Shown here in pieces: positions 1 to 64,000 of a stretch of DNA of 64,000 nt. The position numbers and the translations under genes were made by a program. This DNA is from Streptomyces asiaticus (GTDB taxonomy: Bacteria; Actinomycetota; Actinomycetes; Streptomycetales; Streptomycetaceae), in the NCBI RefSeq assembly GCF_018138715.1, contig NZ_JAGSHX010000006.1, positions 9,238,001 to 9,302,000 on the forward strand, in the 5' to 3' direction. How positions within the stretch are numbered: position 1 is the first letter of the stretch; each line of letters opens with the position of its first letter. Under the pieces are notes generated by a model. That model was not told where the DNA came from. It saw nothing but the letters and a program-made list of their open reading frames with translations, and ran no database searches.

Positions 1-3000
1 GCGTACACCCTGCTCACCTCGGCCGGGGTACGGCCCGACATGGCGGCCGGACACAGCTACGGCGAGCTGATCGCTCTGTGCGCCGCGGGTGCGCTCGACC
101 CGCGTACGCTGCCACAGCTGAGCGCCGAGCGGGCGGCCGCCATCCTCGGCGCCGCCGAGGCCGACGCGGAGGAGCCCGGCACGATGGCCGCCGTGACCGC
201 GGCCCCGGACGAGGTCGAGCCGGTGCTGCGCGCGGCCGGGCTCGACGGGCGTGTGGTGGCCGCCAACCACAACGCGCCACGGCAGACCGTGATCTCCGGT
301 CCCCAGCGGGACATCGAGGAGGCGGTACGGCTGCTGCGGGAGGCCGGGCACTCGGCCAAACGGATCCCGGTGGCCTGCGCCTTTCACAGCCCGCTGGTGG
401 CCGGGGCCGGTACACGGTTCGCCGAGGCGCTGACCCGCCATCCGGTGCGCGAGGCGGAGTTCCCCGTCTGGGCGAACCGCACCGCCGCGCCGCACCGCGC
501 GGAGCCGGACGCCATCCGCGCCGAACTCGCTGCCCAGATCGGCGCGCCCGTCCGCTTCGTGGCGCAGATCGAGGCCATGTACGAGGCGGGCGCACGGATC
601 TTCGTGGAGGCGGGTCCGGGGACGGTGCTCACCCGATTGGTGGGCGAGATCCTCGACGGCCGCCCGCACCTGGCCCTCGCTTGTGAGGGACGGCGGTCCG
701 GCGCCGCCGGGCCGCGAGGTTTCCTCGACGGCCTCGCCCGGCTGGCCGTCGCCGGCGTGCCGGTGCGTACGGCCTGGCTGTTCCACGGCCGGGACGCGGT
801 GGTGGCGGGATCCGCCCCGCCACCGAAGCGGCCCGGCTGGACGGTCGACGGACACCTCGTCCGCACCGCGAACGGTGAGCTCCTGCCCGGTGCGCTGGCA
901 CCGGCCCGACGTGTCATGGAGGCCACGGTGAGCCATACGGATCGGACGGGTGGCGGCGAGTACGGCGACAGAGACGCCCTGATCTCGGAGTTCCTGAGGA
1001 CCAGCCGGGAGATGATCGCCGCCCAGCGCGATGTGCTCCTCACCTACTTCGGTGGCGCCCCGGGCGAACGGCGCGCGGCGCCGCCGTCCCCGGTCGCCCC
1101 GGCCACGTCCCTGCCCGCCGAGCTCGCCCCGGTGGCCGCCGCTCCGGAGGCCCCGGCCGCGTCCGCGGTCGCCGACGTGGCTCCTGCCCCGCCCGCACCC
1201 CCGTCCGCACCCGCCACCGGGTCCGATGTGCTCCGCGCCGTCTCCGAAATCATCAGCGAACGCACCGGCTATCCGGTCGACATGATCGAACCGGATCTCG
1301 ATCTCGAGGCCGATCTCAGCATTGACTCCATCAAACGCGCCGAGATCGCGGGCGAGTTGGCGCGGCGACTCGGTGTCGCGGGCGCGGACACCGCCACCCT
1401 GGGTGATGAGGAGTTGGAGGAGCTGGCCAAGGCCCGTACCACCGCCGCCGTCACCGACTGGCTCACCGCCCGTCTCGCACCCGCGACCGCCGTGACCCCC
1501 GTGACCCCCGCGACCCCCGCGACCGCCGCGACCGCCGTGACCCCCGCGACCGCCGTGACCCCCGCGACCACCGCACCGGCCGATGAACCGGAGCCGGTGG
1601 CCAAGCGGGTGGCGGAGCCCGTGCGCGCGCCCGTGGCAGTGACCGGCGTGGCGCCCAAGCGGATGCGGCTGGTACCTGTGCCCCTCGACGCACCGGACGA
1701 GGGTGCCCCCGCGCCGCCCGCCCTGACCGGTCGGCGCTTCGTCCTGCTCGGCGGGGACGGCGATGGGGTGGCCGAGGCGGTGGCCGCCCGCCTCGGCGAG
1801 CGCGGTGCCGAGGCCATCGTCCTCCCCGCCGGTCATCAGCTCACCGAGGGTGACGGCCGGGTGGATGGTGTGCTGCTGCTCGATCCGCTGGCCGCCTCCG
1901 GCGCGCCGGTGTTGCCGGAGGCGTTCACGGTCGTTCAGTCGGCGCTGCGGCGCGCCCCGCGGTGGCTGCTGGCGCTCAGCCGCACCGACCCGCTCGCCGC
2001 GCGTACGGCAGGGCTGCGCGGGGTGTTCCGTACGGTGGCCAGGGAGTACCCGGACACGGTCATCCGGCTGGTGGAGTTCCCCGCCGAGGCGACCGGACTC
2101 GCCGATGCTGCCGGACTCGCCGCTACGGCCGGGCCCGCCGACGTGGCCAGATCTGCGGAGGTGGCCGGGTCTGCCAACGTGGCGGGGTCCACCGACGTGG
2201 CCGGATCCGCCCACGCCGTCGCCGACGGGCTGCTCGACGAACTGCTCGCCCCGGACCGTACACCCGTCGTTCTGCGCACCGCGGAAGGGCGGCGCCACCG
2301 GCTGGACCTCGTGGTGGCCCCGCTGGGCGCGCTCGCCGGTTCGGGCGCCGGGCCCGCCGGGGACGGCGCGGCGGAGGCCGCCGCGCTCGGTCTGGACCGG
2401 GACGCGGTGGTGGTCCTGGTCGGTGGGGCGCGGGGCATCACCGCGCGGTTCGCCGCCACCCTCGCGTCCGCCGCCCGCTGCCGGATCGAACTGCTCGGCC
2501 GTACGCCGGAGCCCGCCGGCCCCGAGGACCCGGCCACCGCCGGGGCACGCGACGAGACGGCCCTGCGCGCGGCGCTCGCGGCCCGGGGCGGGCTGGGGCC
2601 CGCCGAGATCCAGCGGGAGGCCGCCCGGATCCTGGCGCGGCGCGAAGTGGCCGCCACCGCCGAGGAGTTGACCGCGCTCGGTGCCCGGGTCCGCTACCGC
2701 TCGGTGGATGTCCGCGACGCCGAAGCGGTGCTCCAGGCGGTGAAGCAGATCCACGCCGACCACGGACGGCTGGACGGTGTGGTCTACGGAGCCGGTGTGA
2801 TCGAGGACCGGCTGATCGCGGAGAAGTCCGCCGAGTCCTTCCAGCGGGTGTACGGCACCAAGGTGGAGGGCGCCCGGACGCTGCTGGACGCGCTGGCCGA
2901 GCTGCCCGAACCCCCGGCGTTCGCCGTGTTGTTCGGCAGCATCGCGGCCGTCCTCGGAAACCGCGGCCAAGTGGACTACGCGGCGGCCAACGACGCGCTG

Positions 3001-3240
3001 GAGACCCTGGGCGCACGCTGGCGGGATCGCACCGGCCGCCGGGCGCTGACCGTGCACTGGGGCCCCTGGGCACCCTCCGGAGCCCACGGCGGGATGGTGA
3101 CACCGGAGCTCGGCCGTGAATACGCCCGGCGCGGCGTTTCGCTCATCGACCCCGAGGAGGGCACGCTGGCGCTGCTGCGCGAACTGGCCTGGGGCGAGGA
3201 GTCCACGGGGTCCGTCGTCTACACCGCCTCGGGCTGGTGA
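1..3240 (+). CDS. PUFA-synthase-like type I PKS, C-terminal part (AT-ACP-KR); 5' end outside window
   Basis: The frame is open from base 1, so the gene begins upstream and probably carries a KS domain there. In the visible 1079 residues the first domain is an acyltransferase with the GHSYGE nucleophile motif near residue 19. An acyl carrier domain follows, with the LSIDSIKRAEI motif (phosphopantetheine Ser at visible residue 443); the IDSIK form is typical of PUFA and enediyne synthases. A ketoreductase begins with a VGGARGI nucleotide-binding turn near residue 806 and has a late DYAAAN active-site segment. The linkers contain repeats rich in Ala, Thr, Val and Pro. The domain order matches PfaA-like proteins. 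It overlaps the next PKS gene by four bases (GTGA), so the two are co-translated and probably work as one iterative complex. The product is not predictable. Confidence 0.9.
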   Translation, partial: AYTLLTSAGVRPDMAAGHSYGELIALCAAGALDPRTLPQLSAERAAAILGAAEADAEEPGTMAAVTAAPDEVEPVLRAAGLDGRVVAANHNAPRQTVISGPQRDIEEAVRLLREAGHSAKRIPVACAFHSPLVAGAGTRFAEALTRHPVREAEFPVWANRTAAPHRAEPDAIRAELAAQIGAPVRFVAQIEAMYEAGARIFVEAGPGTVLTRLVGEILDGRPHLALACEGRRSGAAGPRGFLDGLARLAVAGVPVRTAWLFHGRDAVVAGSAPPPKRPGWTVDGHLVRTANGELLPGALAPARRVMEATVSHTDRTGGGEYGDRDALISEFLRTSREMIAAQRDVLLTYFGGAPGERRAAPPSPVAPATSLPAELAPVAAAPEAPAASAVADVAPAPPAPPSAPATGSDVLRAVSEIISERTGYPVDMIEPDLDLEADLSIDSIKRAEIAGELARRLGVAGADTATLGDEELEELAKARTTAAVTDWLTARLAPATAVTPVTPATPATAATAVTPATAVTPATTAPADEPEPVAKRVAEPVRAPVAVTGVAPKRMRLVPVPLDAPDEGAPAPPALTGRRFVLLGGDGDGVAEAVAARLGERGAEAIVLPAGHQLTEGDGRVDGVLLLDPLAASGAPVLPEAFTVVQSALRRAPRWLLALSRTDPLAARTAGLRGVFRTVAREYPDTVIRLVEFPAEATGLADAAGLAATAGPADVARSAEVAGSANVAGSTDVAGSAHAVADGLLDELLAPDRTPVVLRTAEGRRHRLDLVVAPLGALAGSGAGPAGDGAAEAAALGLDRDAVVVLVGGARGITARFAATLASAARCRIELLGRTPEPAGPEDPATAGARDETALRAALAARGGLGPAEIQREAARILARREVAATAEELTALGARVRYRSVDVRDAEAVLQAVKQIHADHGRLDGVVYGAGVIEDRLIAEKSAESFQRVYGTKVEGARTLLDALAELPEPPAFAVLFGSIAAVLGNRGQVDYAAANDALETLGARWRDRTGRRALTVHWGPWAPSGAHGGMVTPELGREYARRGVSLIDPEEGTLALLRELAWGEESTGSVVYTASGW
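1483..1572 (+). repeat. Ten 9-nt in-frame tandem repeats in the ACP-KR linker
   Basis: Ten consecutive 9-base units of the form G(C/T)GACC(C/G/A)CC encode a run of Ala/Val-Thr-Pro/Ala triplets just after the ACP domain. The unit length preserves the frame, so copy number can vary without breaking the protein. It probably serves as a flexible linker. Confidence 0.85.
2143..2214 (+). repeat. Four 18-nt in-frame repeats before the KR domain
   Basis: Four 18-base units encode the hexapeptides VARSAE, VAGSAN, VAGSTD and VAGSAH between the ACP and KR parts of the PKS. Like the upstream 9-nt array, they keep the frame and look like a slippage-expanded linker. Confidence 0.8.
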
Positions 3241-6200
3241 GCGTGACGGACGAGCAGCCGCGCCGGCAGCCGCCGGTGGCCATCGTCGGAATGTCCGTGC
3301 TGCTGCCCGGCTCGCCCGACCTGGACTCGTACTGGCGCAATCTGGTCGGCGGCGTGGATGCGATCAGCGACGTCCCGGCCGGGCGGTGGGACCCCGGTTT
3401 CTACGCCCCGGAAGGCGGTGGCGACACGCCGGCGGCGCCCGACCGGGTGTACTGCCGACGGGGCGGATTCGTCGACGAGTTCGCCCGGGTCGAGGCCGCC
3501 CGGTTCGGGATCATGCCGAATTCGGTGTCCGGCACCGAACCCGACCAGCTGATCGCCCTGGGCGTCGCGGCGGCGGCCATCGCCGACGCGGGCGGTGCGG
3601 ACCGGCTGCCGGAACGCCAGCGGGTGGGCGTGGTGCTGGGCCGGGGTGGCTATCTCACCCCCGGGCTGGTCCGGCTCGATCAGCGGGTGCGCACCGCCCA
3701 CCAGCTCGTACGGACCCTCGGTGAGCTGCTGCCCGACCTCGGGTCCGGCCAACTCGACCGCGTACGGGAGGCGTTCACCGAGCGGCTCGGCCCGGACCGG
3801 CCCGAGGCGGCCATCGGTCTGGTGCCCAACCTCGCCGCCTCGCGCATCGCCAACCGGCTCGACCTGCGCGGCCCCGCGTACACCGTGGACGCCGCCTGCG
3901 CCTCCTCGCTCGTCGCCGTCGACCAGGCGGTGGGGGAGCTGGCCTCGGGGCGGTGCGATGTGATGCTCGCGGGCGGGGTGCACCACTGCCACGACATCAC
4001 CCTGTGGAGCGTCTTCTCCCAGCTGCGCGCGCTGTCGCCGAGCCAGCGGATCCGGCCCTTCCACCGCGCGGCCGACGGTCTGCTGATCGGCGAGGGCACC
4101 GGTGTGGTCGTCCTCAAACGGCTCGCCGACGCCCTGCGCGACGGCGACCGCGTCTACGCGGTGATCCAGGGCACCGGCGTGGCCTCCGACGGCCGTGCCA
4201 CCGGTCTGGTCAACCCCGATCCGGGCGGTCAGACCCGTGCCGTACGGCAGGCGTGGCGCGCCGCGGGCCTCGATCCGCGCGAGCCGGGTGCCATCGGGCT
4301 GCTGGAGGCGCACGGCACCGCGACGCCTGCCGGGGACGCGGCCGAACTCGCCACGCTGGCCGAGGTGTTCGGCCCCGGCCACACATCGGGTGAGACGGCC
4401 GTCATCGGCTCGGTGAAGTCGATGATCGGCCACACCATGCCCGCCGCGGGTGTCGCGGGTCTGGTGAAGGCCGCCCTCGCGGTCCACCACGGCCGGTTGC
4501 TGCCCACCCTGCACTGCGACGACCCCCATCCGGCGCTGGCGGCCACCCGCTTCTCGGTACTCGACTCGGTCGCGCCCTGGGACGCTCCCGTACGGCGCGC
4601 CGCCGTCAACGCCTTCGGCTTCGGCGGGATCAACGCCCATGTGGTGCTGGAGCAGCCACCGCGGGTGCCGGATACGCGGCGCGCCACGACCCTCGTCATC
4701 GAACCGGAGCGCGTGCTGGCGCTGGCGGCGGACACCCCGGAGCGGCTGGCCGAACTGCTGGCGGCGGACGACACGACCGTACGGACGACGCTGACGGGGC
4801 GGGACGCCCGTACCCGCCTGGGCATCGTCGACCCCACCGCGAAACGGCTGGCGCTCGCCCGGCGGATGGTGGCCAGGGGCCGTCCGTGGCGGGGCCGCAA
4901 CGACATCTGGTTCACCCCCGCGCCACTGCTCGGCGCGGGCCCGGCGCCGAGGGGGAAGCTCGCCTTCGTCTTCCCCGGTCTCGAAGCCGAGTTCGTCCCC
5001 CGCGTGGACGGTGTCGCGGAGTACTTCGGGCTCTCCCGGCCCGCCGGGGACCGCTTCGGCGAGGCGGCGCGCGTGGGCGACATCGGCCGCCATGGCGTCG
5101 GCGTGTTCGGCGTCGGGCGGCTGCTGGACGCGGCGCTGCGGCGGATGGGGGTCGTACCGGACGCGGTGGCCGGACACAGCGTGGGGGAGTGGACCGCGCT
5201 GGTCGTGGGCGGCCTCTACGCGGGCGAGGAGGTCGACGCCTTCCTCGACTCCTTCGACCCGGACGCGCTGCGGGTGCCCGGTCTGGCCTTCGCCGTCCTG
5301 GGTGCGGGTGCGCGGCGGGTGTCCGACGCGCTCACCGGGCGGGCGGACGGCCGGATCGTGCTCTCGCACGACAACGCTCCCGGCCAGTCGATGGTGTGCG
5401 GACCGCGTGGTGATGTCGAGGAGTTCGTCCGGGCCATGCGGGCCGAGGGCGTGATCGCGCAGGTCCTGCCCTTCCAGTCCGGCTTCCACACCCCGATGCT
5501 GGCGCCCTACCTCGACCCCATCCGAGCCGTGACGGAACGCTTCGAGCTGCTGCCGCCCAGGACCCCCGTCTGGTCCGGGACGACGGCCGCACCGTATCCG
5601 GCGACCGAGGCGGAGGTGCGCGCGCTGTTCATCCGGCATCTGCTGGAGCCGGTGCGCTTCCGGTTGCTGACGGAGGCCCTGTACGAGGCGGGGTTCCGCG
5701 CGTTCGTCCAGGTGGGCACGGGGCAGTTGGGGTCGCTCATCGGTGACACGTTGCATGGCCGTGATCACTTGGTGGTGGCCGCCAACTCGCCCCACCGGGA
5801 CGGGGTGTCCCAACTTCGGCGCGTGGCCACGGCGCTGTGGGCGGAGGGCGCGGAGGTGGATCCCGCGCTGTCTCGTGAAGCCGCGGGCGCGAGACCGGCG
5901 CTTCCCGCGGTGCGGCTGGACCTGAGCGGTTCGCTGGTCTCGCTCAGCGAAGCGAGGTTGAGCGAGCTGCGCGGTGAGCTATCGTCAGCGGTGTCCTGGG
6001 GAGCGGGGCCGCACCGTGGTACGTGGCCGCCGTCGCCGGGTGCGGGTCGGGTGGTGCCCACCCGTTCCGCCCAGGGGGCACCTCCCGGCGGTAGCCGGGG
6101 GAGGAACGACTGCCCACCACCTGGCTGGGCGGTCGAACTCGACGCCCTGCTCAGTGAGACCGCGGCCACCGCGACGGCGGTCATCGCGGCAAGCCGCCCC

Positions 6201-7820
6201 CCGACCCCCCGCACCCACGATCTGCGGGTCTCCACCGAGACCATGCCCTACCTCCGTGACCACTGCTTCTTCCCCCAACGCCCGGGCTGGCCCGATGAGT
6301 CGGACCGCTGGCCCGTGGTCCCGGCCACCACGATCGTCCAGCACCTCATGGACACGGCGGAGCGCACGGCGGGCACCAACCCCGTGGCCATCGCCGTACA
6401 CGGCGCCCGCTTCGACCAGTGGGTGACGGCTGCGCCACCCACCGCCGTCCAGGTCACCGCGACCCCCGCCTCGGGGGCGGCCCACTACACCGTCACCTTC
6501 GGCCGCAGCGCCCGCGCCACCGTGGAAGTGGCCGCCCGTCACCCCGACACCCGTCCCACGCGCTGGGCCGTCGACCCAGCCACCGAGCGCACACCCGACC
6601 ACACCGCACCACTCATCTACGCCGAGCGCTGGATGTTCCACGGCCCGGGCTTCCAAGGGCTCAGCGAACTCACCGCGATCGGCGCATCGCACATACGCGG
6701 CACGATCACCACACCCCCCGCGCCCGGGGCCCTGCTGGACAACGTCGGACAGCTCCTCGGCTACTGGATCATGGCGACCCGCACCGAACGGACCGTGGTC
6801 TTCCCGGTCGGCATGCGTCTGATGCGCTTCTTCGGCCCGCATCCGGCCCCCGGTACTCCGGTGGAGTGCCTGATCAGGATCACCTCGCTGACCGATACCG
6901 CGCTCGAGGCCGACGCACAGCTGCTGATCGGCGGCCAGGTGTGGGCGGAGCTGTCCGGCTGGCAGGACCGCCGGTTCGACAACCACCCCGAGACCCGGCC
7001 CGTGGAGCGCTTCCCGCAGCGCAACACGCTGTCCCGGCCCCAGCCGGGCGGCTGGGTGCTGCTCCATGAGCGCTGGCCCGACCTGGCCTCCCGCGACCTG
7101 ATCATGCGTAACCACCTGGGCGGCGACGAGCGCACCGCCTATGAACACCAGCCGCCACGCGGCCGCAGACAGTGGCTGCTGGGCAGGATCGCGGCCAAGG
7201 ACGCGGTGCGCCGATGGCTCTGGGATCACGGCGAAGGCCCGGTCTTCCCCGCCGAGATCGGGATCCGCGAGGACGCCCAGGGGCGCCCGTACGCCATCGG
7301 CGTGCACGGCCGGTCCCTGCCCGAACTGGCGCTCTCGCTGGCACACCGGGCCGAGACCGGGGTCGCCCTCGTGGTGCCGCGCCACGCGAACGGCGCCGCG
7401 GGTCCCGGTATCGCCCTCGAAGAGGTCACCGACCACGATGACGTGGCCGTCGCCCCCGCCCGGCCGGAGCGGGAACTCCTCGCGGCCGTGACGGCCCGGA
7501 CCGGTGGATCACCCGCCCGCTGGGCCGCCGCCTTCCGGGCCGCGAAGGAGGCGGTCGCCACGGCGGAGGGGACGGGGCCCCGCGACCGGCCACGGGACCT
7601 GACCATCGCCGAGGTACGGCCGGGAACGGGCCACCCCGACGCGCCACCCGCCCGGCTCATCGTCGAGGTGGCGGCCACCACCCCCGGACAGCCCCCGCGC
7701 CGCTACGAAGTCCACACCATCACCGTCGCCAACCCGCCCGGACTGCCGGACCGGGACTACGCCGTGGCCTGGACGACCGGCCCGGACCATCAGGAACAGG
7801 ACGAGGAGAGCGATCAGTGA
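3237..7820 (+). CDS. Iterative type I PKS, KS-AT-DH with phosphopantetheinyl-transferase-like C-terminus
   Basis: The protein has 1527 residues. The KS domain (about 12-470) has an intact catalytic set: Cys221 in VDAACASS, His in EAHGTATP, and the Lys/His of the SVKSMIGH segment. An acyltransferase-like domain carries GHSVGE near residue 647. A double-hotdog dehydratase region (about 1000-1260) has a His in YLRDHCFF and an Asp in LLDNVGQLLG, like the PS-DH of enediyne and PUFA systems. The C-terminal 200 residues resemble a phosphopantetheinyl transferase (SLAHR, GIALEE, FRAAKEA with Lys1437-Glu1438), though the usual first acidic metal ligand of GID is not evident. A 72-bp palindromic DNA element lies in the AT-DH linker. 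The GTG start overlaps the upstream stop. The domains complement those of the preceding gene. Confidence 0.88.
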   Translation: MSVTDEQPRRQPPVAIVGMSVLLPGSPDLDSYWRNLVGGVDAISDVPAGRWDPGFYAPEGGGDTPAAPDRVYCRRGGFVDEFARVEAARFGIMPNSVSGTEPDQLIALGVAAAAIADAGGADRLPERQRVGVVLGRGGYLTPGLVRLDQRVRTAHQLVRTLGELLPDLGSGQLDRVREAFTERLGPDRPEAAIGLVPNLAASRIANRLDLRGPAYTVDAACASSLVAVDQAVGELASGRCDVMLAGGVHHCHDITLWSVFSQLRALSPSQRIRPFHRAADGLLIGEGTGVVVLKRLADALRDGDRVYAVIQGTGVASDGRATGLVNPDPGGQTRAVRQAWRAAGLDPREPGAIGLLEAHGTATPAGDAAELATLAEVFGPGHTSGETAVIGSVKSMIGHTMPAAGVAGLVKAALAVHHGRLLPTLHCDDPHPALAATRFSVLDSVAPWDAPVRRAAVNAFGFGGINAHVVLEQPPRVPDTRRATTLVIEPERVLALAADTPERLAELLAADDTTVRTTLTGRDARTRLGIVDPTAKRLALARRMVARGRPWRGRNDIWFTPAPLLGAGPAPRGKLAFVFPGLEAEFVPRVDGVAEYFGLSRPAGDRFGEAARVGDIGRHGVGVFGVGRLLDAALRRMGVVPDAVAGHSVGEWTALVVGGLYAGEEVDAFLDSFDPDALRVPGLAFAVLGAGARRVSDALTGRADGRIVLSHDNAPGQSMVCGPRGDVEEFVRAMRAEGVIAQVLPFQSGFHTPMLAPYLDPIRAVTERFELLPPRTPVWSGTTAAPYPATEAEVRALFIRHLLEPVRFRLLTEALYEAGFRAFVQVGTGQLGSLIGDTLHGRDHLVVAANSPHRDGVSQLRRVATALWAEGAEVDPALSREAAGARPALPAVRLDLSGSLVSLSEARLSELRGELSSAVSWGAGPHRGTWPPSPGAGRVVPTRSAQGAPPGGSRGRNDCPPPGWAVELDALLSETAATATAVIAASRPPTPRTHDLRVSTETMPYLRDHCFFPQRPGWPDESDRWPVVPATTIVQHLMDTAERTAGTNPVAIAVHGARFDQWVTAAPPTAVQVTATPASGAAHYTVTFGRSARATVEVAARHPDTRPTRWAVDPATERTPDHTAPLIYAERWMFHGPGFQGLSELTAIGASHIRGTITTPPAPGALLDNVGQLLGYWIMATRTERTVVFPVGMRLMRFFGPHPAPGTPVECLIRITSLTDTALEADAQLLIGGQVWAELSGWQDRRFDNHPETRPVERFPQRNTLSRPQPGGWVLLHERWPDLASRDLIMRNHLGGDERTAYEHQPPRGRRQWLLGRIAAKDAVRRWLWDHGEGPVFPAEIGIREDAQGRPYAIGVHGRSLPELALSLAHRAETGVALVVPRHANGAAGPGIALEEVTDHDDVAVAPARPERELLAAVTARTGGSPARWAAAFRAAKEAVATAEGTGPRDRPRDLTIAEVRPGTGHPDAPPARLIVEVAATTPGQPPRRYEVHTITVANPPGLPDRDYAVAWTTGPDHQEQDEESDQ
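6050..6121. repeat. 72-bp imperfect palindromic element inserted in frame inside the PKS gene
   Basis: Nested inverted repeats occur here: GGTGGTG (6050-6056) with CACCACC (6115-6121), GTTCC (6064-6068) with GGAAC (6103-6107), and an inner CCTCCCGGC with GCCGGGGGAGG around a GGTA loop. The span is exactly 72 bases, so the reading frame continues. The translated stretch, about residues 938-961, is a Pro/Gly/Arg-rich tract unlike the flanking domains. The inner hairpin resembles short palindromes scattered through Streptomyces genomes, from memory rather than a search. Confidence 0.7.
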
Positions 7821-8191
7821 CCACCGCCAATCAGACCGCCGCGTCACCCGCCGTCGACGCACCGGCCGAGGCACCGGCCGAGGCACCGGTCAGCGCGCCG
7901 GCCGACGCACCGGCCGTGCTCGCGGAGATATCCGGGATGCTCCGGACGATGCTCGACGAATACGGCCTCGACGATATCGAGATCACCATGGAGACCCGCT
8001 TCACCGAGGACCTGGAGCTGGAGAGCATCGACCTGGTGACACTGGCCGGCAGCCTGGAGGCCCGGTACGGCAGACAGGTCAACTTCGCCGAGTTCGTGGC
8101 CGATCTCGAGCTCGACGAAATCATCGACCTCACCGTGGGCCGGCTCGTCGAGTATGTCGTCCGGTGCCTCAGGGCCGCCCGGGAGCGCTGA
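7817..8191 (+). CDS. Discrete acyl carrier protein
   Basis: The protein has 124 residues. The first 35 are a low-complexity Ala/Pro/Glu tail with repeated AEAP/ADAP units, followed by a single carrier fold of about 80 residues. The modifiable serine lies in DLELESIDLVTL, a variant of the usual DSL motif. The GTG start overlaps the PKS stop by four bases, and the next gene begins three bases after its stop, so it belongs to the same operon. It probably supplies a free carrier for a starter unit or for transfer of the finished chain to the hydrolase or tailoring enzymes. The carrier identity is firm. Its partner is inferred from position only. Confidence 0.88.
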   Translation: MTTANQTAASPAVDAPAEAPAEAPVSAPADAPAVLAEISGMLRTMLDEYGLDDIEITMETRFTEDLELESIDLVTLAGSLEARYGRQVNFAEFVADLELDEIIDLTVGRLVEYVVRCLRAARER

Positions 8192-8194
8192 CCC

Positions 8195-9031
8195 ATGGCG
8201 ATGATCGACACCGACCACGCCACCGACCACGGCGGCCCGGATACCGGGACGGACGGCGTACGACTGCATGTCCAGCGGCTGTCCCCGCCCGACGGCCGTC
8301 CGCCCACCGCCACCGCCGTGCTCATCCACGGTCTGCTCACCGACTCCCTCGCCAGCTGGTACTTCACGGTGGCCCCGGACCTCGCGGCCGCCGGTCTTGA
8401 GGTGGTGATGTACGACCAGCGGGGACACGGCCGCAGCGAGCGGCCCGGCTCCGGCTACCGGCTGGACACCTTCGTCACCGATCTGGAGCGGCTGCTCGAC
8501 CGGCTGGACATCACCGGTCCGGTCCACCTCGTGGGCAACTGCTTCGGCGGAACGGTGGCGTTCGCCTACGCCATGCGCCATCCGGAGCGGGTGGCCGGTA
8601 TCGCGGTGATCGAGGCGAAGCCCGCCACCGAGAGCTGGCTGACCGAGATCAGCGGGATCCTCCGGCGCGTCGAGGAAGAACTGGTCGTCCATGAGGCCGC
8701 GTCGCTGGCCTGGGTGAGTGCCCACCGGGGCGCCCACACCGCACGGCTGGCCAAGTCGGCCGCCCGCCTGGTCCGTACGACCACCATCGCCGAGGACGTA
8801 CCGTCGAGCCGGGTGGTGAGCGAGGAGCAGGTCCGCGCGGTGCGCTGCCCGGTACTGGCCGTCTACGGCGCCGATTCCGAACTCGCCGGGCAGGAGCGGT
8901 GGTTGGAGTCGGTGCTGCCCGGCACCCGGACCGTCGTCCTGCCGGGGCAGGGCCACTCGGTCCTCGCCGAGGCACCCACGCGCATTCGCGAACTGCTGCT
9001 GTCCTGGATCCACGAGGCCGATGCCCGATGA
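8195..9031 (+). CDS. Alpha/beta-hydrolase, probable trans-acting thioesterase with Cys nucleophile
   Basis: The 278-residue protein has the alpha/beta-hydrolase signature: an oxyanion HG motif (LIHGLL), a YDQRGHGRS segment, a nucleophile elbow, an acidic residue in VYGADSEL and a C-terminal His in GQGHSV. The elbow reads GNCFGG, so Cys116 sits where most relatives have Ser; the codon is TGC. Cys-type thioesterases are known in some polyketide and peptide assembly lines and can favour transfer or cyclisation over hydrolysis. Lying between the free ACP and the glycosyltransferase with ATGA coupling, it is most simply a chain-release enzyme for this PKS. A resistance or tailoring esterase is the alternative. 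Confidence 0.8.
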   Translation: MAMIDTDHATDHGGPDTGTDGVRLHVQRLSPPDGRPPTATAVLIHGLLTDSLASWYFTVAPDLAAAGLEVVMYDQRGHGRSERPGSGYRLDTFVTDLERLLDRLDITGPVHLVGNCFGGTVAFAYAMRHPERVAGIAVIEAKPATESWLTEISGILRRVEEELVVHEAASLAWVSAHRGAHTARLAKSAARLVRTTTIAEDVPSSRVVSEEQVRAVRCPVLAVYGADSELAGQERWLESVLPGTRTVVLPGQGHSVLAEAPTRIRELLLSWIHEADAR

Positions 9032-10377
9032 GCGAACCGAGCAGAGATCCGGAGGTCTCACGCCGCACACCCCGCCGCTTTCTCTTCGTCGTGCCGCCGC
9101 TCGTCGGCCACGTCAACCCCACCCTCGGCATCGCGGCCGAACTGACCGCACGCGGACACCAGGTGGCCTGGGCCGGGATGCCCGAGGTCGTCGAGCGGCT
9201 GACCGGGCCGGGGACGACGGTCCACCGCTGCGCCGGTCCTGTGCTGGGCGAGGGCGGGGCCGGCCGGCCACCGGACGTACGCGGCCCCGCGGCGCTGAAG
9301 TTCCTGTGGGAGCGGTTCCTGGTGCCGCTCGCCGAGGCCATGGCCCCGGGCGTGACCAGGGCCATTGCGGAGTTCCGCCCCGACGTGGTGATCGCCGACC
9401 AGCAGACCGTGGCAGGCGCGCTGGTGGCCGAACGGCTGGGGGTGTGCTGGGCCACATCCGCCACCACCTCGGCGGAGTTCACGGGCGCGCTGGACGGGAT
9501 GCCCAAGATCGACGCCTGGCTGGACGGGCTGCTGCACGAGGTGCGGGGCCGGATCGGCGACCCGGAGGGCACCGCCGATCCCCGGTTCTCGCCGGATCTC
9601 GTCCTGGCCTTCACCACCGAGGAGCTGGCCGGACGACCGGCCCGGGCGGGCGACCGCATCCACTACGTGGGCCCGTCGATCGCCGAGCGACCGGCCGGGA
9701 CGGACTTCCCCTGGGAGTGGCTGGACCCCACGCGCCCCGCCGTCCTCATCACGCTCGGCACCGCGAACACCGACGCCGGGGCGCGCTTCCTCACCGAGTG
9801 CCTGGAGGCCGTACGGGCGCGGGCCGGTCGCCTCCAGTCGGTCATCGTCGACCCCGACGACGTACTCGCCCCCGACACGCCGCATGACAACGACATCCTG
9901 GTGCGCCGCTACGTCCCCCAACTTCCCCTGCTGCGACGGGTGAACGCGGTCGTCTGCCACGCGGGCCACAACACCGTCTGCGAAACCCTCTGGCACGGCG
10001 TACCGCTCGTCGTGGCGCCCATCCGGGACGACCAGCCGGTGGTGGCCGCCCAGGTGGTGGACGCGGGCGCGGGCATCCGGGTGCGCTTCGGCAGGGCGCG
10101 GGCGGCGGCCATCGGCGAGGCGCTCGACGCGGTGCTGGACGAACCGCGCTACCGCGCCGCGGCCGAGCGCGTGGGCGCGTCCTTCCGCGCGGCGGGCGGT
10201 GTCACCGCGGCCGCCACCCATCTGGAGCGGCTGGCCACCGCGAGCGCCCTCCACACCATCGCGAGCGGCGCCCTCCACGCCACCGCGAGCGCCGCTCCCC
10301 AAGCCACAGCGGTCGCCCCCCATGCCACCGCGAGCGCCGCCACCCACCCCACCGCGAACCCGGAAGGGGAACGATGA
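9028..10377 (+). CDS. GT1-family (macrolide-type, MGT) glycosyltransferase
   Basis: The gene starts at an ATG overlapping the hydrolase stop (ATGA) and encodes 449 residues. The N-terminal FVVPPLVGHVNPTLGIA motif and the C-terminal sugar-nucleotide signature (VCHAGHNTVCETLWHGVPLV followed by the DDQ turn) are those of UDP-sugar-dependent GT1/MGT enzymes. It has no signal peptide or membrane segment, so it acts in the cytoplasm. The last 45 residues are an unusual Ala/Thr/His/Ser repetitive tail. The position makes it the glycosylation step for the product of the preceding PKS genes. No sugar-biosynthesis genes are visible, so it may use a common primary-metabolism sugar. Self-resistance by glycosylation is the other possibility. 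Confidence 0.9.
   Translation: MSEPSRDPEVSRRTPRRFLFVVPPLVGHVNPTLGIAAELTARGHQVAWAGMPEVVERLTGPGTTVHRCAGPVLGEGGAGRPPDVRGPAALKFLWERFLVPLAEAMAPGVTRAIAEFRPDVVIADQQTVAGALVAERLGVCWATSATTSAEFTGALDGMPKIDAWLDGLLHEVRGRIGDPEGTADPRFSPDLVLAFTTEELAGRPARAGDRIHYVGPSIAERPAGTDFPWEWLDPTRPAVLITLGTANTDAGARFLTECLEAVRARAGRLQSVIVDPDDVLAPDTPHDNDILVRRYVPQLPLLRRVNAVVCHAGHNTVCETLWHGVPLVVAPIRDDQPVVAAQVVDAGAGIRVRFGRARAAAIGEALDAVLDEPRYRAAAERVGASFRAAGGVTAAATHLERLATASALHTIASGALHATASAAPQATAVAPHATASAATHPTANPEGER
10237..10362 (+). repeat. Degenerate low-complexity repeats at the 3' end of the glycosyltransferase gene
   Basis: The last part of the gene is built from imperfect units around GCCACCGCGAGCGCC. They encode recurring ATASA, HATASA and ALH blocks that follow the folded GT1 domain. 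The tail is not part of the conserved fold and appears to have grown by slippage. Confidence 0.65.
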
Positions 10378-11495
10378 GCCGCGAGAGTGCCCCACCCCGC
10401 ACACCGGAGAAGCCGTCCCGCGCCGAGACCGTCGCCGCGCTGCGCCCCCGCTACCAGGCCGATCTGGCGCGGGGCACCGAGCGGTTCTTCGAACCCCGCC
10501 GCACGGACTGCCCGTGGTGCGGCTCCGCCCGGCTGGTGCGCCGACTGCGCGCCAAGGACCGGTACCAGAGCAAACCCGGCCGCTTCCGGCTCGACAAATG
10601 CCGGGACTGCCGCCATGTCTTCCAGAACCCACGGCTGAACGACGACGGCCTGGAGTTCTACTACCGCGACTTCTACGACGGGATGGGGGAGATCGAACTC
10701 GGCAACGTCTTCTCCGGACGGGACAAGGTGTACCGGCGGCGCGCGATGTTCCAGGAGCCCTCCGCCGAGCCCCCGAAGACCTGGCTCGACGTCGGCACCG
10801 GACACGGCCACTTCCCCGAGGTGGCCCGTACCGTCTTCCCCGGCACCCGCTTCGACGGACTCGACTTCACCGCCGGTGTCGAACTGGCCGAGCGTACCGG
10901 CCGCATCGACCGGGCCATCCGGGGCAGCTTCCCCGAGTTGGCCGAGGAGCGGCTGGCCGGGAGCTACGACGTGGTGAGCATGTTCCACTACCTGGAGCAC
11001 AGCACGGACCCCCGCGCCGAACTCCGCGCCGCCCGCCGCGCCCTGCGGCCCGGCGGCCATCTGCTGATCGAGGTGCCCGACCCGGAGTGCTGGTTCGGCC
11101 GTCTCTTCGGCCGGTTCTGGCTCCCCTGGCTCCAGCCCCAGCACCTGCACTTCCTTCCGGTGGCCAACCTCCGCGAGGAGCTGACCGCGCTGGGCTTCAC
11201 CGTGACCGACGAACAGCACCGCGGGCCGTCGGACACCGTCGATCTGCTCGGCGCCGTCTGGCTGGCGCTCAACGCGATCGCCCCGCCCGATGACGCCCCC
11301 TCCCTCGCCAAGCCGCCCGGTCGGCCCCGCTGGCTGCTGCGCTGCGCGATCCTGCTGGCGGGCGTGCCCGCCCTCGTGGCCGCGACCGCCCTCGACCGTC
11401 TGCTGCTCAAGCCACTGGCGGGGTTCGGCAAGATGTCCAACGCCTATCGGGTGGTGGCCCGGTGTGATGCCTCCGCCCGTTCCGGCCCCCGCTGA
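10374..11495 (+). CDS. Zinc-ribbon class I SAM-dependent methyltransferase
   Basis: The protein has 373 residues and starts with an ATGA overlap on the glycosyltransferase. The N-terminus has paired cysteines (CPWCGS about residue 44 and CRDCRH about residue 75) typical of a small zinc-binding subdomain. A Rossmann methyltransferase core follows, with motif I LDVGTGHGHF near residue 140 and a downstream FHYLEHSTDP. The last 60 residues include a hydrophobic stretch (about 325-355) that may associate with the membrane. Relatives methylate sugars or lipid/polyketide scaffolds, often at oxygen or carbon. As last gene of the plus-strand run it is probably a late tailoring enzyme. It ends about 20 bases from the converging tail cluster. 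Confidence 0.85.
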   Translation: MSRESAPPRTPEKPSRAETVAALRPRYQADLARGTERFFEPRRTDCPWCGSARLVRRLRAKDRYQSKPGRFRLDKCRDCRHVFQNPRLNDDGLEFYYRDFYDGMGEIELGNVFSGRDKVYRRRAMFQEPSAEPPKTWLDVGTGHGHFPEVARTVFPGTRFDGLDFTAGVELAERTGRIDRAIRGSFPELAEERLAGSYDVVSMFHYLEHSTDPRAELRAARRALRPGGHLLIEVPDPECWFGRLFGRFWLPWLQPQHLHFLPVANLREELTALGFTVTDEQHRGPSDTVDLLGAVWLALNAIAPPDDAPSLAKPPGRPRWLLRCAILLAGVPALVAATALDRLLLKPLAGFGKMSNAYRVVARCDASARSGPR

Positions 11496-11516
11496 AGTGG
11501 CCCCGGGTCCCGGACG

Positions 11517-11714
11517 TCAGGAGCCCGTCGCCGTGCCGCCGGGCGGTGGCGGCTCCTCCCCGGAGGTTCCCTGGGCCTGCGGCGGTGGCGGCTCGGTGGC
11601 CGCCAGGGCCGCGGGCGCTCCGCCCGGCTTGCTGTTGACGTAGGTGGTGAGCCGGTGCACCTGACGTTCCAGGGCCCTGATCCGGTCCACGATGTCCTCG
11701 GGCAGGTTCGCCAT
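11517..11714 (-). CDS. Small protein at the end of the tail operon
   Basis: The 65-residue protein starts at an ATG that shares one base with the stop of the hub-like gene (TGATG), so it is translationally coupled to it. Residues 1-30 form an amphipathic helix-prone segment (IVDRIRALERQVHRL) with coiled-coil character, followed by a Pro/Gly/Thr-rich tail. Similar tiny coiled-coil proteins often close phage tail operons next to fibre or hub genes. No family could be recognised, so a structural or assembly role is inferred from position alone. Confidence 0.6.
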   Translation of the reverse strand: MANLPEDIVDRIRALERQVHRLTTYVNSKPGGAPAALAATEPPPPQAQGTSGEEPPPPGGTATGS

Positions 11715-12802
11715 CAGTCTGCCTCCTCCAGATACAGATCGGCGGTCTCCGGACGTCCCCGCTCCGGGGCGGTGACCTTGATGCCGACGACGCGGTAGCG
11801 GGCGTCCAGCCCCTCGGAGAACCACACGTCCTTGATGCGCAGCCGCACGGTCGTGCCGAGCAGCGCGGGCGTGGTGCCCGAGCCGAGGCGGATCCGCACC
11901 GAGGGGATGACCACCGTGCCGCGCAGAGCGGCGAGTTCGGACCGGGCGAACGCGTCGAGCGTCGCCTTGTCGGTGACATTGCTGTGGTCGGACGAGGTGT
12001 CCAGGCGGGGGAACCCGGCCGCGAGGAGATCCTCGGCCACCTGTTCCCCGGACATCACCGGGCCGCCCGCCCCGCCCTCCGGGGTGCCGCCCCTGGCCCG
12101 CGCGGTCGTCCCGCCGCGCGTGGCGTCGCGGGGGAAGGAGTACGACAGCACATCTCCCGGCAGATCCAGCATCACCGGCTGGCTGCCCACCCGGATCGTC
12201 GGAGAGCCCAGCTGGAGCAGCTTCACCCGCCGCCCGGTCACCGGATCCCGGTACACCGCGATGCGGTGCTCGAAACCCGGTTCCATCGCCGCGAGTTGCC
12301 CGATCGCCTCCTCCACCAGGGTCTCGTCACCGTCGCTGTAGGCCACCGTACGGGCCGCGGTGGGGGCCGTCGGCGCGTACTCCACACCGATGTGGCCGCC
12401 CTCGGACCCCTGCATGTAGTCCCACAGCCGGCGGACGATCTCCAGATGGTCGAGCGCGGTGAAGCTCAGATTGGCGCGGATGTAGCGACGGCCCGCGTAG
12501 GAGTCGAACGTGGCCGCCTGAAGCCCGACCGTGGTGAGGCCCCGGTCGTCCGTGGCCGGGGTCAGGGTCCAGACGATGCCACCCCAGCAGACCTCGTCGC
12601 CCCGCTCCAGATAGACGGCGGTGCGCCCCTCCACCAGCTCCCGCACCCGCCGGGCCATCCGGGCGTCGGGCACCGGAAGGGTCGCGGTCAGGGATCCCGG
12701 CTTGCCGAGGTAGTCGTCGTACTCCACCTCTCGCAGGGGCAGCACATCGATGGCCTGGTCGGTGCGCAGATCGGTGAAGACGGCGCGGTAACGGGCGTCC
12801 AC
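11714..12802 (-). CDS. Phage tail hub-like protein (ReqiPepy6 Gp37-like)
   Basis: The 362-residue protein has the general look of Gp37-like/Tal-type tail hub proteins of actinobacterial siphophages. It has an N-terminal beta-rich region (YRAVFTDLRTD, GSLTATLPVP, CWGGIVWTL), a middle segment with FDSYAGRRYI and a long LEIVRRLWDYMQ helix, and a C-terminal beta domain. Such proteins form the tail tip beneath the distal tail ring. No peptidoglycan hydrolase motif is visible, so any cell-wall cutting must come from elsewhere. It lies seven bases downstream of the fibre-like gene and overlaps the small last gene. The family assignment is by motif memory and gene order. Confidence 0.72.
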   Translation of the reverse strand: MDARYRAVFTDLRTDQAIDVLPLREVEYDDYLGKPGSLTATLPVPDARMARRVRELVEGRTAVYLERGDEVCWGGIVWTLTPATDDRGLTTVGLQAATFDSYAGRRYIRANLSFTALDHLEIVRRLWDYMQGSEGGHIGVEYAPTAPTAARTVAYSDGDETLVEEAIGQLAAMEPGFEHRIAVYRDPVTGRRVKLLQLGSPTIRVGSQPVMLDLPGDVLSYSFPRDATRGGTTARARGGTPEGGAGGPVMSGEQVAEDLLAAGFPRLDTSSDHSNVTDKATLDAFARSELAALRGTVVIPSVRIRLGSGTTPALLGTTVRLRIKDVWFSEGLDARYRVVGIKVTAPERGRPETADLYLEEAD

Positions 12803-12808
12803 GGCGCC

Positions 12809-13849
12809 TCACGCCACCGGGTCCACGCGGACGAAGCGGTTGTCGAAGTGCACACGCGTCCCCGCGATCGAGGAACGGTAGGCGGCGGTCGCCGTGTAGA
12901 CGGCGCCCGGGGTGAGGCCCCCCACCGGGAAACAGGTGGAGATCGAGGCCCGCCCGGCACCGTCGAGGATCGCCGCGCGGTCGTCGGACGGGGCGAGCAC
13001 CTCGGTACCGCTCTGCGTCCTGAGCCGGAACGACGTGTATGCGGTGGCGCCCCCGTCGGCGGCCGTGAAGGCGCCGAAGGTGATGGACACCCACCGGGAC
13101 GCCGGGGCGGTGAAGGTGGCGGTGAGCGTGGCGACGGTGTCGGTGAGCATCTCCTGATAGGTGGCTGAGGTGGTGGCTCCCCAGTCCGCCGTGTGCCGCA
13201 GTACGGCGTCCGGGATGTACTTCGCCCACTGGGCGCCGTCCCAGCGCTCCAGCCGGCCGCCCGCGTCGCGGTACTGCCCGGCATACGCCCCGTTGTGCGG
13301 CGCGCCGCCCGCGGCGGGGACGATGCCGCCGAGCGCCGCGGTGTAGCGGCGGCGGTCGGTGATGGCGGAGGCCCAGGTGATGCCCTTGGCCGCGGACGCC
13401 CCGGCGGGGACGGCGATCTCGTAGAGAAGCTCCGCGTTCTTGGGCACGGCCGGGGCGGTGGGGGAGCCGGCCGGGGTGCCCTGGAGGAGTTCCAGGGTGG
13501 CCTCGTACTTGCCGGAGCCGTCGTAGTCGGTGTCGTAGACCCGCACCACGAGCGCGTCCACCCGGGGCAGGCTGGAGTGCCCGTCGGCGACGGTCAGCAG
13601 GGTGTCGGAGTCGACGGTGACCGGATAGCCGCCCTGCGAGCCGGTGGAGGTTCCCGGGATCCACACCTGGCCCGGGGAGAGCTTGGCCTGCATACCGGTG
13701 GCGGTGGTGCCGGTGAGCTGGAGCCCGCCGAACACGCATCCGGCCCGGGTCAGCAGCGGTCCGGCGGACGCCACGCCGAGGCTGACGGCCAGCCGGGTGT
13801 CCTCACGGGTCTGGCCGGTGGGCAGATGCCAGGCGGAACGGACGGTCAT
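12809..13849 (-). CDS. Tail fibre-like / minor tail protein
   Basis: The 346-residue beta-rich protein begins with SAWHLPTGQTREDTRLAVSL. Its first 150 residues resemble the shared N-terminal part of actinophage minor tail or fibre proteins (GTTATGMQAKLSPGQVWIPG; DALVVRVYDTDYDG). The C-terminal 150 residues are rich in Thr, Ala and Ser and beta-strand patterns, as expected for a trimeric surface-binding domain. It lies between the distal-tail and hub genes, the usual place for a receptor-binding component. If the locus makes a particle, the C-terminus is the best candidate for its target-recognition part. The enzyme-like region is absent. Confidence 0.65.
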   Translation of the reverse strand: MTVRSAWHLPTGQTREDTRLAVSLGVASAGPLLTRAGCVFGGLQLTGTTATGMQAKLSPGQVWIPGTSTGSQGGYPVTVDSDTLLTVADGHSSLPRVDALVVRVYDTDYDGSGKYEATLELLQGTPAGSPTAPAVPKNAELLYEIAVPAGASAAKGITWASAITDRRRYTAALGGIVPAAGGAPHNGAYAGQYRDAGGRLERWDGAQWAKYIPDAVLRHTADWGATTSATYQEMLTDTVATLTATFTAPASRWVSITFGAFTAADGGATAYTSFRLRTQSGTEVLAPSDDRAAILDGAGRASISTCFPVGGLTPGAVYTATAAYRSSIAGTRVHFDNRFVRVDPVA

Positions 13850-13934
13850 AAGACGGCTCCCACGGTCATCGGAGAACTCCTTGTGGTCGTACGGGGGTTG
13901 AGGATCGGAACGGATGATGGGGCGGCACGGCGCG

Positions 13935-14843
13935 TCACCACTCGGCGCGGCGCCAGGTGATCGTGGCGGTGGCTCCCTCCCCTCCCGACGCCGCGCGGAA
14001 GGACAGCTGCGAGGTCCCGGACGGCAGGGTGAACGACTCCTCCGGGGCGCTGCCCGGTGTGGCGGTGTGGCGGCGCGACGCGGTGCCGTTGAACATCACG
14101 GTCCCCTCGGCGGTGTCGACGACCAGTTCGTCGTCCGGAGCGAGGGTGATCGCGTACTCCAGCCAGTCGCCGCTGGTCCGGTTGGCCAGCCGCGGCCGGG
14201 TGCACGGCCCGGTGAAGGTGATCACCGGATGGGCGGGTGCGCTGCCGTCGTTCTCCACCGCGAGATCGCCGGTGGAACCGGGCGCGCCCCAGGCCAGCGG
14301 CCAGCTGAGCGGCCAGGTCAGCCCCGCCTCCGGCTGGGGGAGCCCGGCGGTGTCCCGCCGCCCCACCGCCTCGTAGCGGCGTGGATCGCTCGCCTTCCAC
14401 TGAAGCGTCATCTTGGCGAGGCGGCTCGCGGCGAACTGCCGGTCGGTGGGGACCACGCGCTGGGTGATCCGGGCCCGTACGGCCAGCGTCTCGCCGTGCA
14501 GGCGTACGGCCAGCCACTCCTCCTCGTCGCGTACGGCGGTGGCGGCACGCAGCGTGCGCAGCGCGTCCCGCACGGCCTCCGGCCCGGCGTCCGGGTCCGG
14601 GGCGAACCACACCTGCGCGGTGACCGTACGGGCCTGTGCCCACTGTGAGCCGGGCCAGCCGCCGTGCCCGACGGGGCGGTCCGCGTCGGAGGTGTCCAGC
14701 GCGGGCAACTCCTCCCAGCCGGTGAGCCCTTCGGCGGCGATCCAGTAGTCGGTGCCGGGGCCCATCAGCAGCCCCGCCCACTGCACCTGCCCATCGGTGG
14801 TGATGAGCGGCCCCGGCTCGGTGGTGGTGGTCTCGTCCGCCAT
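13935..14843 (-). CDS. Distal tail (Dit-like) protein
   Basis: The protein has 302 residues. It contains the phage tail family pattern seen in distal tail proteins: a WAGLLMGPGTDYWI strand, a DRPVGHGGWPGSQWA loop followed by a long VTAQVWFAP beta strand, and MTLQWKASDPRRY closing the N-terminal half. The C-terminal half is a galectin-like beta region ending in LSFRAASGGEGATATITWRR. In siphovirus tails this ring connects the tube to the tip. It starts one base after the tape-measure stop. The fold call rests on pattern recognition and on its place directly after the tape-measure gene. Confidence 0.75.
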   Translation of the reverse strand: MADETTTTEPGPLITTDGQVQWAGLLMGPGTDYWIAAEGLTGWEELPALDTSDADRPVGHGGWPGSQWAQARTVTAQVWFAPDPDAGPEAVRDALRTLRAATAVRDEEEWLAVRLHGETLAVRARITQRVVPTDRQFAASRLAKMTLQWKASDPRRYEAVGRRDTAGLPQPEAGLTWPLSWPLAWGAPGSTGDLAVENDGSAPAHPVITFTGPCTRPRLANRTSGDWLEYAITLAPDDELVVDTAEGTVMFNGTASRRHTATPGSAPEESFTLPSGTSQLSFRAASGGEGATATITWRRAEW

Positions 14844-14844
14844 G

Positions 14845-16002
14845 TCACCCCCTCGCCTTCATCAGGAACATCAGATCCTCGGCGGTCTGCCGGGCGCTGC
14901 CGCCCGGGGCTTCGTGGTAGTGCTCGATGACGAATCCGCCACCCGGCCTGCCGGATCCCGCCAGGGCGGGCGCGGGCCCGGTGCGGGCGAGCAGGGTGCT
15001 CAGCCGGTTCAGCGGCAGCACGGCTTCGGCCTGCCCGCCCTCGGCGAGCAGCGCGAGCGTGCCGCCGGGGCGCGGCAGCACGATGCCGCCTTGGGCGAGC
15101 GTGGGAATGGTGGGGATGTTGACTCCGAACGACTGGCCACCGATCCCCGGCACCCAGGAGGGCACCGAGACCTTGACCCGGTTCAGTGCGCCGATCGCCC
15201 GGTTGACCAGCCCGATCACCCCGTTGAGCGGCCCGCGCACGGCCCCGAGTACGGCGCTGAAGGCACCCCGGACGATGCCCGCCAGCCCGTTGAAGGCGCG
15301 CTGGATGCCGTTGCGGGCGGAGCGGAAGGCGCCCGGGATCCGCTCCGAGAAGAAGGACAGCAGGGGCCGGACCACGGCCATGATGGCGTGGATGACCGTG
15401 GTGATGATGGTCTTGTAGATGTTGAAGTACGTCTTCACGACGGTCCAGATGACCTTCAGCACGACCGTGAACGCCGTCTTGATGCCGTTCCAGGTCGTCT
15501 GCACCACTTGTTTCGCCACGCGCATGGTGGAGCCGATGACCTGACCGATGATCTTGAAGGCGGCCTGGACGATGCGCTGGACGGTCTTGGACTGCATCGC
15601 CATGTCGACGAGCTTCATGATCAACGGCATCAGCAGCGCCATGATGGCACCGAACACGTTTGACTTCATGGCGGTGTTCAGGCCCTTCTGGGCCGTGGTC
15701 ACCCCCTGGAGCCCCGTCTTCATCCGCCCCATCAGCCCACCCCCGGTCGCCGCGCTGCGGCCGGCGGTGGTCATGGAGCGGCCGCTCTTGGCCACGCTGC
15801 GTTCGGCGGCGTTGGCTTCCCGCTGGAGGGTGCGCATCGAGTTGGCCGACTTGTCCACGTCGCCTTTGATACGGCCCACGGCGCCGGATGCCCCGGTGAC
15901 GGAGCCACGCAATCTGGCGACGGTGGTATCGGCCTGGCGAGCCGAGGTCGTGAAGTTCCGCAGGGCGCCGACGGACGACCGCAGGGCGGCCACGAGCGAC
16001 AT
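14845..16002 (-). CDS. Short tape-measure protein
   Basis: The protein has 385 residues. An N-terminal helical, Ser/Arg/Thr-rich part (1-115) precedes a hydrophobic central block (about 120-250, including SNVFGAIMALLMPLIMKLVDMAM and many I/V/A-rich helices). The C-terminus has the GxxAEAVLPL(N/S)RL segment found at the end of many tape-measure proteins. Tape-measure length sets tail length at roughly 1.5 angstrom per residue, so the tail would be near 60 nm, short for a siphovirus. A GAGGAGG ribosome site precedes the ATG. The preceding coiled-coil gene may supply part of the same function. Confidence 0.8.
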   Translation of the reverse strand: MSLVAALRSSVGALRNFTTSARQADTTVARLRGSVTGASGAVGRIKGDVDKSANSMRTLQREANAAERSVAKSGRSMTTAGRSAATGGGLMGRMKTGLQGVTTAQKGLNTAMKSNVFGAIMALLMPLIMKLVDMAMQSKTVQRIVQAAFKIIGQVIGSTMRVAKQVVQTTWNGIKTAFTVVLKVIWTVVKTYFNIYKTIITTVIHAIMAVVRPLLSFFSERIPGAFRSARNGIQRAFNGLAGIVRGAFSAVLGAVRGPLNGVIGLVNRAIGALNRVKVSVPSWVPGIGGQSFGVNIPTIPTLAQGGIVLPRPGGTLALLAEGGQAEAVLPLNRLSTLLARTGPAPALAGSGRPGGGFVIEHYHEAPGGSARQTAEDLMFLMKARG

Positions 16003-16035
16003 AGCATCCTCCTCGGTGTGGGGACAGCGGCGGCT

Positions 16036-16746
16036 TCAGGAGCCGAGCTCACGCCGAAGGCTCGCTGCCCGCGTTTCCAGCGTCCGCATCCCCTGGTCCA
16101 GGGCGTTCATATGGTTGGCGGTCTCCCGGCGCGCGTTTCTCGCCTCCTGCTCGGCCTCAGCGATGCGATGCGCTGCCGACACGACTCGCTGCCGGCTGCC
16201 TTCGACCCTCCCCCGGGCCTGCTGGGCGCGGCGCTCCGCCCCCTCCAGCGCACGCAACTCCCGGCTCAGCGCCTCCTCGCGGAAGCGTTGCTCGCCGTAC
16301 AGCGCGCGGCTGTCGCCGCCGGGCTGGGCGCGGCGCTGCCGGGTCTCCTCCAGATCGCGGCGGCGTTGTTCGACCCGCTCCAACTGCTCCTGGAAGCGGT
16401 TCACGGCGCCTTGCAGACGGTCGGTGCGCTGCTCCAGCTTCCGCTCGGCGACCTGCAACCGCTCATCGGGTGTGCGCATATGGCGCCATGTCACGACCTG
16501 GCGGCCGGCCACGAACACCCCGGTCTCATCGACCTTCAGCAGGGAGAACCCGATGCTCGCCGCGGCCACGGCCCCCAGGACGCCGGCCAGATCGGACTTG
16601 CCGAGCCCCGGCTCGACCTTCGGCTTGTAGGTCTGTATGAAGTTGTCCTGCTCCTTCTGCATGCGCGCGAGCGTGGCGTTGGTGGCCGTCATGCCCCGCT
16701 TCAGCTGGACAATGGCCGTCTCGGTGCGCTCTTGGAAATCGCTCAC
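16036..16746 (-). CDS. Coiled-coil tail-cluster protein, possibly split tape-measure part
   Basis: The 236-residue protein starts at GTG with an AGGAGG site. Residues 1-85 include a small hydrophobic patch (LAGVLGAVAAASIGFSLL), and residues 90-236 are almost entirely charged coiled coil (repeated E/R/Q/A heptads such as LERVEQRRRDLEETRQ). No catalytic motif is present. It lies between the chaperone genes and the short tape-measure protein, where phages normally have only one large tape-measure gene. It may therefore be the other half of a split tape measure, or an assembly scaffold. No named family could be recognised. Confidence 0.6.
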   Translation of the reverse strand: MSDFQERTETAIVQLKRGMTATNATLARMQKEQDNFIQTYKPKVEPGLGKSDLAGVLGAVAAASIGFSLLKVDETGVFVAGRQVVTWRHMRTPDERLQVAERKLEQRTDRLQGAVNRFQEQLERVEQRRRDLEETRQRRAQPGGDSRALYGEQRFREEALSRELRALEGAERRAQQARGRVEGSRQRVVSAAHRIAEAEQEARNARRETANHMNALDQGMRTLETRAASLRRELGS

Positions 16747-16764
16747 GTACCCTCCTGCGCGGGG

Positions 16765-17459
16765 TCACCCGAAGAACCGCGCCAACTCCGCCGCCGTCGG
16801 CGCGTGGTCGTCGGCGGCTCGGTCGGCGGGCGGGCCGTCGGACATGTCGGTTGCCCCCGGGCGGGGTACCGGCACCGGTGCCTCCGGCGGGTCCGCGTAT
16901 TCGTCCCGGTTGGCCGACGCGAACATCCAGTTGGCGATCGCCAAGTGGTCCACGACCGCCGCCAGCAGATGGTCCGTCAGCCCCCACTCCGCGGCCTCGC
17001 CCTCCCGCGCCCGGACGAACGACGAGTCCGGTGGAAGGTGGCGCACCAGGACCGCCAGGCGCCGCGAGGACAGCGTCTCGCGGTGCCAGTCGAGCAGGTC
17101 GACGCCGTAGTACCGCAGCAGATCGGCCTCCAGAGCCTCGGCGTGCTCCTCCACGAGCGCGCCGAGGCTCAGCCTTCCCCCACGCCGAGCCCGGTGTCCT
17201 GGCCGTACGCCTCGAGGATGGCGGCGATGTCCTGCACGCTCACTTCGTGTTGGCACAGCCGCTGGTAGCTCTCCTCGCCCATGAGGAGGGCGAGCAGTCC
17301 GTCCAGGTCGTTGTCCTTCAGCTCGGCCAGCGCGTGCGCCGAGCGGCGGGGGATCTCGGTGGGCAGGGAGAACGTCTCCCCGTCCACCTCGAAGTCCCAG
17401 GTCAGGCCGAGCGCCTCCAAGCGCTGGGCGCGGGCGGCGTTGACGTTGAACGTGGCCAT
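16765..17459 (-). CDS. Tail assembly chaperone, -1 frameshift fusion (gpG-gpT type)
   Basis: The upstream frame (17459-17169) and an overlapping frame ending at 16765 are related by exactly -1. A slippery G GGG GAA heptamer sits near the end of the first frame. Slippage after GVGE continues as RLSLGALVEEHAEALEADLL, giving a protein of about 231 residues: 95 shared residues plus a 136-residue extension containing LLRYYGVDLLDW. This is the standard layout of siphovirus tail chaperones, where a minority fusion product binds tube subunits and the tape measure. The extension has no good start codon of its own, which supports frameshifting. The coding structure is seen directly; frameshifting itself is inferred. 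Confidence 0.82.
17169..17459 (-). CDS. Tail assembly chaperone, short form (gpG type)
   Basis: The unshifted 96-residue product starts MATFNVNAARAQRL and is largely acidic and helical (LKDNDLDGLLALLMGE, VQDIAAILEAYGQ). It lies directly after the tail tube gene and before the coiled-coil and tape-measure genes, the conserved place for the abundant chaperone that protects the tape measure during tail assembly. Its last codons carry the slippery site that produces the longer fusion. Its size and acidity agree with the family. It would not be part of the finished particle. Confidence 0.82.
   Translation of the reverse strand: MATFNVNAARAQRLEALGLTWDFEVDGETFSLPTEIPRRSAHALAELKDNDLDGLLALLMGEESYQRLCQHEVSVQDIAAILEAYGQDTGLGVGEG
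17175..17181 (-). promoter_or_regulatory. Programmed -1 ribosomal frameshift site (GGGGGAA)
   Basis: On the minus strand the 0-frame codons GTG GGG GAA form the X XXY YYZ heptamer G GGG GAA, four codons including the stop before the end of the short chaperone. Slippage moves GGG/GAA to GGG/GGA and enters the open -1 frame that runs to 16765. Confidence 0.8.
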
Positions 17460-17498
17460 GGCGGCGACTCCTTCGCGATCGACGTGGCGGGGAGGGGG

Positions 17499-18074
17499 TC
17501 AGGATCCGGCGAACGCCGGGTCGTTCATCAGCCAGGTGGCCAGCGGGGTGTCGTTGTCGACGGCCAGTGCCGTGAAGGTGACCCCGAGCCGGACCGCGGC
17601 CGTGCGGGTGAGCTGGAGCTCCTCGGTCTCGGTGACCTGGCCGCGGCGGAGGACGAACCGGTACTTGATGACATCGCCGTCCGCGAACTCCACGCCCAGC
17701 ATCCGCTCGTCCTTCTTCGGCTCGGCGGCGAGTTCGTAGCGGTACACCTTGGACTCGGCCTCCGTCTCCGTCACCACGGCGCCGCCGAAGAAGAACGGCA
17801 GGGTGTCCTCGTTGAGCTGGAGCAGTTGGAACTTCACGGTGAGGTCGCGGTCGGAGTAGACGAAGCGGGCCGGGCTGACCGACTGCCAGGTGTCCACCGG
17901 GTCGATCTTGTCCTTCTTGTTGAACTTGATGCCGTCGGTGGTGGTGTACCCGAGGTCCTTCCAGCCCGTCGCCCAGGCTGTGGAGACATCGGCCGGGACG
18001 GCGGTGCCGAGCGGGGCGGTCAGGATGCGGCCGGTCCCCGCGACACGGATCTCATTGGGGTTCATTCCGGGCAT
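17499..18074 (-). CDS. Major tail tube protein
   Basis: The 191-residue protein has the beta-sandwich pattern of siphovirus tail tube subunits. An early GWKDLGYTTTDGIKF strand-turn is followed by DKIDPVDTWQSVSPARFVYSDRDLTVKFQLLQLNEDT, and later YRYELAAEPKKDERMLGVEF. Homologues form hexameric rings stacked into the tube. The start at 18074 follows an AAGGAG site seven bases upstream; a second ATG four codons in is possible. It lies between the tail-terminator and chaperone genes, exactly the usual order. No sheath gene is adjacent, so the tail is non-contractile. Confidence 0.85.
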   Translation of the reverse strand: MPGMNPNEIRVAGTGRILTAPLGTAVPADVSTAWATGWKDLGYTTTDGIKFNKKDKIDPVDTWQSVSPARFVYSDRDLTVKFQLLQLNEDTLPFFFGGAVVTETEAESKVYRYELAAEPKKDERMLGVEFADGDVIKYRFVLRRGQVTETEELQLTRTAAVRLGVTFTALAVDNDTPLATWLMNDPAFAGS

Positions 18075-18128
18075 GCGATTGCTCCTTGTGGCGTGGTGAT
18101 GAGGGCGAGCGGTCGGCTGGTGCGTGGC

Positions 18129-18536
18129 CTACGCCGGACGGATGGAGAGCCGGGCCGTGGACAGATAGCGGCTGGCCGCGGCGTGCTGGTAGTCGGGCAG
18201 CCACCGGGGGCCGTCCACCTCGGAGACATCGGTGACACAGGCGGTGCCGAACGTGGTGCCGCGCACGGTGAACAGCGCCGTCCGGGCGGCCGTGGCGACG
18301 GTGTGGGCCGTGGGCTTGTCCGGGCCGTACACCTCGAGGTCGACCAGCGGCTGGTCCAGATGGATGTCCTCGACCCAGACGCCACCCGCCCGGGAGACCA
18401 GCACGGCCTTCTGCGTTCCGTCGAAGTCCGGCGGGGTCCGGTTGTCCACGAGTACCCCGGCCAGTTCGGGGCGGTTCTTCAGATGCTCGACGACGAGGCG
18501 TTCGACGTCGGGAAAGATCACCAAGGGCTCGGTCAT
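18129..18536 (-). CDS. Tail terminator / completion-like protein
   Basis: The 135-residue protein begins MTEPLVIFPDVERLVVEHLK, a helix typical of phage tail terminator proteins. Beta segments follow (VLVDNRTPPDF, AVLVSRAGGVWVEDIHLDQPLVDLEVYG), then a helix with TVATAARTALFTVRG. Terminators cap the growing tube and, in a virion, join it to the head. The start has an AGGAG site five bases upstream. Its presence without any head or portal gene suggests a stand-alone tail whose upper end is closed by this protein. The assignment relies on fold pattern plus position upstream of the tube gene. Confidence 0.72.
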   Translation of the reverse strand: MTEPLVIFPDVERLVVEHLKNRPELAGVLVDNRTPPDFDGTQKAVLVSRAGGVWVEDIHLDQPLVDLEVYGPDKPTAHTVATAARTALFTVRGTTFGTACVTDVSEVDGPRWLPDYQHAAASRYLSTARLSIRPA

Positions 18537-18578
18537 GCGCGCACTCCTTGCTGTGGTCAGGGGCTGCGCACAGCGAAA

Positions 18579-18621
18579 AGCGGCGGGGCCGTGGCCCTCC
18601 AGGGGGCACAGCTCCGCCGCT
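18579..18621 (-). terminator. GC-rich hairpin with T-run between the regulator genes and the tail structural genes
   Basis: Reading the minus strand, AGCGGCGG (18621-18614) pairs with CCGCCGCT (18586-18579), followed by a short T-run, inside the 165-bp gap ahead of the tail-terminator gene. It may stop or attenuate transcription between the two leading genes and the structural module. Confidence 0.55.
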
Positions 18622-18622
18622 G

Positions 18623-18666
18623 GCATCAAGTGTGATGCACCGGACGCCCATTGACAACCACTTGTC
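18623..18666. promoter_or_regulatory. Two adjacent palindromes, candidate operators of the tail cluster
   Basis: GCATCA-AGTG-TGATGC at 18623-18638 and GACAA-CCAC-TTGTC at 18653-18666 lie between the small HTH gene and the tail-terminator gene. Both are exact inverted repeats suited to a small dimeric DNA-binding protein. The binding role is inferred. Confidence 0.45.
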
Positions 18667-18701
18667 GTCACTTATGCCGAGATGACCATGGGCCCCGCAG
18701 G

Positions 18702-18899
18702 TCACGTACGTCGTCGTGTGGCCCGCTCGGCCGCGAACACATCCTCCAGCCGATAGAGGAACGCCTTGCCCTGACGCCCCGCGGGCCGCAGATGCTTCAG
18801 CTGCACCCACTTGCGGATGGTGGCCGGGGTGACGCCCACCTCCACGGCGGCCACGGCGGCGGTCAGCAACGGATACTCGGGTGCCTGTGTGGTCCTCAT
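18702..18899 (-). CDS. Small HTH DNA-binding protein (MerR/excisionase/BldC-like)
   Basis: The 65-residue protein carries a winged-helix HTH: YPLLTAAVAAVEVGVTPATIRKWVQLKHLRPAG, then a wing with KAFLYRLEDV. This is the layout of excisionase and BldC-like proteins. The ATG overlaps the stop of the upstream zinc-ribbon gene (ATGA), so the two are co-translated. Standing just ahead of the tail genes and next to two palindromes, it is the best candidate regulator of the tail locus. No integrase accompanies it, so an excisionase role is unlikely. Confidence 0.75.
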   Translation of the reverse strand: MRTTQAPEYPLLTAAVAAVEVGVTPATIRKWVQLKHLRPAGRQGKAFLYRLEDVFAAERATRRRT

Positions 18900-19564
18900 C
18901 GGCTCACCGCCACGACCGTGGAACCTTCGTCCAGGGCGGCGGTGATCTCCTCCAGGGCGAGCGCGCCACCGGCCACCAGCTCCGCCCACTCGCCCTCCGG
19001 CCAGGAGTGCCGATGCGCCCGGTCCGCGTGGCAGCCGCACGCGGTGTGCGGGCAGCGGCAGCCGGGGTTGATGCACAGCACCGCCCGGCGCAGCGGAAAG
19101 GCCCGCAGCGAGACCGAGGCGCACAGCGGGCACCGGCCGCTCAGCCGGACCACGGGCTCGGCGTCCCCGAGCGCGCCCGCGCAGCGCCGCGCCATTCCGC
19201 TGATCTCGTCCAGCAGATGGCGCATCAGCAACGGGTCGGCCTCGACTCGTTCCAGCAGCCCCGCGAGACGGGCCAGTCTGACCTCGACCGTGCCCCTGCC
19301 CGTGGGCGGCAGCCCGAGCCGGTCGTGGACGGCCTCCTCCAGCTCCACGACGCCGTCGGTGATGTCGCGTACGGTGTCGGAGACCCGCAGGCGCAACGGC
19401 TCCGAGGGCCCGCGGCGGTCGGTGCCTCCCCGCTGCCGACCGAGGCCGGGGCGGTGCGGGGAGGGCGTCAACTCCGCCTGGAGCTCGGGGAACTGCCGTA
19501 TCAGGACGGTGATCCAGTGGCTCGCTCTGATGCGGTCAGGATGCGCAAGTGCGTCATTGCTCAA
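18896..19564 (-). CDS. Zinc-ribbon protein heading the tail cluster, function unknown
   Basis: The protein has about 222 residues, read from a TTG start (the only plausible start near the frame's beginning, preceded by a G-rich tract). The N-terminal 140 residues are helical (ITVLIRQFPELQAEL; VELEEAVHDRLGLP). A cysteine cluster follows (CPLCASVSLRAF, then CINPGCRCPHTACGCH), consistent with one or two zinc sites, and then a helical tail. It overlaps the small HTH gene by four bases. Proteins of this type occur near phage-like regulators in Streptomyces, but no function is recognised. A nucleic-acid-binding role is a guess from the Cys pattern. Confidence 0.7.
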   Translation of the reverse strand: MSNDALAHPDRIRASHWITVLIRQFPELQAELTPSPHRPGLGRQRGGTDRRGPSEPLRLRVSDTVRDITDGVVELEEAVHDRLGLPPTGRGTVEVRLARLAGLLERVEADPLLMRHLLDEISGMARRCAGALGDAEPVVRLSGRCPLCASVSLRAFPLRRAVLCINPGCRCPHTACGCHADRAHRHSWPEGEWAELVAGGALALEEITAALDEGSTVVAVSR

Positions 19565-19594
19565 CAGAACCCCCCAGGTCGTCTGCTTCTTCGC

Positions 19595-19628
19595 TCCCTA
19601 GGGACCCCGGTCCACGCGGAACGGTTCC
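19595..19628. promoter_or_regulatory. Palindromes upstream of the tail-cluster leader gene
   Basis: A perfect 10-bp palindrome TCCCTAGGGA (19595-19604) and the near-palindrome GGAACGGTTCC (19618-19628) lie 30-65 bases upstream of the zinc-ribbon gene. They sit in the only sizeable non-coding stretch ahead of the minus-strand tail genes and may be control sites. Confidence 0.35.
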
Positions 19629-19700
19629 CACCGGAAGGGCGCGCGGAAGCGGGGATCAGGGGGCGCCGGAGCAGGCGTCGGGAAGGCGCCGCGGCGGGTG

Positions 19701-20495
19701 TCAGGGGAGGATCGAGTCGACGTAGCCGCCGTCCACGCGCACGGCTCCGCCGGTGGTGGCCGAGGCGAAGGTGGAGCTCAGGTAGACCGCCATATTGGCG
19801 ATCTCCTCGGGCTCGATCAGCCGCTGGAGCAGCGACTGCGGCCGGTGCTTGGCCATGAACTCCCGCTGGGCCTCGTCCCAGGGCAGCTCCGGGTCCACCA
19901 GCTCGTACACGAAGTCCTCGACCCCGCCGGTGTGGGTCGGCCCTGCGATCAGCGAGTTCACCGTGACCCCGGTGCCGGCCGCGTCCTTGGCGAAGCCGCG
20001 GGTGACCGCGAGCAGCGCGGTCTTCGACATCCCGTAGTGGATCATCTCGGCGGGGATGACGACGGCGGAGTCACTGGCCACGTTCATGATCCGGCCCCAG
20101 GAGCGGTCCTTCATCCCGGGCAGGTAGGTGCGGATCATCCGGACGGCGGCCAGGACGTTCACCTCGAAGTAGCGCCGCCACTCGTCGTCGCCGATCTCCA
20201 GCGGCGGAGTGGCCCCGAAGATGCCGAGGTTGTTGACCAGGATATCGGCGTCCGGCACGGCGCCGGTGACCTGGCGGGCGCCGTCCTCGGTGGTGATGTC
20301 ACCGGGGGCGGAGACGAACGAGCCGCCCTCCGTGTCCTCCTCCAGCTTCTGGATGGCGGCCTCGACGGACTCCTGCCGGCGCCCGTTGACGGCGACACGG
20401 GCGCCCGCCCGCGCCAGCCCGGCGGCGATGGCGAATCCGATGCCCTGCGTGGAGCCGGTGACCAGGGCGGTCTTACCGGAAAGGTCGATCTGCAC
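19701..20495 (-). CDS. Short-chain dehydrogenase/reductase
   Basis: The 264-residue protein is a classical SDR: the TGSTQGIGFA nucleotide-binding turn near residue 14, NNLG in the central strand, catalytic Ser within VASDSAV, and YGMSK (Tyr-Lys) near residue 156. The Arg in the NGRRQ turn suggests NADPH preference. The start has a GGAGCTCC-type site upstream. It stands alone between the tail cluster and the GH3 gene on the same strand with no operon partner, so its substrate is open. Relatives are annotated as 3-oxoacyl-ACP or sugar/alcohol reductases, which is not specific. Confidence 0.85.
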   Translation of the reverse strand: MQIDLSGKTALVTGSTQGIGFAIAAGLARAGARVAVNGRRQESVEAAIQKLEEDTEGGSFVSAPGDITTEDGARQVTGAVPDADILVNNLGIFGATPPLEIGDDEWRRYFEVNVLAAVRMIRTYLPGMKDRSWGRIMNVASDSAVVIPAEMIHYGMSKTALLAVTRGFAKDAAGTGVTVNSLIAGPTHTGGVEDFVYELVDPELPWDEAQREFMAKHRPQSLLQRLIEPEEIANMAVYLSSTFASATTGGAVRVDGGYVDSILP

Positions 20496-20589
20496 GGAGC
20501 TCCTTCGTCGATGCCTGATTACTTGCGTGCGCCTTTAGTTGCATACGCGCGATACTAGCGTAGTCCGATGCGACGACGGCCGTGGCCGC

Positions 20590-23097
20590 TCAGGCCCCAT
20601 GGCGGACCTCGATCTGCCCCCGCAGCCTCGGATCGCGCGAGGAGGAGCCCACTTCCACGGTCCGGCGCCCGGTGCCCAGTACCCATCCATGGCGTTCGGA
20701 GTCCCATGCGGACAGCGCCCGGGCGGCCACCCGCACCGTCACCTTCCGCGCCTGGCCGGGCCGCAGATGGACCCGCCGGAAGCCCGCCAGCGCCCGCTCG
20801 GCCTGGTCGAGCGGCAGATCGGGCGAGGGCCCCACATACACCTGGGCCACCTCCGCCCCGGCCCGCCGCCCGGTGTTGCGCACGGTGAAGGCCGCCTCCA
20901 GACCACTTCCGCGCCGTCGCAACCGCAACCCCGCATAGCCGAAGGTGGTGTACGACAGGCCGTGGCCGAAGGGGAAGAGGGGCCGCACCCCCTCGGCGTC
21001 GTACCAGCGATAGCCGACATGGATGCCCTCGGAGTACTCCTCACGGCCGTTCACCCCGGGGTAGCGCCGGGCGTCTCCGGCCATCGGGTGGCGGTCGTCG
21101 GAGACGGGGAAGGACTGGGTGAGCCTGCCGCCGGGATTGGCGTCGCCGAAGAGCAGGGCGGTGGTGGCGGCGGCGCCCTCCTGGCCGGGGTAGTACATCT
21201 GGAGAACGGCGCCGGTGCGCTTCAGCCAGGGCATCGAGGTGCACGAGGAGGTGTTCAGGACGACGGTCGTGCGCGGATTGGCCTTGGCCACGGCGGCGAT
21301 CAGCGCGTTCTGGTGGCCGGGGAGGGCGATGGTGGTCCGGTCCCTGCCCTCGGTGGCGTCCTCGTAGCCGAAGAGCACCACACTGTGCGCGGCGCGGGCG
21401 GCGCGCACGGCCTCGGCCACATCGGCGGCGCGCGTGGCGGAGGTGGTGCGGCGCAGCCGGAAGGTCAGCCCCTTTCCACCGCCCTTGGCGGTGACCTTCA
21501 GCCGGTGCCTTCCCGCCGTCAGCTTGACGGCCGCCCGGCGCACGGCGAGGCCGTCCGGGGCGGCGCTGACGAAGCCACCGGTGAAGTACTCGCCCAGGCC
21601 GGGCCGGAACGGGAACAGCTCCTCGCCGTCCAGCAGCGCCTTCGGGCGGCCGGCGGGCGGGCCGCTGAAGTGCAGGACGAACGTCCACTCGTCGGCCTCG
21701 GCCACGGTGAGGGCGCCCTCGTACGCCCAGCTCTTGCCCGCCGCCACCTTCCGCTTCTCCAGCCCGGTGGCCGGGGAGAGCGCGGAGGCCGGGATCTTCT
21801 TGCCGAACACGTCCTCGCCCAGGGCGTAGTCCACCCGGGCCCCCTTCCCGGCACGCTCCCGGATCGCCTCCAGCGGGCTCGCGGCGTGGTCGGGGACCAC
21901 ATGGGCGCTGCCGCCGCCACTGACGAAGGGGATGGAGCCGGTGGGCCCGACCACGGCGATCGACCGGGCGGCGGACCCGGTCAGCGGCAGTGTGCCGCGC
22001 TCATTGCGCAGCAGGACGCCGCCCGCCGTGGCGACCTTCAGCGCGGTGCGCGCCCCGGCTCCCGGGTCCCGGCCGGGCCGCGGCGGGGCGCCGCCGTCCA
22101 GCAGCCCGAAGCGGTCCATGACGGTCAGGACGCGGCCGGCCGCGCGGTCCACCTCGGCCTCCGGTACGGTCCCGTCGGCCACCGCCTTCCGCAGGGCGTC
22201 GCCGAAGTACTTTCCGTCCGGCATCTCCATGTCGAGCCCGGCGCCGAGGGCCGCCGCGGTGCCGTGGGCGGCGTGCCAGTCGGTCATCACCCAGCCGTCG
22301 AAGCCCCAGTCCTCGCGCAGCACCCCGGTCAGCAGCGGCCCGCTCTCGCACGCGAAGGCCCCGTTGACCTTGTTGTAGGCGCCCATGACCGCCCCCGCAC
22401 CCGCCCGTACGGCCGCCTCGAAGCCCGGCAGCTCCATCTCCCGCGCCGCCCGGTCGTCGACGATCACATCGATCGACTCCCGCGCGTGCTCCTGGTTGTT
22501 CATGGCGAAGTGCTTGACGGTGGCGATCAGGCCCTCGCCCTGGATACCGCCCACCTCCTCGGCCACCAGCTCGGAGGCGAGCAGGGGGTCCTCGCCGAAG
22601 GTCTCGAAGTTGCGCCCGGCGTACGGGGTGCGGATGAGATTGACCATGGGGGAGAGCAGCACATCCTGGCCCAGCGCACGGCCCTCGCGTCCGATGGCGC
22701 GCCCGTACTCCCGCGCCAGGGCCGGATCGAAGGCGGAGGCGAGCAGCACCGGCGCGGGCAGCGCGGTGGCATGCCGGGTGACCCGTACGCCGGCGGGCCC
22801 GTCCGCGAGCCGCAGTGGCGGAATGCCGAGCCGGGGGACGCCCGGGGTGTACCCCGCCTGGCCGAGGCTGTGGGGATCCTTCGCGCCGTGCAGCAGTGCG
22901 AGCTTCTCCTCGAGGGTCATCCGGCCGAGGAGGGAGTCCACCCGCGAGCCGGGTTCGGCGGCGGGCCCGGCGGCGGACCGGGGGCCGGCGGCGGGCGCGG
23001 CGGCGGCCGCAGGCCAGCCGCTCCCATCGGTGGCGGCGACGGCCATCACCCCTCCCAGGAGGGAAAGGGCGGAACGGCGTGACAGGGCGCCCGGCAT
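20590..23097 (-). CDS. Secreted GH3 beta-glucosidase-like enzyme with PA14 insert
   Basis: The protein has 835 residues. The N-terminus RRSALSLLGG with a hydrophobic stretch and an Ala-rich cleavage region is a secretory signal, possibly Tat. The GH3 barrel includes LADGPAGVR, ATVKHFAMNNQE and the nucleophile Asp273 in WVMTDWHA. A PA14-like domain (about 400-540, KSWAYEGALTVAEADEWTFVLHFSG) interrupts the second GH3 domain, which resumes with VVLFGYEDATEGRDRTTIALPG. A fibronectin-III-like domain ends the protein. PA14 inserts shape the active site for oligosaccharides, so the likely role is extracellular release of glucose or related sugars from plant or microbial glucans. There is no adjacent sugar transporter. 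Confidence 0.92.
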   Translation of the reverse strand: MPGALSRRSALSLLGGVMAVAATDGSGWPAAAAAPAAGPRSAAGPAAEPGSRVDSLLGRMTLEEKLALLHGAKDPHSLGQAGYTPGVPRLGIPPLRLADGPAGVRVTRHATALPAPVLLASAFDPALAREYGRAIGREGRALGQDVLLSPMVNLIRTPYAGRNFETFGEDPLLASELVAEEVGGIQGEGLIATVKHFAMNNQEHARESIDVIVDDRAAREMELPGFEAAVRAGAGAVMGAYNKVNGAFACESGPLLTGVLREDWGFDGWVMTDWHAAHGTAAALGAGLDMEMPDGKYFGDALRKAVADGTVPEAEVDRAAGRVLTVMDRFGLLDGGAPPRPGRDPGAGARTALKVATAGGVLLRNERGTLPLTGSAARSIAVVGPTGSIPFVSGGGSAHVVPDHAASPLEAIRERAGKGARVDYALGEDVFGKKIPASALSPATGLEKRKVAAGKSWAYEGALTVAEADEWTFVLHFSGPPAGRPKALLDGEELFPFRPGLGEYFTGGFVSAAPDGLAVRRAAVKLTAGRHRLKVTAKGGGKGLTFRLRRTTSATRAADVAEAVRAARAAHSVVLFGYEDATEGRDRTTIALPGHQNALIAAVAKANPRTTVVLNTSSCTSMPWLKRTGAVLQMYYPGQEGAAATTALLFGDANPGGRLTQSFPVSDDRHPMAGDARRYPGVNGREEYSEGIHVGYRWYDAEGVRPLFPFGHGLSYTTFGYAGLRLRRRGSGLEAAFTVRNTGRRAGAEVAQVYVGPSPDLPLDQAERALAGFRRVHLRPGQARKVTVRVAARALSAWDSERHGWVLGTGRRTVEVGSSSRDPRLRGQIEVRHGA

Positions 23098-23285
23098 GGC
23101 GTCACTCCATCTCTCGCGGCTCGAAGACGTGTGTGTACGCAGGCGTGCTGACGTGGCTCCGGTGTCCGTCGGGTGAACACCGTGCGGACATCACATCACG
23201 GGGTCGGCCGCTTGCCGGGGTGCGCCGGGTTTCGGGATCGGGGTGTCGCCGGTCGGAGCCTGTGCCGTATCCCCGGCCGGGGATA

Positions 23286-24047
23286 TCAGCGCGCGGCGAT
23301 CCGCGCGGCCACGCAGAGGTCCTCGTCGCGGTAGCCGAGGCGGGTGTAGAGCCGCATCGCGGGGGCGTTGTCGGCGAGCTGCCACAGCGTGCAGAAGCCG
23401 TACCGGCGTACGGCGTACCGGGTGAGCCAGGAGGTCAGCGCCGCGCCGAGCCCCTGGCCGCGCAGCCGGGCGTCGGTCGCCACGGACGCCATCAGCGGGG
23501 CGCCGCTGTCCCGCAGACTGCTCAGGGCACCGCAGGCCACCAGCCGCCCGTCCTCGTCCCGGATCCCGGCCCACAGGCTGATACCGGCGGAGCCGGGGCC
23601 GGTCGAATGGCCCGGGCTGTGCTCCCGCAGGAAGGCCAGCAGCTCCTCGTGGTGGTGTTCGCCGAGCTCGGCCACCCGCCCCTCACCCGGATGGGCGGGC
23701 GGCTCGTCCGGCGTCCAGCGGAAGACCCACTCGACCACATCGGCGAGTGGCAGATGGCGGGAGACCAGGGCGTCGGTGCCACGGGGGCCGGTGAACTCCC
23801 TCACATGGTCGGGCAGGCGCTGTGCCGCGCCCAGCACCAGCCCGGCGGCGGGCACCGGCTCCCCAACGCTCCACACATGGCCACGGGGGCCGTCGAGCCA
23901 GGCCACGGCGCCGGTACCGGCCCAGCTGAGCCGGTCGGCCGACCGTCGCCGCGCCGCGCCGAAGCGCAGCAGAGCTGAGCCCGGGCGGTTCTCCAGGCCC
24001 TGGGTGAACAGATCCGCGGTGCGGGGAGGAAACGTCGTGGACTGCAT
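23286..24047 (-). CDS. GNAT-family N-acetyltransferase
   Basis: The protein has 253 residues from the ATG at 24047; an upstream in-frame start would add 28 unconserved residues. The C-terminal 100 residues form the GNAT fold, with acetyl-CoA-binding LRGQGLGAALTSWL (R/Q-x-x-G-x-G/A) and the following DNAPAMRLYTRLGY segment. The N-terminal half (about 1-130) is a second, degenerate GNAT-like region. The substrate is unknown. No resistance or operon context is visible: the flanking genes are secreted enzymes separated by more than 100 bases, with a terminator on the upstream side. Confidence 0.82.
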   Translation of the reverse strand: MQSTTFPPRTADLFTQGLENRPGSALLRFGAARRRSADRLSWAGTGAVAWLDGPRGHVWSVGEPVPAAGLVLGAAQRLPDHVREFTGPRGTDALVSRHLPLADVVEWVFRWTPDEPPAHPGEGRVAELGEHHHEELLAFLREHSPGHSTGPGSAGISLWAGIRDEDGRLVACGALSSLRDSGAPLMASVATDARLRGQGLGAALTSWLTRYAVRRYGFCTLWQLADNAPAMRLYTRLGYRDEDLCVAARIAAR

Positions 24048-24136
24048 CACTCTCGGGGGGAAGGAGCTCACAGGGGAGAGGGGGATGGGGGCGGCGCTCC
24101 ACTCTGACACACGGCCCCCGGCCGGGCGCAAACGCG

Positions 24137-24165
24137 GTGGACCCCGCCCGGGGGGCGGGGTCCAC
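24137..24165 (-). terminator. Terminator after the secreted amidase-like gene
   Basis: GTGGACCCCGCC (24137-24148) pairs perfectly with GGCGGGGTCCAC (24154-24165) around a five-base loop, about 34 bases beyond the stop of the amidase-like gene. There is no T-run, as is common in Streptomyces. Confidence 0.75.
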
Positions 24166-24198
24166 TGTCACGGGGGACACGGGTGCTTGCCGGGCGCC

Positions 24199-25341
24199 TC
24201 AGGTGCGGTAGGCGTAGTAGAGCGAGTTCGGGTACGAGGCGATGATGCTGGCCACGGACTTCCGGTAGGTGTTCACCGAGTGGTAGGTCATGTACGGCAC
24301 ACCGCTGGAGCTCCGGTAGGTGACCATCATGGTGTGGTCCTTGGACCCGTCCTTGTCGAAGTCCATCTGCATGACGTCACCGACGCCCATGTAGTAGACG
24401 TTCGCCAGGTTGGTGGCCCTCTTGGTGTCCAGGGTGAACCAGGACCACTCGTTGACGCCCACCCAGGACATCGACTGGTACGAGGTGTCGTACCACCAGC
24501 TGCGGTAGTCCTCGGCGTCGCCGGACTTGTTGGCCCAGCCGCCCGCCTTCAGGGACTGGCTCACGAAGTTGGTGCAGTCCCCGCCGGCCTCGTTGAACTT
24601 CCGGTAGGCGGGGTTGTAGTTCTGCCAGTACTTCTCCGCGTACGAGGCCATCGCCGCGTAGTTGTAGCTTCCGGCGGGCTTCGTCTGCGGCTGGGACGGC
24701 TTGGAGATGGCGGCGGGCGTGGCCTCGGGCAGGACCGTCGTCCGGGCCGTCGCCACCCGCGCCGTGGCGGGCTCGTTGACCGCCAGCGGGCCGTCGTCGG
24801 TCGAGGTGAGGCCGGTCAGCTGCCACTTCCCGTCCGCAGTGGCGGCGAAGCTCAGCCGGTGGTGCGCCTGGAAGCCGGTGGTGGCGGGCTCGTCGCCGCG
24901 TATCTTCTTGTAGGTCAGCGTCGTGGTCTCGGTGGCCTGGACCGTGACGTGTCCGGCCTCGACCCGTATCCGGTCCACCGCCACCCGGGTGTCGGCGGAG
25001 GTGTACGCCTCGCCCAGGGCCGCGAGCCGCGCCTTGCGGGTGCGCAGCGTGGACAGCGCGGTGTCCTCGGTCCGGGTCTGCCCGGCCGACAGGCGGACGT
25101 TCTTCTCGGCGAGCGGGGCCGCGCGCCGCACCGACTGCTTGTTGTTGTCCAGCAGAGCCGCCGTGCGCTGGGTCAGCACCGCGTCGGCCAGCCGTCCGAA
25201 GGACTGAGCGGTCGCGGTGTCCACGGTGCCGGCCGCCGCCGGGCTCTCCGCCGCGCTCGCGGCGGAGGCGGGCAGGACCACGGCGGACAGGGCCGCCGTC
25301 AGCACGGCCCCCACGGCGGATCTGAAGGTCGTTGACTTCAC
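24199..25341 (-). CDS. Secreted amidase-domain (Amidase_6-like) protein
   Basis: The protein has 380 residues from a GTG preceded by GGAGGG. A Sec signal peptide (VGAVLTAALSAVVLPASAASA) is followed by an N-terminal region of about 190 residues with NTF2-like character. A C-terminal catalytic domain starts at YNYAAMASYAEKYW. Cys in GGDCTNFVSQ and His in KDHTMMV fit a papain-like (NlpC/CHAP-related) Amidase_6 domain, and DFDKDGSKD looks like a calcium-type loop. The likely role is extracellular amide hydrolysis, possibly of cell-wall peptides. Single-gene unit with hairpins on both sides. Confidence 0.82.
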   Translation of the reverse strand: MKSTTFRSAVGAVLTAALSAVVLPASAASAAESPAAAGTVDTATAQSFGRLADAVLTQRTAALLDNNKQSVRRAAPLAEKNVRLSAGQTRTEDTALSTLRTRKARLAALGEAYTSADTRVAVDRIRVEAGHVTVQATETTTLTYKKIRGDEPATTGFQAHHRLSFAATADGKWQLTGLTSTDDGPLAVNEPATARVATARTTVLPEATPAAISKPSQPQTKPAGSYNYAAMASYAEKYWQNYNPAYRKFNEAGGDCTNFVSQSLKAGGWANKSGDAEDYRSWWYDTSYQSMSWVGVNEWSWFTLDTKRATNLANVYYMGVGDVMQMDFDKDGSKDHTMMVTYRSSSGVPYMTYHSVNTYRKSVASIIASYPNSLYYAYRT

Positions 25342-25361
25342 GTGTATTTATCCCTCCACAC

Positions 25362-25383
25362 CCCCGGCCCGGACGGGCCGGGG
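25362..25383. promoter_or_regulatory. Perfect GC-rich palindrome in the amidase leader
   Basis: A 10-bp arm CCCCGGCCCG (25362-25371) and its complement CGGGCCGGGG (25374-25383) sit just upstream of the ribosome site of the secreted amidase-like gene. In the mRNA leader it would form a very stable hairpin, so it may act as an operator or translation-control element. Confidence 0.4.
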
Positions 25384-25394
25384 TCACCGAATCA

Positions 25395-25428
25395 TCACAT
25401 GAACTCCGCGTCTGTGGAGCTCATGTGA
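25395..25428. terminator. Hairpin between the P450 and the amidase-like gene
   Basis: Arms TCACATGAACTCC (25395-25407) and GGAGCTCATGTGA (25416-25428) pair with one mismatch around an eight-base loop, 47 bases after the P450 stop. It probably terminates P450 transcription, although a dimer-binding site cannot be excluded. Confidence 0.6.
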
Positions 25429-25474
25429 CGATTTCTGTCGTATGGAGGGCGGGCCTGGTCAGGGCCCGGCGCCG

Positions 25475-26698
25475 TCACCAGGTGACGGGCAGTTCATGCG
25501 CTCCGTAGATGACCATGTCGCTGCGCATCCGGACCTGCTCCGGGGGCACGGCGAGCCGCAGCCCCGGGAACCGGCGGAGCAGTCCGCGGTAGCCCGCCAC
25601 CAGCTCGATCCTGGCCAGATGCTGCCCCAGACACTGATGGATGCCGTAGCCGAAGGCGAGGTGGCTGCTGCGGGGGCGTCCCACGTCGAGCCTGTCCGGG
25701 TCGTCCACCAGCGCCGGGTCCCGGTTCGCCGCCGGGACCGAGACGGCCACGGACTGGCCCGCGGTGACGGTGACACCGCCGACGACGACATCCTCCAGCG
25801 CGATGCGGACGGGGAAGGCGTTGACGATGCTGAGGTAGCGCAGCAGCTCCTCGACGGCCTGGGGGAGGAGCGACTCGTCGGCCCGCAGCCGCTCCAGCTG
25901 CTCGGGGTCGCGCAGCAGGGCGAAGGTGCCGAGGCTGAGCATGTTGGTGGTGGTCTCGTGACCGGCGATCAGCAGCAGCCCCGCGATACCGCCGATCTCC
26001 TCGTCGTCGAGCTCGTCGACGGCGGTCAGCAGGGAGATCAGATCGTCCCGCGGATCCTTGCGCTTGGCCTCGACCAGAGTGCGCAGGAAGGTGTCGAGCT
26101 CGGTCTTCCCGGCGACGAACTCCGCGTCGGTGCGGTCCTGGCGGAGCAGCCGCGCCGCGACGGACTGGAAGAGCTCCCGCTCCTCGTACGGCACGCCGAG
26201 CATCTCGCAGATCACCAGCGAGGGGATGGGCAGGGCGAAGTGCCGCACCAGGTCGGCCGGTTTGCCCGCCGCCTCCAGCGCGTCCAGCTGGTCGGCCACG
26301 ATGTCCTCGATGCGGGCCTCCAGCTCCCGCATCCGCCTCACCGTGAAGTACCGCGTGAGCTGGCCCCGGTAGTGGCCGTGCTGCGGCGCGTCCATGGCCA
26401 GGAACGACCCCGCCCCGCTGCTCCGGTCCCTGCGGACCGACTCGGGGACCGGCCGCATCGCGTCGTCACCCCGCCAGCGCTCGGCGCTGAACCGGGGGTC
26501 CCTCAGCACCTCCCGCGCCTCGTGATACCCGGTCACCAGCCAGCCGGTGCTGCCGCCCGCGAACCTCAGCGGGCTGATCGGCGGCCCGGTGAGCAGCGCG
26601 CGTGCCGGGTTGATGTAGTCGTCCCGCTCTTTCGGATACGAAGGGAGGTCGTGGAGGTCTCGTAGGTCGTCATGGGTCGTGGGCATCGGAGCGTTCAC
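25475..26698 (-). CDS. Cytochrome P450 (bacterial class I, CYP105/107-like)
   Basis: The protein has 407 residues and is soluble. The I-helix oxygen-activation motif LLLIAGHETTTNM, the K-helix ExxR (EELLRYLS) and the heme-binding FGYGIHQCLGQHLAR with Cys356 are all intact. It is a monooxygenase needing an external ferredoxin and reductase, neither of which is adjacent. The divergent TetR gene (26873) and a palindrome between them suggest substrate-induced control. It may take part in drug or natural-product oxidation; no biosynthetic neighbours define the substrate. Confidence 0.93.
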   Translation of the reverse strand: MNAPMPTTHDDLRDLHDLPSYPKERDDYINPARALLTGPPISPLRFAGGSTGWLVTGYHEAREVLRDPRFSAERWRGDDAMRPVPESVRRDRSSGAGSFLAMDAPQHGHYRGQLTRYFTVRRMRELEARIEDIVADQLDALEAAGKPADLVRHFALPIPSLVICEMLGVPYEERELFQSVAARLLRQDRTDAEFVAGKTELDTFLRTLVEAKRKDPRDDLISLLTAVDELDDEEIGGIAGLLLIAGHETTTNMLSLGTFALLRDPEQLERLRADESLLPQAVEELLRYLSIVNAFPVRIALEDVVVGGVTVTAGQSVAVSVPAANRDPALVDDPDRLDVGRPRSSHLAFGYGIHQCLGQHLARIELVAGYRGLLRRFPGLRLAVPPEQVRMRSDMVIYGAHELPVTW

Positions 26699-26769
26699 GA
26701 TGGCTCTCCTTCGTGATCCTCGAACTGTCCCGGGTCGAACGTCCCGGAGTCGTCGGCCGCGGTCTTCGA

Positions 26770-26797
26770 TAGGGAACGCTACCGATAGGGTTCCCTA
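26770..26797. promoter_or_regulatory. Candidate TetR operator between the P450 and TetR genes
   Basis: TAGGGAAC (26770-26777) and GTTCCCTA (26790-26797) form an exact inverted repeat with a 12-base spacer, and CGATAGGG occurs twice 16 bases apart in the same stretch. It lies in the shared divergent promoter region, where a TetR dimer would control both genes. Confidence 0.6.
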
Positions 26798-26872
26798 CTG
26801 AACAGGGGGACAGATCGGCTACCGTACGGATCTGGCCAGGTTTCCGAACAGCTGGGGGAGAGGGGCACACCG

Positions 26873-27481
26873 ATGCCGCCGCAGCGGTCAAAGACCGTGG
26901 AAGCACTGATCGTCGGGGCGGAGCGGGCGTTTGCCGAACGCGGCTTCCACGGGGCGTCGATCGGCTACATCTGCCAGTGCGCGGGCAGGACCACCGGGGC
27001 CTTCTACTCCAACTACGACAGCAAGCTGAAGCTCTTCCTCGATGTCTTCCGGCGGCACAGCGACCGCACCGCCGACTACATCGGGGAGCGGATCGACGAG
27101 ATGGACACCGAGCGGGATCTGGCCCCCCAGCTCGCCCGGACCTTCGCCGAGATCTTCAACGGCGAGTACCTGGACACCCGCTCGGTCTTCATCCACCTGG
27201 AATTCCGGCTGATGGCGCTCCGGGACGGCGATGCCGCCGCCGCGCTGGTGGACCACGAGAAGCGGTTCAGCCGCCGGATCGGCACCATGCTGGACGGGCT
27301 GTTCGACCGGGCCGGCCACCGGCCCGCCCTGCGGGGCACCGAACTGGCCGCGCTGCTCGGCGCGATGACGCGCGGCATCAAGCTGGACCGGGGTATCTAC
27401 GCGGCGGGCGGTGTCGCCGACCCGCTCTCCACCGACCAGGTGGCGATGGCGCTGGAAGGCCTGTTCCGCTCGGTGGCCTGA
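26873..27481 (+). CDS. TetR-family regulator, divergent to the P450
   Basis: The 202-residue protein has an N-terminal TetR HTH (AERAFAERGFHGASIGYICQCAGRTTGAFYSNYDSKLKLF) and a helical ligand-binding C-terminus. Its gene is transcribed away from the P450, with a 174-bp shared region holding an exact inverted repeat. By family precedent it represses itself and the P450 until a small ligand, perhaps the P450 substrate, binds. An unusual CQC pair sits in the recognition helix region. The start ATG follows a GGGGGAGAGGGG ribosome site. Confidence 0.9.
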   Translation: MPPQRSKTVEALIVGAERAFAERGFHGASIGYICQCAGRTTGAFYSNYDSKLKLFLDVFRRHSDRTADYIGERIDEMDTERDLAPQLARTFAEIFNGEYLDTRSVFIHLEFRLMALRDGDAAAALVDHEKRFSRRIGTMLDGLFDRAGHRPALRGTELAALLGAMTRGIKLDRGIYAAGGVADPLSTDQVAMALEGLFRSVA

Positions 27482-27560
27482 AGGCCGGCCCCGATCCGTT
27501 CGGCGTGGTGCTTCGTCAGACGGCTGAACCTTGATGTGTTCTGAGGCCCCTCAGGACCTT

Positions 27561-27616
27561 GAGGCCCCTGAGGACCCTGAGGGTCAGCGAGGCCCCTGAG
27601 GACCCTGAGGGTCAGC
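27561..27616. repeat. Perfect 28-bp tandem duplication at the 3' end of the lipoprotein gene
   Basis: Two identical 28-base units (27561-27588 and 27589-27616), each starting GAGGCCCCTGAGG, cover the lipoprotein stop codon and the bases after it. A shorter degraded copy lies at 27543-27560. Each unit contains CCTGAGG/CCTCAGG-type self-complementarity, so the array can form hairpins and may serve as the terminator for the two converging genes. Confidence 0.7.
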
Positions 27617-28097
27617 CCGCCCTGCGGAAGCTGTCGATGGGGCCGCCGAAGCCGCCCTCGGGGCCCTTCCAGTTGATCGCCAGGGCGTCGTCGCCCTTCA
27701 TCCCGACGGTGCCCTGGCCCCGCCCGCCGTCGCTGCCGCCCTTGCACGACAGGGTCAGGGAGGGCTCGTCCTCGCCGCCCTTCTGGCCGGGCTTGAGCGT
27801 GCCGGTGCAGTCGAGCTTCGGGCCCTTCGCCGTGACCTTGCCGTCCGCGACGGTGAGGGTCTCCAGGTCGTCGGCGGACTTCGCCGCCACGATGGACTTC
27901 CAGGAGCCCGCCGAACGCTCGATGACCGTGCCCCGGGCGGACGGGCCCGAACTCGGCGACTGCTGGGCGGCCTGGGTGGCCTTGGTGGCTCCACCGCTCG
28001 GCTTCGATTCCTTCTTCCCGCCGTCGCCGCCTCCGCAGCCGCTGACGACAAGGCCGACGATGACCGAAGTGACCGCCATGTGCACTGCCTTGCGCAC
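27612..28097 (-). CDS. Small secreted lipoprotein
   Basis: The protein has 161 residues from a GTG preceded by AAAGGGG; an internal ATG six codons later is an alternative. Residues 7-20 are hydrophobic and end in the lipobox VSGC, followed by a GGG/Lys/Ser spacer, so it should be anchored outside the membrane. The mature domain (about 60-161) is beta-rich with a Cys pair (KLDCTGTLKPG, LTLSCKGG). It looks like one of the many uncharacterised Streptomyces lipoproteins. No enzymatic motif is visible. The stop codon lies inside a tandem duplication. Confidence 0.75.
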   Translation of the reverse strand: MRKAVHMAVTSVIVGLVVSGCGGGDGGKKESKPSGGATKATQAAQQSPSSGPSARGTVIERSAGSWKSIVAAKSADDLETLTVADGKVTAKGPKLDCTGTLKPGQKGGEDEPSLTLSCKGGSDGGRGQGTVGMKGDDALAINWKGPEGGFGGPIDSFRRAG

Positions 28098-28262
28098 GTG
28101 AACCCCTTTCCCCGTTACAACTGAGCACGTCAACCTAACAGGCCCCGCCACGGCCCCACGCGGGGCCCTGGCCTGCGTGGACACCCCCAGGCGACAGACC
28201 CGCCCCGCGGGACCGGCCTGATGCGTACGGCACCGGCCGAGGCCCCGTGTACCGGTCGATAA

Positions 28263-29086
28263 AGGTCCGGTGTCGGGGGCGGGTCCGGCGTCGCCGGCGA
28301 CCCGGAGACGGCCCACGGCCGGAGCGCGGTGCTGCGCCGCCTGGTGCGGGACAACTGGCACTACGCGCTGGGCATCAGCAGTCCGTATTCGCTCGGCGCG
28401 ACGGCCGAGGCGTACGGGCAGGCCCTGCACGCCCTGGCCGCCGCGCGCCATACGCCCGAGCGGATGGCCGCGTACCTCGGCCGGACACCGCTGGTGCCCC
28501 TGCTGCCCCACACGGAGGCGGGCGCCTGGGCCCGCGCCCTGCTGCGGCCACTGGGATCCACCCCGAGAGTCACCCTGGACATCACCCGGCTCGCCGTCAC
28601 CTTCCCCCGGTCCGCGGTGGCCCGGCTGCTGGACATCAGCCGCAACACCGTCTCCCACCACCTCGGCCGGGTGGACGCCACCCTCGGCCTGGACCTGGGT
28701 GACGTACGCACCCGGACCGCCCTCGACCTGGCCTTCTGCCTGACCGGAGGGCAGCCGGACGGCGGCTTCGGCGCCCGGGACGGGCGGCCGGTGCCCACCC
28801 TGGACGAGCTGTTCCGCACCGAGCCCGCCCACGCCTGGGCGCGGGAGTTCCTCCCCCGCTCCAGGACACCCGCGGCCGCGATCTGCACACCACCCTGCGC
28901 GCCTGGATCGACGCGAACACCGATGCCCAGCGGACCGCCCGCCACCTCGGTCTCAGCCGGAACACCGTCAGGGCCCATCTGCGGGCCGCCGAACACCTGC
29001 TCAGCCGGGATCTGCTCACCACCGGCTCCGGGATCCACGACCTGGTGCACGCCCTGCACATCACCGGGCTCCCCCCGGGGGACTGA
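28263..29086 (+). pseudogene. PucR-type HTH regulator remnant: 5'-truncated and frameshifted
   Basis: One frame encodes GDPETAHGRSAVLRRLVRDN and then a helical region with the HTH segment VARLLDISRNTVSHHLGRV. It is homologous in style to the C-terminal halves of larger Streptomyces HTH regulators. After 28851 the matching sequence (LQDTRGRDLHTTLRAWIDAN, then ARHLGLSRNTVRAHLRAAEH, ending GLPPGD) continues in another frame to a stop at 29086. Adding one C to the CCCCC run at 28853-28857 would join the two. There is also no N-terminal domain or good start after the stop at 28260. So the gene is both truncated and shifted, unless the C-run is a sequencing error. Confidence 0.75.
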
Positions 29087-29111
29087 CTGCGCACCCGGCG
29101 CCGTACGGTGC

Positions 29112-30092
29112 TCACAGCTCCGAGGGCTTCTTTCCCGCGGTGGGCGCGGTTCGCGCCCGGGGACGTGCCGGTACACGTCCCCGAGTGACGGCGAGCACCG
29201 CGCCCGACAGCAGCACCAGGGCGCCCAGCGCCTGGAGAGCGCCGAAGGACTCGCCCAGGAAGACCATGGAGCACACGGTGTTCACCACCGGGACCATGAA
29301 CATCATCAAGGACGCGGAAGCCGGGCCCACCGCCCCCACTCCCCGGTAGTACAGGAGATTGGCCACGGCGGCCGGGCCGATCGCGAGGAACACCACGTTC
29401 AGCCAGAGGCCGGCCGGCAGCCCGTCCCAGTGCACCTCGCCGAGATCGGGTGCGGCGAGCGCGCCCAGCAGCACCGCCCCCGCACACGTGGCGTACGTCG
29501 TGGCGCGCAGCGGGTCGATCCCGGCCAGCACCCGGGGTCCGATGAGCGTGTACGCGGCCCAGCACACCGCGCTGAGCAGATACAGCAGATCGCCTGTGAG
29601 CCGGGTGGTGCCGCCGTGTGCGCTGCCGCCCGCGCCGAAGAAGAACACCACCGCTCCGGCGAGCCCGAGGGCGAGCCCCGCCAGCCGCCCCCCGGAGGCC
29701 CGCTCACGGCCGGTGACCAGGAGGAAGGCGCTGGTCAGCACCGGGCTGAGGACGGGGATGACGATGCCCGCGTCGAGCGAGGGCGCCAGCGACAGCCCCC
29801 AGAAGAAGAAACCGTTGTAGGCGAAGACCCCCAGGACGCCCGCGAGCGCCGCGCGCCGCCCGCCGCCACGCGCGGAACCCGGGGCGGCCGCGGCCGGGGT
29901 GGCCGCCGGTTTGCCGAAGACCGCCACCGCCGCCAGCAGGGCGACCGCACCGCCGCCGAAGCGCAGCAGCGCCGCCACGGTGTGCGGCAGCTGGGCCACC
30001 ACCGACTTGGAGCTGGAGAAGGCGCTGCCCCACAGCAGCATGGTGACCGTGAGCAGGAGGTACGGGCTCTTCCATCCCTTGTCTTCAGGCAT
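29112..30092 (-). CDS. EamA-family (DMT) membrane transporter
   Basis: The 326-residue protein has about ten predicted membrane helices in two EamA repeats (first: LLLTVTMLLWGSAF onward; second: LTGDLLYLLSAVCWAAYTLIG onward). The ATG at 30092 was chosen because upstream in-frame sequence runs through a non-coding repeat. Family members export metabolites or amino acids. A basic Pro/Arg-rich tail lies in the cytoplasm. No operon partner is present; it converges with the broken regulator and is divergent from the hydroquinone-reductase-like gene. Confidence 0.88.
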   Translation of the reverse strand: MPEDKGWKSPYLLLTVTMLLWGSAFSSSKSVVAQLPHTVAALLRFGGGAVALLAAVAVFGKPAATPAAAAPGSARGGGRRAALAGVLGVFAYNGFFFWGLSLAPSLDAGIVIPVLSPVLTSAFLLVTGRERASGGRLAGLALGLAGAVVFFFGAGGSAHGGTTRLTGDLLYLLSAVCWAAYTLIGPRVLAGIDPLRATTYATCAGAVLLGALAAPDLGEVHWDGLPAGLWLNVVFLAIGPAAVANLLYYRGVGAVGPASASLMMFMVPVVNTVCSMVFLGESFGALQALGALVLLSGAVLAVTRGRVPARPRARTAPTAGKKPSEL

Positions 30093-30169
30093 GCCCCGAC
30101 CCTGACCCCCGCCCTGCCCTCCGGTCTTGAACGCTGGTGCGCCGCTCCGGCGCCACCCGCTCCGTATCG

Positions 30170-30209
30170 CCACCCAGCCACCCAGCCACCCAGCCACCCA
30201 GCCACCCTG
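30170..30209. repeat. 8-bp tandem repeats (CCACCCAG)
   Basis: Four exact CCACCCAG units and a fifth changed one (CCACCCTG) lie in the divergent region between the EamA transporter and the hydroquinone-reductase-like gene. This is a simple-sequence array likely to vary in copy number and could alter promoter spacing. Confidence 0.8.
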
Positions 30210-30286
30210 TCCGTTCCGTGAGGAATACCCCTTCCCGAGATGTGGAACCGGGTAGATGTCACCCGTGGCACTTCGGAAGGTGGTAG

Positions 30287-31315
30287 GTGGTCCCGTTGAA
30301 CACCGCTGACCAGGAGACACCCCGCGAACGCAAGGAGTTCCGCCGCTCCGCGCCGCACTTCGCCGACCGGATCACCGCCGACGGCCGGGACGGCTGGCCG
30401 GTGGAGGCCGGGCGCTATCGGCTGGTGGTCAGCCGGGCCTGCCCCTGGGCGAGCCGAGCGCTGGTCTCACGGCGGCTGCTCGGCCTGGAGCCGGCCCTCT
30501 CGCTGGCCATCACCGACCCCATCCAGGACGAGCGCAGCTGGCGCTTCACCCTGGACCCGGGGGCCCGGGACCCGGTACTGGGTATCGGGTTCCTCAGCGA
30601 GGCGTACGACGCCCGCGAGACGGGATATCCGGGCGGGGTGAGCGTGCCCGCGGTGGTGGACGTGCCCAGTGGCCAACTGGTCACCAACGACTACCACCGG
30701 ATCACTCTGGACCTCGCCACCGAGTGGACCGCCCTCCATCGCGAGGGCGCCCCGGATCTGTACCCCGAGGAGCACCGGGCCGAGATCGACGAGGTGGCGG
30801 AGGGGATCTACCGCGATGTGAACAACGGTGTGTACCGGGCGGGCTTCGCCGAGCACCAGCACAGCTACGACGACGCGTACCGGCGGCTCTTCGCCCGCCT
30901 CGACGAGCTGTCCGAGCGGCTGGCCACGCGGCGCTATCTGGTCGGCGACACCATCACCGAGGCCGACATCCGGCTGTTCACCACGCTGGTCCGGTTCGAC
31001 GCCGTGTACCACGGCCACTTCAAGTGCAACCGCAACAAGCTCAGCGAGGACCCGGTGCTGTGGGGGTATGTCCGTGATCTCTTCCAGACGCCGGGTTTCG
31101 GGGACACCGTCGACTTCGACCACATCAAGCGCCATTACTACCAGGTGCACACCAACATCAACCCCCGTCGCATCGTTCCGCTCGGCCCCGACCTCTCCGG
31201 GTGGCTGACGCCGCATCACCGCGAGGAGCTGGGCGGGCGCCCGTTCGGCGACGGCACCGCACCCGGACCGGTGCCGGACGGCGAGGCGGTGCCGGAGGTG
31301 GGCCGGGTGGCTTGA
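30287..31315 (+). CDS. Glutathionyl-hydroquinone reductase-like (Xi-class GST/ECM4) protein
   Basis: The 342-residue protein has a thioredoxin-like N-terminal domain with catalytic Cys in SRACPWASR (about residue 53), then a helical GST C-terminal domain. Diagnostic features of the ECM4/YqjG group are NDYHRI, DVNNGVYRAGFA and FVRFDAVYHGHFKCN-like segments (here LVRFDAVYHGHFKCNRN). The family reduces thiol-conjugated hydroquinones. Because actinobacteria use mycothiol, the natural cofactor here is probably mycothiol. The GTG start follows GGAAGG; a TTG nine bases later is possible. It is a single gene with no catabolic partners next to it. Confidence 0.9.
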   Translation: MVPLNTADQETPRERKEFRRSAPHFADRITADGRDGWPVEAGRYRLVVSRACPWASRALVSRRLLGLEPALSLAITDPIQDERSWRFTLDPGARDPVLGIGFLSEAYDARETGYPGGVSVPAVVDVPSGQLVTNDYHRITLDLATEWTALHREGAPDLYPEEHRAEIDEVAEGIYRDVNNGVYRAGFAEHQHSYDDAYRRLFARLDELSERLATRRYLVGDTITEADIRLFTTLVRFDAVYHGHFKCNRNKLSEDPVLWGYVRDLFQTPGFGDTVDFDHIKRHYYQVHTNINPRRIVPLGPDLSGWLTPHHREELGGRPFGDGTAPGPVPDGEAVPEVGRVA

Positions 31316-31777
31316 AGTCGCACATGTCGCATTCCCGTGCCGCCCAGCGCCGCATGTCGCTTCGTTCGCCCGGTCTTCAAGTGATCGGCACACCTGTTAC
31401 ACACATTCCATGTGTGCGCCCCGCCCGTGTGTCACCTCGGCTCCGGCCGTGGCGGGCAGGCCCGACATGATGCGCGTCACCTCACACAAGGGGCGCACCG
31501 CCCGGTGAGGTCTGTGACCTTTCTGTGAGGGAACAGCGCCGATGAGGTGCGCGCTTGTGCCCGCCGTGTGATCGGAAAGTGGCGGAATGCCCGGTTCCGG
31601 ACTTGGCTGATTCGCAGCGTGGCGAGCCCCGTGATTACATCCGTTTCCGCGCTAAGGCATCCACGGATCCCCGGTTCCCACCGGAACCCCGTGACCATGC
31701 CGCGGGTGCCGATTCCCCTTGGCACCCATGCGCTGCTTGCAAGCTCAACGAGACAGTCACCCAAGGGAGACGCAACA
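31316..31777. other. 462-bp non-coding region upstream of the bacteriocin-like precursor
   Basis: No convincing gene is seen. It contains a 16-bp palindrome GGTTCC-CACC-GGAACC at 31673-31688, with the related CCGGTTCC word also at 31591-31598, about 100 bases upstream of the precursor start. The length and the palindrome suggest the promoter and control region of the export operon. No -35/-10 pair could be assigned with confidence. Confidence 0.5.
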
Positions 31778-31996
31778 ATGAACAACGCGCCCAAGGTCGC
31801 GACCCAGGAGATCTCCGACGCCGAGCTGGACAACGTGGCCGGCGGGATCGGCAACCCGGTGGGCGACGTCCTCGGCACCGTCGACTCCGTCACCGCCCCG
31901 GTGACCGGCGCCCTCGGCACCGTTACCGGCACGGTTGACGGCGTCACCGGCCTGAACACCACCGGCATCGTCGGTGGGGTCGTCGGCAGCCTCTGA
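31778..31996 (+). CDS. Bacteriocin-like precursor peptide with double-glycine leader
   Basis: The protein has 72 residues, with AGGGAGA seven bases before the ATG. Residues 1-23 are a double-glycine leader (TQEISDAELDNVAGG) of the kind cut by C39 peptidases. The 49-residue core starts IGNPVGDVLG and is rich in Gly, Val and Thr. It has no Cys, Lys, Arg, His or aromatic residue, three Asp, and two GTVD(S/G)VT repeats. A core with no positive charge and no Cys is unlike lanthipeptides or typical class II bacteriocins; it may be membrane-active, self-assembling or a signal. Downstream exporter genes support processing and secretion. No modification or immunity gene is adjacent. Confidence 0.82.
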   Translation: MNNAPKVATQEISDAELDNVAGGIGNPVGDVLGTVDSVTAPVTGALGTVTGTVDGVTGLNTTGIVGGVVGSL

Positions 31997-32005
31997 GGCT
32001 GACAG

Positions 32006-32054
32006 ACCGCCTTCCCTGTGCCCCGGGCCCGCCTGGTCCGGGGCACTCGGCGGT
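32006..32054 (+). terminator. Hairpin between precursor and exporter genes, probable attenuator
   Basis: An inner 9-bp stem GTGCCCCGG (32018-32026) with CCGGGGCAC (32038-32046) is extended by ACCGCC (32006-32011) with GGCGGT (32049-32054). Placed ten bases after the precursor stop, it would cut most transcripts and let some through, giving more precursor than exporter, a common bacteriocin-operon arrangement. Confidence 0.7.
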
Positions 32055-32067
32055 CCACGGCGCCCTC

Positions 32068-32104
32068 TTCGATCACTCCCTTCCCGGTTTTCGATCACTC
32101 CCTT
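32068..32104 (+). repeat. 15-bp direct repeat upstream of the HlyD-like gene
   Basis: TTCGATCACTCCCTT occurs exactly at 32068-32082 and 32090-32104, 22 bases apart (about two helical turns). It lies between the hairpin and the ribosome site of the adaptor gene. It may be a regulator binding pair or a small duplication. Confidence 0.55.
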
Positions 32105-32125
32105 AGCGGTTGAGGAAACACTCTC

Positions 32126-32932
32126 GTGCAGTTCCGCCAGCAGGCCCTCTCCAAGGCGCAGTCGGCAGAGGACATCGACCTGCCGGTGCGCTACGCCCGT
32201 CCCCAGGGGTGGCTGGCGCTGGCAGTCACGGTGGTGGTCATGGCCGGGGCCGCCGTATGGGCCGTCACGGGCACCGTGTCCAACACCCTCGACGCCACCG
32301 GGATCCTCACCCACGGCCAGGGCAGCTATGTGCTACAGAGCCCGATCGCGGGCCAGGTGACCTCCGTCCTGGCGCAGGAGGGCAGCACCCTTCCGGCGGG
32401 CGCGCCGCTGCTGAAGGTCCGCACCACTCGTGGCACCACCGTCGTGCGCACCATCGCCGCCGGCCGGCTCACCACCCTCTCCGCCTCGATCGGCTCGGTG
32501 CTCAACACCGGCGCGAACGTGGCCTCCGTGGAGCGGGTCCGCCACTCCGACGACCCCCTGGTCGCGACCCTGTTCGTCCCTGCGGACCGGGCGGCCTCGG
32601 TGCGGGTGGGCGCCTCGGTCGACCTCAGTGTGCAGTCCGCGCCGACGCAGACCTACGGTGCGCTCCGCGGTGAGGTGCGGGCCGTCGGCCGGACCGCCCA
32701 GTCCAGTCAGCAGATCGGCTCCTACCTCGGCAGTGAGCAACTCGGCGAGGAGTTCTCCAAGCACGGCCCGCCGGTCGCCGTCCAGGTACGCCTCGACCGC
32801 GAGCGAAGCACCCGCTCCGGCTACCGCTGGTCGTCCCCCGAAGGCCCGCCGTTCGCCCTCGGCTCCATGACCCTGACCGACGGCACCGTCCACCTGGACG
32901 CCCAGCACCCCATCGATTGGCTGCTCCCGTGA
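32126..32932 (+). CDS. HlyD-like periplasmic adaptor (NHLM bacteriocin secretion type)
   Basis: The 268-residue protein starts at GTG after GAGGAA. A cytoplasmic N-terminus (DIDLPVRYARPQGW) leads into one membrane helix (LALAVTVVVMAGAAVWAV, about residues 32-52) and then a lipoyl/barrel-sandwich-like extracellular region (GILTHGQGSYVLQSPIAGQVTSVLAQEGSTLPAG) typical of membrane-fusion proteins. It lacks the long coiled-coil hairpin of Gram-negative HlyD proteins, as fits a monoderm. It overlaps the C39 exporter by four bases (GTGA). Its role is to help the ABC exporters move the processed peptide out of the cell. Confidence 0.85.
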   Translation: MQFRQQALSKAQSAEDIDLPVRYARPQGWLALAVTVVVMAGAAVWAVTGTVSNTLDATGILTHGQGSYVLQSPIAGQVTSVLAQEGSTLPAGAPLLKVRTTRGTTVVRTIAAGRLTTLSASIGSVLNTGANVASVERVRHSDDPLVATLFVPADRAASVRVGASVDLSVQSAPTQTYGALRGEVRAVGRTAQSSQQIGSYLGSEQLGEEFSKHGPPVAVQVRLDRERSTRSGYRWSSPEGPPFALGSMTLTDGTVHLDAQHPIDWLLP

Positions 32933-35208
32933 CCGCGACGAATGAGGCCGGACCGCCCCGGCCCGCACCCGCCGGAAGCAGTGGGGCCCGCCGCCCCCAG
33001 CCGGCCCGCGGACGGCGCCGCGCCCCGCGTGGGGGGGCCGGGCCGAGGAAGCCCCGCCGCCGTACCGTACGCACCCCCACCGTGCTCCAGATGGAGGCCC
33101 TGGAGTGCGGTGCGGCGTCGCTCGCCATGGTGCTCGGACACTACGGGCGCCATGTTCCGCTGGAGGAGCTGCGGATCGCCTGCGGTGTCTCCCGGGACGG
33201 CTCGCGCGCCAGCAACCTGCTCAAGGCCGCCCGGAGCTACGGCCTGCGCGCCAAGGGCATGCAGATGGAGCCCGAGGCCCTCGCGGAGGTTCAGGCCCCG
33301 GCCATCCTGTTCTGGGAGTTCAATCACTACGTCGTCTTCGACGGCATGGGGCGGCGGTTCGGCAAGCGCGGCGTCCACATCAACGACCCCGACAAGGGGC
33401 GCCGCTTCGTCCCCATCGAGGAGTTCGACACCAGCTTCACCGGTGTGGTCCTGGTCTTCGAACCCGAGGACTCCTTCCGCCGGGGCGGACGCCGCCCCGG
33501 GGTGCTGGGCGCCCTGCCCGCGCGCATGCGCGGCACCACCGGCACCCTGCTCGCATCGCTGCTGGCCAGCCTGCTGCTGGTGGCGGTGGGCGCCGCGGTC
33601 CCGGCGCTCAGCCGCACCTTCATCGACACCTTCCTGATCGCCGGCCAGGACTCGACGCTTCAGCCGCTGTTCGCGTCCATGGCCGTGGCGGTGGTCCTCA
33701 CCGCCGTGCTGACCGGCGTCCAGCAGGCGAACCTGCTGCGCGGGCGCATCATCTCCTCCACCCTCAGCAGCGCGCGGTTCCTGCGCCATCTGCTGCGGCT
33801 GCCCGTCACCTTCTTCGCCCAGCGCAGCCCGGCCGACCTGGTCCAGCGGCTGCGCTCCAACGACACCGTGGCCGAGACGCTCGCCCGCGATCTGGCCGCC
33901 GCGGCCGTCGACGGGGTCGTCGTGGTGCTCTACGCCGTGCTGCTGTGGACCTACGACCCCCAACTCACCGGCGTCGGCGTCGGGTTGGCGCTGCTCAACG
34001 TGGTGGCGATACGGGTGGTGGTGCGGCTGCGGGCCACCAGGACCCAGAAGCTACGGGCCGACACCGCGCGGCTGACCACCACCTCGTACACCGGTCTCCA
34101 GCTCATCGAGACGGTGAAGGCCACCGGTGGCGAGGCGGGCTACTTCCGCCGCTGGGCCGGTCAGCACGCCATCACCCTGGAGGAGCAGCAGCGCCTCGGC
34201 GTGCCGAGCTCCGTACTGGCCGTGGTCGCGCCCACCCTGGCCACGCTCAACAGCGCCCTCATCCTCTGGATCGGCGGGCTGCGGGCCGTGGAGGGCCATA
34301 TCTCCATCGGTCTGCTGGTGGCCTTCCAGGCACTGGTGACCCGCTTCACCGCGCCCATCACCCGGCTCAACGGAGTGGCCGGGCGCATCCAGGACTTCTC
34401 CGCCGACGTGGCCCGGCTCAAGGACGTGGAGAACTTCCCGGTGGACTCCCTCTACACCCGCGACGAGCCGCGCGAGGACACTCGTCGGCTGACCGGGCAG
34501 GTGACCCTGGAGAGCATCACCTTCGGCTACAACCCGCTGGACGAGCCGCTGCTGCGCGACTTCTCGCTGTCCGTGGGCCCCGGCCGGCAGGTGGCGCTGG
34601 TCGGCGCCTCCGGCAGCGGCAAGTCCACCGTCTCCCGGCTCGTCTCCGGCCTCTACACCCCCTGGGAGGGGGTCATCCGCATCGACGGACAGCGCCTGGA
34701 GGACATTCCCCGCGGCGCCCTGGCCGCCTCCGTCTCCTTCGTCGACCAGGAGATCTTCCTCTTCGAGGGGACGGTGCGGGACAACGTGGCGCTGTGGGAC
34801 CCGTCGATCTCGGACGAGGCGGTGGTGGAGGCCCTGCGGGACGCCGCGCTCTACGATGTGATCGCGCGGCGCCCGGAGGGGATCCACTGCCGGGTGGAGC
34901 AGGACGGCCGCAACTTCTCCGGCGGCCAGCGGCAGCGGCTGGAGATCGCCCGCGCCCTGGTGCGCCGCCCCAGCGTGCTGGTGCTGGACGAGGTCACCAG
35001 CGCCCTGGACGCGCGGACCGAGCAGCTCGTCATGGACAACCTGCGCCGCCGCGGCTGTGCGTGTGTGGTGATCGCCCACCGGCTCAGCACCGTGCGGGAC
35101 AGCGACGAGATCCTCGTCCTGAACCGCGGCACGGTGGTCGAACGCGGCCGGCACGAGGATCTCGCGGCCGCCGGAGGCCCGTACGCCGAGCTGATGAAGG
35201 AGCACTGA
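32929..35208 (+). CDS. C39-peptidase ABC exporter (NHLM-type, peptidase/permease/ATPase)
   Basis: The protein has 759 residues. After a basic N-terminal tail comes a C39 peptidase (about 48-185) with Cys60 in LECGAASLAMVL, His in FNHYVVFDG and Asp in INDPDKG. This should cut the precursor after its GG. A transmembrane block (about 205-480) includes FFAQRSPADLVQRL. The ATPase has Walker A GASGSGKST, signature FSGGQRQRLEIARAL, Walker B VLVLDEVTSALD and the H-loop IAHRLS. All catalytic elements are intact. The GTG overlaps the adaptor stop, and the partner ABC protein begins one base after its stop, so the three form one translational unit. Confidence 0.93.
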   Translation: MTATNEAGPPRPAPAGSSGARRPQPARGRRRAPRGGAGPRKPRRRTVRTPTVLQMEALECGAASLAMVLGHYGRHVPLEELRIACGVSRDGSRASNLLKAARSYGLRAKGMQMEPEALAEVQAPAILFWEFNHYVVFDGMGRRFGKRGVHINDPDKGRRFVPIEEFDTSFTGVVLVFEPEDSFRRGGRRPGVLGALPARMRGTTGTLLASLLASLLLVAVGAAVPALSRTFIDTFLIAGQDSTLQPLFASMAVAVVLTAVLTGVQQANLLRGRIISSTLSSARFLRHLLRLPVTFFAQRSPADLVQRLRSNDTVAETLARDLAAAAVDGVVVVLYAVLLWTYDPQLTGVGVGLALLNVVAIRVVVRLRATRTQKLRADTARLTTTSYTGLQLIETVKATGGEAGYFRRWAGQHAITLEEQQRLGVPSSVLAVVAPTLATLNSALILWIGGLRAVEGHISIGLLVAFQALVTRFTAPITRLNGVAGRIQDFSADVARLKDVENFPVDSLYTRDEPREDTRRLTGQVTLESITFGYNPLDEPLLRDFSLSVGPGRQVALVGASGSGKSTVSRLVSGLYTPWEGVIRIDGQRLEDIPRGALAASVSFVDQEIFLFEGTVRDNVALWDPSISDEAVVEALRDAALYDVIARRPEGIHCRVEQDGRNFSGGQRQRLEIARALVRRPSVLVLDEVTSALDARTEQLVMDNLRRRGCACVVIAHRLSTVRDSDEILVLNRGTVVERGRHEDLAAAGGPYAELMKEH

Positions 35209-35209
35209 C

Positions 35210-38080
35210 ATGGCGTCCGTTCACCCGGCCGCGGCGGTGGCCGCGGACGGCGGCGACGCGGTGGTCCAGGCGCTGGGCGCCCTCGGTACGCCCGTCGACT
35301 GCGCCGGGCTGCGCAGCCTTCCGCTGGAGGGCCCGCAGGTGCTCTGGCTCGTCGTCGGCGGCGCCCTGGACCTGTTCGCGGTGGACGCCGCCGAAGAGGG
35401 GCAGTGGCACTTCCTCGGCCGCCTGGAGACGGGCGCGGCGCTCCCCGGCCCGGTCGAGGGGCCGCGCCACACCCTGCTGGGGAGGCCCTCGCAGGACTGC
35501 CAGGTGCGCCGCATCCCGCTGCGCGAGCTGTACCGCCCGGAGGCCCACGACGCGTACGGCACGGGCCGGCCCGGCGATCCGTACGCCACGTACGGCGGTG
35601 GCTTCCAGGACACCCCGCCCACCCCGCTGGAGCACGCCGTGGCGCTCGGGGTGAGCCGCAGCCTCGGCGTCCTCTTCCAGGCCCCGCTGGACGGCGGGGC
35701 CGCGTCCGAGGCGGAGGCGGACGACGAGGACCTGCTCTGGCTTCCGGTGCCGTCCGGCAGTGTGCGATACGGCGCCGAGTACAGCGCCCAGGCCGCCGGT
35801 GACCTGCTGATCGACGGCGCGCTGTGGCAGCGGATGGTCAACCAGCAGTACCGCCTCGGCACCGCCGTGGACCGCTGGATCGAGACCATGGAGCGGGCCC
35901 ACGCCGACCGTACGGCGGCCGGTATCCGGGCCGGCGAGGCCGTGCGCACCCGCGCCGACCAGGCGCTGATCGCCTCCATCGGAGGGCCCCGCCGGGACCG
36001 GCGGCCGTCGGAGGAGAGCACCGACGACGCCGTGCACGCGGTGTGCCGCGCGGTGGCGGAGGCCGCCGGGATCACCCTGCCCGATCCGCAGCGGGGCCGC
36101 GCCACCGACGACCGTACGGACCCGGTGGAGCGCATCGCCGCCCACGCCAGGATCCGCACCCGGGCCGTCCGGCTGGAGGGCCAGTGGTGGCGGGAGGACG
36201 CCGGACCGCTGGTGGGCTACCGCGCCAAGTCCGGGGCCCCGGTGGCGCTGCTGTGGCGGCGCGGCCGGTACGAGGCGGTCAACCCCGCCTCCGGGCTGCG
36301 GATCCGTGTGGGGGGCGGCAACGCGGAGGAGTTCGAGCCGCGGGGCGTGATGTTCTACCGTCCGCTGCCCGACCGGCCGATGACGGTGTGGCGGCTGATG
36401 CGCTTCAGCGTGCGCGGCGCCGCCGGGGACTTCCGCAATCTCCTGATCGGCGGGCTGGTGACGGTGGCGCTCGGCGCGCTGGTGCCGCTCGCCACCGGCC
36501 AGGTGCTGGGCGGCTTCGTGCCCCGCGCCGAGAAGAGCCCCATCGTCCAGATCTCCCTGGCCCTGATCGTCGCCGGCGTCGTGGCGGCCGCCTTCATGCT
36601 GCTTCAGAACCTGACCCTGCTGCGGCTCGAGGGGCGGCTGGAGTCCACCCTCCAGCCCGCGGTGTGGGACCGGCTGCTGCGGCTGCCCACCACCTTCTTC
36701 GCCCAGCGCTCCACCGGAGAGCTGGCCAGCGCGGCAATGGGCATCAGCACCATGCGCCGGGTGATGTCCGGGGTCGCCCCGACGGTCCTCCAGGCCGGGA
36801 CCGTGGGCGTGATGAACCTCGCTCTGCTGCTGTACTACAGCGCCTCGCTGGCGCTCGCGGTGATCGCCGTACTGCTGGTGGTCTCCGGGGTCTTCCTCGG
36901 CATGGGGCTGTGGCAGGTGCGCTGGCAGCGACGGCTGGTGGAGAGCGAGAACAAGCTCAACAACCAGGCGTTCCAGACCCTGCGCGGTCTGCCCAAGCTG
37001 CGGGTCGCCGCGGCCGAGAACTTCGCCTACGCGGCCTGGGCCCGTGGCTTCGCCCACTCCCGCGATCTGCATCAGCGCACCGGGCGCATCAAGAACCTCA
37101 CCCAGGTGCTGGACTCCGTCTACCTCCCGCTGGTCTCCCTCGCCGTGTTCATGCTGCTGGCCGGTCCGGCGCGGGGGAGCATGTCGGCGGGCGCCTTCCT
37201 GACCTTCAACACCTCGGTGACCATGCTGCTCACCTCCCTCACGCAGCTCACCAACTCCCTGGTCTCCGTGGTCGCCGTCCTGCCCATGTTCGAGCAGGTC
37301 AAGCCAATCCTGGACGAGCCGCCGGAGGTGCGCGGCGGCAGCGCCCAGCCGGGGCGGCTCTCCGGTGACCTCCGGGCCAGAAACCTCACCTTCCGCTACG
37401 GCGACGACGGGCCGCTGGTGCTCGACGATGTCTCGCTGGAGATCCGGCCGGGCGAGTTCGTGGCCGTCGTCGGCCCGAGCGGCTGCGGCAAGTCGACCCT
37501 GCTGCGGTTGCTCATAGGCTTCGAACGGCCGGTGTCCGGCAGTGTGCTCTACGACGGCCAGGACCTCGCCGCCCTCGACCAGGCGGCCGTGCGCCGCCAG
37601 TGCGGGGTGGTCCTCCAGAACGCCCAGCCACTCGGCGGCACGATCCTCGACTGCATCCGCGGCGCCGAGCCGTACACCCCCGAGGAGGCCATGGAGGCCG
37701 CCGAACTGGCGGGTCTGGCCGAGGACATCCGGCAGATGCCCATGGGGCTCCAGACCATGATCTCCGGCAGCGGCGCCATCTCCGGCGGCCAGCGGCAGCG
37801 GCTGATGATCGCTCAGGCCCTCATCCGCCGTCCGCGCATCCTCTTCTTCGACGAGGCCACCAGCGCCCTGGACAACGAGACCCAGCGCATCGTCATCGAC
37901 AGCACCCGGCGGCTCAACGCCAGCCGGCTGGTGATCGCCCACCGGCTGTCCACCGTCATGGACGCCGACCGGGTGCTGGTCATGGAGGACGGCCGGATCG
38001 TGGAGCAGGGGGCCCCGGCCGAGCTGATGGCCATCGCGGGCGGCAAGCTGCATGAGCTGGTGCGGCGCCAGACGCTCTAG
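35210..38080 (+). CDS. NHLM-type bacteriocin export ABC protein without peptidase
   Basis: The protein has 956 residues. The N-terminal 370 residues form a non-peptidase cytoplasmic region (including LWLVVGGALDLFAV and the EDAGPLVGYRAKSGAPVALLW segment) seen in the second ABC subunit of NHLM systems. The exporter transmembrane domain runs about 400-710. The ATPase has GPSGCGKSTLL, ISGGQRQRLMIAQAL, ILFFDEATSALD and the H-loop IAHRLS. It probably pairs with the C39 exporter as a heterodimer or acts in tandem with it. It ends the plus-strand operon 17 bases before the converging deaminase-like gene. Confidence 0.92.
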   Translation: MASVHPAAAVAADGGDAVVQALGALGTPVDCAGLRSLPLEGPQVLWLVVGGALDLFAVDAAEEGQWHFLGRLETGAALPGPVEGPRHTLLGRPSQDCQVRRIPLRELYRPEAHDAYGTGRPGDPYATYGGGFQDTPPTPLEHAVALGVSRSLGVLFQAPLDGGAASEAEADDEDLLWLPVPSGSVRYGAEYSAQAAGDLLIDGALWQRMVNQQYRLGTAVDRWIETMERAHADRTAAGIRAGEAVRTRADQALIASIGGPRRDRRPSEESTDDAVHAVCRAVAEAAGITLPDPQRGRATDDRTDPVERIAAHARIRTRAVRLEGQWWREDAGPLVGYRAKSGAPVALLWRRGRYEAVNPASGLRIRVGGGNAEEFEPRGVMFYRPLPDRPMTVWRLMRFSVRGAAGDFRNLLIGGLVTVALGALVPLATGQVLGGFVPRAEKSPIVQISLALIVAGVVAAAFMLLQNLTLLRLEGRLESTLQPAVWDRLLRLPTTFFAQRSTGELASAAMGISTMRRVMSGVAPTVLQAGTVGVMNLALLLYYSASLALAVIAVLLVVSGVFLGMGLWQVRWQRRLVESENKLNNQAFQTLRGLPKLRVAAAENFAYAAWARGFAHSRDLHQRTGRIKNLTQVLDSVYLPLVSLAVFMLLAGPARGSMSAGAFLTFNTSVTMLLTSLTQLTNSLVSVVAVLPMFEQVKPILDEPPEVRGGSAQPGRLSGDLRARNLTFRYGDDGPLVLDDVSLEIRPGEFVAVVGPSGCGKSTLLRLLIGFERPVSGSVLYDGQDLAALDQAAVRRQCGVVLQNAQPLGGTILDCIRGAEPYTPEEAMEAAELAGLAEDIRQMPMGLQTMISGSGAISGGQRQRLMIAQALIRRPRILFFDEATSALDNETQRIVIDSTRRLNASRLVIAHRLSTVMDADRVLVMEDGRIVEQGAPAELMAIAGGKLHELVRRQTL

Positions 38081-38097
38081 GAGCGTCATCCCGGCGG

Positions 38098-39093
38098 TCA
38101 GCCGTGGTGGGCCGCCCAGGCGTCGATCCGGTCCCGCATCCGGCCCGCGAGATCCGGCCCGGCGGCCGAGAAGCGGAGCGAGTCCGCGGCGATGCGGGCG
38201 AGGTCGGTGGCGCTCAGGCCGTAGCGGCTGTGTGCCGTGGCGTACTCGTCGAGGATGCCGACGCCGTACAGATACGGCGCGTCGCTGTTCAGCGTCACCG
38301 GGACGCCCGCGCGGACCAGGGCGGGCAGGGGATGGGCCGTGGCCGACTCGACGGCCTTCAGCATGACGTTGCCGGTGATCGCGATGTCCAGGCAGATGCG
38401 CCGCTCGGCCAGCTCACGGATGAGCCCGGGGTCCTCGACGGCGCGTACGCCGTGGCACACCCGGTCGGGGGAGAGCAGCTCCACGGTGTTGCGCACGCTC
38501 GAGGCGGGGCCGCTCTCCCCGGCGTGCGGGACCACCGCGAGGCCTCCCTCGCGCGCGACGCGGAACGCCTCGGCGAAGTCGTCGGCGGGACGGCCCGCCT
38601 CGTCTCCGGTCAGGCCCATCGCCACGACGCCGCGTTCGCGGTGGCGGACCGCGAAGGCGGCCGCCTCGGCCGCCTCCACCGGGCTCCGGTCGCGCCCGAT
38701 CCCCACGATGATGCCGCCGTCGCCGCTTGCCGCGGCCAGGCCGTCCAGCGCGGCCTCCACCAGGGCCTCGGGCGGGCCCAGCCGATCCCGGTAGAGATGT
38801 GGGCCCAGATGGAGTTCCGTCCAGACGACACCCGCGTCCGGGGCCGCGTCGAATACCTCCTCGACCACCCGTCGCAGATCCTCGAGCGACCCCACCAGCG
38901 CGCGGCAGCTCTCATAGGCATGGTTGAACACCGGCCACGTCGGATACGCGTCGCCCAGCGGCGGCATCGGCAGCCCGTACCGCTCGCTGAACTCCCGCGC
39001 GGTGTCCGGGCGTATCGCGGCCTCGGTGTGCAGATGCAGTTCGGCCTTCGGCAGGGTCAGGAAGTCGGCCGCGGCCAGTGGTTTCCGCTCCAT
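38098..39093 (-). CDS. Adenosine-deaminase-superfamily hydrolase with altered substrate residue
   Basis: The protein has 331 residues. Metal ligands His20/His22 (ELHLHTEA), His190 with catalytic Glu193 (VVPHAGES) and Asp271 are present. However, the motif TLNSDAP has Ala272 where adenosine deaminases have a second Asp that contacts purine N7. A different amino-heterocycle or nucleoside-like substrate is therefore likely. The ATG at 39093 shares a base with the ABC permease stop, so it is coupled to the importer and probably acts on the imported compound or an early intermediate. It is the last gene of the minus-strand catabolic operon. Confidence 0.85.
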   Translation of the reverse strand: MERKPLAAADFLTLPKAELHLHTEAAIRPDTAREFSERYGLPMPPLGDAYPTWPVFNHAYESCRALVGSLEDLRRVVEEVFDAAPDAGVVWTELHLGPHLYRDRLGPPEALVEAALDGLAAASGDGGIIVGIGRDRSPVEAAEAAAFAVRHRERGVVAMGLTGDEAGRPADDFAEAFRVAREGGLAVVPHAGESGPASSVRNTVELLSPDRVCHGVRAVEDPGLIRELAERRICLDIAITGNVMLKAVESATAHPLPALVRAGVPVTLNSDAPYLYGVGILDEYATAHSRYGLSATDLARIAADSLRFSAAGPDLAGRMRDRIDAWAAHHG

Positions 39094-39935
39094 CAGGGGG
39101 CCTTGGCCTCCCAACGCACGATCAGCCGCTCCGCCGTGCCGACCAGTGCGTAGAAGACGATCGCGATGGCGGAGGCGATGACCATCACGGCGTACAGCTG
39201 TGGAGTGTTGAAGTTGTAGGTGGTCTGGATGATGAGATAGCCGAGCCCCTGCTGGGAACCGATCCACTCGGCCACGATCGCCCCGATCACACAGTTGCCC
39301 GTGGCGATCTTCAGGGAGGAGAAGAGATACGGCAGCGAGGCGTATATCCGCACCTTGAAAAGGATCTCCCAGGGGGAGGCGGACAGCACCCGCAGCAGCT
39401 CCAGCGACTGCTTGTCCACCGCCTGGAGCCCGCGCACCATGTTGACCAGGGTGGGGAAGAACGAGATCAGCGCGCCGATGGCCACCTTCGGGGCATAGCC
39501 GTTGCCCATCATGATGACGAGGACGGGCGCGATGGCCACGATGGGGATGGTGCGGATGAACAGCGCGACGGGCATCAACGCCCGCTCCACCGGCCGGTAG
39601 TGGACGAAGACGACGGCCAGCAGCACCGCCACCGCGTTGCCCACCGCGAAGCCCAGGGCGGATTCGATGACGGTGGGCCAGGCGTTGTCCATCAGCAGGG
39701 CCGAGTCGTCGTTCAGGGAACGCCAGATGTCCGAGGGCATCGGCAGCACATACTGGGGCACCGAGAAGAGGCGGCAGCCGAGCTCCCACAGGGCGAGCAG
39801 GACGAGCGCCACGGACACCGGCAGCAGCGCGCGGAGCGGGCGGGCGCGGCCGCGCCCGGAACCTCGCCCGCGTCCGGCGGGCTTCACGTCGGGATCGGCG
39901 GCCGCCGATGGCGTCGAGGCGGTGGCGGTCGGCAT
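39093..39935 (-). CDS. ABC importer permease (SsuC/NitT/TauT family)
   Basis: The 280-residue protein has six predicted membrane helices and the EAA-type cytoplasmic loop (LRVLSASPWEILFKVRIYASLPYLFSSLK). A Pro/Arg-rich N-terminus precedes the first helix LLPVSVALVLLALWELG. The family moves small anions, sulfonates or thiamine precursors together with an NMT1/THI5-like binding protein. It is coupled to the ATPase (TGATG overlap) and to the deaminase-like gene, with the binding protein gene just upstream. This shows a dedicated uptake system for the locus substrate. Confidence 0.92.
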   Translation of the reverse strand: MPTATASTPSAAADPDVKPAGRGRGSGRGRARPLRALLPVSVALVLLALWELGCRLFSVPQYVLPMPSDIWRSLNDDSALLMDNAWPTVIESALGFAVGNAVAVLLAVVFVHYRPVERALMPVALFIRTIPIVAIAPVLVIMMGNGYAPKVAIGALISFFPTLVNMVRGLQAVDKQSLELLRVLSASPWEILFKVRIYASLPYLFSSLKIATGNCVIGAIVAEWIGSQQGLGYLIIQTTYNFNTPQLYAVMVIASAIAIVFYALVGTAERLIVRWEAKAP

Positions 39936-40798
39936 CAGCGATCCTCCAGCAGGCGGCGCAGGCGGGCGGCGAGCGCGGTGAACTCGGGGGTCTCACGGAC
40001 GTCGAGGGTGCGTGGATAGGGCAGGTCCACCGGGACCAGCTCACGGACCCGCCCCGGATGAGAGGAGAGCACCAGGATCCGCTGCGACATGAACACGGCT
40101 TCGGCGATGCTGTGGGTGACGAAGAGGATGGTGGTCCCGGTCGCCTCCCAGATGCGCAGCAGCTCCTCGTTGAGCCGGTCACGGGTGATCTCGTCCAGGG
40201 CGCCGAACGGCTCGTCCATCAGCAGCACCCGCGGCCGGCACACCAGCGCGCGGGCGATCGAGACGCGCTGGCGCATTCCGCCGGACAGCTCATGCGGATA
40301 GGCGTTCTCCCGCCCCGCGAGGCCCACCAGCGTCAGCAGTTCCTCGGGGGACGGAGCGTCCGCCGCGTCCGGTACGGCTTTGGTGCCGCCGCCGACCTGG
40401 AGCGGCAGCCGGACGTTCTCCAGCGCGGTGCGCCAGGGCAGCAGCGCCGAGTCCTGGAAGACGAACCCCAGCCGACGGGAGGTGCGCGCCTGGTGTGCCG
40501 AGGTGCCGAGCACCGCGACCGTGCCCGCTGTGGGGGAGAGCAGATCCGCCACCACGCGCAGCAGAGTGGACTTGCCACATCCGGACGGGCCCAGGAGCGA
40601 GACGAATCCGCCGTTCTCGACGGTGAGGCTGATGTCGCGCAGCGCGGTCACCTCCCCGCGTTCGGTGGCGAAGGTGACCGTGATGTTTTCCAGTTCGACG
40701 CTGTTCCTGGGCCTGGCCCCGCCCGGCGTCGCCGTCGTGGAGTCCGGGGTGTCCGCGGCGGTCGTTGATCCGGCTGCCATGGCTGTTTTGGCTGTCAC
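39935..40798 (-). CDS. ABC importer ATPase (nitrate/sulfonate/thiamine-precursor type)
   Basis: The protein has 287 residues from a GTG with GGAGGAA five bases upstream; a further upstream in-frame start would overlap the binding-protein gene. After a 35-residue low-complexity N-terminus the ATPase has Walker A GPSGCGKSTLL, Q-loop VFQDSALLPW, signature LSGGMRQRVSIARAL, Walker B VLLMDEPFGALD and the H-loop THSIAEAVF. It powers the adjacent permease. The sequence is typical of TauB/SsuB/ThiZ proteins, so substrate cannot be read from it. Confidence 0.93.
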   Translation of the reverse strand: MTAKTAMAAGSTTAADTPDSTTATPGGARPRNSVELENITVTFATERGEVTALRDISLTVENGGFVSLLGPSGCGKSTLLRVVADLLSPTAGTVAVLGTSAHQARTSRRLGFVFQDSALLPWRTALENVRLPLQVGGGTKAVPDAADAPSPEELLTLVGLAGRENAYPHELSGGMRQRVSIARALVCRPRVLLMDEPFGALDEITRDRLNEELLRIWEATGTTILFVTHSIAEAVFMSQRILVLSSHPGRVRELVPVDLPYPRTLDVRETPEFTALAARLRRLLEDR

Positions 40799-40821
40799 GG
40801 GAGTTCCTCCCTCGGGGGCGG

Positions 40822-41850
40822 TCAGCCGAGCTTGGGTCGGGATGCCGCCGTGGCCCGCAGAACGTCGGTCGTCATGACCTTGTCCACGGTCGGCGGCTTG
40901 GAGGTGAACTGCTTGAGCCGTGTGTACTGGCTGATCTGCTGCTGCCAGACGTCCCTGCTCATGGCGCCCCATCCGCTCTTGGCGGTGGCCTCAGTGAAGA
41001 TCAGCTTCAGCAACACCTCGCTGGCCTTGAACTGGGATTCCTTCTTCAGGCTGGGATACTTCTTCACCAGCATCTCGACGGCCTCGTCGAGATGCGCATG
41101 GGCGTATTCATAGCCGCGGGCGGTCGCCTCCACGAATCCCTGGAGCATTTTCGGGCGCTTCTCTATCGTCGCGTCAGTGGCGAAGTAGACATTGCCGTAG
41201 AGATGGACGCCCGAGTCCCACACCCGCAGTGTCTCGTATTCGTCCAGGATGGAGAACGCCTCGAGGTTGGTGATCCAGCCCGCCATGGCATCGACCTTTC
41301 CGCGCTTGAGCGGGGTGAAGTCGGATCCGACCACCTGGACCTTGACCTTGGATTTGTCGATGTTGTTCGCCGCGAGCACCGCGTCCAGGACCACATCGCC
41401 GCCCGCCTGTATGCCGACGGTCTTGCCTATGAGGTCCTTCGGCTTTCTGACCGGATTGCCGGGCAGGGAGATGTATGCGAGCGGATGCTGCTGCACGCCC
41501 ACGGCGAACGCCCGCACGGGCTGCCCTTGGGAGCGCGCCATCATGACGGCGGGGCTGGACGCGTTCTGGCCGAAGGCCGCGGCGCCGCCGGACACCAGGG
41601 TCACACCGTTCACATTGGGGCCGCCGGGCTGGAAGGTGAGGTTGACCCCGGCCTCCTTGTACCAGCCCTTCGCGTCGGCGACGACCTCGCCGAGAACGCC
41701 GTTGTCACCCGTCCAGGCGATCTGGTACTTGGCGGTGCCGCCGGCGCCGCCCGCCCCGCCGGGCCCACCGCCGCAGGCCGTGACGAAACCGCCCACGGCG
41801 AGACCGCCGCCGACGGCGAGGAATCTCCGCCGGGAAACCTTGTCGCTCAT
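40822..41850 (-). CDS. NMT1/THI5-like substrate-binding lipoprotein
   Basis: The protein has 342 residues. A twin-arginine-like start (SRRRFLAVGG) and lipobox VTAC followed by GGG show Tat or Sec export and lipid anchoring. The mature part has the NMT1/THI5 pattern (IAWTGDNGVLGEVVADAKGWYKEAGVNLTFQPGG; LIGKTVGIQAGGDVVLDAVL). Proteins of this family bind pyrimidine-type thiamine precursors, hydantoins, sulfonates or aromatic acids. In this context a pyrimidine- or hydantoin-like ligand is plausible. It leads the ABC importer genes and has a GAGG site. Confidence 0.92.
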   Translation of the reverse strand: MSDKVSRRRFLAVGGGLAVGGFVTACGGGPGGAGGAGGTAKYQIAWTGDNGVLGEVVADAKGWYKEAGVNLTFQPGGPNVNGVTLVSGGAAAFGQNASSPAVMMARSQGQPVRAFAVGVQQHPLAYISLPGNPVRKPKDLIGKTVGIQAGGDVVLDAVLAANNIDKSKVKVQVVGSDFTPLKRGKVDAMAGWITNLEAFSILDEYETLRVWDSGVHLYGNVYFATDATIEKRPKMLQGFVEATARGYEYAHAHLDEAVEMLVKKYPSLKKESQFKASEVLLKLIFTEATAKSGWGAMSRDVWQQQISQYTRLKQFTSKPPTVDKVMTTDVLRATAASRPKLG

Positions 41851-41984
41851 GACTACCTCAATTCCGGAGGCGGAAACAGTGAAACGGAACTGCTGCTTCC
41901 GATGGCTTCCTTCACTACATCAGCATTTCTTCGAACCAGCAATGGTGGAGCGTTGTCGAATGCCATTGTTTACGGCGGTGAAAC

Positions 41985-43424
41985 TCACCAGCCGAGATAG
42001 ACAGATTTCGACCAGGTGAAGAACTCCACCGCGGTCGGCCCCTGTTCGCGGAAGGTATTGGTGGAGGAGTCCTTGACCCCGCCGAACGGGACGTTCAAAT
42101 CGAGCCCGGTCGTGGGACGATTGACCTTGACAACTCCTGCTTGCGCCCTTGCCACGAAATGCTGGGCGGCCGTCAGATCCCGGGTGCAGATACTTGCCGC
42201 GAGGCCGTACACCGAATCGTTGACCAGGCTGATGGCCTCGTCCAGGCCCTCGGCCGGGAGCACCGCCACCACCGGGCCGAAGATCTCGTCCCGGGCCGAG
42301 GAGTGGCCGGGGCCGACTCCCGCGAGCACCGTCGGTGCCAGGAACAGCCCGTCCGGCGCCACTCCGCCCGTGACGACGGTGGCGCCCTCGGCCCGTGCCC
42401 GCTCCACCGCCGCCACATCCGTCTCCAGTTGAGAGGCGCTGACCACGGGGCCCATCGCCGTCCCTGCCACGAGCCCGTCGGCCGGCCGGTAGCGGTCGGC
42501 CTGTGCGGCCAGCGCCTCGACGAACGCGTCATGCACCCCCGGGGTGCAGATGATCCGCGAAGAGGCCGTGCACGCCTGCCCGGTGAGACCGAAGCCCCCC
42601 GCCGCCGCCAGCGCGGCGGCCTGCTCCACATCGGCGTCGTCCAGCACCACCACGGCGTTCTTACCGCCCATCTCCAGCTGGACCCGGCCGTGACGGCGCT
42701 CGACCGTCTCACGGATCCGGTTGCCCACACCGGTGGAACCGGTGAAGGAGACCGCCGCCACCCGCGGGTCGGCGACCAGCGCCTCACCCACCACCGACCC
42801 CTTGCCGTGCACCACGTTCAGCACTCCGGGCGGCAGACCCGCCTCCGTCAGCGCCGTCGTGAGATGGCGCACCGACACCGGTGTCAGCTCGGCGGGCTTG
42901 ATGACCACGCTGTTCCCGCTCACCAGGGCGGGCGCCATCTTCCAGGCCGGGATGGCGATGGGGAAGTTCCACGGGGTGATCAGCCCGGCCACCCCCATCG
43001 GTTCCAGCCGGGTGTGCACCGTCGTATCGGGCGTGGCGCTGGGGAACGTCCGCCCGCCCAGCCGCCAGCCCGCGGAGCCGAAGTAGCGCAGGACGTCGAT
43101 GGCGCGCCGCACCTCGCCGCGCGCCTCGGCCAGGGTCTTGCCCTCCTCCCGGGTCAGATCGCGGGCCGCTGCCTCATGCCGGCCGCGCAGGATCTCCGCC
43201 GCGTCCATCAGGACGGTGCCCCGCGCCGGGGCCGGCAGCGCCGCCCAGCCGGGCTGCGCACCCTCGGCGGCGGTGACCGCCTCGGTCACCGCGGCCGCGT
43301 CGGAGGCGGGGGTCACGGCCACGAGATCAGTGGGATCCGCGGGGTTGCGGCGCTCGACCGTGGGTTCCCCCGCCGCCGAACCGGCGAGGTGGTTGGCTAT
43401 CCGCACAGTGCCGGACTCGGTCAT
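41985..43424 (-). CDS. NAD(P)-dependent aldehyde dehydrogenase (semialdehyde type)
   Basis: The 479-residue protein has the ALDH fold with intact active site: ITPWNFPIAIPAWKMAPAL, catalytic Glu in QLEMGGKNAV, and Cys in TGQACTASSR. The C-terminus (VKVNRPTTGLDLNVPFGGVKDS ... FFTWSKSVYL) resembles alpha-ketoglutaric-semialdehyde and related dicarboxylic-semialdehyde dehydrogenases. In the operon it could oxidise a semialdehyde released by the DHDPS-like lyase or by transamination. The ATG lies 31 bases after the SDR stop, and the importer genes follow, so it is in the same catabolic unit. Confidence 0.9.
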   Translation of the reverse strand: MTESGTVRIANHLAGSAAGEPTVERRNPADPTDLVAVTPASDAAAVTEAVTAAEGAQPGWAALPAPARGTVLMDAAEILRGRHEAAARDLTREEGKTLAEARGEVRRAIDVLRYFGSAGWRLGGRTFPSATPDTTVHTRLEPMGVAGLITPWNFPIAIPAWKMAPALVSGNSVVIKPAELTPVSVRHLTTALTEAGLPPGVLNVVHGKGSVVGEALVADPRVAAVSFTGSTGVGNRIRETVERRHGRVQLEMGGKNAVVVLDDADVEQAAALAAAGGFGLTGQACTASSRIICTPGVHDAFVEALAAQADRYRPADGLVAGTAMGPVVSASQLETDVAAVERARAEGATVVTGGVAPDGLFLAPTVLAGVGPGHSSARDEIFGPVVAVLPAEGLDEAISLVNDSVYGLAASICTRDLTAAQHFVARAQAGVVKVNRPTTGLDLNVPFGGVKDSSTNTFREQGPTAVEFFTWSKSVYLGW

Positions 43425-43455
43425 CGGTGGGCCTCTCGGTTCATCACGCCGCGGA

Positions 43456-44229
43456 TCACAGACTGCGCACCAGACCGCCGTCGCAGCGCACGGCGGTACC
43501 GGTCAGATACGAGGCGGGCGCCCCGCACAGGAATGCGGCCACGGCGCCGAACTCGGCGGTGGTGCCGTACCGTCCGGCCGGGATCGTGGCTCGTGAGGCG
43601 GCCGCCACCGCCTCGGTGGTGCGCCCCTCCCGCTCGGCCTTGGCCGCGTCCAACCGGGCGACCCGGTCGGTGGCGATCCGGCCCGGCAGCAGCAGGTTGA
43701 CGGTCACCCCGTCCGCGGCGGTCTCCGCGGCCAGCGTCTTGAGATACCCGGCCAGCGCCGCCCGGCCCGCGTTGGACAGGGCGAGGCCCGGCAGCGGCGC
43801 GGTGACACCGCTGGAACCGATCGCCAGAATCCTGCCCCAGCGGCGTTCGCGCATCGCGGGCAGCGCCGCCGTGACCAGGCGCGCCTGCGCGAGCAGCAGA
43901 CTCTCCGCCGCCCGGGCCAGATCGGTGTCGTCGACCCCGGCCGCCGGGCCCGGTTTAGGACCGGGGCCGTTGAGGACGAGGATGTCCACGTGCCCGTATG
44001 CCGCATACGCCGCGTCCATGAGGGCGCGCGGGCCGTTCGGCGTGGTGAGGTCCGCCTCGACACCGATCGCCTCGGGCAGCCCGGCGGCCACCTTCTCGGC
44101 GACTTCCCCGCGCCTGCCGGAGACCACCACCCGTGCCCCCTCATCGGCCAGTGCCTCCGCCACCGCGCGGCCGAGCCCTCCGGTGGACGCGGCGACGACG
44201 GCCGTACGTCCCGTCAGCCCCAGATCCAT
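43456..44229 (-). CDS. Short-chain dehydrogenase/reductase of the catabolic locus
   Basis: The 257-residue SDR has the nucleotide-binding turn ASTGGLGRAVAEAL, LVLNGPG in place of NNAG, Ser in IGSSGVTAP and a C-terminal LTGTAVRCDGGLV. The usual YxxxK reads LSNAGRAAL around residues 150-160, so the catalytic Tyr is replaced or displaced. This is seen in the atypical SDRs sometimes annotated as 3-oxoacyl reductase-like. It shares a base with the DHDPS-family stop, so it is coupled to it. The likely role is oxidation or reduction of a ring-opened or CoA-bound intermediate. Confidence 0.8.
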   Translation of the reverse strand: MDLGLTGRTAVVAASTGGLGRAVAEALADEGARVVVSGRRGEVAEKVAAGLPEAIGVEADLTTPNGPRALMDAAYAAYGHVDILVLNGPGPKPGPAAGVDDTDLARAAESLLLAQARLVTAALPAMRERRWGRILAIGSSGVTAPLPGLALSNAGRAALAGYLKTLAAETAADGVTVNLLLPGRIATDRVARLDAAKAEREGRTTEAVAAASRATIPAGRYGTTAEFGAVAAFLCGAPASYLTGTAVRCDGGLVRSL

Positions 44230-45149
44230 CAGCGCGCCCCTTCCAGCACGCGCTCCGCCGGGGGCAGCGCGGTGAGATGGCGAAGGAGCTGAGGGACGAG
44301 GCTCTCGGGGAGCGCACGGGCGGGCGGCCGGACCTCGGCCTCCATGATCAGACCGCGCTGCCGGAGCGCCTCCTTGCGCAGCGCGAGCCCGATCCCGACC
44401 TGCGCCTCGAAGTTGACCAGCGGCAGATAGGGCAGATACGCCTCGCGCGCCGCCTCGTACCCACCGGATCGGTAGGCTTCGACGCAGGCGATGAGCCCTT
44501 CGGGTGCCGAGAAACCGGTCATCGCCCCGGCGGCCCCCGCGGCCAGTTCGTCCAGCAGACCGAGCCCGCCGAGCCCGCCGAAGACGGGGATGTCGGTCTG
44601 TTCCGCCAGGACGCCGATGACGGCGGGCGTCGGTGGCGCCTCCGCCTTCACCCCGACCGCCGACGGCACCCGGCGCACCACGGCCGCCAGGTCCCCGGGG
44701 CGGATGGAGACTCCGCTGGCCGCCGGATAGTCCTGGATGACGAGCCCGAGGCCGGTGGCCTCGTGCACGGCGTTGAAATGGGCCGTGACCGTCTGTGGAA
44801 GCGGGGAGTTGACCTGGGCCATCAGCCCGGCGACCCGGTCGCCCGCCACCTCGCCGATCAGCTCGGCCTCCTCGACGACCGGCGCTGTGGACAGACCGGT
44901 GGCCCCGACCACCAGCGGCAGATCGACGGTGTCGCGGACGACCTCCAGGACGGCACGGCGCTCGGCACGTGAGAGCTGGGCGGCCTCGCCGAAGACGCCG
45001 AGCACGGTCAGCCCGGTGACACCGAGCTCCGCATAACGCTCGACCAGGCGGGCCAGGGCCGATTCATCGACATCGAGGGTCGAGCCGGCGAAGGGTGTCG
45101 CCACGACGCCCCAGACGCCGGGCGGCAGTGGCCGCGGTGGGATGGACAT
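44229..45149 (-). CDS. DHDPS/N-acetylneuraminate-lyase-family aldolase or dehydratase
   Basis: The 306-residue class I aldolase-type barrel has the pyruvate-binding pattern of the family: GVFGEAAQLSRAERR in the substrate-loop position, catalytic Tyr in VIQDYP and Schiff-base Lys in VGVKAEAPP. The usual GTTGE loop is changed to GVFGEA, so it is not a canonical DapA. Members cleave or dehydrate 2-oxo acids such as 2-keto-3-deoxy sugars or related dicarboxylates. With the semialdehyde dehydrogenase nearby, a dehydratase/decarboxylase giving a semialdehyde is an attractive pairing. It has a GGAGAG ribosome site. Confidence 0.85.
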   Translation of the reverse strand: MSIPPRPLPPGVWGVVATPFAGSTLDVDESALARLVERYAELGVTGLTVLGVFGEAAQLSRAERRAVLEVVRDTVDLPLVVGATGLSTAPVVEEAELIGEVAGDRVAGLMAQVNSPLPQTVTAHFNAVHEATGLGLVIQDYPAASGVSIRPGDLAAVVRRVPSAVGVKAEAPPTPAVIGVLAEQTDIPVFGGLGGLGLLDELAAGAAGAMTGFSAPEGLIACVEAYRSGGYEAAREAYLPYLPLVNFEAQVGIGLALRKEALRQRGLIMEAEVRPPARALPESLVPQLLRHLTALPPAERVLEGAR

Positions 45150-45209
45150 GAGTTCTCTCCTCGCTGTTCGGCCCGTTCCGGTGGCCGTGGCATTCGATCG
45201 GGGGCGGGT

Positions 45210-46019
45210 TCAGCGGCCGGGCCAGGCGGGCGGACGCTTCTCCTGGAAGGCGCGTACGCCCTCCGCCGCGTCCTCGCTGTCCACCGCGTCCATCAGCGCG
45301 GGCAGCCGCAGCGCGTGCGCCTGACGGGCGGTGAGCCCGGCCCCGGCGCGCGCCATCTGTTTGATCGCGCGCAGCGACACCGGCGAGCAGGCGAGCACCT
45401 CGGCGAGCCAGCGATCCACCGCCTCGTCGAGCCGCTCCCCGGGCACGACCTCGTTCACCAGGCCCATCCGGTACAGCTCCGCGGCCGGGACTTTGCGGCC
45501 GGTGAGCAGCAGCCCCATGGCCTGGGTGTGCGGAATCCGCTCCATGAGCCGGAACACCCCTCCGTCGAGGGGGATGCGCCCGACCCTGGGCTCGGTGAGG
45601 CCGAACCGCGCATGTTCGGCGGCGACCACGATGTCGCAGCCCAGCACCATCTCCATGCCACCGCCCAGGGCATAGCCGTTGACCCTCGCGATGACCGGGA
45701 CATCGAGGGTCTCGCGCAGGCTCAGGGCCCCGAAGCCATCGGGGTCCAGCCCGGCCCAGTACTCCAGACCGCTCTTGGCGGTCGCGCCCGCCGACATGTC
45801 GGCCCCGGTGGAGAACGCCCGCTCGCCCGCCCCGGTGACGACGACCGCGCGGATGCCGCGGTCGGCCTCGATCTCGGCCCAGATCTCCTTCAGCCGCTCG
45901 GTGGTGGCCCGGTCCACGGCGTTGAGGACCCGGGGGCGGTCGATGACGACCCGCGCCACCCGCCCGTCGTGCTCCCGTACGCAGCGCACCTCGTCGCGCA
46001 CCGCCTCGTCGCCGCTCAT
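45210..46019 (-). CDS. Enoyl-CoA hydratase/isomerase-family (crotonase) protein
   Basis: The 269-residue crotonase-fold protein has GAGERAFSTGADMS (oxyanion hole) and GYALGGGMEMVLGCD with the first acidic residue. The second acidic region reads GLTEPRVGRIPLDGGVF, like carnitinyl-CoA or other non-fatty enoyl-CoA hydratases. It overlaps the CoA-transferase gene by four bases. The pair suggests that a carboxylic acid is activated by CoA transfer and then hydrated or isomerised. It could also act as a hydrolase or decarboxylase, as crotonases often do. Confidence 0.88.
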   Translation of the reverse strand: MSGDEAVRDEVRCVREHDGRVARVVIDRPRVLNAVDRATTERLKEIWAEIEADRGIRAVVVTGAGERAFSTGADMSAGATAKSGLEYWAGLDPDGFGALSLRETLDVPVIARVNGYALGGGMEMVLGCDIVVAAEHARFGLTEPRVGRIPLDGGVFRLMERIPHTQAMGLLLTGRKVPAAELYRMGLVNEVVPGERLDEAVDRWLAEVLACSPVSLRAIKQMARAGAGLTARQAHALRLPALMDAVDSEDAAEGVRAFQEKRPPAWPGR

Positions 46020-47206
46020 CGCAGCACCCCCGCCTCGCGCAGCGCACGCAGCCGGGCCGCGTCGTAACCGGCCTCGCCCAGCACCTCGTCACCGTGGACC
46101 CCGAGCCCTGGAGGCACCCTGCGCACCTCGGCCGGGGTGGCGGACAGATGCACCGGATTGCCCAGGACCCGCACCGAGCCCTCGGTGGGGTGTTCCATCT
46201 CGACGATCATGCCGTTGACGATGGTCTGTTCATCGCGGAGCGCCTCCTCCATGGTGCGCACGGGCGCGCAGAGCAGGTCCTGTGCCTCCAGCCGCTTCAT
46301 CCAGTGGGCGGTGCTCCCGGTGGCGAACCGCTCGGCGAACAGCCGCCGCAGCTCGGGGCGGTGCTGCTGCTGTCCCTCCGCGGTGGCGTACTCCGGGCGG
46401 AGCGAAAGGTCCTCGCCGATCTCCAGGGCGGCGCAGATGTCCCGAAGCGGGTTCTGTTTGAACGCTCCGACCATGACCACGGCGCCATCGGTGGTCTGAT
46501 ACGCCCCGGTGAGCGGCATCGCGGCCCAGTTGATCTCCGCGTCCCGGTTCATCCGGGTGGCCGCCTCCTGCATCTGCATATGGAGGATGGAGTCGTACAT
46601 GGCGATCTCCACCTTCTGCCCCTCCCCGGTGTGTTCCCGGTGGAGCAGCGCCAGGAGGATGCCCTGCACCATGTGCATGCCCGTGGTGTAGTCGCACAGG
46701 CTGGTCGGATAGATGCTGACCGGAGTGTCGTCGGAGGCCCTGCGCCACATGACGCCGGTGTACGCCTGCGTCAGGATGTCCTGGCCGCCCTTGTGGGCGT
46801 ACGGGCCCTTCTCCCCGAATCCGGTCGCGGAGGCCCAGATGACGCGGGGGTTGACGGCACGCAGCGCCTCGTAGCCGAAGCCGATCCGGTCCATGACGCC
46901 GGCCCGGAAGTTGGAGGTCACGACGTCGGCGCGGGCGACGAGGTCGAGAACCGCCCGCTTGCCCTCCTCGGTCCTGGTGTCGATGCTGACGCTGCGCTTG
47001 TTGCGGTTGATGCTCCAGAAGACGGGGTTGTCGAGGCCCGCCTCGTCGGGAAAGGAGGTGCGGGACAGATCGCCGGTGCCGGGGCGCTCGATCTTGATCA
47101 CGTCCGCGCCGAAGTCGCCGAGCATCTGGGTGCAGGACGGTCCGGCGTACACCTGGGTGAAGTCGACGACGACCACACCGTCGAGCGGGAGCCGTCGGGT
47201 GCTCAT
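46016..47206 (-). CDS. CaiB/BaiF-family (class III) CoA-transferase
   Basis: The 396-residue protein starts LPLDGVVVVDFTQVYAGPSCTQMLGDFGADVIKIE, the hallmark N-terminus of class III CoA-transferases. It continues with FWSINRNKRSVSIDT and the catalytic Asp in LCDYTTGMHMVQG. The family moves CoA between carboxylic acids such as carnitine, formate/oxalate or succinate and aromatic or branched acids. It overlaps both the FAD oxidoreductase and the enoyl-CoA hydratase genes, so the three are co-translated. This places a CoA-thioester stage in the pathway. Confidence 0.93.
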   Translation of the reverse strand: MSTRRLPLDGVVVVDFTQVYAGPSCTQMLGDFGADVIKIERPGTGDLSRTSFPDEAGLDNPVFWSINRNKRSVSIDTRTEEGKRAVLDLVARADVVTSNFRAGVMDRIGFGYEALRAVNPRVIWASATGFGEKGPYAHKGGQDILTQAYTGVMWRRASDDTPVSIYPTSLCDYTTGMHMVQGILLALLHREHTGEGQKVEIAMYDSILHMQMQEAATRMNRDAEINWAAMPLTGAYQTTDGAVVMVGAFKQNPLRDICAALEIGEDLSLRPEYATAEGQQQHRPELRRLFAERFATGSTAHWMKRLEAQDLLCAPVRTMEEALRDEQTIVNGMIVEMEHPTEGSVRVLGNPVHLSATPAEVRRVPPGLGVHGDEVLGEAGYDAARLRALREAGVLR

Positions 47207-48570
47207 GCGGCCGCCTCACTGTTCGTCTCGTCGATCGTGGCGTTCTCCGAGGGGACGTCGCCCGGGTCGGCACCCTGGTCGCGCATCAGCTTCCGGATGT
47301 CCCGCGTCGGCACGTCGCGGACGAGGATGCCGCGATCGGCCGCGATGCTCGCGGCGATACCCGTGGCCTGGCCCATCGCCATGCAGGGCGGAATCTCCCG
47401 GGACATCCGCTGGGCGTCCGGGGTGGCCGAGTAGTGCCGCCCGGCGACGAGGAGCTGGTCGACGCTCCGCGGAACGAACGACCGATAGGGGTAGTAGTAG
47501 TCACGGCCGCGGGCGACGGTGTCGGGAAAGTGGCGGCGCGAGACGATGTCGTCCTTGGTGACGACGTACTCCCCGTCGAGCAGCCGGGTCTGCCGGACGC
47601 CCATCTGCTCGGCGACGTCGAGCAGATAGCAGCTCTCGAAGCCGGGGAGGTATTGCCTGGCGTACTCCACCACGGCTCCCATCCGTGCCCTGGCGTCGAA
47701 CTCCGCCTCGGTCAGGGAGGTCGGGTCGGCGCCGTCGTAGCCGGTCAGATGCGGGCAGTTGCACCACACGACGCCCGGGACGGGGGTCTTGAGCCACCAC
47801 AGGTCCCAGGCGCCGCCGAGCATGCGCTTGATCTTGCGGTTGACGGCCCGGAACTCAACGGGATTCTCCGTCTCGAAACGCTGCGCCGCGTCGGTGTCCA
47901 CACCTCCGAGGCGGGAGACGAGGGTGACGATGTACCGGCCTTCGGTGTACGGGGCTCCGGCGCGCGAGGCCACGTCGATGTCCCCGCTGGTGTCGATGAC
48001 GACATCACCGAGGACGGCCTGTGGGCCCGCCTTGGTCTCGCACACCACGCCCTTGATCGCGCCGTCCTGGATCACCGGCCGGGAGAACCAGCTGTGCAGC
48101 CGCAGGTGGACACCGCTCTCGCGCACCAGGTCGTTGGAGACCCGCTTCCAGCCGTCCGGGTCGAAGGCGACGGCGTAGCAGATGGGCTTGGGGCTGGCGT
48201 GGGAGTGGAAGTCGAAGGCGCCCCAGCGGCTCCACTTGGCCCATGCCTCGGGCGAGGAGACCCGCTCCTCCGGGGGCGGGTAGACGGCCAGGTCCATGGC
48301 GGCCATGCGCTCGACGTACTCATCCACCACACCGCTCACGGTGATCTCATCGGCGTTGCACATGTCGTCGAGCACCAGGACCATACCGCCGGAGGCGAGG
48401 CCGCCGAGCGCCGCATAGCGCTCCAGGAGTGTCACCTCGGCACCGGCCCGTGCGGCGGCGACCGCGGCGCTGACCCCCGCCGGGCCTCCGCCCACCACCA
48501 CGACGTCACTGCGGCGCACGATCGGTGCGTCGATGGCCTCCAGGGTCACGGACCCATTGAGGTCGGCCAC
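47203..48570 (-). CDS. FAD-dependent oxidoreductase (PF12831-type)
   Basis: The protein has 455 residues from a GTG with AAGGAG five bases upstream; earlier in-frame sequence is non-coding. The ADP-binding motif VVVVGGGPAGVSAAVAAARAGA is near residue 22, followed by TLLERYAALGGLASGG. A second dinucleotide-type region (DVVIDTSGDIDVASRAG) and the late LLVAGRHYSATPDAQRMSREIPPCMAMGQATG segment are typical of FAD-dependent oxidoreductases found with dicarboxylate or heterocycle catabolic genes. It is the first structural gene of the minus-strand operon, so it may start substrate oxidation. Its electron acceptor is unknown. Confidence 0.9.
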   Translation of the reverse strand: MADLNGSVTLEAIDAPIVRRSDVVVVGGGPAGVSAAVAAARAGAEVTLLERYAALGGLASGGMVLVLDDMCNADEITVSGVVDEYVERMAAMDLAVYPPPEERVSSPEAWAKWSRWGAFDFHSHASPKPICYAVAFDPDGWKRVSNDLVRESGVHLRLHSWFSRPVIQDGAIKGVVCETKAGPQAVLGDVVIDTSGDIDVASRAGAPYTEGRYIVTLVSRLGGVDTDAAQRFETENPVEFRAVNRKIKRMLGGAWDLWWLKTPVPGVVWCNCPHLTGYDGADPTSLTEAEFDARARMGAVVEYARQYLPGFESCYLLDVAEQMGVRQTRLLDGEYVVTKDDIVSRRHFPDTVARGRDYYYPYRSFVPRSVDQLLVAGRHYSATPDAQRMSREIPPCMAMGQATGIAASIAADRGILVRDVPTRDIRKLMRDQGADPGDVPSENATIDETNSEAAA

Positions 48571-48817
48571 GTTGTCTCCTTTCGAATACGGCGTCGCGTC
48601 ACCGGACGTCCGTGTACCTCGGGGAGGGGAGGACGGCGCACGGCGCCCGGAGGGAACGCCGGACACATGGCCGTACCGCGAGGTGAGCCGGGGAACGCCG
48701 CCGCCCTGATGGCCGGGCGGAAAGCGGGAAGAGAGGGGAAGCACGAGTGGCGTGGGCGACGCTGCCCTGACCCGTACCGGATCGGGAGATGGGGTGGAAC
48801 GGCCCGACGGCCTGGCT

Positions 48818-49426
48818 CTACCAGGTGGGCGGGGTGATCACCCAGATCGCGGTCGACGGCTCATCGCCGACCGCGACGTACCAGTGCGGAATGCTCGACG
48901 AGTAGGTGATGGAGTCGCCCGCCTCGAGCCGGTGCCGGACACCGTCGAGGAAGACGTCCTTCACCCCGGACAGAACGATGCCGAACTCCTCGCCGTTGTG
49001 CCGGAAGGGAGTACCGCTGGTGTCATGGCCGGGCTCCGTTTCCACCCAGACCACTTCGAGCGCCCCTTTCAGCGACGGAGTGAGGAGCTGGTAACGGGCA
49101 CCGTCGAGCTTTTCATTTCCATGCCATTCCAGAGTGCGGCGCTCTTTTGCGCGCACCACGGGACTGGCCGGGGTTTCACCATGGAAAAGCCGACCGATCG
49201 GCACATCGAGCCCATGGGCCAATTGGATCAGACTTGCGAAGGAAGGATTTCCCTTTCCTCGCTCCAGCAGACTGATGAGGCCCGTGCTCACATTCGATCG
49301 ACTGCTCAGCTCCTCCAGGGTGAGTCCGAGATGCTTGCGGAGGGATCGGATCTGTTCGCCCAACGAGGCGATGGACGCATCGGCGTCGGGACGGTTGTCC
49401 TTGTCGCCCGCGTTGCTGCTGCTCAT
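48818..49426 (-). CDS. XRE-cupin transcriptional regulator of the catabolic locus
   Basis: The 202-residue protein has an N-terminal XRE HTH (GEQIRSLRKHLGLTLEELSSRSNVSTGLISLLERGKGNPSFASLIQLAHGL, residues about 22-75) and a C-terminal cupin (GHDTSGTPFRHNGEEFGIVLSGVKDVFL; HWYVAVG) that usually senses a small metabolite. It lies between the two divergent arms of the catabolic locus. A palindrome overlaps its own putative -10 region, so autorepression and control of the divergent arm are likely. The ATG has a GAGGAG ribosome site. The effector is presumably the imported compound or an early product. Confidence 0.92.
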   Translation of the reverse strand: MSSSNAGDKDNRPDADASIASLGEQIRSLRKHLGLTLEELSSRSNVSTGLISLLERGKGNPSFASLIQLAHGLDVPIGRLFHGETPASPVVRAKERRTLEWHGNEKLDGARYQLLTPSLKGALEVVWVETEPGHDTSGTPFRHNGEEFGIVLSGVKDVFLDGVRHRLEAGDSITYSSSIPHWYVAVGDEPSTAIWVITPPTW

Positions 49427-49704
49427 GCGTCGCTCCTCGTCCGGCCACCATGGAACGGTGACTTCACCATAATGAAGTTCTTCAACATGTCAAGGGGTGG
49501 CGTCCCGGTCCCCGGCGCCGGTCCCCGCCGCCCGGCCCATGACTGACGGCCTGTCGGATTTTTACCGACGGGAAACGCAAAAGAAACTCGCAGAATATTG
49601 CGGTGGCCATTTACGGACTCGTACTTTCGGCTTACGGTCTTGCCGCAGCCGTTTATCCCTGTCCCAGCCCGCGACCCGTCGCGGTTTCATGAGGGAAGTT
49701 CATA
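49427..49704. other. Divergent control region of the catabolic locus
   Basis: The 278-bp spacer between the regulator and the amidohydrolase genes holds a predicted minus-strand promoter with an overlapping palindrome (separate entry). A second short inverted repeat, GTCGG-ATTTTTA-CCGAC, lies near 49554-49570 in an A/T-richer stretch. That stretch may contain the plus-strand promoter. No gene was found. Confidence 0.5.
49461..49493 (-). promoter_or_regulatory. Putative promoter of the XRE-cupin gene with overlapping operator
   Basis: On the minus strand TTGACA (49493-49488) is followed, after 16 bases, by TATGGT (49471-49466). The perfect palindrome ACTTCA-CCATAA-TGAAGT (49461-49478) overlaps this -10 element. 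Transcription would begin about 30 bases before the regulator start. This is the expected geometry for repression of its own promoter. Confidence 0.6.
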
Positions 49705-50547
49705 ATGGCCAATATCGTGCGCGCTGCCCTGGTCCAGACGAAGTGGACGGGCGACGGCGAATCAATGATCGAACTCCATGAGAAGTATGCCCGTACCGCC
49801 GCGGAACAGGGCGCCAAGGTGATCGGCTTCCAGGAGGTGTTCAACGCGCCGTACTTCTGCCAGGTGCAGGAGGCGGAACACTACCGGTGGGCGGAGGCGG
49901 TGCCGGACGGGCCGACCGTGCGGCGGATGCGGGCGCTCGCCCGGGAGACCGGGATGGTGATCGTCGTCCCCGTCTTCGAGCTCGAGCAGTCCGGCTTCTA
50001 CTACAACACCGCCGCCGTGATCGACGCGGACGGCAGCTACCTGGGCAAGTACCGCAAGCACCACATCCCGCAGGTCAAGGGGTTCTGGGAGAAGTACTAC
50101 TTCAAGCCGGGGAACCTGGGCTGGCCGGTGTTCGACACCGCCGTGGGCAAGGTCGGGGTATACATCTGCTATGACCGCCACTTCCCCGAGGGCTGGCGCG
50201 AGCTGGGTCTGGCGGGGGCGCAGCTGGTCTACAACCCCTCGGCCACCTCCCGGGGCCTGTCGGCCTACCTCTGGCAGCTGGAGCAGCCCGCCGCGGCCGT
50301 CGCCAACGAGTACTTCATCGCCGCGATCAACCGCGTCGGCACCGAGGAGTACGGCGACAACGACTTCTACGGCACCAGCTACTTCGTCGATCCGCGCGGT
50401 CAGTTCGTCGGCGATGTGGCCAGTGACAAGGAGGAAGAGCTGATCGTCCGCGACCTCGACTTCGGCCTGATCGACGAGGTGCGCCAGCAGTGGGCGTTCT
50501 ACCGCGACCGGCGGCCCGACGCCTACGAGGGGCTGGTGCGGCCGTGA
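49705..50547 (+). CDS. Nitrilase-superfamily N-carbamoyl amidohydrolase (beta-ureidopropionase-like)
   Basis: The 280-residue protein has the complete nitrilase triad: Glu44 in FQEVF, Lys118 in KYRKHHIP and Cys155 in YICYDRHFPE. The KHHIPQVKGFWEKYYFKPG segment is typical of N-carbamoyl-beta-alanine and N-carbamoyl-putrescine amidohydrolases. It should release ammonia and CO2 from a carbamoylated amino acid produced by the next gene's enzyme, to which it is coupled by a GTGA overlap. It has a GAGGGAAG ribosome site. It leads the plus-strand arm of the catabolic locus. Confidence 0.92.
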   Translation: MANIVRAALVQTKWTGDGESMIELHEKYARTAAEQGAKVIGFQEVFNAPYFCQVQEAEHYRWAEAVPDGPTVRRMRALARETGMVIVVPVFELEQSGFYYNTAAVIDADGSYLGKYRKHHIPQVKGFWEKYYFKPGNLGWPVFDTAVGKVGVYICYDRHFPEGWRELGLAGAQLVYNPSATSRGLSAYLWQLEQPAAAVANEYFIAAINRVGTEEYGDNDFYGTSYFVDPRGQFVGDVASDKEEELIVRDLDFGLIDEVRQQWAFYRDRRPDAYEGLVRP

Positions 50548-51947
50548 CCCGCACGCTGATCCAGGGTGGGCTGGTCATCACCGCCGGCGAAGAGCTGTCC
50601 GCCGACGTCCTCGTGGACGGTGAGCGCGTGGCCGCCGTCGCCGCCTCGGGCACCGAGGTCACCGAGAGCTGGGCACGCGGAGCGGACCGGGTCATCGACG
50701 CCGCCGGGCTGTATGTCATTCCGGGCGGGGTGGACGCCCACACCCATATGGAGATGCCGTTCGGCGGCACGTTCGCCTCCGACACCTTCGAGACCGGCAC
50801 CCGGGCGGCGGCCTGGGGCGGCACTACCACCATCGTGGACTTCGCCATCCAGTCCGTCGGCGCCACGCTGCGCGAGGGACTGGACGCGTGGCATGCCAAG
50901 GCCGAGGGCCAGTGCGCGATCGACTACGCGTTCCACATGATCCTCGCCGACGTCGACGAGAGATCGCTCAAGGAGATGGACACCCTCGTGGGCGAGGGCG
51001 TGACCAGCTTCAAGCTGTTCATGGCCTACCCCGGTGTCTTCTACAGCGACGACGGCAAGATCCTGCGGGCCATGCAACGCGGCGCTGCCAACGGCGGACT
51101 GGTCATGATGCACGCCGAGAACGGCATCGCCATCGACGTCCTGGTGGAGCAGGCGCTGGCCGAGGGCAGGACCGACCCCCGCTACCACGGTGAGGTCCGC
51201 CGGGAGCTGCTGGAGTCGGAGGCGACCCACCGCGCCATCCAGCTCGCCCGGGTGGCCGGTGCCCCGCTCTACATCGTCCATGTCTCCGCCGAGCAGGCCG
51301 TCCAGGAGATCACGGGAGCCCGTGACCTGGGTCTGCCCGTGTTCGCCGAGACGTGTCCGCAGTATCTGTTCCTGTCCACGGACAACCTCGCAGAGCCGGA
51401 CTTCGAGGGCGCCAAGTACGTCTGCTCCACCCCGCTGCGGCCCGCCGCGCACCAGGCCGCGCTCTGGCGGGGGCTGCGGACCAACGATCTGTCCGTGGTC
51501 TCCACCGACCACTGCCCGTTCTGCTTCACCGGGCAGAAGGAGCTGGGCCGGGGCGACTTCTCCAAGATTCCCAATGGCATGCCGGGCGTGGAGCACCGGG
51601 TGGACCTGCTCCACCAGGCCGTGGTGGACGGCCATATCTCCCGCCGCCGCTGGATCGAGATCGCCTGCGCCACCCCGGCCAGGATGTTCGGCCTCTACCC
51701 GCGCAAGGGCACCATCGCGCCCGGGGCCGACGCCGACATCGTTCTCTATGACCCGGAGGCGCGGCAGACCCTGTCCGCCGAGACCCACCATATGAACGTC
51801 GACTACTCGGCGTACGAGGGCAGGCAGATCACCGGACGGGTGCGCACGGTCCTGTCGCGGGGACACGTCGTCGTCGACGGCGACGCGTACCTCGGCCGGA
51901 CGGGTCACGGCCGGTATCTGCCCCGCGCCACCTGCCAGTACCTCTAG
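50544..51947 (+). CDS. hydA: Dihydropyrimidinase / D-hydantoinase
   Basis: The 467-residue cyclic amidohydrolase starts at a GTG overlapping the previous stop. Metal-binding HTH in GGVDAHTHMEMPFGG, the carboxylated Lys in VTSFKLFMAYPG, MMHAEN, VHVS and Asp in STDHCPF are all intact. It opens dihydropyrimidine or hydantoin rings to N-carbamoyl amino acids, which the coupled nitrilase-family enzyme can then hydrolyse. Together they are the second and third steps of reductive pyrimidine breakdown or the standard hydantoin pathway. No classical dihydropyrimidine dehydrogenase is next to it. The gene symbol reflects family, not proven substrate. Confidence 0.93.
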   Translation: MTRTLIQGGLVITAGEELSADVLVDGERVAAVAASGTEVTESWARGADRVIDAAGLYVIPGGVDAHTHMEMPFGGTFASDTFETGTRAAAWGGTTTIVDFAIQSVGATLREGLDAWHAKAEGQCAIDYAFHMILADVDERSLKEMDTLVGEGVTSFKLFMAYPGVFYSDDGKILRAMQRGAANGGLVMMHAENGIAIDVLVEQALAEGRTDPRYHGEVRRELLESEATHRAIQLARVAGAPLYIVHVSAEQAVQEITGARDLGLPVFAETCPQYLFLSTDNLAEPDFEGAKYVCSTPLRPAAHQAALWRGLRTNDLSVVSTDHCPFCFTGQKELGRGDFSKIPNGMPGVEHRVDLLHQAVVDGHISRRRWIEIACATPARMFGLYPRKGTIAPGADADIVLYDPEARQTLSAETHHMNVDYSAYEGRQITGRVRTVLSRGHVVVDGDAYLGRTGHGRYLPRATCQYL

Positions 51948-51969
51948 CGCCCAGCACACGGAGCATGCG

Positions 51970-52968
51970 ATGGACTTCGGAATCGTCCTACAGACCGATC
52001 CCCCCGCCTCCGCGGTCGTCGACCGGATGCGGCGCGCGGAAGACGCGGGATTCACCTATGGCTGGACGTTCGACTCGGCTGTGCTGTGGCAGGAGCCGTT
52101 CGTCATCTACAGCCGCGTCCTCGAACACACCGAGCGGCTGATCGTCGGGCCGATGGTCACCAATCCCGGCACCCGCACCTGGGAGGTGACCGCCTCCACC
52201 TTCGCCACCCTCAACGACATGTACGGAAACCGCACCGTCTGCGGGATCGGCCGCGGCGACTCCGCGATGCGGGTGGCCGGCCGCAAGCCCAACACCCTGG
52301 CCCGTCTCGGCGAGGCCATGCACAGCATCAAGGAGCTGGCCGAGGGCCGTGAGGCCACGGTGGACGGCAACACCCTGCGTCTGCCCTGGGTGAGAGGTGG
52401 CAGCCTGCCGGTGTGGACGGCGGCGTACGGCCCCAAAGCCCTCGCGCTGACCGGCCGTCAGGCCGACGGCTTCATCCTGCAACTCGCCGACCCTTATCTG
52501 ACGGAGTGGATGGTCAAGGCGGTACGGGATGCCGCCGCCGAGGCCGGACGCGACCCGGACGCGGTCACCATCTGCGTCGCCGCCCCCGCGTATGTGGGCG
52601 ACGATCTGGCCCACGCGCGGGAGCAGTGCCGCTGGTTCGGTGGCATGGTCGGCAACCATGTCGCCGACCTGGTGACGCGGTACGGTCAGGGTTCCGGTCT
52701 GGTGCCGCCCGAACTGACCGAGTACATCAAGGCCCGTGAGGGTTACGACTACGCCCACCACGGCCGGACCGGAAACCCGGACACCGCCTTCGTGCCCGAC
52801 GAGATCGTCGACCGCTTCTGCCTCCTCGGCCCGGCCGGCGCCCAGATCGAGAAGCTCAAGCAGTTGCGTGACCTGGGCGTGGACCAGTTCGCCCTCTACG
52901 CGATGCACGACGGTGTGGAGTCCACGATCGAAGCCTACGAGAAGGAGGTCATCCCCGCCCTGAGCTGA
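51970..52968 (+). CDS. LLM-class F420/flavin-dependent oxidoreductase (TIGR03842-like)
   Basis: The 332-residue luciferase-like barrel begins MDFGIVLQTDPPASAVVDRMRRAEDAGFTYGWTFDS. Typical LLM segments follow (LIVGPMVTNPGTRTWEVTASTFATLND and VCGIGRGDSAMRVAGRKP, then LPVWTAAYGPKALALTGRQADGFIL). Proteins of this look are often encoded beside hydantoinases in actinobacteria and are predicted to use F420. It lies 22 bases after the hydantoinase, so it is in the same transcript. It may perform the missing ring reduction or oxidation step. That role is inferred from linkage. Confidence 0.88.
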   Translation: MDFGIVLQTDPPASAVVDRMRRAEDAGFTYGWTFDSAVLWQEPFVIYSRVLEHTERLIVGPMVTNPGTRTWEVTASTFATLNDMYGNRTVCGIGRGDSAMRVAGRKPNTLARLGEAMHSIKELAEGREATVDGNTLRLPWVRGGSLPVWTAAYGPKALALTGRQADGFILQLADPYLTEWMVKAVRDAAAEAGRDPDAVTICVAAPAYVGDDLAHAREQCRWFGGMVGNHVADLVTRYGQGSGLVPPELTEYIKAREGYDYAHHGRTGNPDTAFVPDEIVDRFCLLGPAGAQIEKLKQLRDLGVDQFALYAMHDGVESTIEAYEKEVIPALS

Positions 52969-52981
52969 CGGCACCGCGGTA

Positions 52982-54556
52982 CTACGGGGCGGCCGGGGCG
53001 GCGGCCTCCTCGGCCTCCTCGGCCTTGTCCGGCTGGGCCGCCGGGCCCGGCCTGCCGCGCAGCGGGACCTCCTGGACGCACAGGGCGGCGATGAAGGCCA
53101 CGGTGCACACGACGGCCGCGGTCAGGAAGATCCGCTGAGTGCCGGTGGCCACCGCGTGGAGGTAGCCGTCCCTGACGGACTCCGGCAGCCGGGCCAGCGC
53201 CGCCGGATCGGGCCGGGCCTCGCCCGTCTCCGCCCCGGCGGGCGCGTGGCCCCGCACGGCGCCGGTGAAGAGCGAACCGAAGACCGCCACACCCAGCGAG
53301 CCGCCGATGGTGCGGAAGAGGGTGACCGACGCGGAGGCGGCCCCCATGTCACGCATCTCCACACTGTTCTGCGCGATCGTGGTGACCATCTGCATCTGGC
53401 AGCCCATGCCCGTACCCACCAGGGCCATGAAACACCCGGTGGCCGCGCGGGAGGTCGTGGTGTCCATGGTGGCCAGCAGGAACAGTCCGACGGCCATGCA
53501 GACGGTGCCCACGATGGGGAAGATCTTGTACCGCCCGGTGGCGGACATGACCTTGCCGCCGACCTGAGACATGATCACCACAGGGATCATCAGGGGGAGC
53601 AGCAGCAGACCGGAGCGGGAGGCGGAGACGCCCTGGACGGTCTGCTGATACAGCGGCAGATACAGCGAGCAGCCGAACATCACCACCCCGCCCACCAGGA
53701 TCAGCGAGGACGCCAGGGAGAAGTTGCGGTGTCCGGTGAAGATGCGCAGCGGCATGAGCGGTTCCGCCGCGCGCCGCTGCCGCGCCACGAAGGCCGCCAC
53801 GCCCACCGCGGCCAGGGCGAACAGACCGAGGATCTGCCATGAGGTCCACGCGTAGGTGGAGCCGGCCCAGGTGGCGGCGAGGGTCAGGGCGCATACGGTC
53901 GTCGTCATCACGGTGATGCCCGGCCAGTCGATCCGGGCCTTGGCGCGGGTGGCGGGCAGCCGCAGCATCAGCTGGCACCAGACCAGGGTGAGCACGCCGA
54001 GCGGCAGATTGATGAAGAAGGCCCAGCGCCAGCCGAGATGGCCGGTGACGAAGCCGCCGAGCAGCGGGCCGCCGATGGTGCCGATGGCCATGATGGAGGC
54101 GGTCATGCCCTGGTAGCGGCCCCGCTCCCGGGGCGGTGCCAGCGAGGCGATCAGGGCGAAGGCACCGGCGCCGATACCGCCCGCGCCCAGGCCCTGGAGC
54201 GCCCGGAAGACGATCAGCTGGGTCATCGTATGGGCCGCGCCGGACAGCGCCGAGCCGAGCACGAAGACGACGACGGCGATCAGATACATGTGCTTGCGGC
54301 CGTACAGATCGCCGAACTTGCCCCAGACGGGGGTGGAGGCGGCGGTGGCCAGGGTGTAGGCGGTCACCACCCAGGAGATGTGCTCCAGGCCGCCGAGATC
54401 GCCGACGATCGTCGGCATCGCGGTGCCGACGATCGTGGAGTCGAGCATCGACAGCAGCATCGCGAGCAGCACACCGAGCAGGGCCAATCGGACGCTTTTC
54501 GGGGTGGTCTCCGGCGGGGCGTGACTGCCGGACGGCGGTGCGTCGGATACGGACAT
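52982..54556 (-). CDS. DHA2-family MFS multidrug exporter (EmrB/QacA type)
   Basis: The 524-residue protein has 14 predicted membrane helices. Motif D1-like LDSTIVGTAMPTIVGDLGG is in the first helix region, motif A WGKFGDLYGRK follows helix 2, and motif C-like GPLLGGFVTGHLGWRWAFFINLPLG is near helix 5. It exports drugs or toxic metabolites using the proton gradient. It is divergent from a TetR gene with a candidate operator between them, so it is probably induced by its own substrates. It converges with the LLM oxidoreductase and is not obviously part of the catabolic operon. Confidence 0.93.
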   Translation of the reverse strand: MSVSDAPPSGSHAPPETTPKSVRLALLGVLLAMLLSMLDSTIVGTAMPTIVGDLGGLEHISWVVTAYTLATAASTPVWGKFGDLYGRKHMYLIAVVVFVLGSALSGAAHTMTQLIVFRALQGLGAGGIGAGAFALIASLAPPRERGRYQGMTASIMAIGTIGGPLLGGFVTGHLGWRWAFFINLPLGVLTLVWCQLMLRLPATRAKARIDWPGITVMTTTVCALTLAATWAGSTYAWTSWQILGLFALAAVGVAAFVARQRRAAEPLMPLRIFTGHRNFSLASSLILVGGVVMFGCSLYLPLYQQTVQGVSASRSGLLLLPLMIPVVIMSQVGGKVMSATGRYKIFPIVGTVCMAVGLFLLATMDTTTSRAATGCFMALVGTGMGCQMQMVTTIAQNSVEMRDMGAASASVTLFRTIGGSLGVAVFGSLFTGAVRGHAPAGAETGEARPDPAALARLPESVRDGYLHAVATGTQRIFLTAAVVCTVAFIAALCVQEVPLRGRPGPAAQPDKAEEAEEAAAPAAP

Positions 54557-54669
54557 GACTGATCACTTCCTTCTCAGCGCGCTCGGCGCGGGGTTCCGAA
54601 AGACGGGAGCCGAAAGACGGGAGCCGAAGAGGCGGGGCCCCGCCCCGAACAGAAGAGCACACCGACTAA

Positions 54670-54692
54670 AAAAGTGCAACGACTCAACTTTT
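54670..54692. promoter_or_regulatory. Candidate TetR operator between the MFS and TetR genes
   Basis: AAAAGT (54670-54675) and ACTTTT (54687-54692) form an inverted repeat with an 11-base spacer, in an A/T-rich patch 34 bases before the TetR start. This is the expected place for a repressor acting on both divergent genes. Confidence 0.5.
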
Positions 54693-54725
54693 CCATTCGG
54701 TCCACCTACGGGTAGGGTGGATCCC

Positions 54726-55301
54726 GTGAGCGAGACGATGGGGCGCCGTGAGCGCAAGAAGGCCGCCACCCGCCAGGCGCTGGCGGACGCGGCCCTGAGG
54801 CTGTTCCTCGACCGTGGCTTCGACCAGGTGAGCGTGCGGGACATCGCGGAGGCCGCCGACGTCTCCACCACCACGGTCTTCAAGCACTTCGCCAGCAAGG
54901 AGGCCCTGCTCTTCGACCTGGACTCCGACCGGGAGGCCGCGCTCATAGCCGTCGTGCGCGACCGGCCGGAGGGGATGTCCGTCCCCGGGGCTCTGCGCGA
55001 GCACACGCTGCGGATGCATTCCGACAGCGCGGCCGACCCCGAGATGGCGCGGTTCGTCGAGCTGACGGAGAGCACCCCGGCGCTGCGGGAGTACGGCCGC
55101 CGCATGTGGATGCGCCACGAAGCCGCTCTCGCGGCCGCCATCGCCGAGGCCACCGGCGCCCCCGAGGACGACCCCGGATGTGCGGCGCTCGCCCACTTCG
55201 CGCTGGAGACCGTCGGCTTCGCCCGGGGCCGGGCCGACGCCCGGCAGGCCATCGAGGCCGCCTTCGCCCTCCTCGAACACGGCTGGCCCGCGGCCGGTTA
55301 G
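54726..55301 (+). CDS. TetR-family regulator, divergent to the MFS exporter
   Basis: The protein has 191 residues from the GTG at 54726; an ATG four codons later is also possible. The TetR HTH (LADAALRLFLDRGFDQVSVRDIAEAADVSTTTVFKHFASKEALLF) spans about residues 18-62, and the rest is a helical effector domain of the kind often annotated TetR_C-like/MftR. The divergent exporter and the palindrome upstream indicate a local efflux repressor. Upstream in-frame codons were excluded because they run into the exporter's promoter. Confidence 0.9.
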   Translation: MSETMGRRERKKAATRQALADAALRLFLDRGFDQVSVRDIAEAADVSTTTVFKHFASKEALLFDLDSDREAALIAVVRDRPEGMSVPGALREHTLRMHSDSAADPEMARFVELTESTPALREYGRRMWMRHEAALAAAIAEATGAPEDDPGCAALAHFALETVGFARGRADARQAIEAAFALLEHGWPAAG

Positions 55302-55399
55302 GCGAGGCCCGCCGCAGCGTCCGACCCCGTTTGCGGACTTGGCGCAAGTTTCGGGCGGATGCCGGGTGCGGGGCCGCGAGGGCGTTAGCGTCTGTCGCT

Positions 55400-57091
55400 A
55401 TGCGGTGGGCGGGTGTGATCGACAGCGTGACCAGGACCGTCGGCGGGCCGAAGGGCCGGTGGCCGGCGGCGCCGGCGCGGCATCGGCGGTGGCTGGTGGT
55501 GGCCGCCGTCGTGGCGCTCCTCGTCCAGATGGCCGTCGCGATGGTGACCACGGCGGTGGAGCAGACGCCGACCATCGACGAGCCCGTGTACGTCGGCGCG
55601 GCGGTGGACTCCCTGCACCATCACCGGGTGCGGTACAACCCCGAGCACCCACCGCTGGGCAAGCTCATCATCGCGACGGGGGTGGCGTTCGCCCGGCCGC
55701 ACCTCGACGCCGGTTTCACCGGTGACCAGACGGCGCTCGGGCGGCATGTGCTGTACGAGGCGGGCAACGACCCCTGGCGGCTGATGCTGTGCGCACGGCT
55801 GCCGATGATCGCGCTGACGCTGCTGTTCGGGCTGGTGGTGTTCGCGTTCGCCCGCGAACTGACCGGCCCGGTGGGCGGGGCGGTGGCGCTCGCCCTGTAC
55901 GCCTTCTCGCCGGACGTCATCGCGCACGGCTCGCTCGCCACGCTCGACGTACCGGCGGCCGGTTTCCTGCTGACGTCGGTCTGGCTGCTGTGGCGGGCGC
56001 GGCGGCGGCCGCGATGGCACCTTCCACTCGCGGGGGTGGCGCTCGGCGCCGCCCTCGCCACGAAGATGAGCATGCTGGCCGCGGTCCCGGTGCTGCTGCT
56101 CCTGGCCGTGCTCTCGGTCTGGTACGCCCGCCGTACGCACCACCGCACACCGCGCGACCACATGCGGTCGCTCGGGATCGGCGTGGCGGCGGCGGTGGCC
56201 ATGGCGCTGATCGCGGTGGCCGTGGTGTGGGCCACCTACCTCCTGGTCGACCCCCGGCTGCGCTGGACGCCCACCGGGCCCGTGCCCACCGTCCAGGGCT
56301 TGCGCGGGCTCGCCGTCCACTGGCTGCCGCTCCCGGAGGCGTACCGCGACGGGATGCGCATCCAGTTCGGCTTCGAGCAGGACACCTGGCGTGGCTTTCT
56401 GCTCGGCCGCCGCTATCTCGGGTCGCTGTGGTACTACCTGCCCGTCGCGCTGCTGGTGAAGACGCCCTTGGGCATGCTCGCGCTCTGGTCGGCCGGGACG
56501 GTCGCGATGCTGCTGGTGCCCCGGCTGCGGCCCGCCGCGCCGTATGTGCTGGTTCCCGCGGCCGTGCTGCTGCTCGCCGCCCTGGACGGGGCCCGCAACC
56601 TCGGTGTCCGGTACGCCATCTTCCTGCCGATGTTCCTGGCGGTGGCGGCGGCCGGGCTGATGGCCGTGCGGCGGCGATGGGCGTACGGGGCCACGCTGGC
56701 GCTGGTGCTGTTCGTCGCGGTCAGCTCGCTGCGGACGTATCCGTACTACCTGCCGTACTCCAACGAGGCGTTCGGCGGCCCGTCCCGAACCCATCTGCGG
56801 CTGCACGACTCGAACGTGGACTGGGGGCAGGACCTGGGGCGGCTGGCCGACCGTCTCCGGGAGCGCTACCGGGGTGAGCGGATCTGGCTCGTCTACAAGG
56901 GCAGCGGTGTGCCGTCCGCCTACGGCATCCATGCCTCCGACCCGCGCCGGGCCGCCCCGGACGAGGTGCGCGGGCTGCTGGTGGTCTCGGACTCCTCGAT
57001 CGCCCAGGCCACCGGACGGCTGGCGGCGCTGATCGACGGCAGCGAGCCGATCGACGAGGTCGGCCACTCGATCACCATCTACCGCCGCTGA
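55400..57091 (+). CDS. GT39-like (ArnT/PMT-fold) membrane glycosyltransferase
   Basis: The protein has 563 residues from the ATG at 55400; longer in-frame sequence would run through the TetR gene. About 11 membrane helices alternate with loops. The first extracellular loop carries the acidic DEP motif (TIDEPVYVG) used by polyprenyl-phosphate sugar transferases of this fold. ALYAFSPDVIAHGSLATLDVPAA and the late DSNVDWGQDLGRL segment resemble the GT39/GT83 group. It should move a sugar from a lipid-phosphate donor to an extracellular acceptor. No clear ribosome site is visible, so a leaderless transcript is possible. Confidence 0.82.
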   Translation: MRWAGVIDSVTRTVGGPKGRWPAAPARHRRWLVVAAVVALLVQMAVAMVTTAVEQTPTIDEPVYVGAAVDSLHHHRVRYNPEHPPLGKLIIATGVAFARPHLDAGFTGDQTALGRHVLYEAGNDPWRLMLCARLPMIALTLLFGLVVFAFARELTGPVGGAVALALYAFSPDVIAHGSLATLDVPAAGFLLTSVWLLWRARRRPRWHLPLAGVALGAALATKMSMLAAVPVLLLLAVLSVWYARRTHHRTPRDHMRSLGIGVAAAVAMALIAVAVVWATYLLVDPRLRWTPTGPVPTVQGLRGLAVHWLPLPEAYRDGMRIQFGFEQDTWRGFLLGRRYLGSLWYYLPVALLVKTPLGMLALWSAGTVAMLLVPRLRPAAPYVLVPAAVLLLAALDGARNLGVRYAIFLPMFLAVAAAGLMAVRRRWAYGATLALVLFVAVSSLRTYPYYLPYSNEAFGGPSRTHLRLHDSNVDWGQDLGRLADRLRERYRGERIWLVYKGSGVPSAYGIHASDPRRAAPDEVRGLLVVSDSSIAQATGRLAALIDGSEPIDEVGHSITIYRR

Positions 57092-57442
57092 CCGACCCCC
57101 GGCCATGTCATGACATCTCTCACATCGAGTGCCGGAGTAAAGGGGGCGTAGGGGTGCATATCGACTAGGCGGCATAGTGGTTTTTGTCTGCCCTGTCGGA
57201 CATGGTGGATTCTCCATGGCGTCCACCCCCGGCGCTTCGGGCGCGCCACCCACTCGCCTGGTTGCCGCGACGTGTGATGGCGCGTCGGGCCGCCGTGGCC
57301 TCCCCCGGAACCCGCTCAGCATGACTCGCCGCTGAGCGCAAGTTCCGCCCTCACTACGAACTCGTGTCGTACGAACACGTGTGTTGCCCATGTGGCGGAC
57401 GGCTCCAAGAATGACGGGCCTCAACCGAGTGTGAGGTCCCGA
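57092..57442. other. 351-bp non-coding region before the CAP-domain gene
   Basis: No gene is seen. It has an exact 12-bp palindrome ATGTCATGACAT at 57105-57116 and, nearer the gene, CGTGT-N7-ACACG at 57363-57379. A T-rich run (GGTTTTTGTC) lies near 57179. The long leader of a cell-wall-related secreted protein could carry RNA control, but I could not match the c-di-AMP riboswitch core. Confidence 0.45.
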
Positions 57443-57988
57443 ATGAGCAAGCACCGCAGCAGCACGACGCACCGCCGCAAGATAGCCATCGCCACGCTCG
57501 CCGTGGCCGCCGTGGGCGTTCCCTCGGCCGCGATGGCGTCGCAGTCCACCGCCCCCGCGCGCTCCCATTCCGCCACCCCCACGGGCTCGCCCTCCGCCAC
57601 CACCGCGGCCGCCACGGACCAGCAGGAAGTGGTGGATCTCGTCAACAGCGAGCGCAGCAAGGCCGGTTGTGAGCCGCTGACCGTGAACGAGAAGCTGACC
57701 AAGGCCGCCCAGGACCACAGCGAGGACATGGCGGCCCACCGCAACATGTCGCACACCGGCTCCGACGGCTCCTCCCCGGGCGACCGGATCGAGCGCGCGG
57801 GCTACTCCTGGAGGGCCTACGGCGAGAACGTGGCCTTCGGCTATGACTCGCCCAAGAGCGTCATGGAGGGCTGGATGAACAGCTCCGGCCACAAGGCCAA
57901 CATCCTGAACTGCGACTTCAAGGAGATCGGCGTCGGCCTGGCGCAGCCCGGCAACTACTGGACGCAGGACTTCGGCACCGCCCGATAG
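57443..57988 (+). CDS. Secreted CAP-domain (SCP/PR-1-like) protein
   Basis: The protein has 181 residues, with GAGGT five bases before the ATG. A signal peptide (HRRKIAIATLAVAAVGVPSAAMA) is followed by a Ser/Thr/Pro-rich spacer (about 33-60). The CAP domain begins QQEVVDLVNSERSKAG and keeps His in NMSHTG, Glu in YGENVAFG and the GWMNSSGHKANIL motif. Two Cys (GCEPL and NCDF) probably pair. CAP proteins in bacteria are extracellular, with roles at the cell wall or in lipid/peptide binding, mostly uncharacterised. It converges with a TetR gene. Confidence 0.9.
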   Translation: MSKHRSSTTHRRKIAIATLAVAAVGVPSAAMASQSTAPARSHSATPTGSPSATTAAATDQQEVVDLVNSERSKAGCEPLTVNEKLTKAAQDHSEDMAAHRNMSHTGSDGSSPGDRIERAGYSWRAYGENVAFGYDSPKSVMEGWMNSSGHKANILNCDFKEIGVGLAQPGNYWTQDFGTAR

Positions 57989-57989
57989 C

Positions 57990-58673
57990 TCATCCCCCGG
58001 CTGTCCGGGGCAACCGGCCCAGTCCCAGCGGGGCGGGTGGCGGAAGGGGGCGGGCCGGTTCGGCCCGCCCCGCCTCGAAGGACCGCAGGAGGTGGGCGAC
58101 CAGCCGCCGGGACGCGGCCGGTGCCGTTGCCGGGTCGCCGATGACACCTCTGTTGGCCAGGAAGACGAGGCTCAGGTCGGACACGTCGAAGTCCTCGCGC
58201 AGCCGCCCCGCGGCCTTGGCACGCCGGACCACCTCGGCGAAGCCCTCTTCGATCCGCAGCCGCTCCCGCTCGAAGCCGACCACATCGGGCAGCGTCGACA
58301 GCAGGGCGTCGTTGAACTCCCGGTCCCGCGTCTGTGAAGCACACACCGTCTCGATGGTCCGGCGGAAGGCCCGCCACGCGTCGTCGTCGGCCAGGGCGTC
58401 GTCGACGATCGCCGCACAGGTGGTGAACTCGTCCGAGAACACCTCCGTGACCAGCGCCTCCCGGGTGGGGAAACGCCGGTAGAGCGTGGCCACCCCGACC
58501 CCGGCATGACGGGCGATGGTGGCCATCGGCACATCGAGCCCACGCGACACGAACAGCGCCCGGGCCGCCTCGAGGACGCGCCGGCGGTTGGACGCCGCGT
58601 CGGACCGCAACCCCGGACTTCCGGCGTCCCGAACACCGGTGGCGGGCGCTATCTGAGAGACGTGAGCAGGCAT
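57990..58673 (-). CDS. TetR-family regulator next to a quinone oxidoreductase
   Basis: The protein has 227 residues from the ATG at 58673 with AAGGTGAG just upstream; a GTG at 58682 would add three residues. The TetR HTH (LEAARALFVSRGLDVPMATIARHAGVGVATLYRRFPTREALV) is followed by a helical domain and a Pro-rich tail. It is divergent from the zinc-free alcohol-dehydrogenase-like gene at 58755 with only about 80 bases between, so it probably represses that gene and itself. It ends one base after the converging CAP gene. Confidence 0.88.
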   Translation of the reverse strand: MPAHVSQIAPATGVRDAGSPGLRSDAASNRRRVLEAARALFVSRGLDVPMATIARHAGVGVATLYRRFPTREALVTEVFSDEFTTCAAIVDDALADDDAWRAFRRTIETVCASQTRDREFNDALLSTLPDVVGFERERLRIEEGFAEVVRRAKAAGRLREDFDVSDLSLVFLANRGVIGDPATAPAASRRLVAHLLRSFEAGRAEPARPLPPPAPLGLGRLPRTAGG

Positions 58674-58754
58674 GTTTCTCACCTTACGCCGACCGGGCGG
58701 TTTCCCCCTCTGCGCGCATTAGCTTGGCGACAACCCCGATGTGCGAAAGGGACG

Positions 58755-59723
58755 ATGAGGGCGATGAGCGAGATGCGCGCGGCGCGGTTCGACCGGTACG
58801 GACCCCCCGAGGTGCTGTACGAGGGCACACTGCCGAAGCCGGTGGCCGGTCCGGGCGAGGTGCTGGTGCGGGTGCACGCCACGAGTGTGAACGGCGGTGA
58901 GCTCTCGGGCCGGGCGGGCAAGCTGAAGCTGGTGACCGGGTGGAAGTTCCCCCAGGGCACCGGCGTCGACATCGCCGGGGAGATCGCCGAGGTGGGCTCC
59001 TCCGTGCGCCACCTCGCGGTGGGCGACCGGGTGTGGGGCGCGATGCCGCACCTGAGGTTCGGGGCGGCCGCCGAGTACGTGGCCGTCCGGCCCCGTCAGC
59101 TCTCCTACGCCCCCGAAAGCCTCGACCTCGTCCGGGCCGCGGCCCTGCCCGGCGTCGGCACCACGGCCATCACGGCGCTGCGCGACAAGATCGGCCTGAT
59201 GCATGGCGAGCGGCTGCTGGTGCGGGGCGCGGCCGGCGGTGTCGGCAGTGTCGCCGTCCAGCTCGGACACGCGCTCGGCGCCCATGTCACCGCGCTCGCC
59301 GGGGCGAAGACGCTCGACCTCGTCCGGGAGCTCGGCGCCGATGAGGCGCATGACTACCGGACCACCGGCCCGGCCGCCCTCGGGCCGTTCGACGCCGTGC
59401 TGGACACGGTGGGCACCGAGCTCGGCGCCTATCGCCGGCTGCTGGCGCCCGGTGGGCGGATGGTGGGCATCGCCTTCGACACCGACCGTCCGGTGTCCTC
59501 GCTGGGCGCCGTGCTCCTCTCCGCCGTGCACGGCGCCCGGCGGGTGCGGTTCTTCACGGGAAACCCCCTGCACCAGCTCTTCGCGGACCTCGCCGCGTAT
59601 GTGGAGAACGGGGCGATCCGGCCGGTCGTCGACACCGTCCATCCGCTCTCCGATATCGCACAGGCCCATCGCGCCATGGAGGCCGGCGGTGTCCGCGGAA
59701 AGCACGTCATTCAGGTGAAATGA
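58755..59723 (+). CDS. NADPH:quinone oxidoreductase-like MDR protein
   Basis: The protein is about 322 residues. Three in-frame ATGs (58755, 58764, 58773) are possible; the AAAGGGA site fits the second about as well as the first. It is a zinc-free medium-chain dehydrogenase/reductase with GTGVDIAGEIAEVG, nucleotide-binding VRGAAGGVGSVAVQLGHALGA and VLDTVG. Members reduce quinones or enals using NADPH. The divergent TetR gene suggests induction by electrophiles. A strong terminator follows. Confidence 0.88.
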   Translation: MRAMSEMRAARFDRYGPPEVLYEGTLPKPVAGPGEVLVRVHATSVNGGELSGRAGKLKLVTGWKFPQGTGVDIAGEIAEVGSSVRHLAVGDRVWGAMPHLRFGAAAEYVAVRPRQLSYAPESLDLVRAAALPGVGTTAITALRDKIGLMHGERLLVRGAAGGVGSVAVQLGHALGAHVTALAGAKTLDLVRELGADEAHDYRTTGPAALGPFDAVLDTVGTELGAYRRLLAPGGRMVGIAFDTDRPVSSLGAVLLSAVHGARRVRFFTGNPLHQLFADLAAYVENGAIRPVVDTVHPLSDIAQAHRAMEAGGVRGKHVIQVK

Positions 59724-59735
59724 GGCCATAAAACA

Positions 59736-59775
59736 GAGAAACGCCCCGGCTGCCTTGACGGCCGGGGCGTTTCTC
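59736..59775 (+). terminator. Strong 15-bp hairpin terminator after the quinone oxidoreductase
   Basis: GAGAAACGCCCCGGC (59736-59750) pairs perfectly with GCCGGGGCGTTTCTC (59761-59775) around a ten-base loop, 13 bases after the stop codon. The stem ends in a TTT-C-T run. Confidence 0.85.
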
Positions 59776-59785
59776 GGCGTATATT
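59755..59785 (+). promoter_or_regulatory. Possible promoter of the HelD gene overlapping the terminator
   Basis: TTGACG (59755-59760, in the terminator loop) and TATATT (59780-59785) are spaced 19 bases apart. The spacing is long, so this is tentative. If real, initiation would start in a hairpin that ends the upstream gene, about 70 bases before the TTG start. Confidence 0.35.
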
Positions 59786-59860
59786 GGGGATTTCCTTGTG
59801 CCATTGAATTCACGGCATGGGGAAACCTGATGAAGTCATCGTATCCCGGCGGGAGTCGAA

Positions 59861-62161
59861 TTGTCAAACGAGGAATGGGACCGTGAGCAAGAATTCCTTG
59901 ATCTGCTCAACGGGCGCCTCGCCGAGCTCAGGGCACGAGCCGAGGAGTCGGTGACCGAGGCCCTGTCCTTGGAGGGCACCACCTTCCAGGCGCGGCTGGA
60001 GCGCGATGTGCTGGTGGCCGAGCGGTCCGGGCTGCTCGCCGCGTTCGAGGCGGGGGAGCGGGGGCTGTGCTTCGGCCGGCTGCTGTTCCGCGACGGCCAC
60101 GACTACCACATCGGCCGCATCGGCATCCGCCGCGATGACGCGGACCGCACCCCGTTGGTCATCGACTGGCGGGCGGATGTGGCCCGTCCGTTCTACCTCG
60201 CCACCGGGCACACCCCCATGGGGCTGCGCCGCAGGCGTCACATCACCACCGAGGGACCCAAGGTCACCGGGTTGCACGACGAGATCCTGGACCTCTCGGA
60301 CACCATACGGACCGGGCATGAGGGATCCGACGCGGACGCCGTGCTGCTCGCCGCGCTCGACGCCGCCCGCACCGGCCGGATGCATGACATCGTGCAGACC
60401 ATCCAGGCCGAACAGGACCAGATCATCCGCGCCCCGCACCACGGCGTCCACGTCGTGGAGGGCGGCCCCGGCACCGGCAAGACCGTCGTGGCGCTGCACC
60501 GCGCCGCGTATCTGCTCTACGCGCACCGGGAGTCGCTGGCCCGCCGCGCGGTGCTGATCGTCGGACCCAACCCCGCGTTCCTCGGCTACATCGGCGAGGT
60601 GTTGCCCTCGCTCGGTGAGACCGGTGTGCTCCTGGCCACGCTCGGCGAGCTCTTCCCCGGTGTGACGGCCACCGGCACCGACACCCCCGAGGCCGCCGAG
60701 GTCAAGGGCCGCGCGGCGATGGCGGACGCGCTGGCCCGCTTCGTACGGGACCGGCAGACGGTGCCCGACCCCGCGATCGTCATCGAGCACGACGACGGCG
60801 ATCTGGTGCTGGACAAGGACATCGCGTCCGAGGCCGGCCACAAGGCCCGGGAGACCGGGCTGCCGCACAACCTCGCCCGTCCGCACTTCGCCTTCCGCGT
60901 CATCGACGCCCTCACCGACCAGCTCGTGGACCGGATCGGCGCGGACCCCTTCGGCGGGCCCAACCTCCTCGGCGCGGACGACGTCGCCCAGCTCGGCAAG
61001 GCGATCGCGGTCAACCCCGAGGTGCACGCGGCCATCGCGGAGCTGTGGCCGACCCTCACCCCGCAGCAGCTCGTGGCCGACTTCCTCGGCGACCCCGTCC
61101 ACCTCTCCGAGGCCGACGCCGCCGCGATCCGCCGCACCGACGGCGAATGGACCCCCGCCGACGTCCCGTTGCTGGACGAGGCGGCCGAACTGCTCGGCCA
61201 CGACGACGCGGCGGCCCGCGCCGCCGCCGAGGCCGAGCGCCAGGAGCGCATCGAGTACGCACAGGGTGTGCTCGACCTCTCCTACGGCTCCCGCACCCTG
61301 GAGTTCGAGGACCGCGAGGACGAGGAGTCGGAGGTGCTGGCCGCCCACGACCTCATCGACGCCGAACGGCTGGCCGACCGCGCCGAGGAGCGCGACCACC
61401 GCAGCGCCGCCGAACGCGCCGCCGCCGACCGCACCTGGGCCTTCGGCCACATCATCGTGGACGAGGCCCAGGAGCTGTCCGCGATGGCGTGGCGGCTGCT
61501 GATGCGGCGCAGCCCGACCCGTTCGATGACGCTGGTCGGCGACCCCGCGCAGACCGCGGAGCCGGGGGGCTGCGGCTCCTGGTCCTCGATCCTGGAGCCG
61601 TACGTCGGCGACCGCTGGGAGCACAGCCGGCTCGGCGTCAACTACCGCACCCCGACCGAGATCATGGACGTCGCGGCGCGGGTGGCCCGTACCGTCGACC
61701 CCGCCTTCCAGCCGCCGCGCTCGGTGCGCGCCACCGGGGTGCGGCCGTGGGCGGAGCACACCGGCGATCTGCCCGGCGCGGTGGCCGCGGCCGTGGCGCG
61801 GGAGACCCGCACCGAGGGCCGTCTCGCGGTGATCGCCCCGAAGGACCGCCATGACGCGCTGTCAGCCGCCCTCCCGCAGGCGTCCACCGGCCGGTCCCCG
61901 GACCTGACCAGCGCGGTGGTGCTGCTCGACCCCCGGCAGGCCAAGGGGTTGGAGTTCGACACCGTGATCGTGGCCGAGCCCGCGGAGTTCGGCACCAGCG
62001 ACCTCTATGTGGCGCTCACCCGGGCCACCCAGCGGCTGGGCGTGGTGCACACCGGGCCGCTTCCGGAGGGCCTGCGTGACCTGGCCGACAGGGCGGATCC
62101 GGCCGACCTGCCCGACGTGGCCGGTCACGAGGCGGCCGACGGCTCCGAGCGGCGCGGCTGA
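59861..62161 (+). CDS. helD: HelD-like RNA-polymerase-associated helicase-type motor
   Basis: The 766-residue UvrD/SF1-like ATPase starts at a TTG with GGGAG. The N-terminal coiled-coil (about 1-70, EEWDREQEFLDLLNGRLAEL) is followed by a region with IDWRADVARPFY. The ATPase has Walker A GGPGTGKTVVALH near residue 205, DEAQ in IIVDEAQELS, GDPAQTAEPGGCGSW, NYRTPTEIMD and C-terminal ALTRATQRLGVV. This is the arrangement of HelD, which dissociates stalled RNA polymerase from DNA. Actinobacterial relatives (HelR) can protect against rifamycins. I found no rifamycin-associated element upstream, so that role is unproven. Confidence 0.9.
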   Translation: MSNEEWDREQEFLDLLNGRLAELRARAEESVTEALSLEGTTFQARLERDVLVAERSGLLAAFEAGERGLCFGRLLFRDGHDYHIGRIGIRRDDADRTPLVIDWRADVARPFYLATGHTPMGLRRRRHITTEGPKVTGLHDEILDLSDTIRTGHEGSDADAVLLAALDAARTGRMHDIVQTIQAEQDQIIRAPHHGVHVVEGGPGTGKTVVALHRAAYLLYAHRESLARRAVLIVGPNPAFLGYIGEVLPSLGETGVLLATLGELFPGVTATGTDTPEAAEVKGRAAMADALARFVRDRQTVPDPAIVIEHDDGDLVLDKDIASEAGHKARETGLPHNLARPHFAFRVIDALTDQLVDRIGADPFGGPNLLGADDVAQLGKAIAVNPEVHAAIAELWPTLTPQQLVADFLGDPVHLSEADAAAIRRTDGEWTPADVPLLDEAAELLGHDDAAARAAAEAERQERIEYAQGVLDLSYGSRTLEFEDREDEESEVLAAHDLIDAERLADRAEERDHRSAAERAAADRTWAFGHIIVDEAQELSAMAWRLLMRRSPTRSMTLVGDPAQTAEPGGCGSWSSILEPYVGDRWEHSRLGVNYRTPTEIMDVAARVARTVDPAFQPPRSVRATGVRPWAEHTGDLPGAVAAAVARETRTEGRLAVIAPKDRHDALSAALPQASTGRSPDLTSAVVLLDPRQAKGLEFDTVIVAEPAEFGTSDLYVALTRATQRLGVVHTGPLPEGLRDLADRADPADLPDVAGHEAADGSERRG

Positions 62162-62209
62162 CCGCCGTCGGCGGCCGGCCGTGGTGTGCCACGGCCGGCC
62201 CGTCGTGGG

Positions 62210-63727
62210 TCACGAGGAGCAGTTCTCGCTGGATCCGCTGGCGCTCACCCGCAGCGCTCCGCCGGAGGTGCTGGCGCTGTCGGCGAGGCAGTAGCCGGAC
62301 ACGTTCTGGACGACGACGTCCGCGGGGCTGTCACTGCCGCGCTGTGCGGTGAAGTGGTTGAACCGCAGCGCGCTCCCGGAGTTGGCGATGACCGCCGGAC
62401 GTCCGTCGTTCTTGGCGAACCGCACCGAGCTGTCGTTGAAGGTGATGTGATCCGCGTTGTGCAGATACCAGCCGAAGGCGGGACGGGTGCCGATGCTCTT
62501 CGGGTTGTAGTCGCCGGCGTCATTGCTGGGAACACCGGTGGACATGGTGCCGTTGCCGCCGGGCACGGTCAGATTGACGTTGTTGAAGGTCACACCGCTG
62601 ATGTGGTTGCCACCGGACTCGCCCCACAGCGTCGGGCTGAAGGAGGGGGTGTTCCCGGTCCCGGTGATGTTGTCGTAGGTGATGTCGCTGATGTGGCCGA
62701 CTCCCGGATTTCCACCACACCGTTTTCTCGTCCCGATCTTCTGCATGATGGGGGAGTGCACATTGGTCATGGTGATGTCGCGGTAGTGCACATCGGAGAT
62801 GTTGGCACCGTCCATCGAGACCATGCCGAGCCCGGATTTGTCCGCACCGGTGATGGTGATGCCCTGGAAGTTGTAGTCCGAGAAGTCACCGCAGGTCTCG
62901 GAGCCGAACATCAGGGCGTTGCAACACTTCGCGGAGAGTTGTGAATCGGTCACCTTCACATGGCCGTTGGACAGTTTGGCGCCCAGGGCGTAGTCGCTCT
63001 TGAAGGCGAGCGCGTCGTCGTTGGCGGCGATATCGGCATGGGTGATGGTCACATTGGTGGTGCTGATGATGTTCCAGCCGTCGCGGTCGCTCGCCGTGTC
63101 GATGGTGAGATGGTCCGAGGTCACGTTCTTGCAGCCGTTGATGAGGGCCGCGAAGTGGCCACCGCGCCGCAGGGTGATCCCGCCGAGGGTCAGCCCGTCG
63201 CAGCGGGTCAGCGAAATGATCTTGTCCGCCTCGCCGGAGTCGGGGTTGCCGGTGATGAGGTTGCCCGCGCCGTCGATGGTGCCCGAACCGGTGAACCCGA
63301 TGTTGGTGAGCTTGTCGCCGTAGAACATCGCGTTGTGGAAGTGGCTGTGGCCGTAGTCCTGGTAGTCGTCGTTCGGATTGGACTCGGGCTTGTCGTAGGT
63401 GTCCGCGCTCGAACCGAGGATGGTGGCCCCGGAGTCCAGCTGGAGGGTCACCTCGCTCTTGAGATGGACGGTGTTCTTGGACTTGTACTGTCCGGACGGG
63501 AAGCGGACGATTCCGCCCCCGGCGGCGTTGGCCGCCGTGATGGCCTTGTCGATGGCGGCGGAGTCGTTGGACGAACCGTCGGCCTTCGCGCCGTAGTCCA
63601 TCACGCTGAACACCGGTGCCGCGGTGGTGGCCGTGTCCCGCGCGGGAGCGGCGGCCGCCTGCGGCACCTGCGATAACCCGAAGACGGCGGCGAGGGCGAG
63701 CGCCGCGCCTGCGGCGAGTCTCTTCAT
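62210..63727 (-). CDS. Secreted GH28-like right-handed beta-helix glycosidase
   Basis: The protein has 505 residues with AGGAGAACGAGAG before the ATG. A signal peptide (LAAGAALALAAVFGLSQVPQAAAA) precedes the start of the helix at FSVMDYGAKADGSSNDSAAIDKAI, the classic pectinase-type N-terminus. Repeats of beta-helix turns follow. The Asp pair in DRDGWNI and AANDDALAFKS matches the catalytic GH28 region, and a Cys-rich segment (SAKCCNALMFGSETCGD) replaces part of the usual GHG loop. It probably hydrolyses polygalacturonan-type or related plant polysaccharides outside the cell. Single gene. Confidence 0.85.
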   Translation of the reverse strand: MKRLAAGAALALAAVFGLSQVPQAAAAPARDTATTAAPVFSVMDYGAKADGSSNDSAAIDKAITAANAAGGGIVRFPSGQYKSKNTVHLKSEVTLQLDSGATILGSSADTYDKPESNPNDDYQDYGHSHFHNAMFYGDKLTNIGFTGSGTIDGAGNLITGNPDSGEADKIISLTRCDGLTLGGITLRRGGHFAALINGCKNVTSDHLTIDTASDRDGWNIISTTNVTITHADIAANDDALAFKSDYALGAKLSNGHVKVTDSQLSAKCCNALMFGSETCGDFSDYNFQGITITGADKSGLGMVSMDGANISDVHYRDITMTNVHSPIMQKIGTRKRCGGNPGVGHISDITYDNITGTGNTPSFSPTLWGESGGNHISGVTFNNVNLTVPGGNGTMSTGVPSNDAGDYNPKSIGTRPAFGWYLHNADHITFNDSSVRFAKNDGRPAVIANSGSALRFNHFTAQRGSDSPADVVVQNVSGYCLADSASTSGGALRVSASGSSENCSS

Positions 63728-63951
63728 CTCTCGTTCTCCTTCTCCTGTGGAGCCGTGGAGATCCGACGTGTTGGAAGGTCTGGACCTGCTTGAGCTGCGA
63801 GAATCCCTCTGGTGGGGCGACTTCCGTCTGCGCCGGACCAGAAAGGTAGGACCTCTCTCCTTTCTGTGGAAGGTAACAGGCGGATCCGAGCTGTCAATGG
63901 CCTCAGCCGCCACGACCGCCTCCCCGGTCGTCGATCGCCTACGATCCCGCT

Positions 63952-64000
63952 GTGGCCCCCTTCCGCATCGAGCGCCGCTCCGCACTGCCCGTCGACGAGA
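63952..64000 (+). CDS. Start of a probable SRPBCC-family protein (cut by window end)
   Basis: The last 49 bases read from a GTG as VAPFRIERRSALPVDE and remain open at the edge. This start resembles SRPBCC/polyketide-cyclase-like proteins of Streptomyces, which begin with a short beta strand followed by a D/E-A-W helix. No clear ribosome site precedes the GTG, and only 16 codons are visible, so the call is tentative. Confidence 0.4.
   Translation, partial: MAPFRIERRSALPVDE

What the first reader, a model, noticed from the sequence alone, without database searches (positions are those of the whole stretch)
11517..19564. Stand-alone non-contractile tail module: possible phage-tail-like particle
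Terminator, tube, frameshifting chaperone, short tape measure, distal tail, fibre and hub genes are in canonical order, headed by regulators. There is no capsid, portal, terminase, sheath, lysis or integrase gene, and intact coupling argues against random decay. It may encode an F-type tailocin or an undescribed tail-derived device.
Basis: partly seen in the sequence, partly recalled or inferred. Interest (0 to 1): 0.8.

Follow-up and report, generated by a model that had tools for sequence, protein, structure and literature searches.

The report
Headless phage-tail particle in Streptomyces
A soil bacterium carries an intact, actively maintained set of genes for a small headless virus tail, probably used as a protein device against other cells, and one inner part of it is swapped between strains while the rest stays nearly the same.

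Summary
Confirmed. Minus strand 11517-19564 encodes terminator, tube, frameshifting chaperone, a coiled-coil protein, 385-aa tape measure, Dit, fibre, hub and small tip protein, headed by two regulator-like genes, inside ordinary chromosome. No head homologue or phage-type endolysin was found in the window; the host's phage head genes found lie megabases away.
It is not decay: 14 of 14 nearest relatives keep eight tail ORFs full length; dN/dS is 0.10-0.24 for seven tail genes (two flanking genes 0.23, 0.30). Close relatives occur in 53 of 295 Streptomyces genomes (one of them partial). One branch (types A/B) has an amidase endolysin, a phage-type repressor and, in part, LexA-like boxes, often beside rpoC/rpsL: F-type tailocin anatomy. 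The window's branch (W, with C) has the tail without such a lysis gene nearby.
New here: the gene between chaperone and tape measure is hypervariable and mosaic (median 31% identity where seven tail neighbours are 89-96%); tape-measure residues 1-60 vary with it; the fibre does not.
Best reading: a domesticated F-type tail particle, without its own lysis genes in this lineage, with a polymorphic tape-measure partner. Function untested. New variant of a known kind.

The parts
18896..19564 (-). regulator-like protein (222 aa; phrog_1467, function unknown; Cys-rich C-terminal part seen by eye)
   Evidence: recurs beside the module in A, B and part of W; 'regulator' is inferred
18702..18899 (-). 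small HTH protein (65 aa); its counterpart in L063 matches MerR-like phrog_2474
18129..18536 (-). tail terminator (135 aa)
   Evidence: phrog_123; 14 of 14 relatives intact
17499..18074 (-). tail tube protein (191 aa)
   Evidence: PF25681 1.4e-67
17169..17459 (-). tail assembly chaperone, first frame (96 aa)
   Evidence: phrog_10551
17175..17181 (-). slippery heptamer GGGGGAA for the -1 frameshift
   Evidence: sequence; kept in 84 of 87 distinct TAC1 genes
16765..17217 (-). tail assembly chaperone, shifted frame
   Evidence: phrog_3656 1.8e-31
16036..16746 (-). hypervariable coiled-coil protein ('coil', 236 aa), mosaic between strains
14845..16002 (-). short tape measure protein (385 aa); residues 1-60 co-vary with the coil gene
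   Evidence: phrog_3981
13935..14843 (-). distal tail protein Dit (302 aa)
   Evidence: PF22768 1.2e-8, phrog_5577 9e-82
12809..13849 (-). tail fibre / receptor-binding candidate (346 aa)
   Evidence: phrog_3398 2e-59; position; 'fibre' is inferred
11714..12802 (-). tail hub (362 aa)
   Evidence: phrog_1885; AF2 model and Foldseek
11517..11714 (-). small tip protein (65 aa), in the position of Attoomi gene 19

Best explanation
A domesticated, headless siphophage tail (F-type tail-like particle). SHOWN by sequence: a complete tail parts list with conserved frameshift, under purifying selection, without head genes or a phage-type endolysin nearby, in a lineage whose sister branch has tailocin-type lysis and partly SOS-type signals; and a recombining cassette of the coil gene plus the first 60 residues of the tape measure. 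INFERRED: hub, Dit and fibre form the tip; tape measure with coil sets a tube of roughly 60-90 nm (rule of about 0.15 nm per residue, recalled); the terminator closes the end that a phage would join to a head; particles stay in the hyphae until the cell dies or is lysed; on contact the tip opens and tape measure plus coil enter the target membrane, killing or altering that cell. Because the coil varies while the fibre does not, the strain-specific step is more likely at membrane entry or cargo than at surface binding.
For: Parts list. Eight tail ORFs intact in 14 of 14 relatives. dN/dS medians over 36 pairs of 9 genomes: terminator 0.12, tube 0.19, TAC1 0.10, tape 0.24, Dit 0.17, fibre 0.22, hub 0.16; flanking SDR 0.23 (15 pairs) and GH3 0.30 (10 pairs). 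Frameshift signal in 84 of 87 TAC1 genes. No head homologues in any module locus, with positive controls. Sister branch: endolysin in 15 of 15 type A loci read far enough and 15 of 16 type B (identity); exact GAACN4GTTC in 12 of 53 repressor/regulator intergenic regions (random windows 1.2) and 12 of 19 internal divergent promoters (random 0.37); upstream of the DnaE-type polymerase gene, as control, 7 of 8. The split between lysis-less and other loci has support 98. Mosaic coil.
Against: No expression, particle or killing data. The window's copy has no lysis gene, XRE repressor or exact LexA box of its own, so release is not explained; but endolysin relatives exist elsewhere in the host (C6:8.70, 6.03 and 2.88 Mb), so lysis in trans is possible and 'lysis-independent' is not shown. 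Wenjunlia (L167) has an Amidase_2 protein 1.7 kb upstream of its terminator. No immunity gene is linked to the variable coil. Regulator 0.29, HTH 0.33 and small tip gene 0.50 show weaker constraint. Five of 14 relatives (L168-L172) lack the regulator pair in the fetched stretch. Two sampled genomes (G008, G223) have the tube in two overlapping or abutting frames, broken or mis-sequenced, and one (L065) keeps only terminator, tube and chaperone. The coil model is of low confidence.
Confidence: 0.67

Rival explanations
1. Cytoplasmic tail device acting on the producer's own hyphae (stress or developmental cell death), like the Streptomyces contractile injection systems but without a sheath.
For: No endolysin beside the tail in W and C branches, W shown intact; precedent: S. 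coelicolor CIS are not released and mediate cell death (PMC10066040, abstract and passages).
Against: Fibre and hub under purifying selection point to a surface receptor; no membrane anchor gene recognised.
Confidence: 0.2
2. Decaying prophage remnant without function.
For: Tail proteins are homologous to those of Streptomyces phages (hub 43-48% in the 20 rows listed of 35); a partial copy (L065) and two tube genes split over two frames (G008, G223) occur elsewhere in the genus.
Against: Eight tail ORFs intact in 14 of 14 nearest relatives, dN/dS 0.10-0.24, conserved frameshift signal, more than one chromosomal setting.
Confidence: 0.04
3. Helper or satellite module: tails supplied to a head encoded elsewhere (prophage in trans, or gene-transfer agent).
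For: The host has phage head genes at C6:2.88-2.90 Mb (terminase, portal) and a portal at C6:0.76 Mb (locus not read).
Against: The 2.88-2.90 Mb locus has its own tube-like gene (23% to this one) and endolysin relative; type A/B modules have their own endolysin.
Confidence: 0.06
4. The coil gene is only a fast-drifting spacer of the tape measure, not a polymorphic functional part.
For: No enzymatic domain; weak tape-measure-like PHROG hits; tape-measure residues 1-60 vary with it.
Against: Block mosaicism (in one pair 80-96% identity over 125 columns, then 24-44%) is recombination, not simple drift.
Confidence: 0.35

Closest known systems
F-type tailocins (F-pyocin, Listeria monocin, rhizoviticin)
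   Same: Headless siphophage tail gene order; hub fold matches the monocin tip; sister branch A/B has endolysin, repressor and partly LexA-like boxes
   Different: Window branch has no linked endolysin; the variable part is the tape-measure partner, not the fibre; killing untested
SV1/Attoomi-type Streptomyces phages
   Same: Hub 43-48%; order tube-TAC-TMP-minor tail-hypothetical-hub-small as in Attoomi genes 12-19
   Different: No head or lysis genes; tape measure 385 versus 1141 aa; tube nearest to another phage, Kromp (36%); extra coil gene
Streptomyces contractile injection systems (CIS-Sc, SLP)
   Same: Tail-derived, chromosomal; SLP effector Sle1 is tape-measure-related and modular (PMC13277306, abstract seen)
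   Different: No sheath or baseplate J here; the host has separate baseplate-J loci at C1:0.15 Mb and C6:8.69 Mb

Membership tests
F-type tailocin | Non-contractile tail genes in phage order, no head genes | tested here: met
F-type tailocin | Linked holin/endolysin lysis cassette | tested here: not met
   no type-A/Kromp-type endolysin in 15 of 15 W loci (window, 14 relatives); L167 has an Amidase_2 protein nearby; present in sister types A/B
F-type tailocin | SOS-linked induction | tested here: inconclusive
   LexA-like boxes enriched in part of A/B; none exact upstream of the regulator in the window and 9 relatives
F-type tailocin | Kills related bacteria | not testable with these tools
   no experiment
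Intact or recent prophage | Terminase, portal, capsid nearby | tested here: not met
   integrase not searched by its own model, none among 20 proteins scanned
Contractile injection system / R-type tailocin | Sheath and baseplate J proteins | tested here: not met
   none among proteins; PF04865 hits in the genome lie elsewhere
Gene transfer agent | Head and packaging genes | tested here: not met
   not beside the tail; heads in trans not excluded

The most novel reading that the evidence does not exclude
A lysis-independent F-type tail device, old and widespread in Streptomyces, whose strain specificity lies in a recombining coil/tape-measure cassette inside the tube: a polymorphic ejected protein that decides which neighbour (or kin) is entered or killed, while the fibre stays constant.
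Probability: 0.3. Interest if true: 0.87.

Novelty: new variant of a known kind. Interest (0 to 1): 0.72.

Why it matters
Nine searches of the held library showed, in the rows listed (several lists were cut), no paper on non-contractile tail modules of Streptomyces, where contractile ones are well studied; preprints and most subscription papers are not held. If particles form, a large antibiotic-producing genus has a second tail-derived weapon or signalling device, with close relatives in 53 of 295 sampled genomes. The swap of a tape-measure partner instead of the fibre would make the little-known action of F-type particles testable with natural strain pairs.

Tried and rejected
Prophage remnant: rejected for this lineage on integrity, dN/dS and lack of head genes. 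A copy at the rpoC-rpsL site of the host: that gap is 337 bp there. Simple vertical descent at that site: only weakly supported, fusA versus tube distances r = 0.28, 7 of 2000 permutations at or above (26 loci), so exchange is common. Viral contigs: 20 stretches matched a pattern, none encoded a relative. Regulator in phages: no tblastn match. Tube against solved structures by sequence: no match. Defence families: only weak SMC-like coiled-coil and HTH matches. Coil in the large protein set: 2 hits, both near-identical alleles. Class-wide sample: 10 of 394 genomes at E 1e-15, nine in the window's genus (its own genome included) and one outside.

Limits. In some searches the ORF before the tape measure was picked by script; at least L039, L178 and L203 look like the wrong gene, so the figure for all types is approximate; the W alleles were printed and read. 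The 16 coil sequences were chosen because they share the motif, so its invariant residues (K71, D73, E74, G76) say nothing about other alleles, several of which lack it. In one search the script labelled most W loci 'A' through a weak tape-measure cross-match; I used the L numbers. The tree is unrooted: the phage rows did not enter it. Two of the 27 tips on its lysis-less side (L180, L202) are on contigs too short to judge lysis. The random control draws windows from the same loci and does not match intergenic composition.
Full report
Observation. On the minus strand of 11517-19564 the genes run regulator-like protein, HTH, terminator, tube, chaperone with frameshift, coil, tape measure, Dit, fibre, hub, small tip protein. 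HMM hits identify terminator, tube, chaperone, tape measure, Dit and hub; the fibre matches a structural family. The hub model (pLDDT 89) has the gp27/VgrG-type fold and matches, among many, the monocin tip. Left of the module are polyketide, glycosyl- and methyltransferase genes, right of it an SDR, a glycosidase, an acetyltransferase, an amidase and a P450: ordinary chromosome, at 9.255 Mb of a 10.1 Mb contig.

Is it a prophage? No. Terminase, portal, protease and capsid proteins of phages Attoomi and Kromp find nothing in the window or in any module locus, but do find portals in two loci with a distant tube (L073, L139; tube 37-38%) and at 2.88-2.90 Mb of the host (L226), where a terminase relative also lies. 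A second portal is at 0.76 Mb; that locus was fetched but not read.

Is it decaying? No. In 14 of 14 nearest relatives (L159-L172) terminator, tube, TAC1, tape measure, Dit, fibre, hub and small gene are full length; the regulator pair is in 9 of 14. Median dN/dS in nine genomes is 0.10-0.24 for seven tail genes, 0.29-0.50 for regulator, HTH and small gene, and 0.23 and 0.30 for two flanking genes. The slippery GGGGGAA is kept in 84 of 87 distinct TAC1 genes. Five of the eight closest relatives keep the SDR neighbour; the other three have different surroundings.

How common? A tube relative is in 87 of 295 Streptomyces genomes; 53, the window's included, are close (51% identity or more over nearly the whole protein). 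Two more, G008 and G223, have a similar tube split over two frames; these were not followed. Around the other 52 close ones I read 20 kb or less: 28 type A, 16 type B, 6 type C, 1 type W, 1 partial (L065) (loci).

Types A and B. They add a divergent XRE repressor (26 of 28 and 14 of 16) and the regulator-like gene (26 and 15). In all 15 type A loci whose downstream DNA was fetched, and in 15 of 16 type B, an Amidase_2 endolysin (phrog_880, 3e-74) accompanies the tail genes; the other 13 type A loci end too early to tell. A two-helix holin-like gene (phrog_4316; the holin family itself only at 0.018) is in the 15 type A loci and in 5 of 16 type B. Type A lies beside rpsL and/or rpoC in 22 of 28 loci, with both flanks seen in the 13 of these read on both sides; type B in 3 of 16 (flanking genes identified). 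In 18 genomes read without a module at that site the rpoC-rpsL gap is 337-1606 bp in 14, 2.9 kb in one with an HTH gene like the module's, and 6.2-9.0 kb in three, filled by another gene set. Exact LexA-like boxes lie in 12 of 53 repressor-regulator intergenic regions (random 1.2; all in type B) and in 12 of 19 divergent promoters inside type A modules (random 0.37; the partial locus L065 is one of the 12); upstream of the DnaE-type polymerase, a presumed SOS gene, 7 of 8. That is F-type tailocin anatomy.

Types W and C. The window's branch and the C branch have the tail without such an endolysin. C lies directly upstream of a DnaE-type polymerase gene in 6 of 6 sampled loci (an ImuB/DinB-like gene follows in L094, the continuation of L043), and has neither regulator-like gene nor repressor in the stretches read; one C-like named locus (L181) lacks the polymerase in its stretch. 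A phage-type endolysin was found in 0 of 15 W loci including the window. Against this: Wenjunlia (L167) has an Amidase_2 protein 1.7 kb upstream of the terminator, the window an Amidase_6 gene 4.6 kb away, and the host has endolysin relatives at 8.70, 6.03 and 2.88 Mb. In an unrooted tree of terminator, tube and TAC1, 27 tips (W, C, Virgisporangium L182, Catenulispora L202, L180) are separated from the other 60, the A/B tips and the partial or cut loci that go with them, with support 98, so the split is old; which state came first is open.

The variable gene. Among nine close genomes median identity is 94-96% for hub, tube, terminator and TAC1 and 89-91% for tape measure, fibre and Dit, but 31% (20-96) for the coil. 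Alleles are mosaics: L159 and L165 agree at 80-96% over the first 125 columns and 24-44% after; L159 and L162 the reverse, 4-48% then 72-88%. The first 30 residues of the tape measure are 40-53% identical to the window in 7 of 8 relatives and 100% in L160, the only one with the window's coil allele; block means beyond residue 60 are 88-99%. In 145 locus pairs of all types with tube identity of 85% or more, coil medians are 30% (48 W pairs, 38 below 50%) and 23% (97 others, 86 below 50%) (some gene picks are doubtful). Sixteen alleles chosen for it share a K-x-D-E-x-G motif; the model shows long helices with a hairpin there, at low confidence (pLDDT 67).

Mechanism. The sequence shows a complete, selected tail and a recombining coil/tape cassette. 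Assembly, release on hyphal death and ejection into a target membrane are inferred. In known Gram-negative tailocins the fibre sets specificity (PMC12090994, passages); here the fibre is 85-97% identical, so a later step is the better candidate.

Known work. F-type tailocins are few: F-pyocin, monocin, rhizoviticin (PMC10811719, passages), and their action is largely unknown (PMC8910223, passages). Tailocins are induced by the SOS response and released by their lysis cassette (PMC7076858, passages). S. coelicolor contractile systems stay in the cytoplasm (PMC10066040, abstract and passages), and the S. lividans effector Sle1 is a modular tape-measure relative (PMC13277306, abstract). The nine searches listed no non-contractile Streptomyces system.

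Noticed in passing
L147, L154, L158 (rpoC-rpsL gap): The rpoC-rpsL gap, the usual site of type A tail modules, holds in three other Streptomyces a different gene set (Crp-family regulator, ~260-305 aa, ~710-770 aa and ~340-530 aa proteins; the two of L147 tested have no NCBIfam match): the site looks like an island hot spot.
   Followed up: partly
G000:C6:8682001-8712000 (L224, L225) and G000:C1:148-152 kb: The host has two further baseplate-J loci; the one at 8.69 Mb has a Phage_base_V spike protein and is followed by an Amidase_2 protein of the same endolysin family as the tail modules' lysis gene.
   Followed up: partly
L038, L040-L044: Type C tail modules lie directly upstream of a DnaE-type polymerase gene with a LexA-like box before it (7 of 8 loci), suggesting a link to the SOS mutasome.
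   Followed up: partly
L045, L046: The tail module is inverted beside rpoC; in L045 the regulator pair is at the other end.
   Followed up: no
L063:11141-12865 and other type A loci: A divergent gene pair sharing an R-R-E-T-x-A-Y/F-T-A-G-W motif flanks a LexA-like box inside type A modules; function unknown.
   Followed up: partly
L065 (G012); G008; G223: A stripped copy with only terminator, tube and chaperone near a chromosome end, and two genomes with the tube gene in two frames: likely decaying relatives or sequencing errors.
   Followed up: no
G000:C6:6025918-6026553 (L228): An endolysin relative 83% identical to that of phage Kromp over 195 residues, read with one stop inside, far from the tail module.
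   Followed up: no
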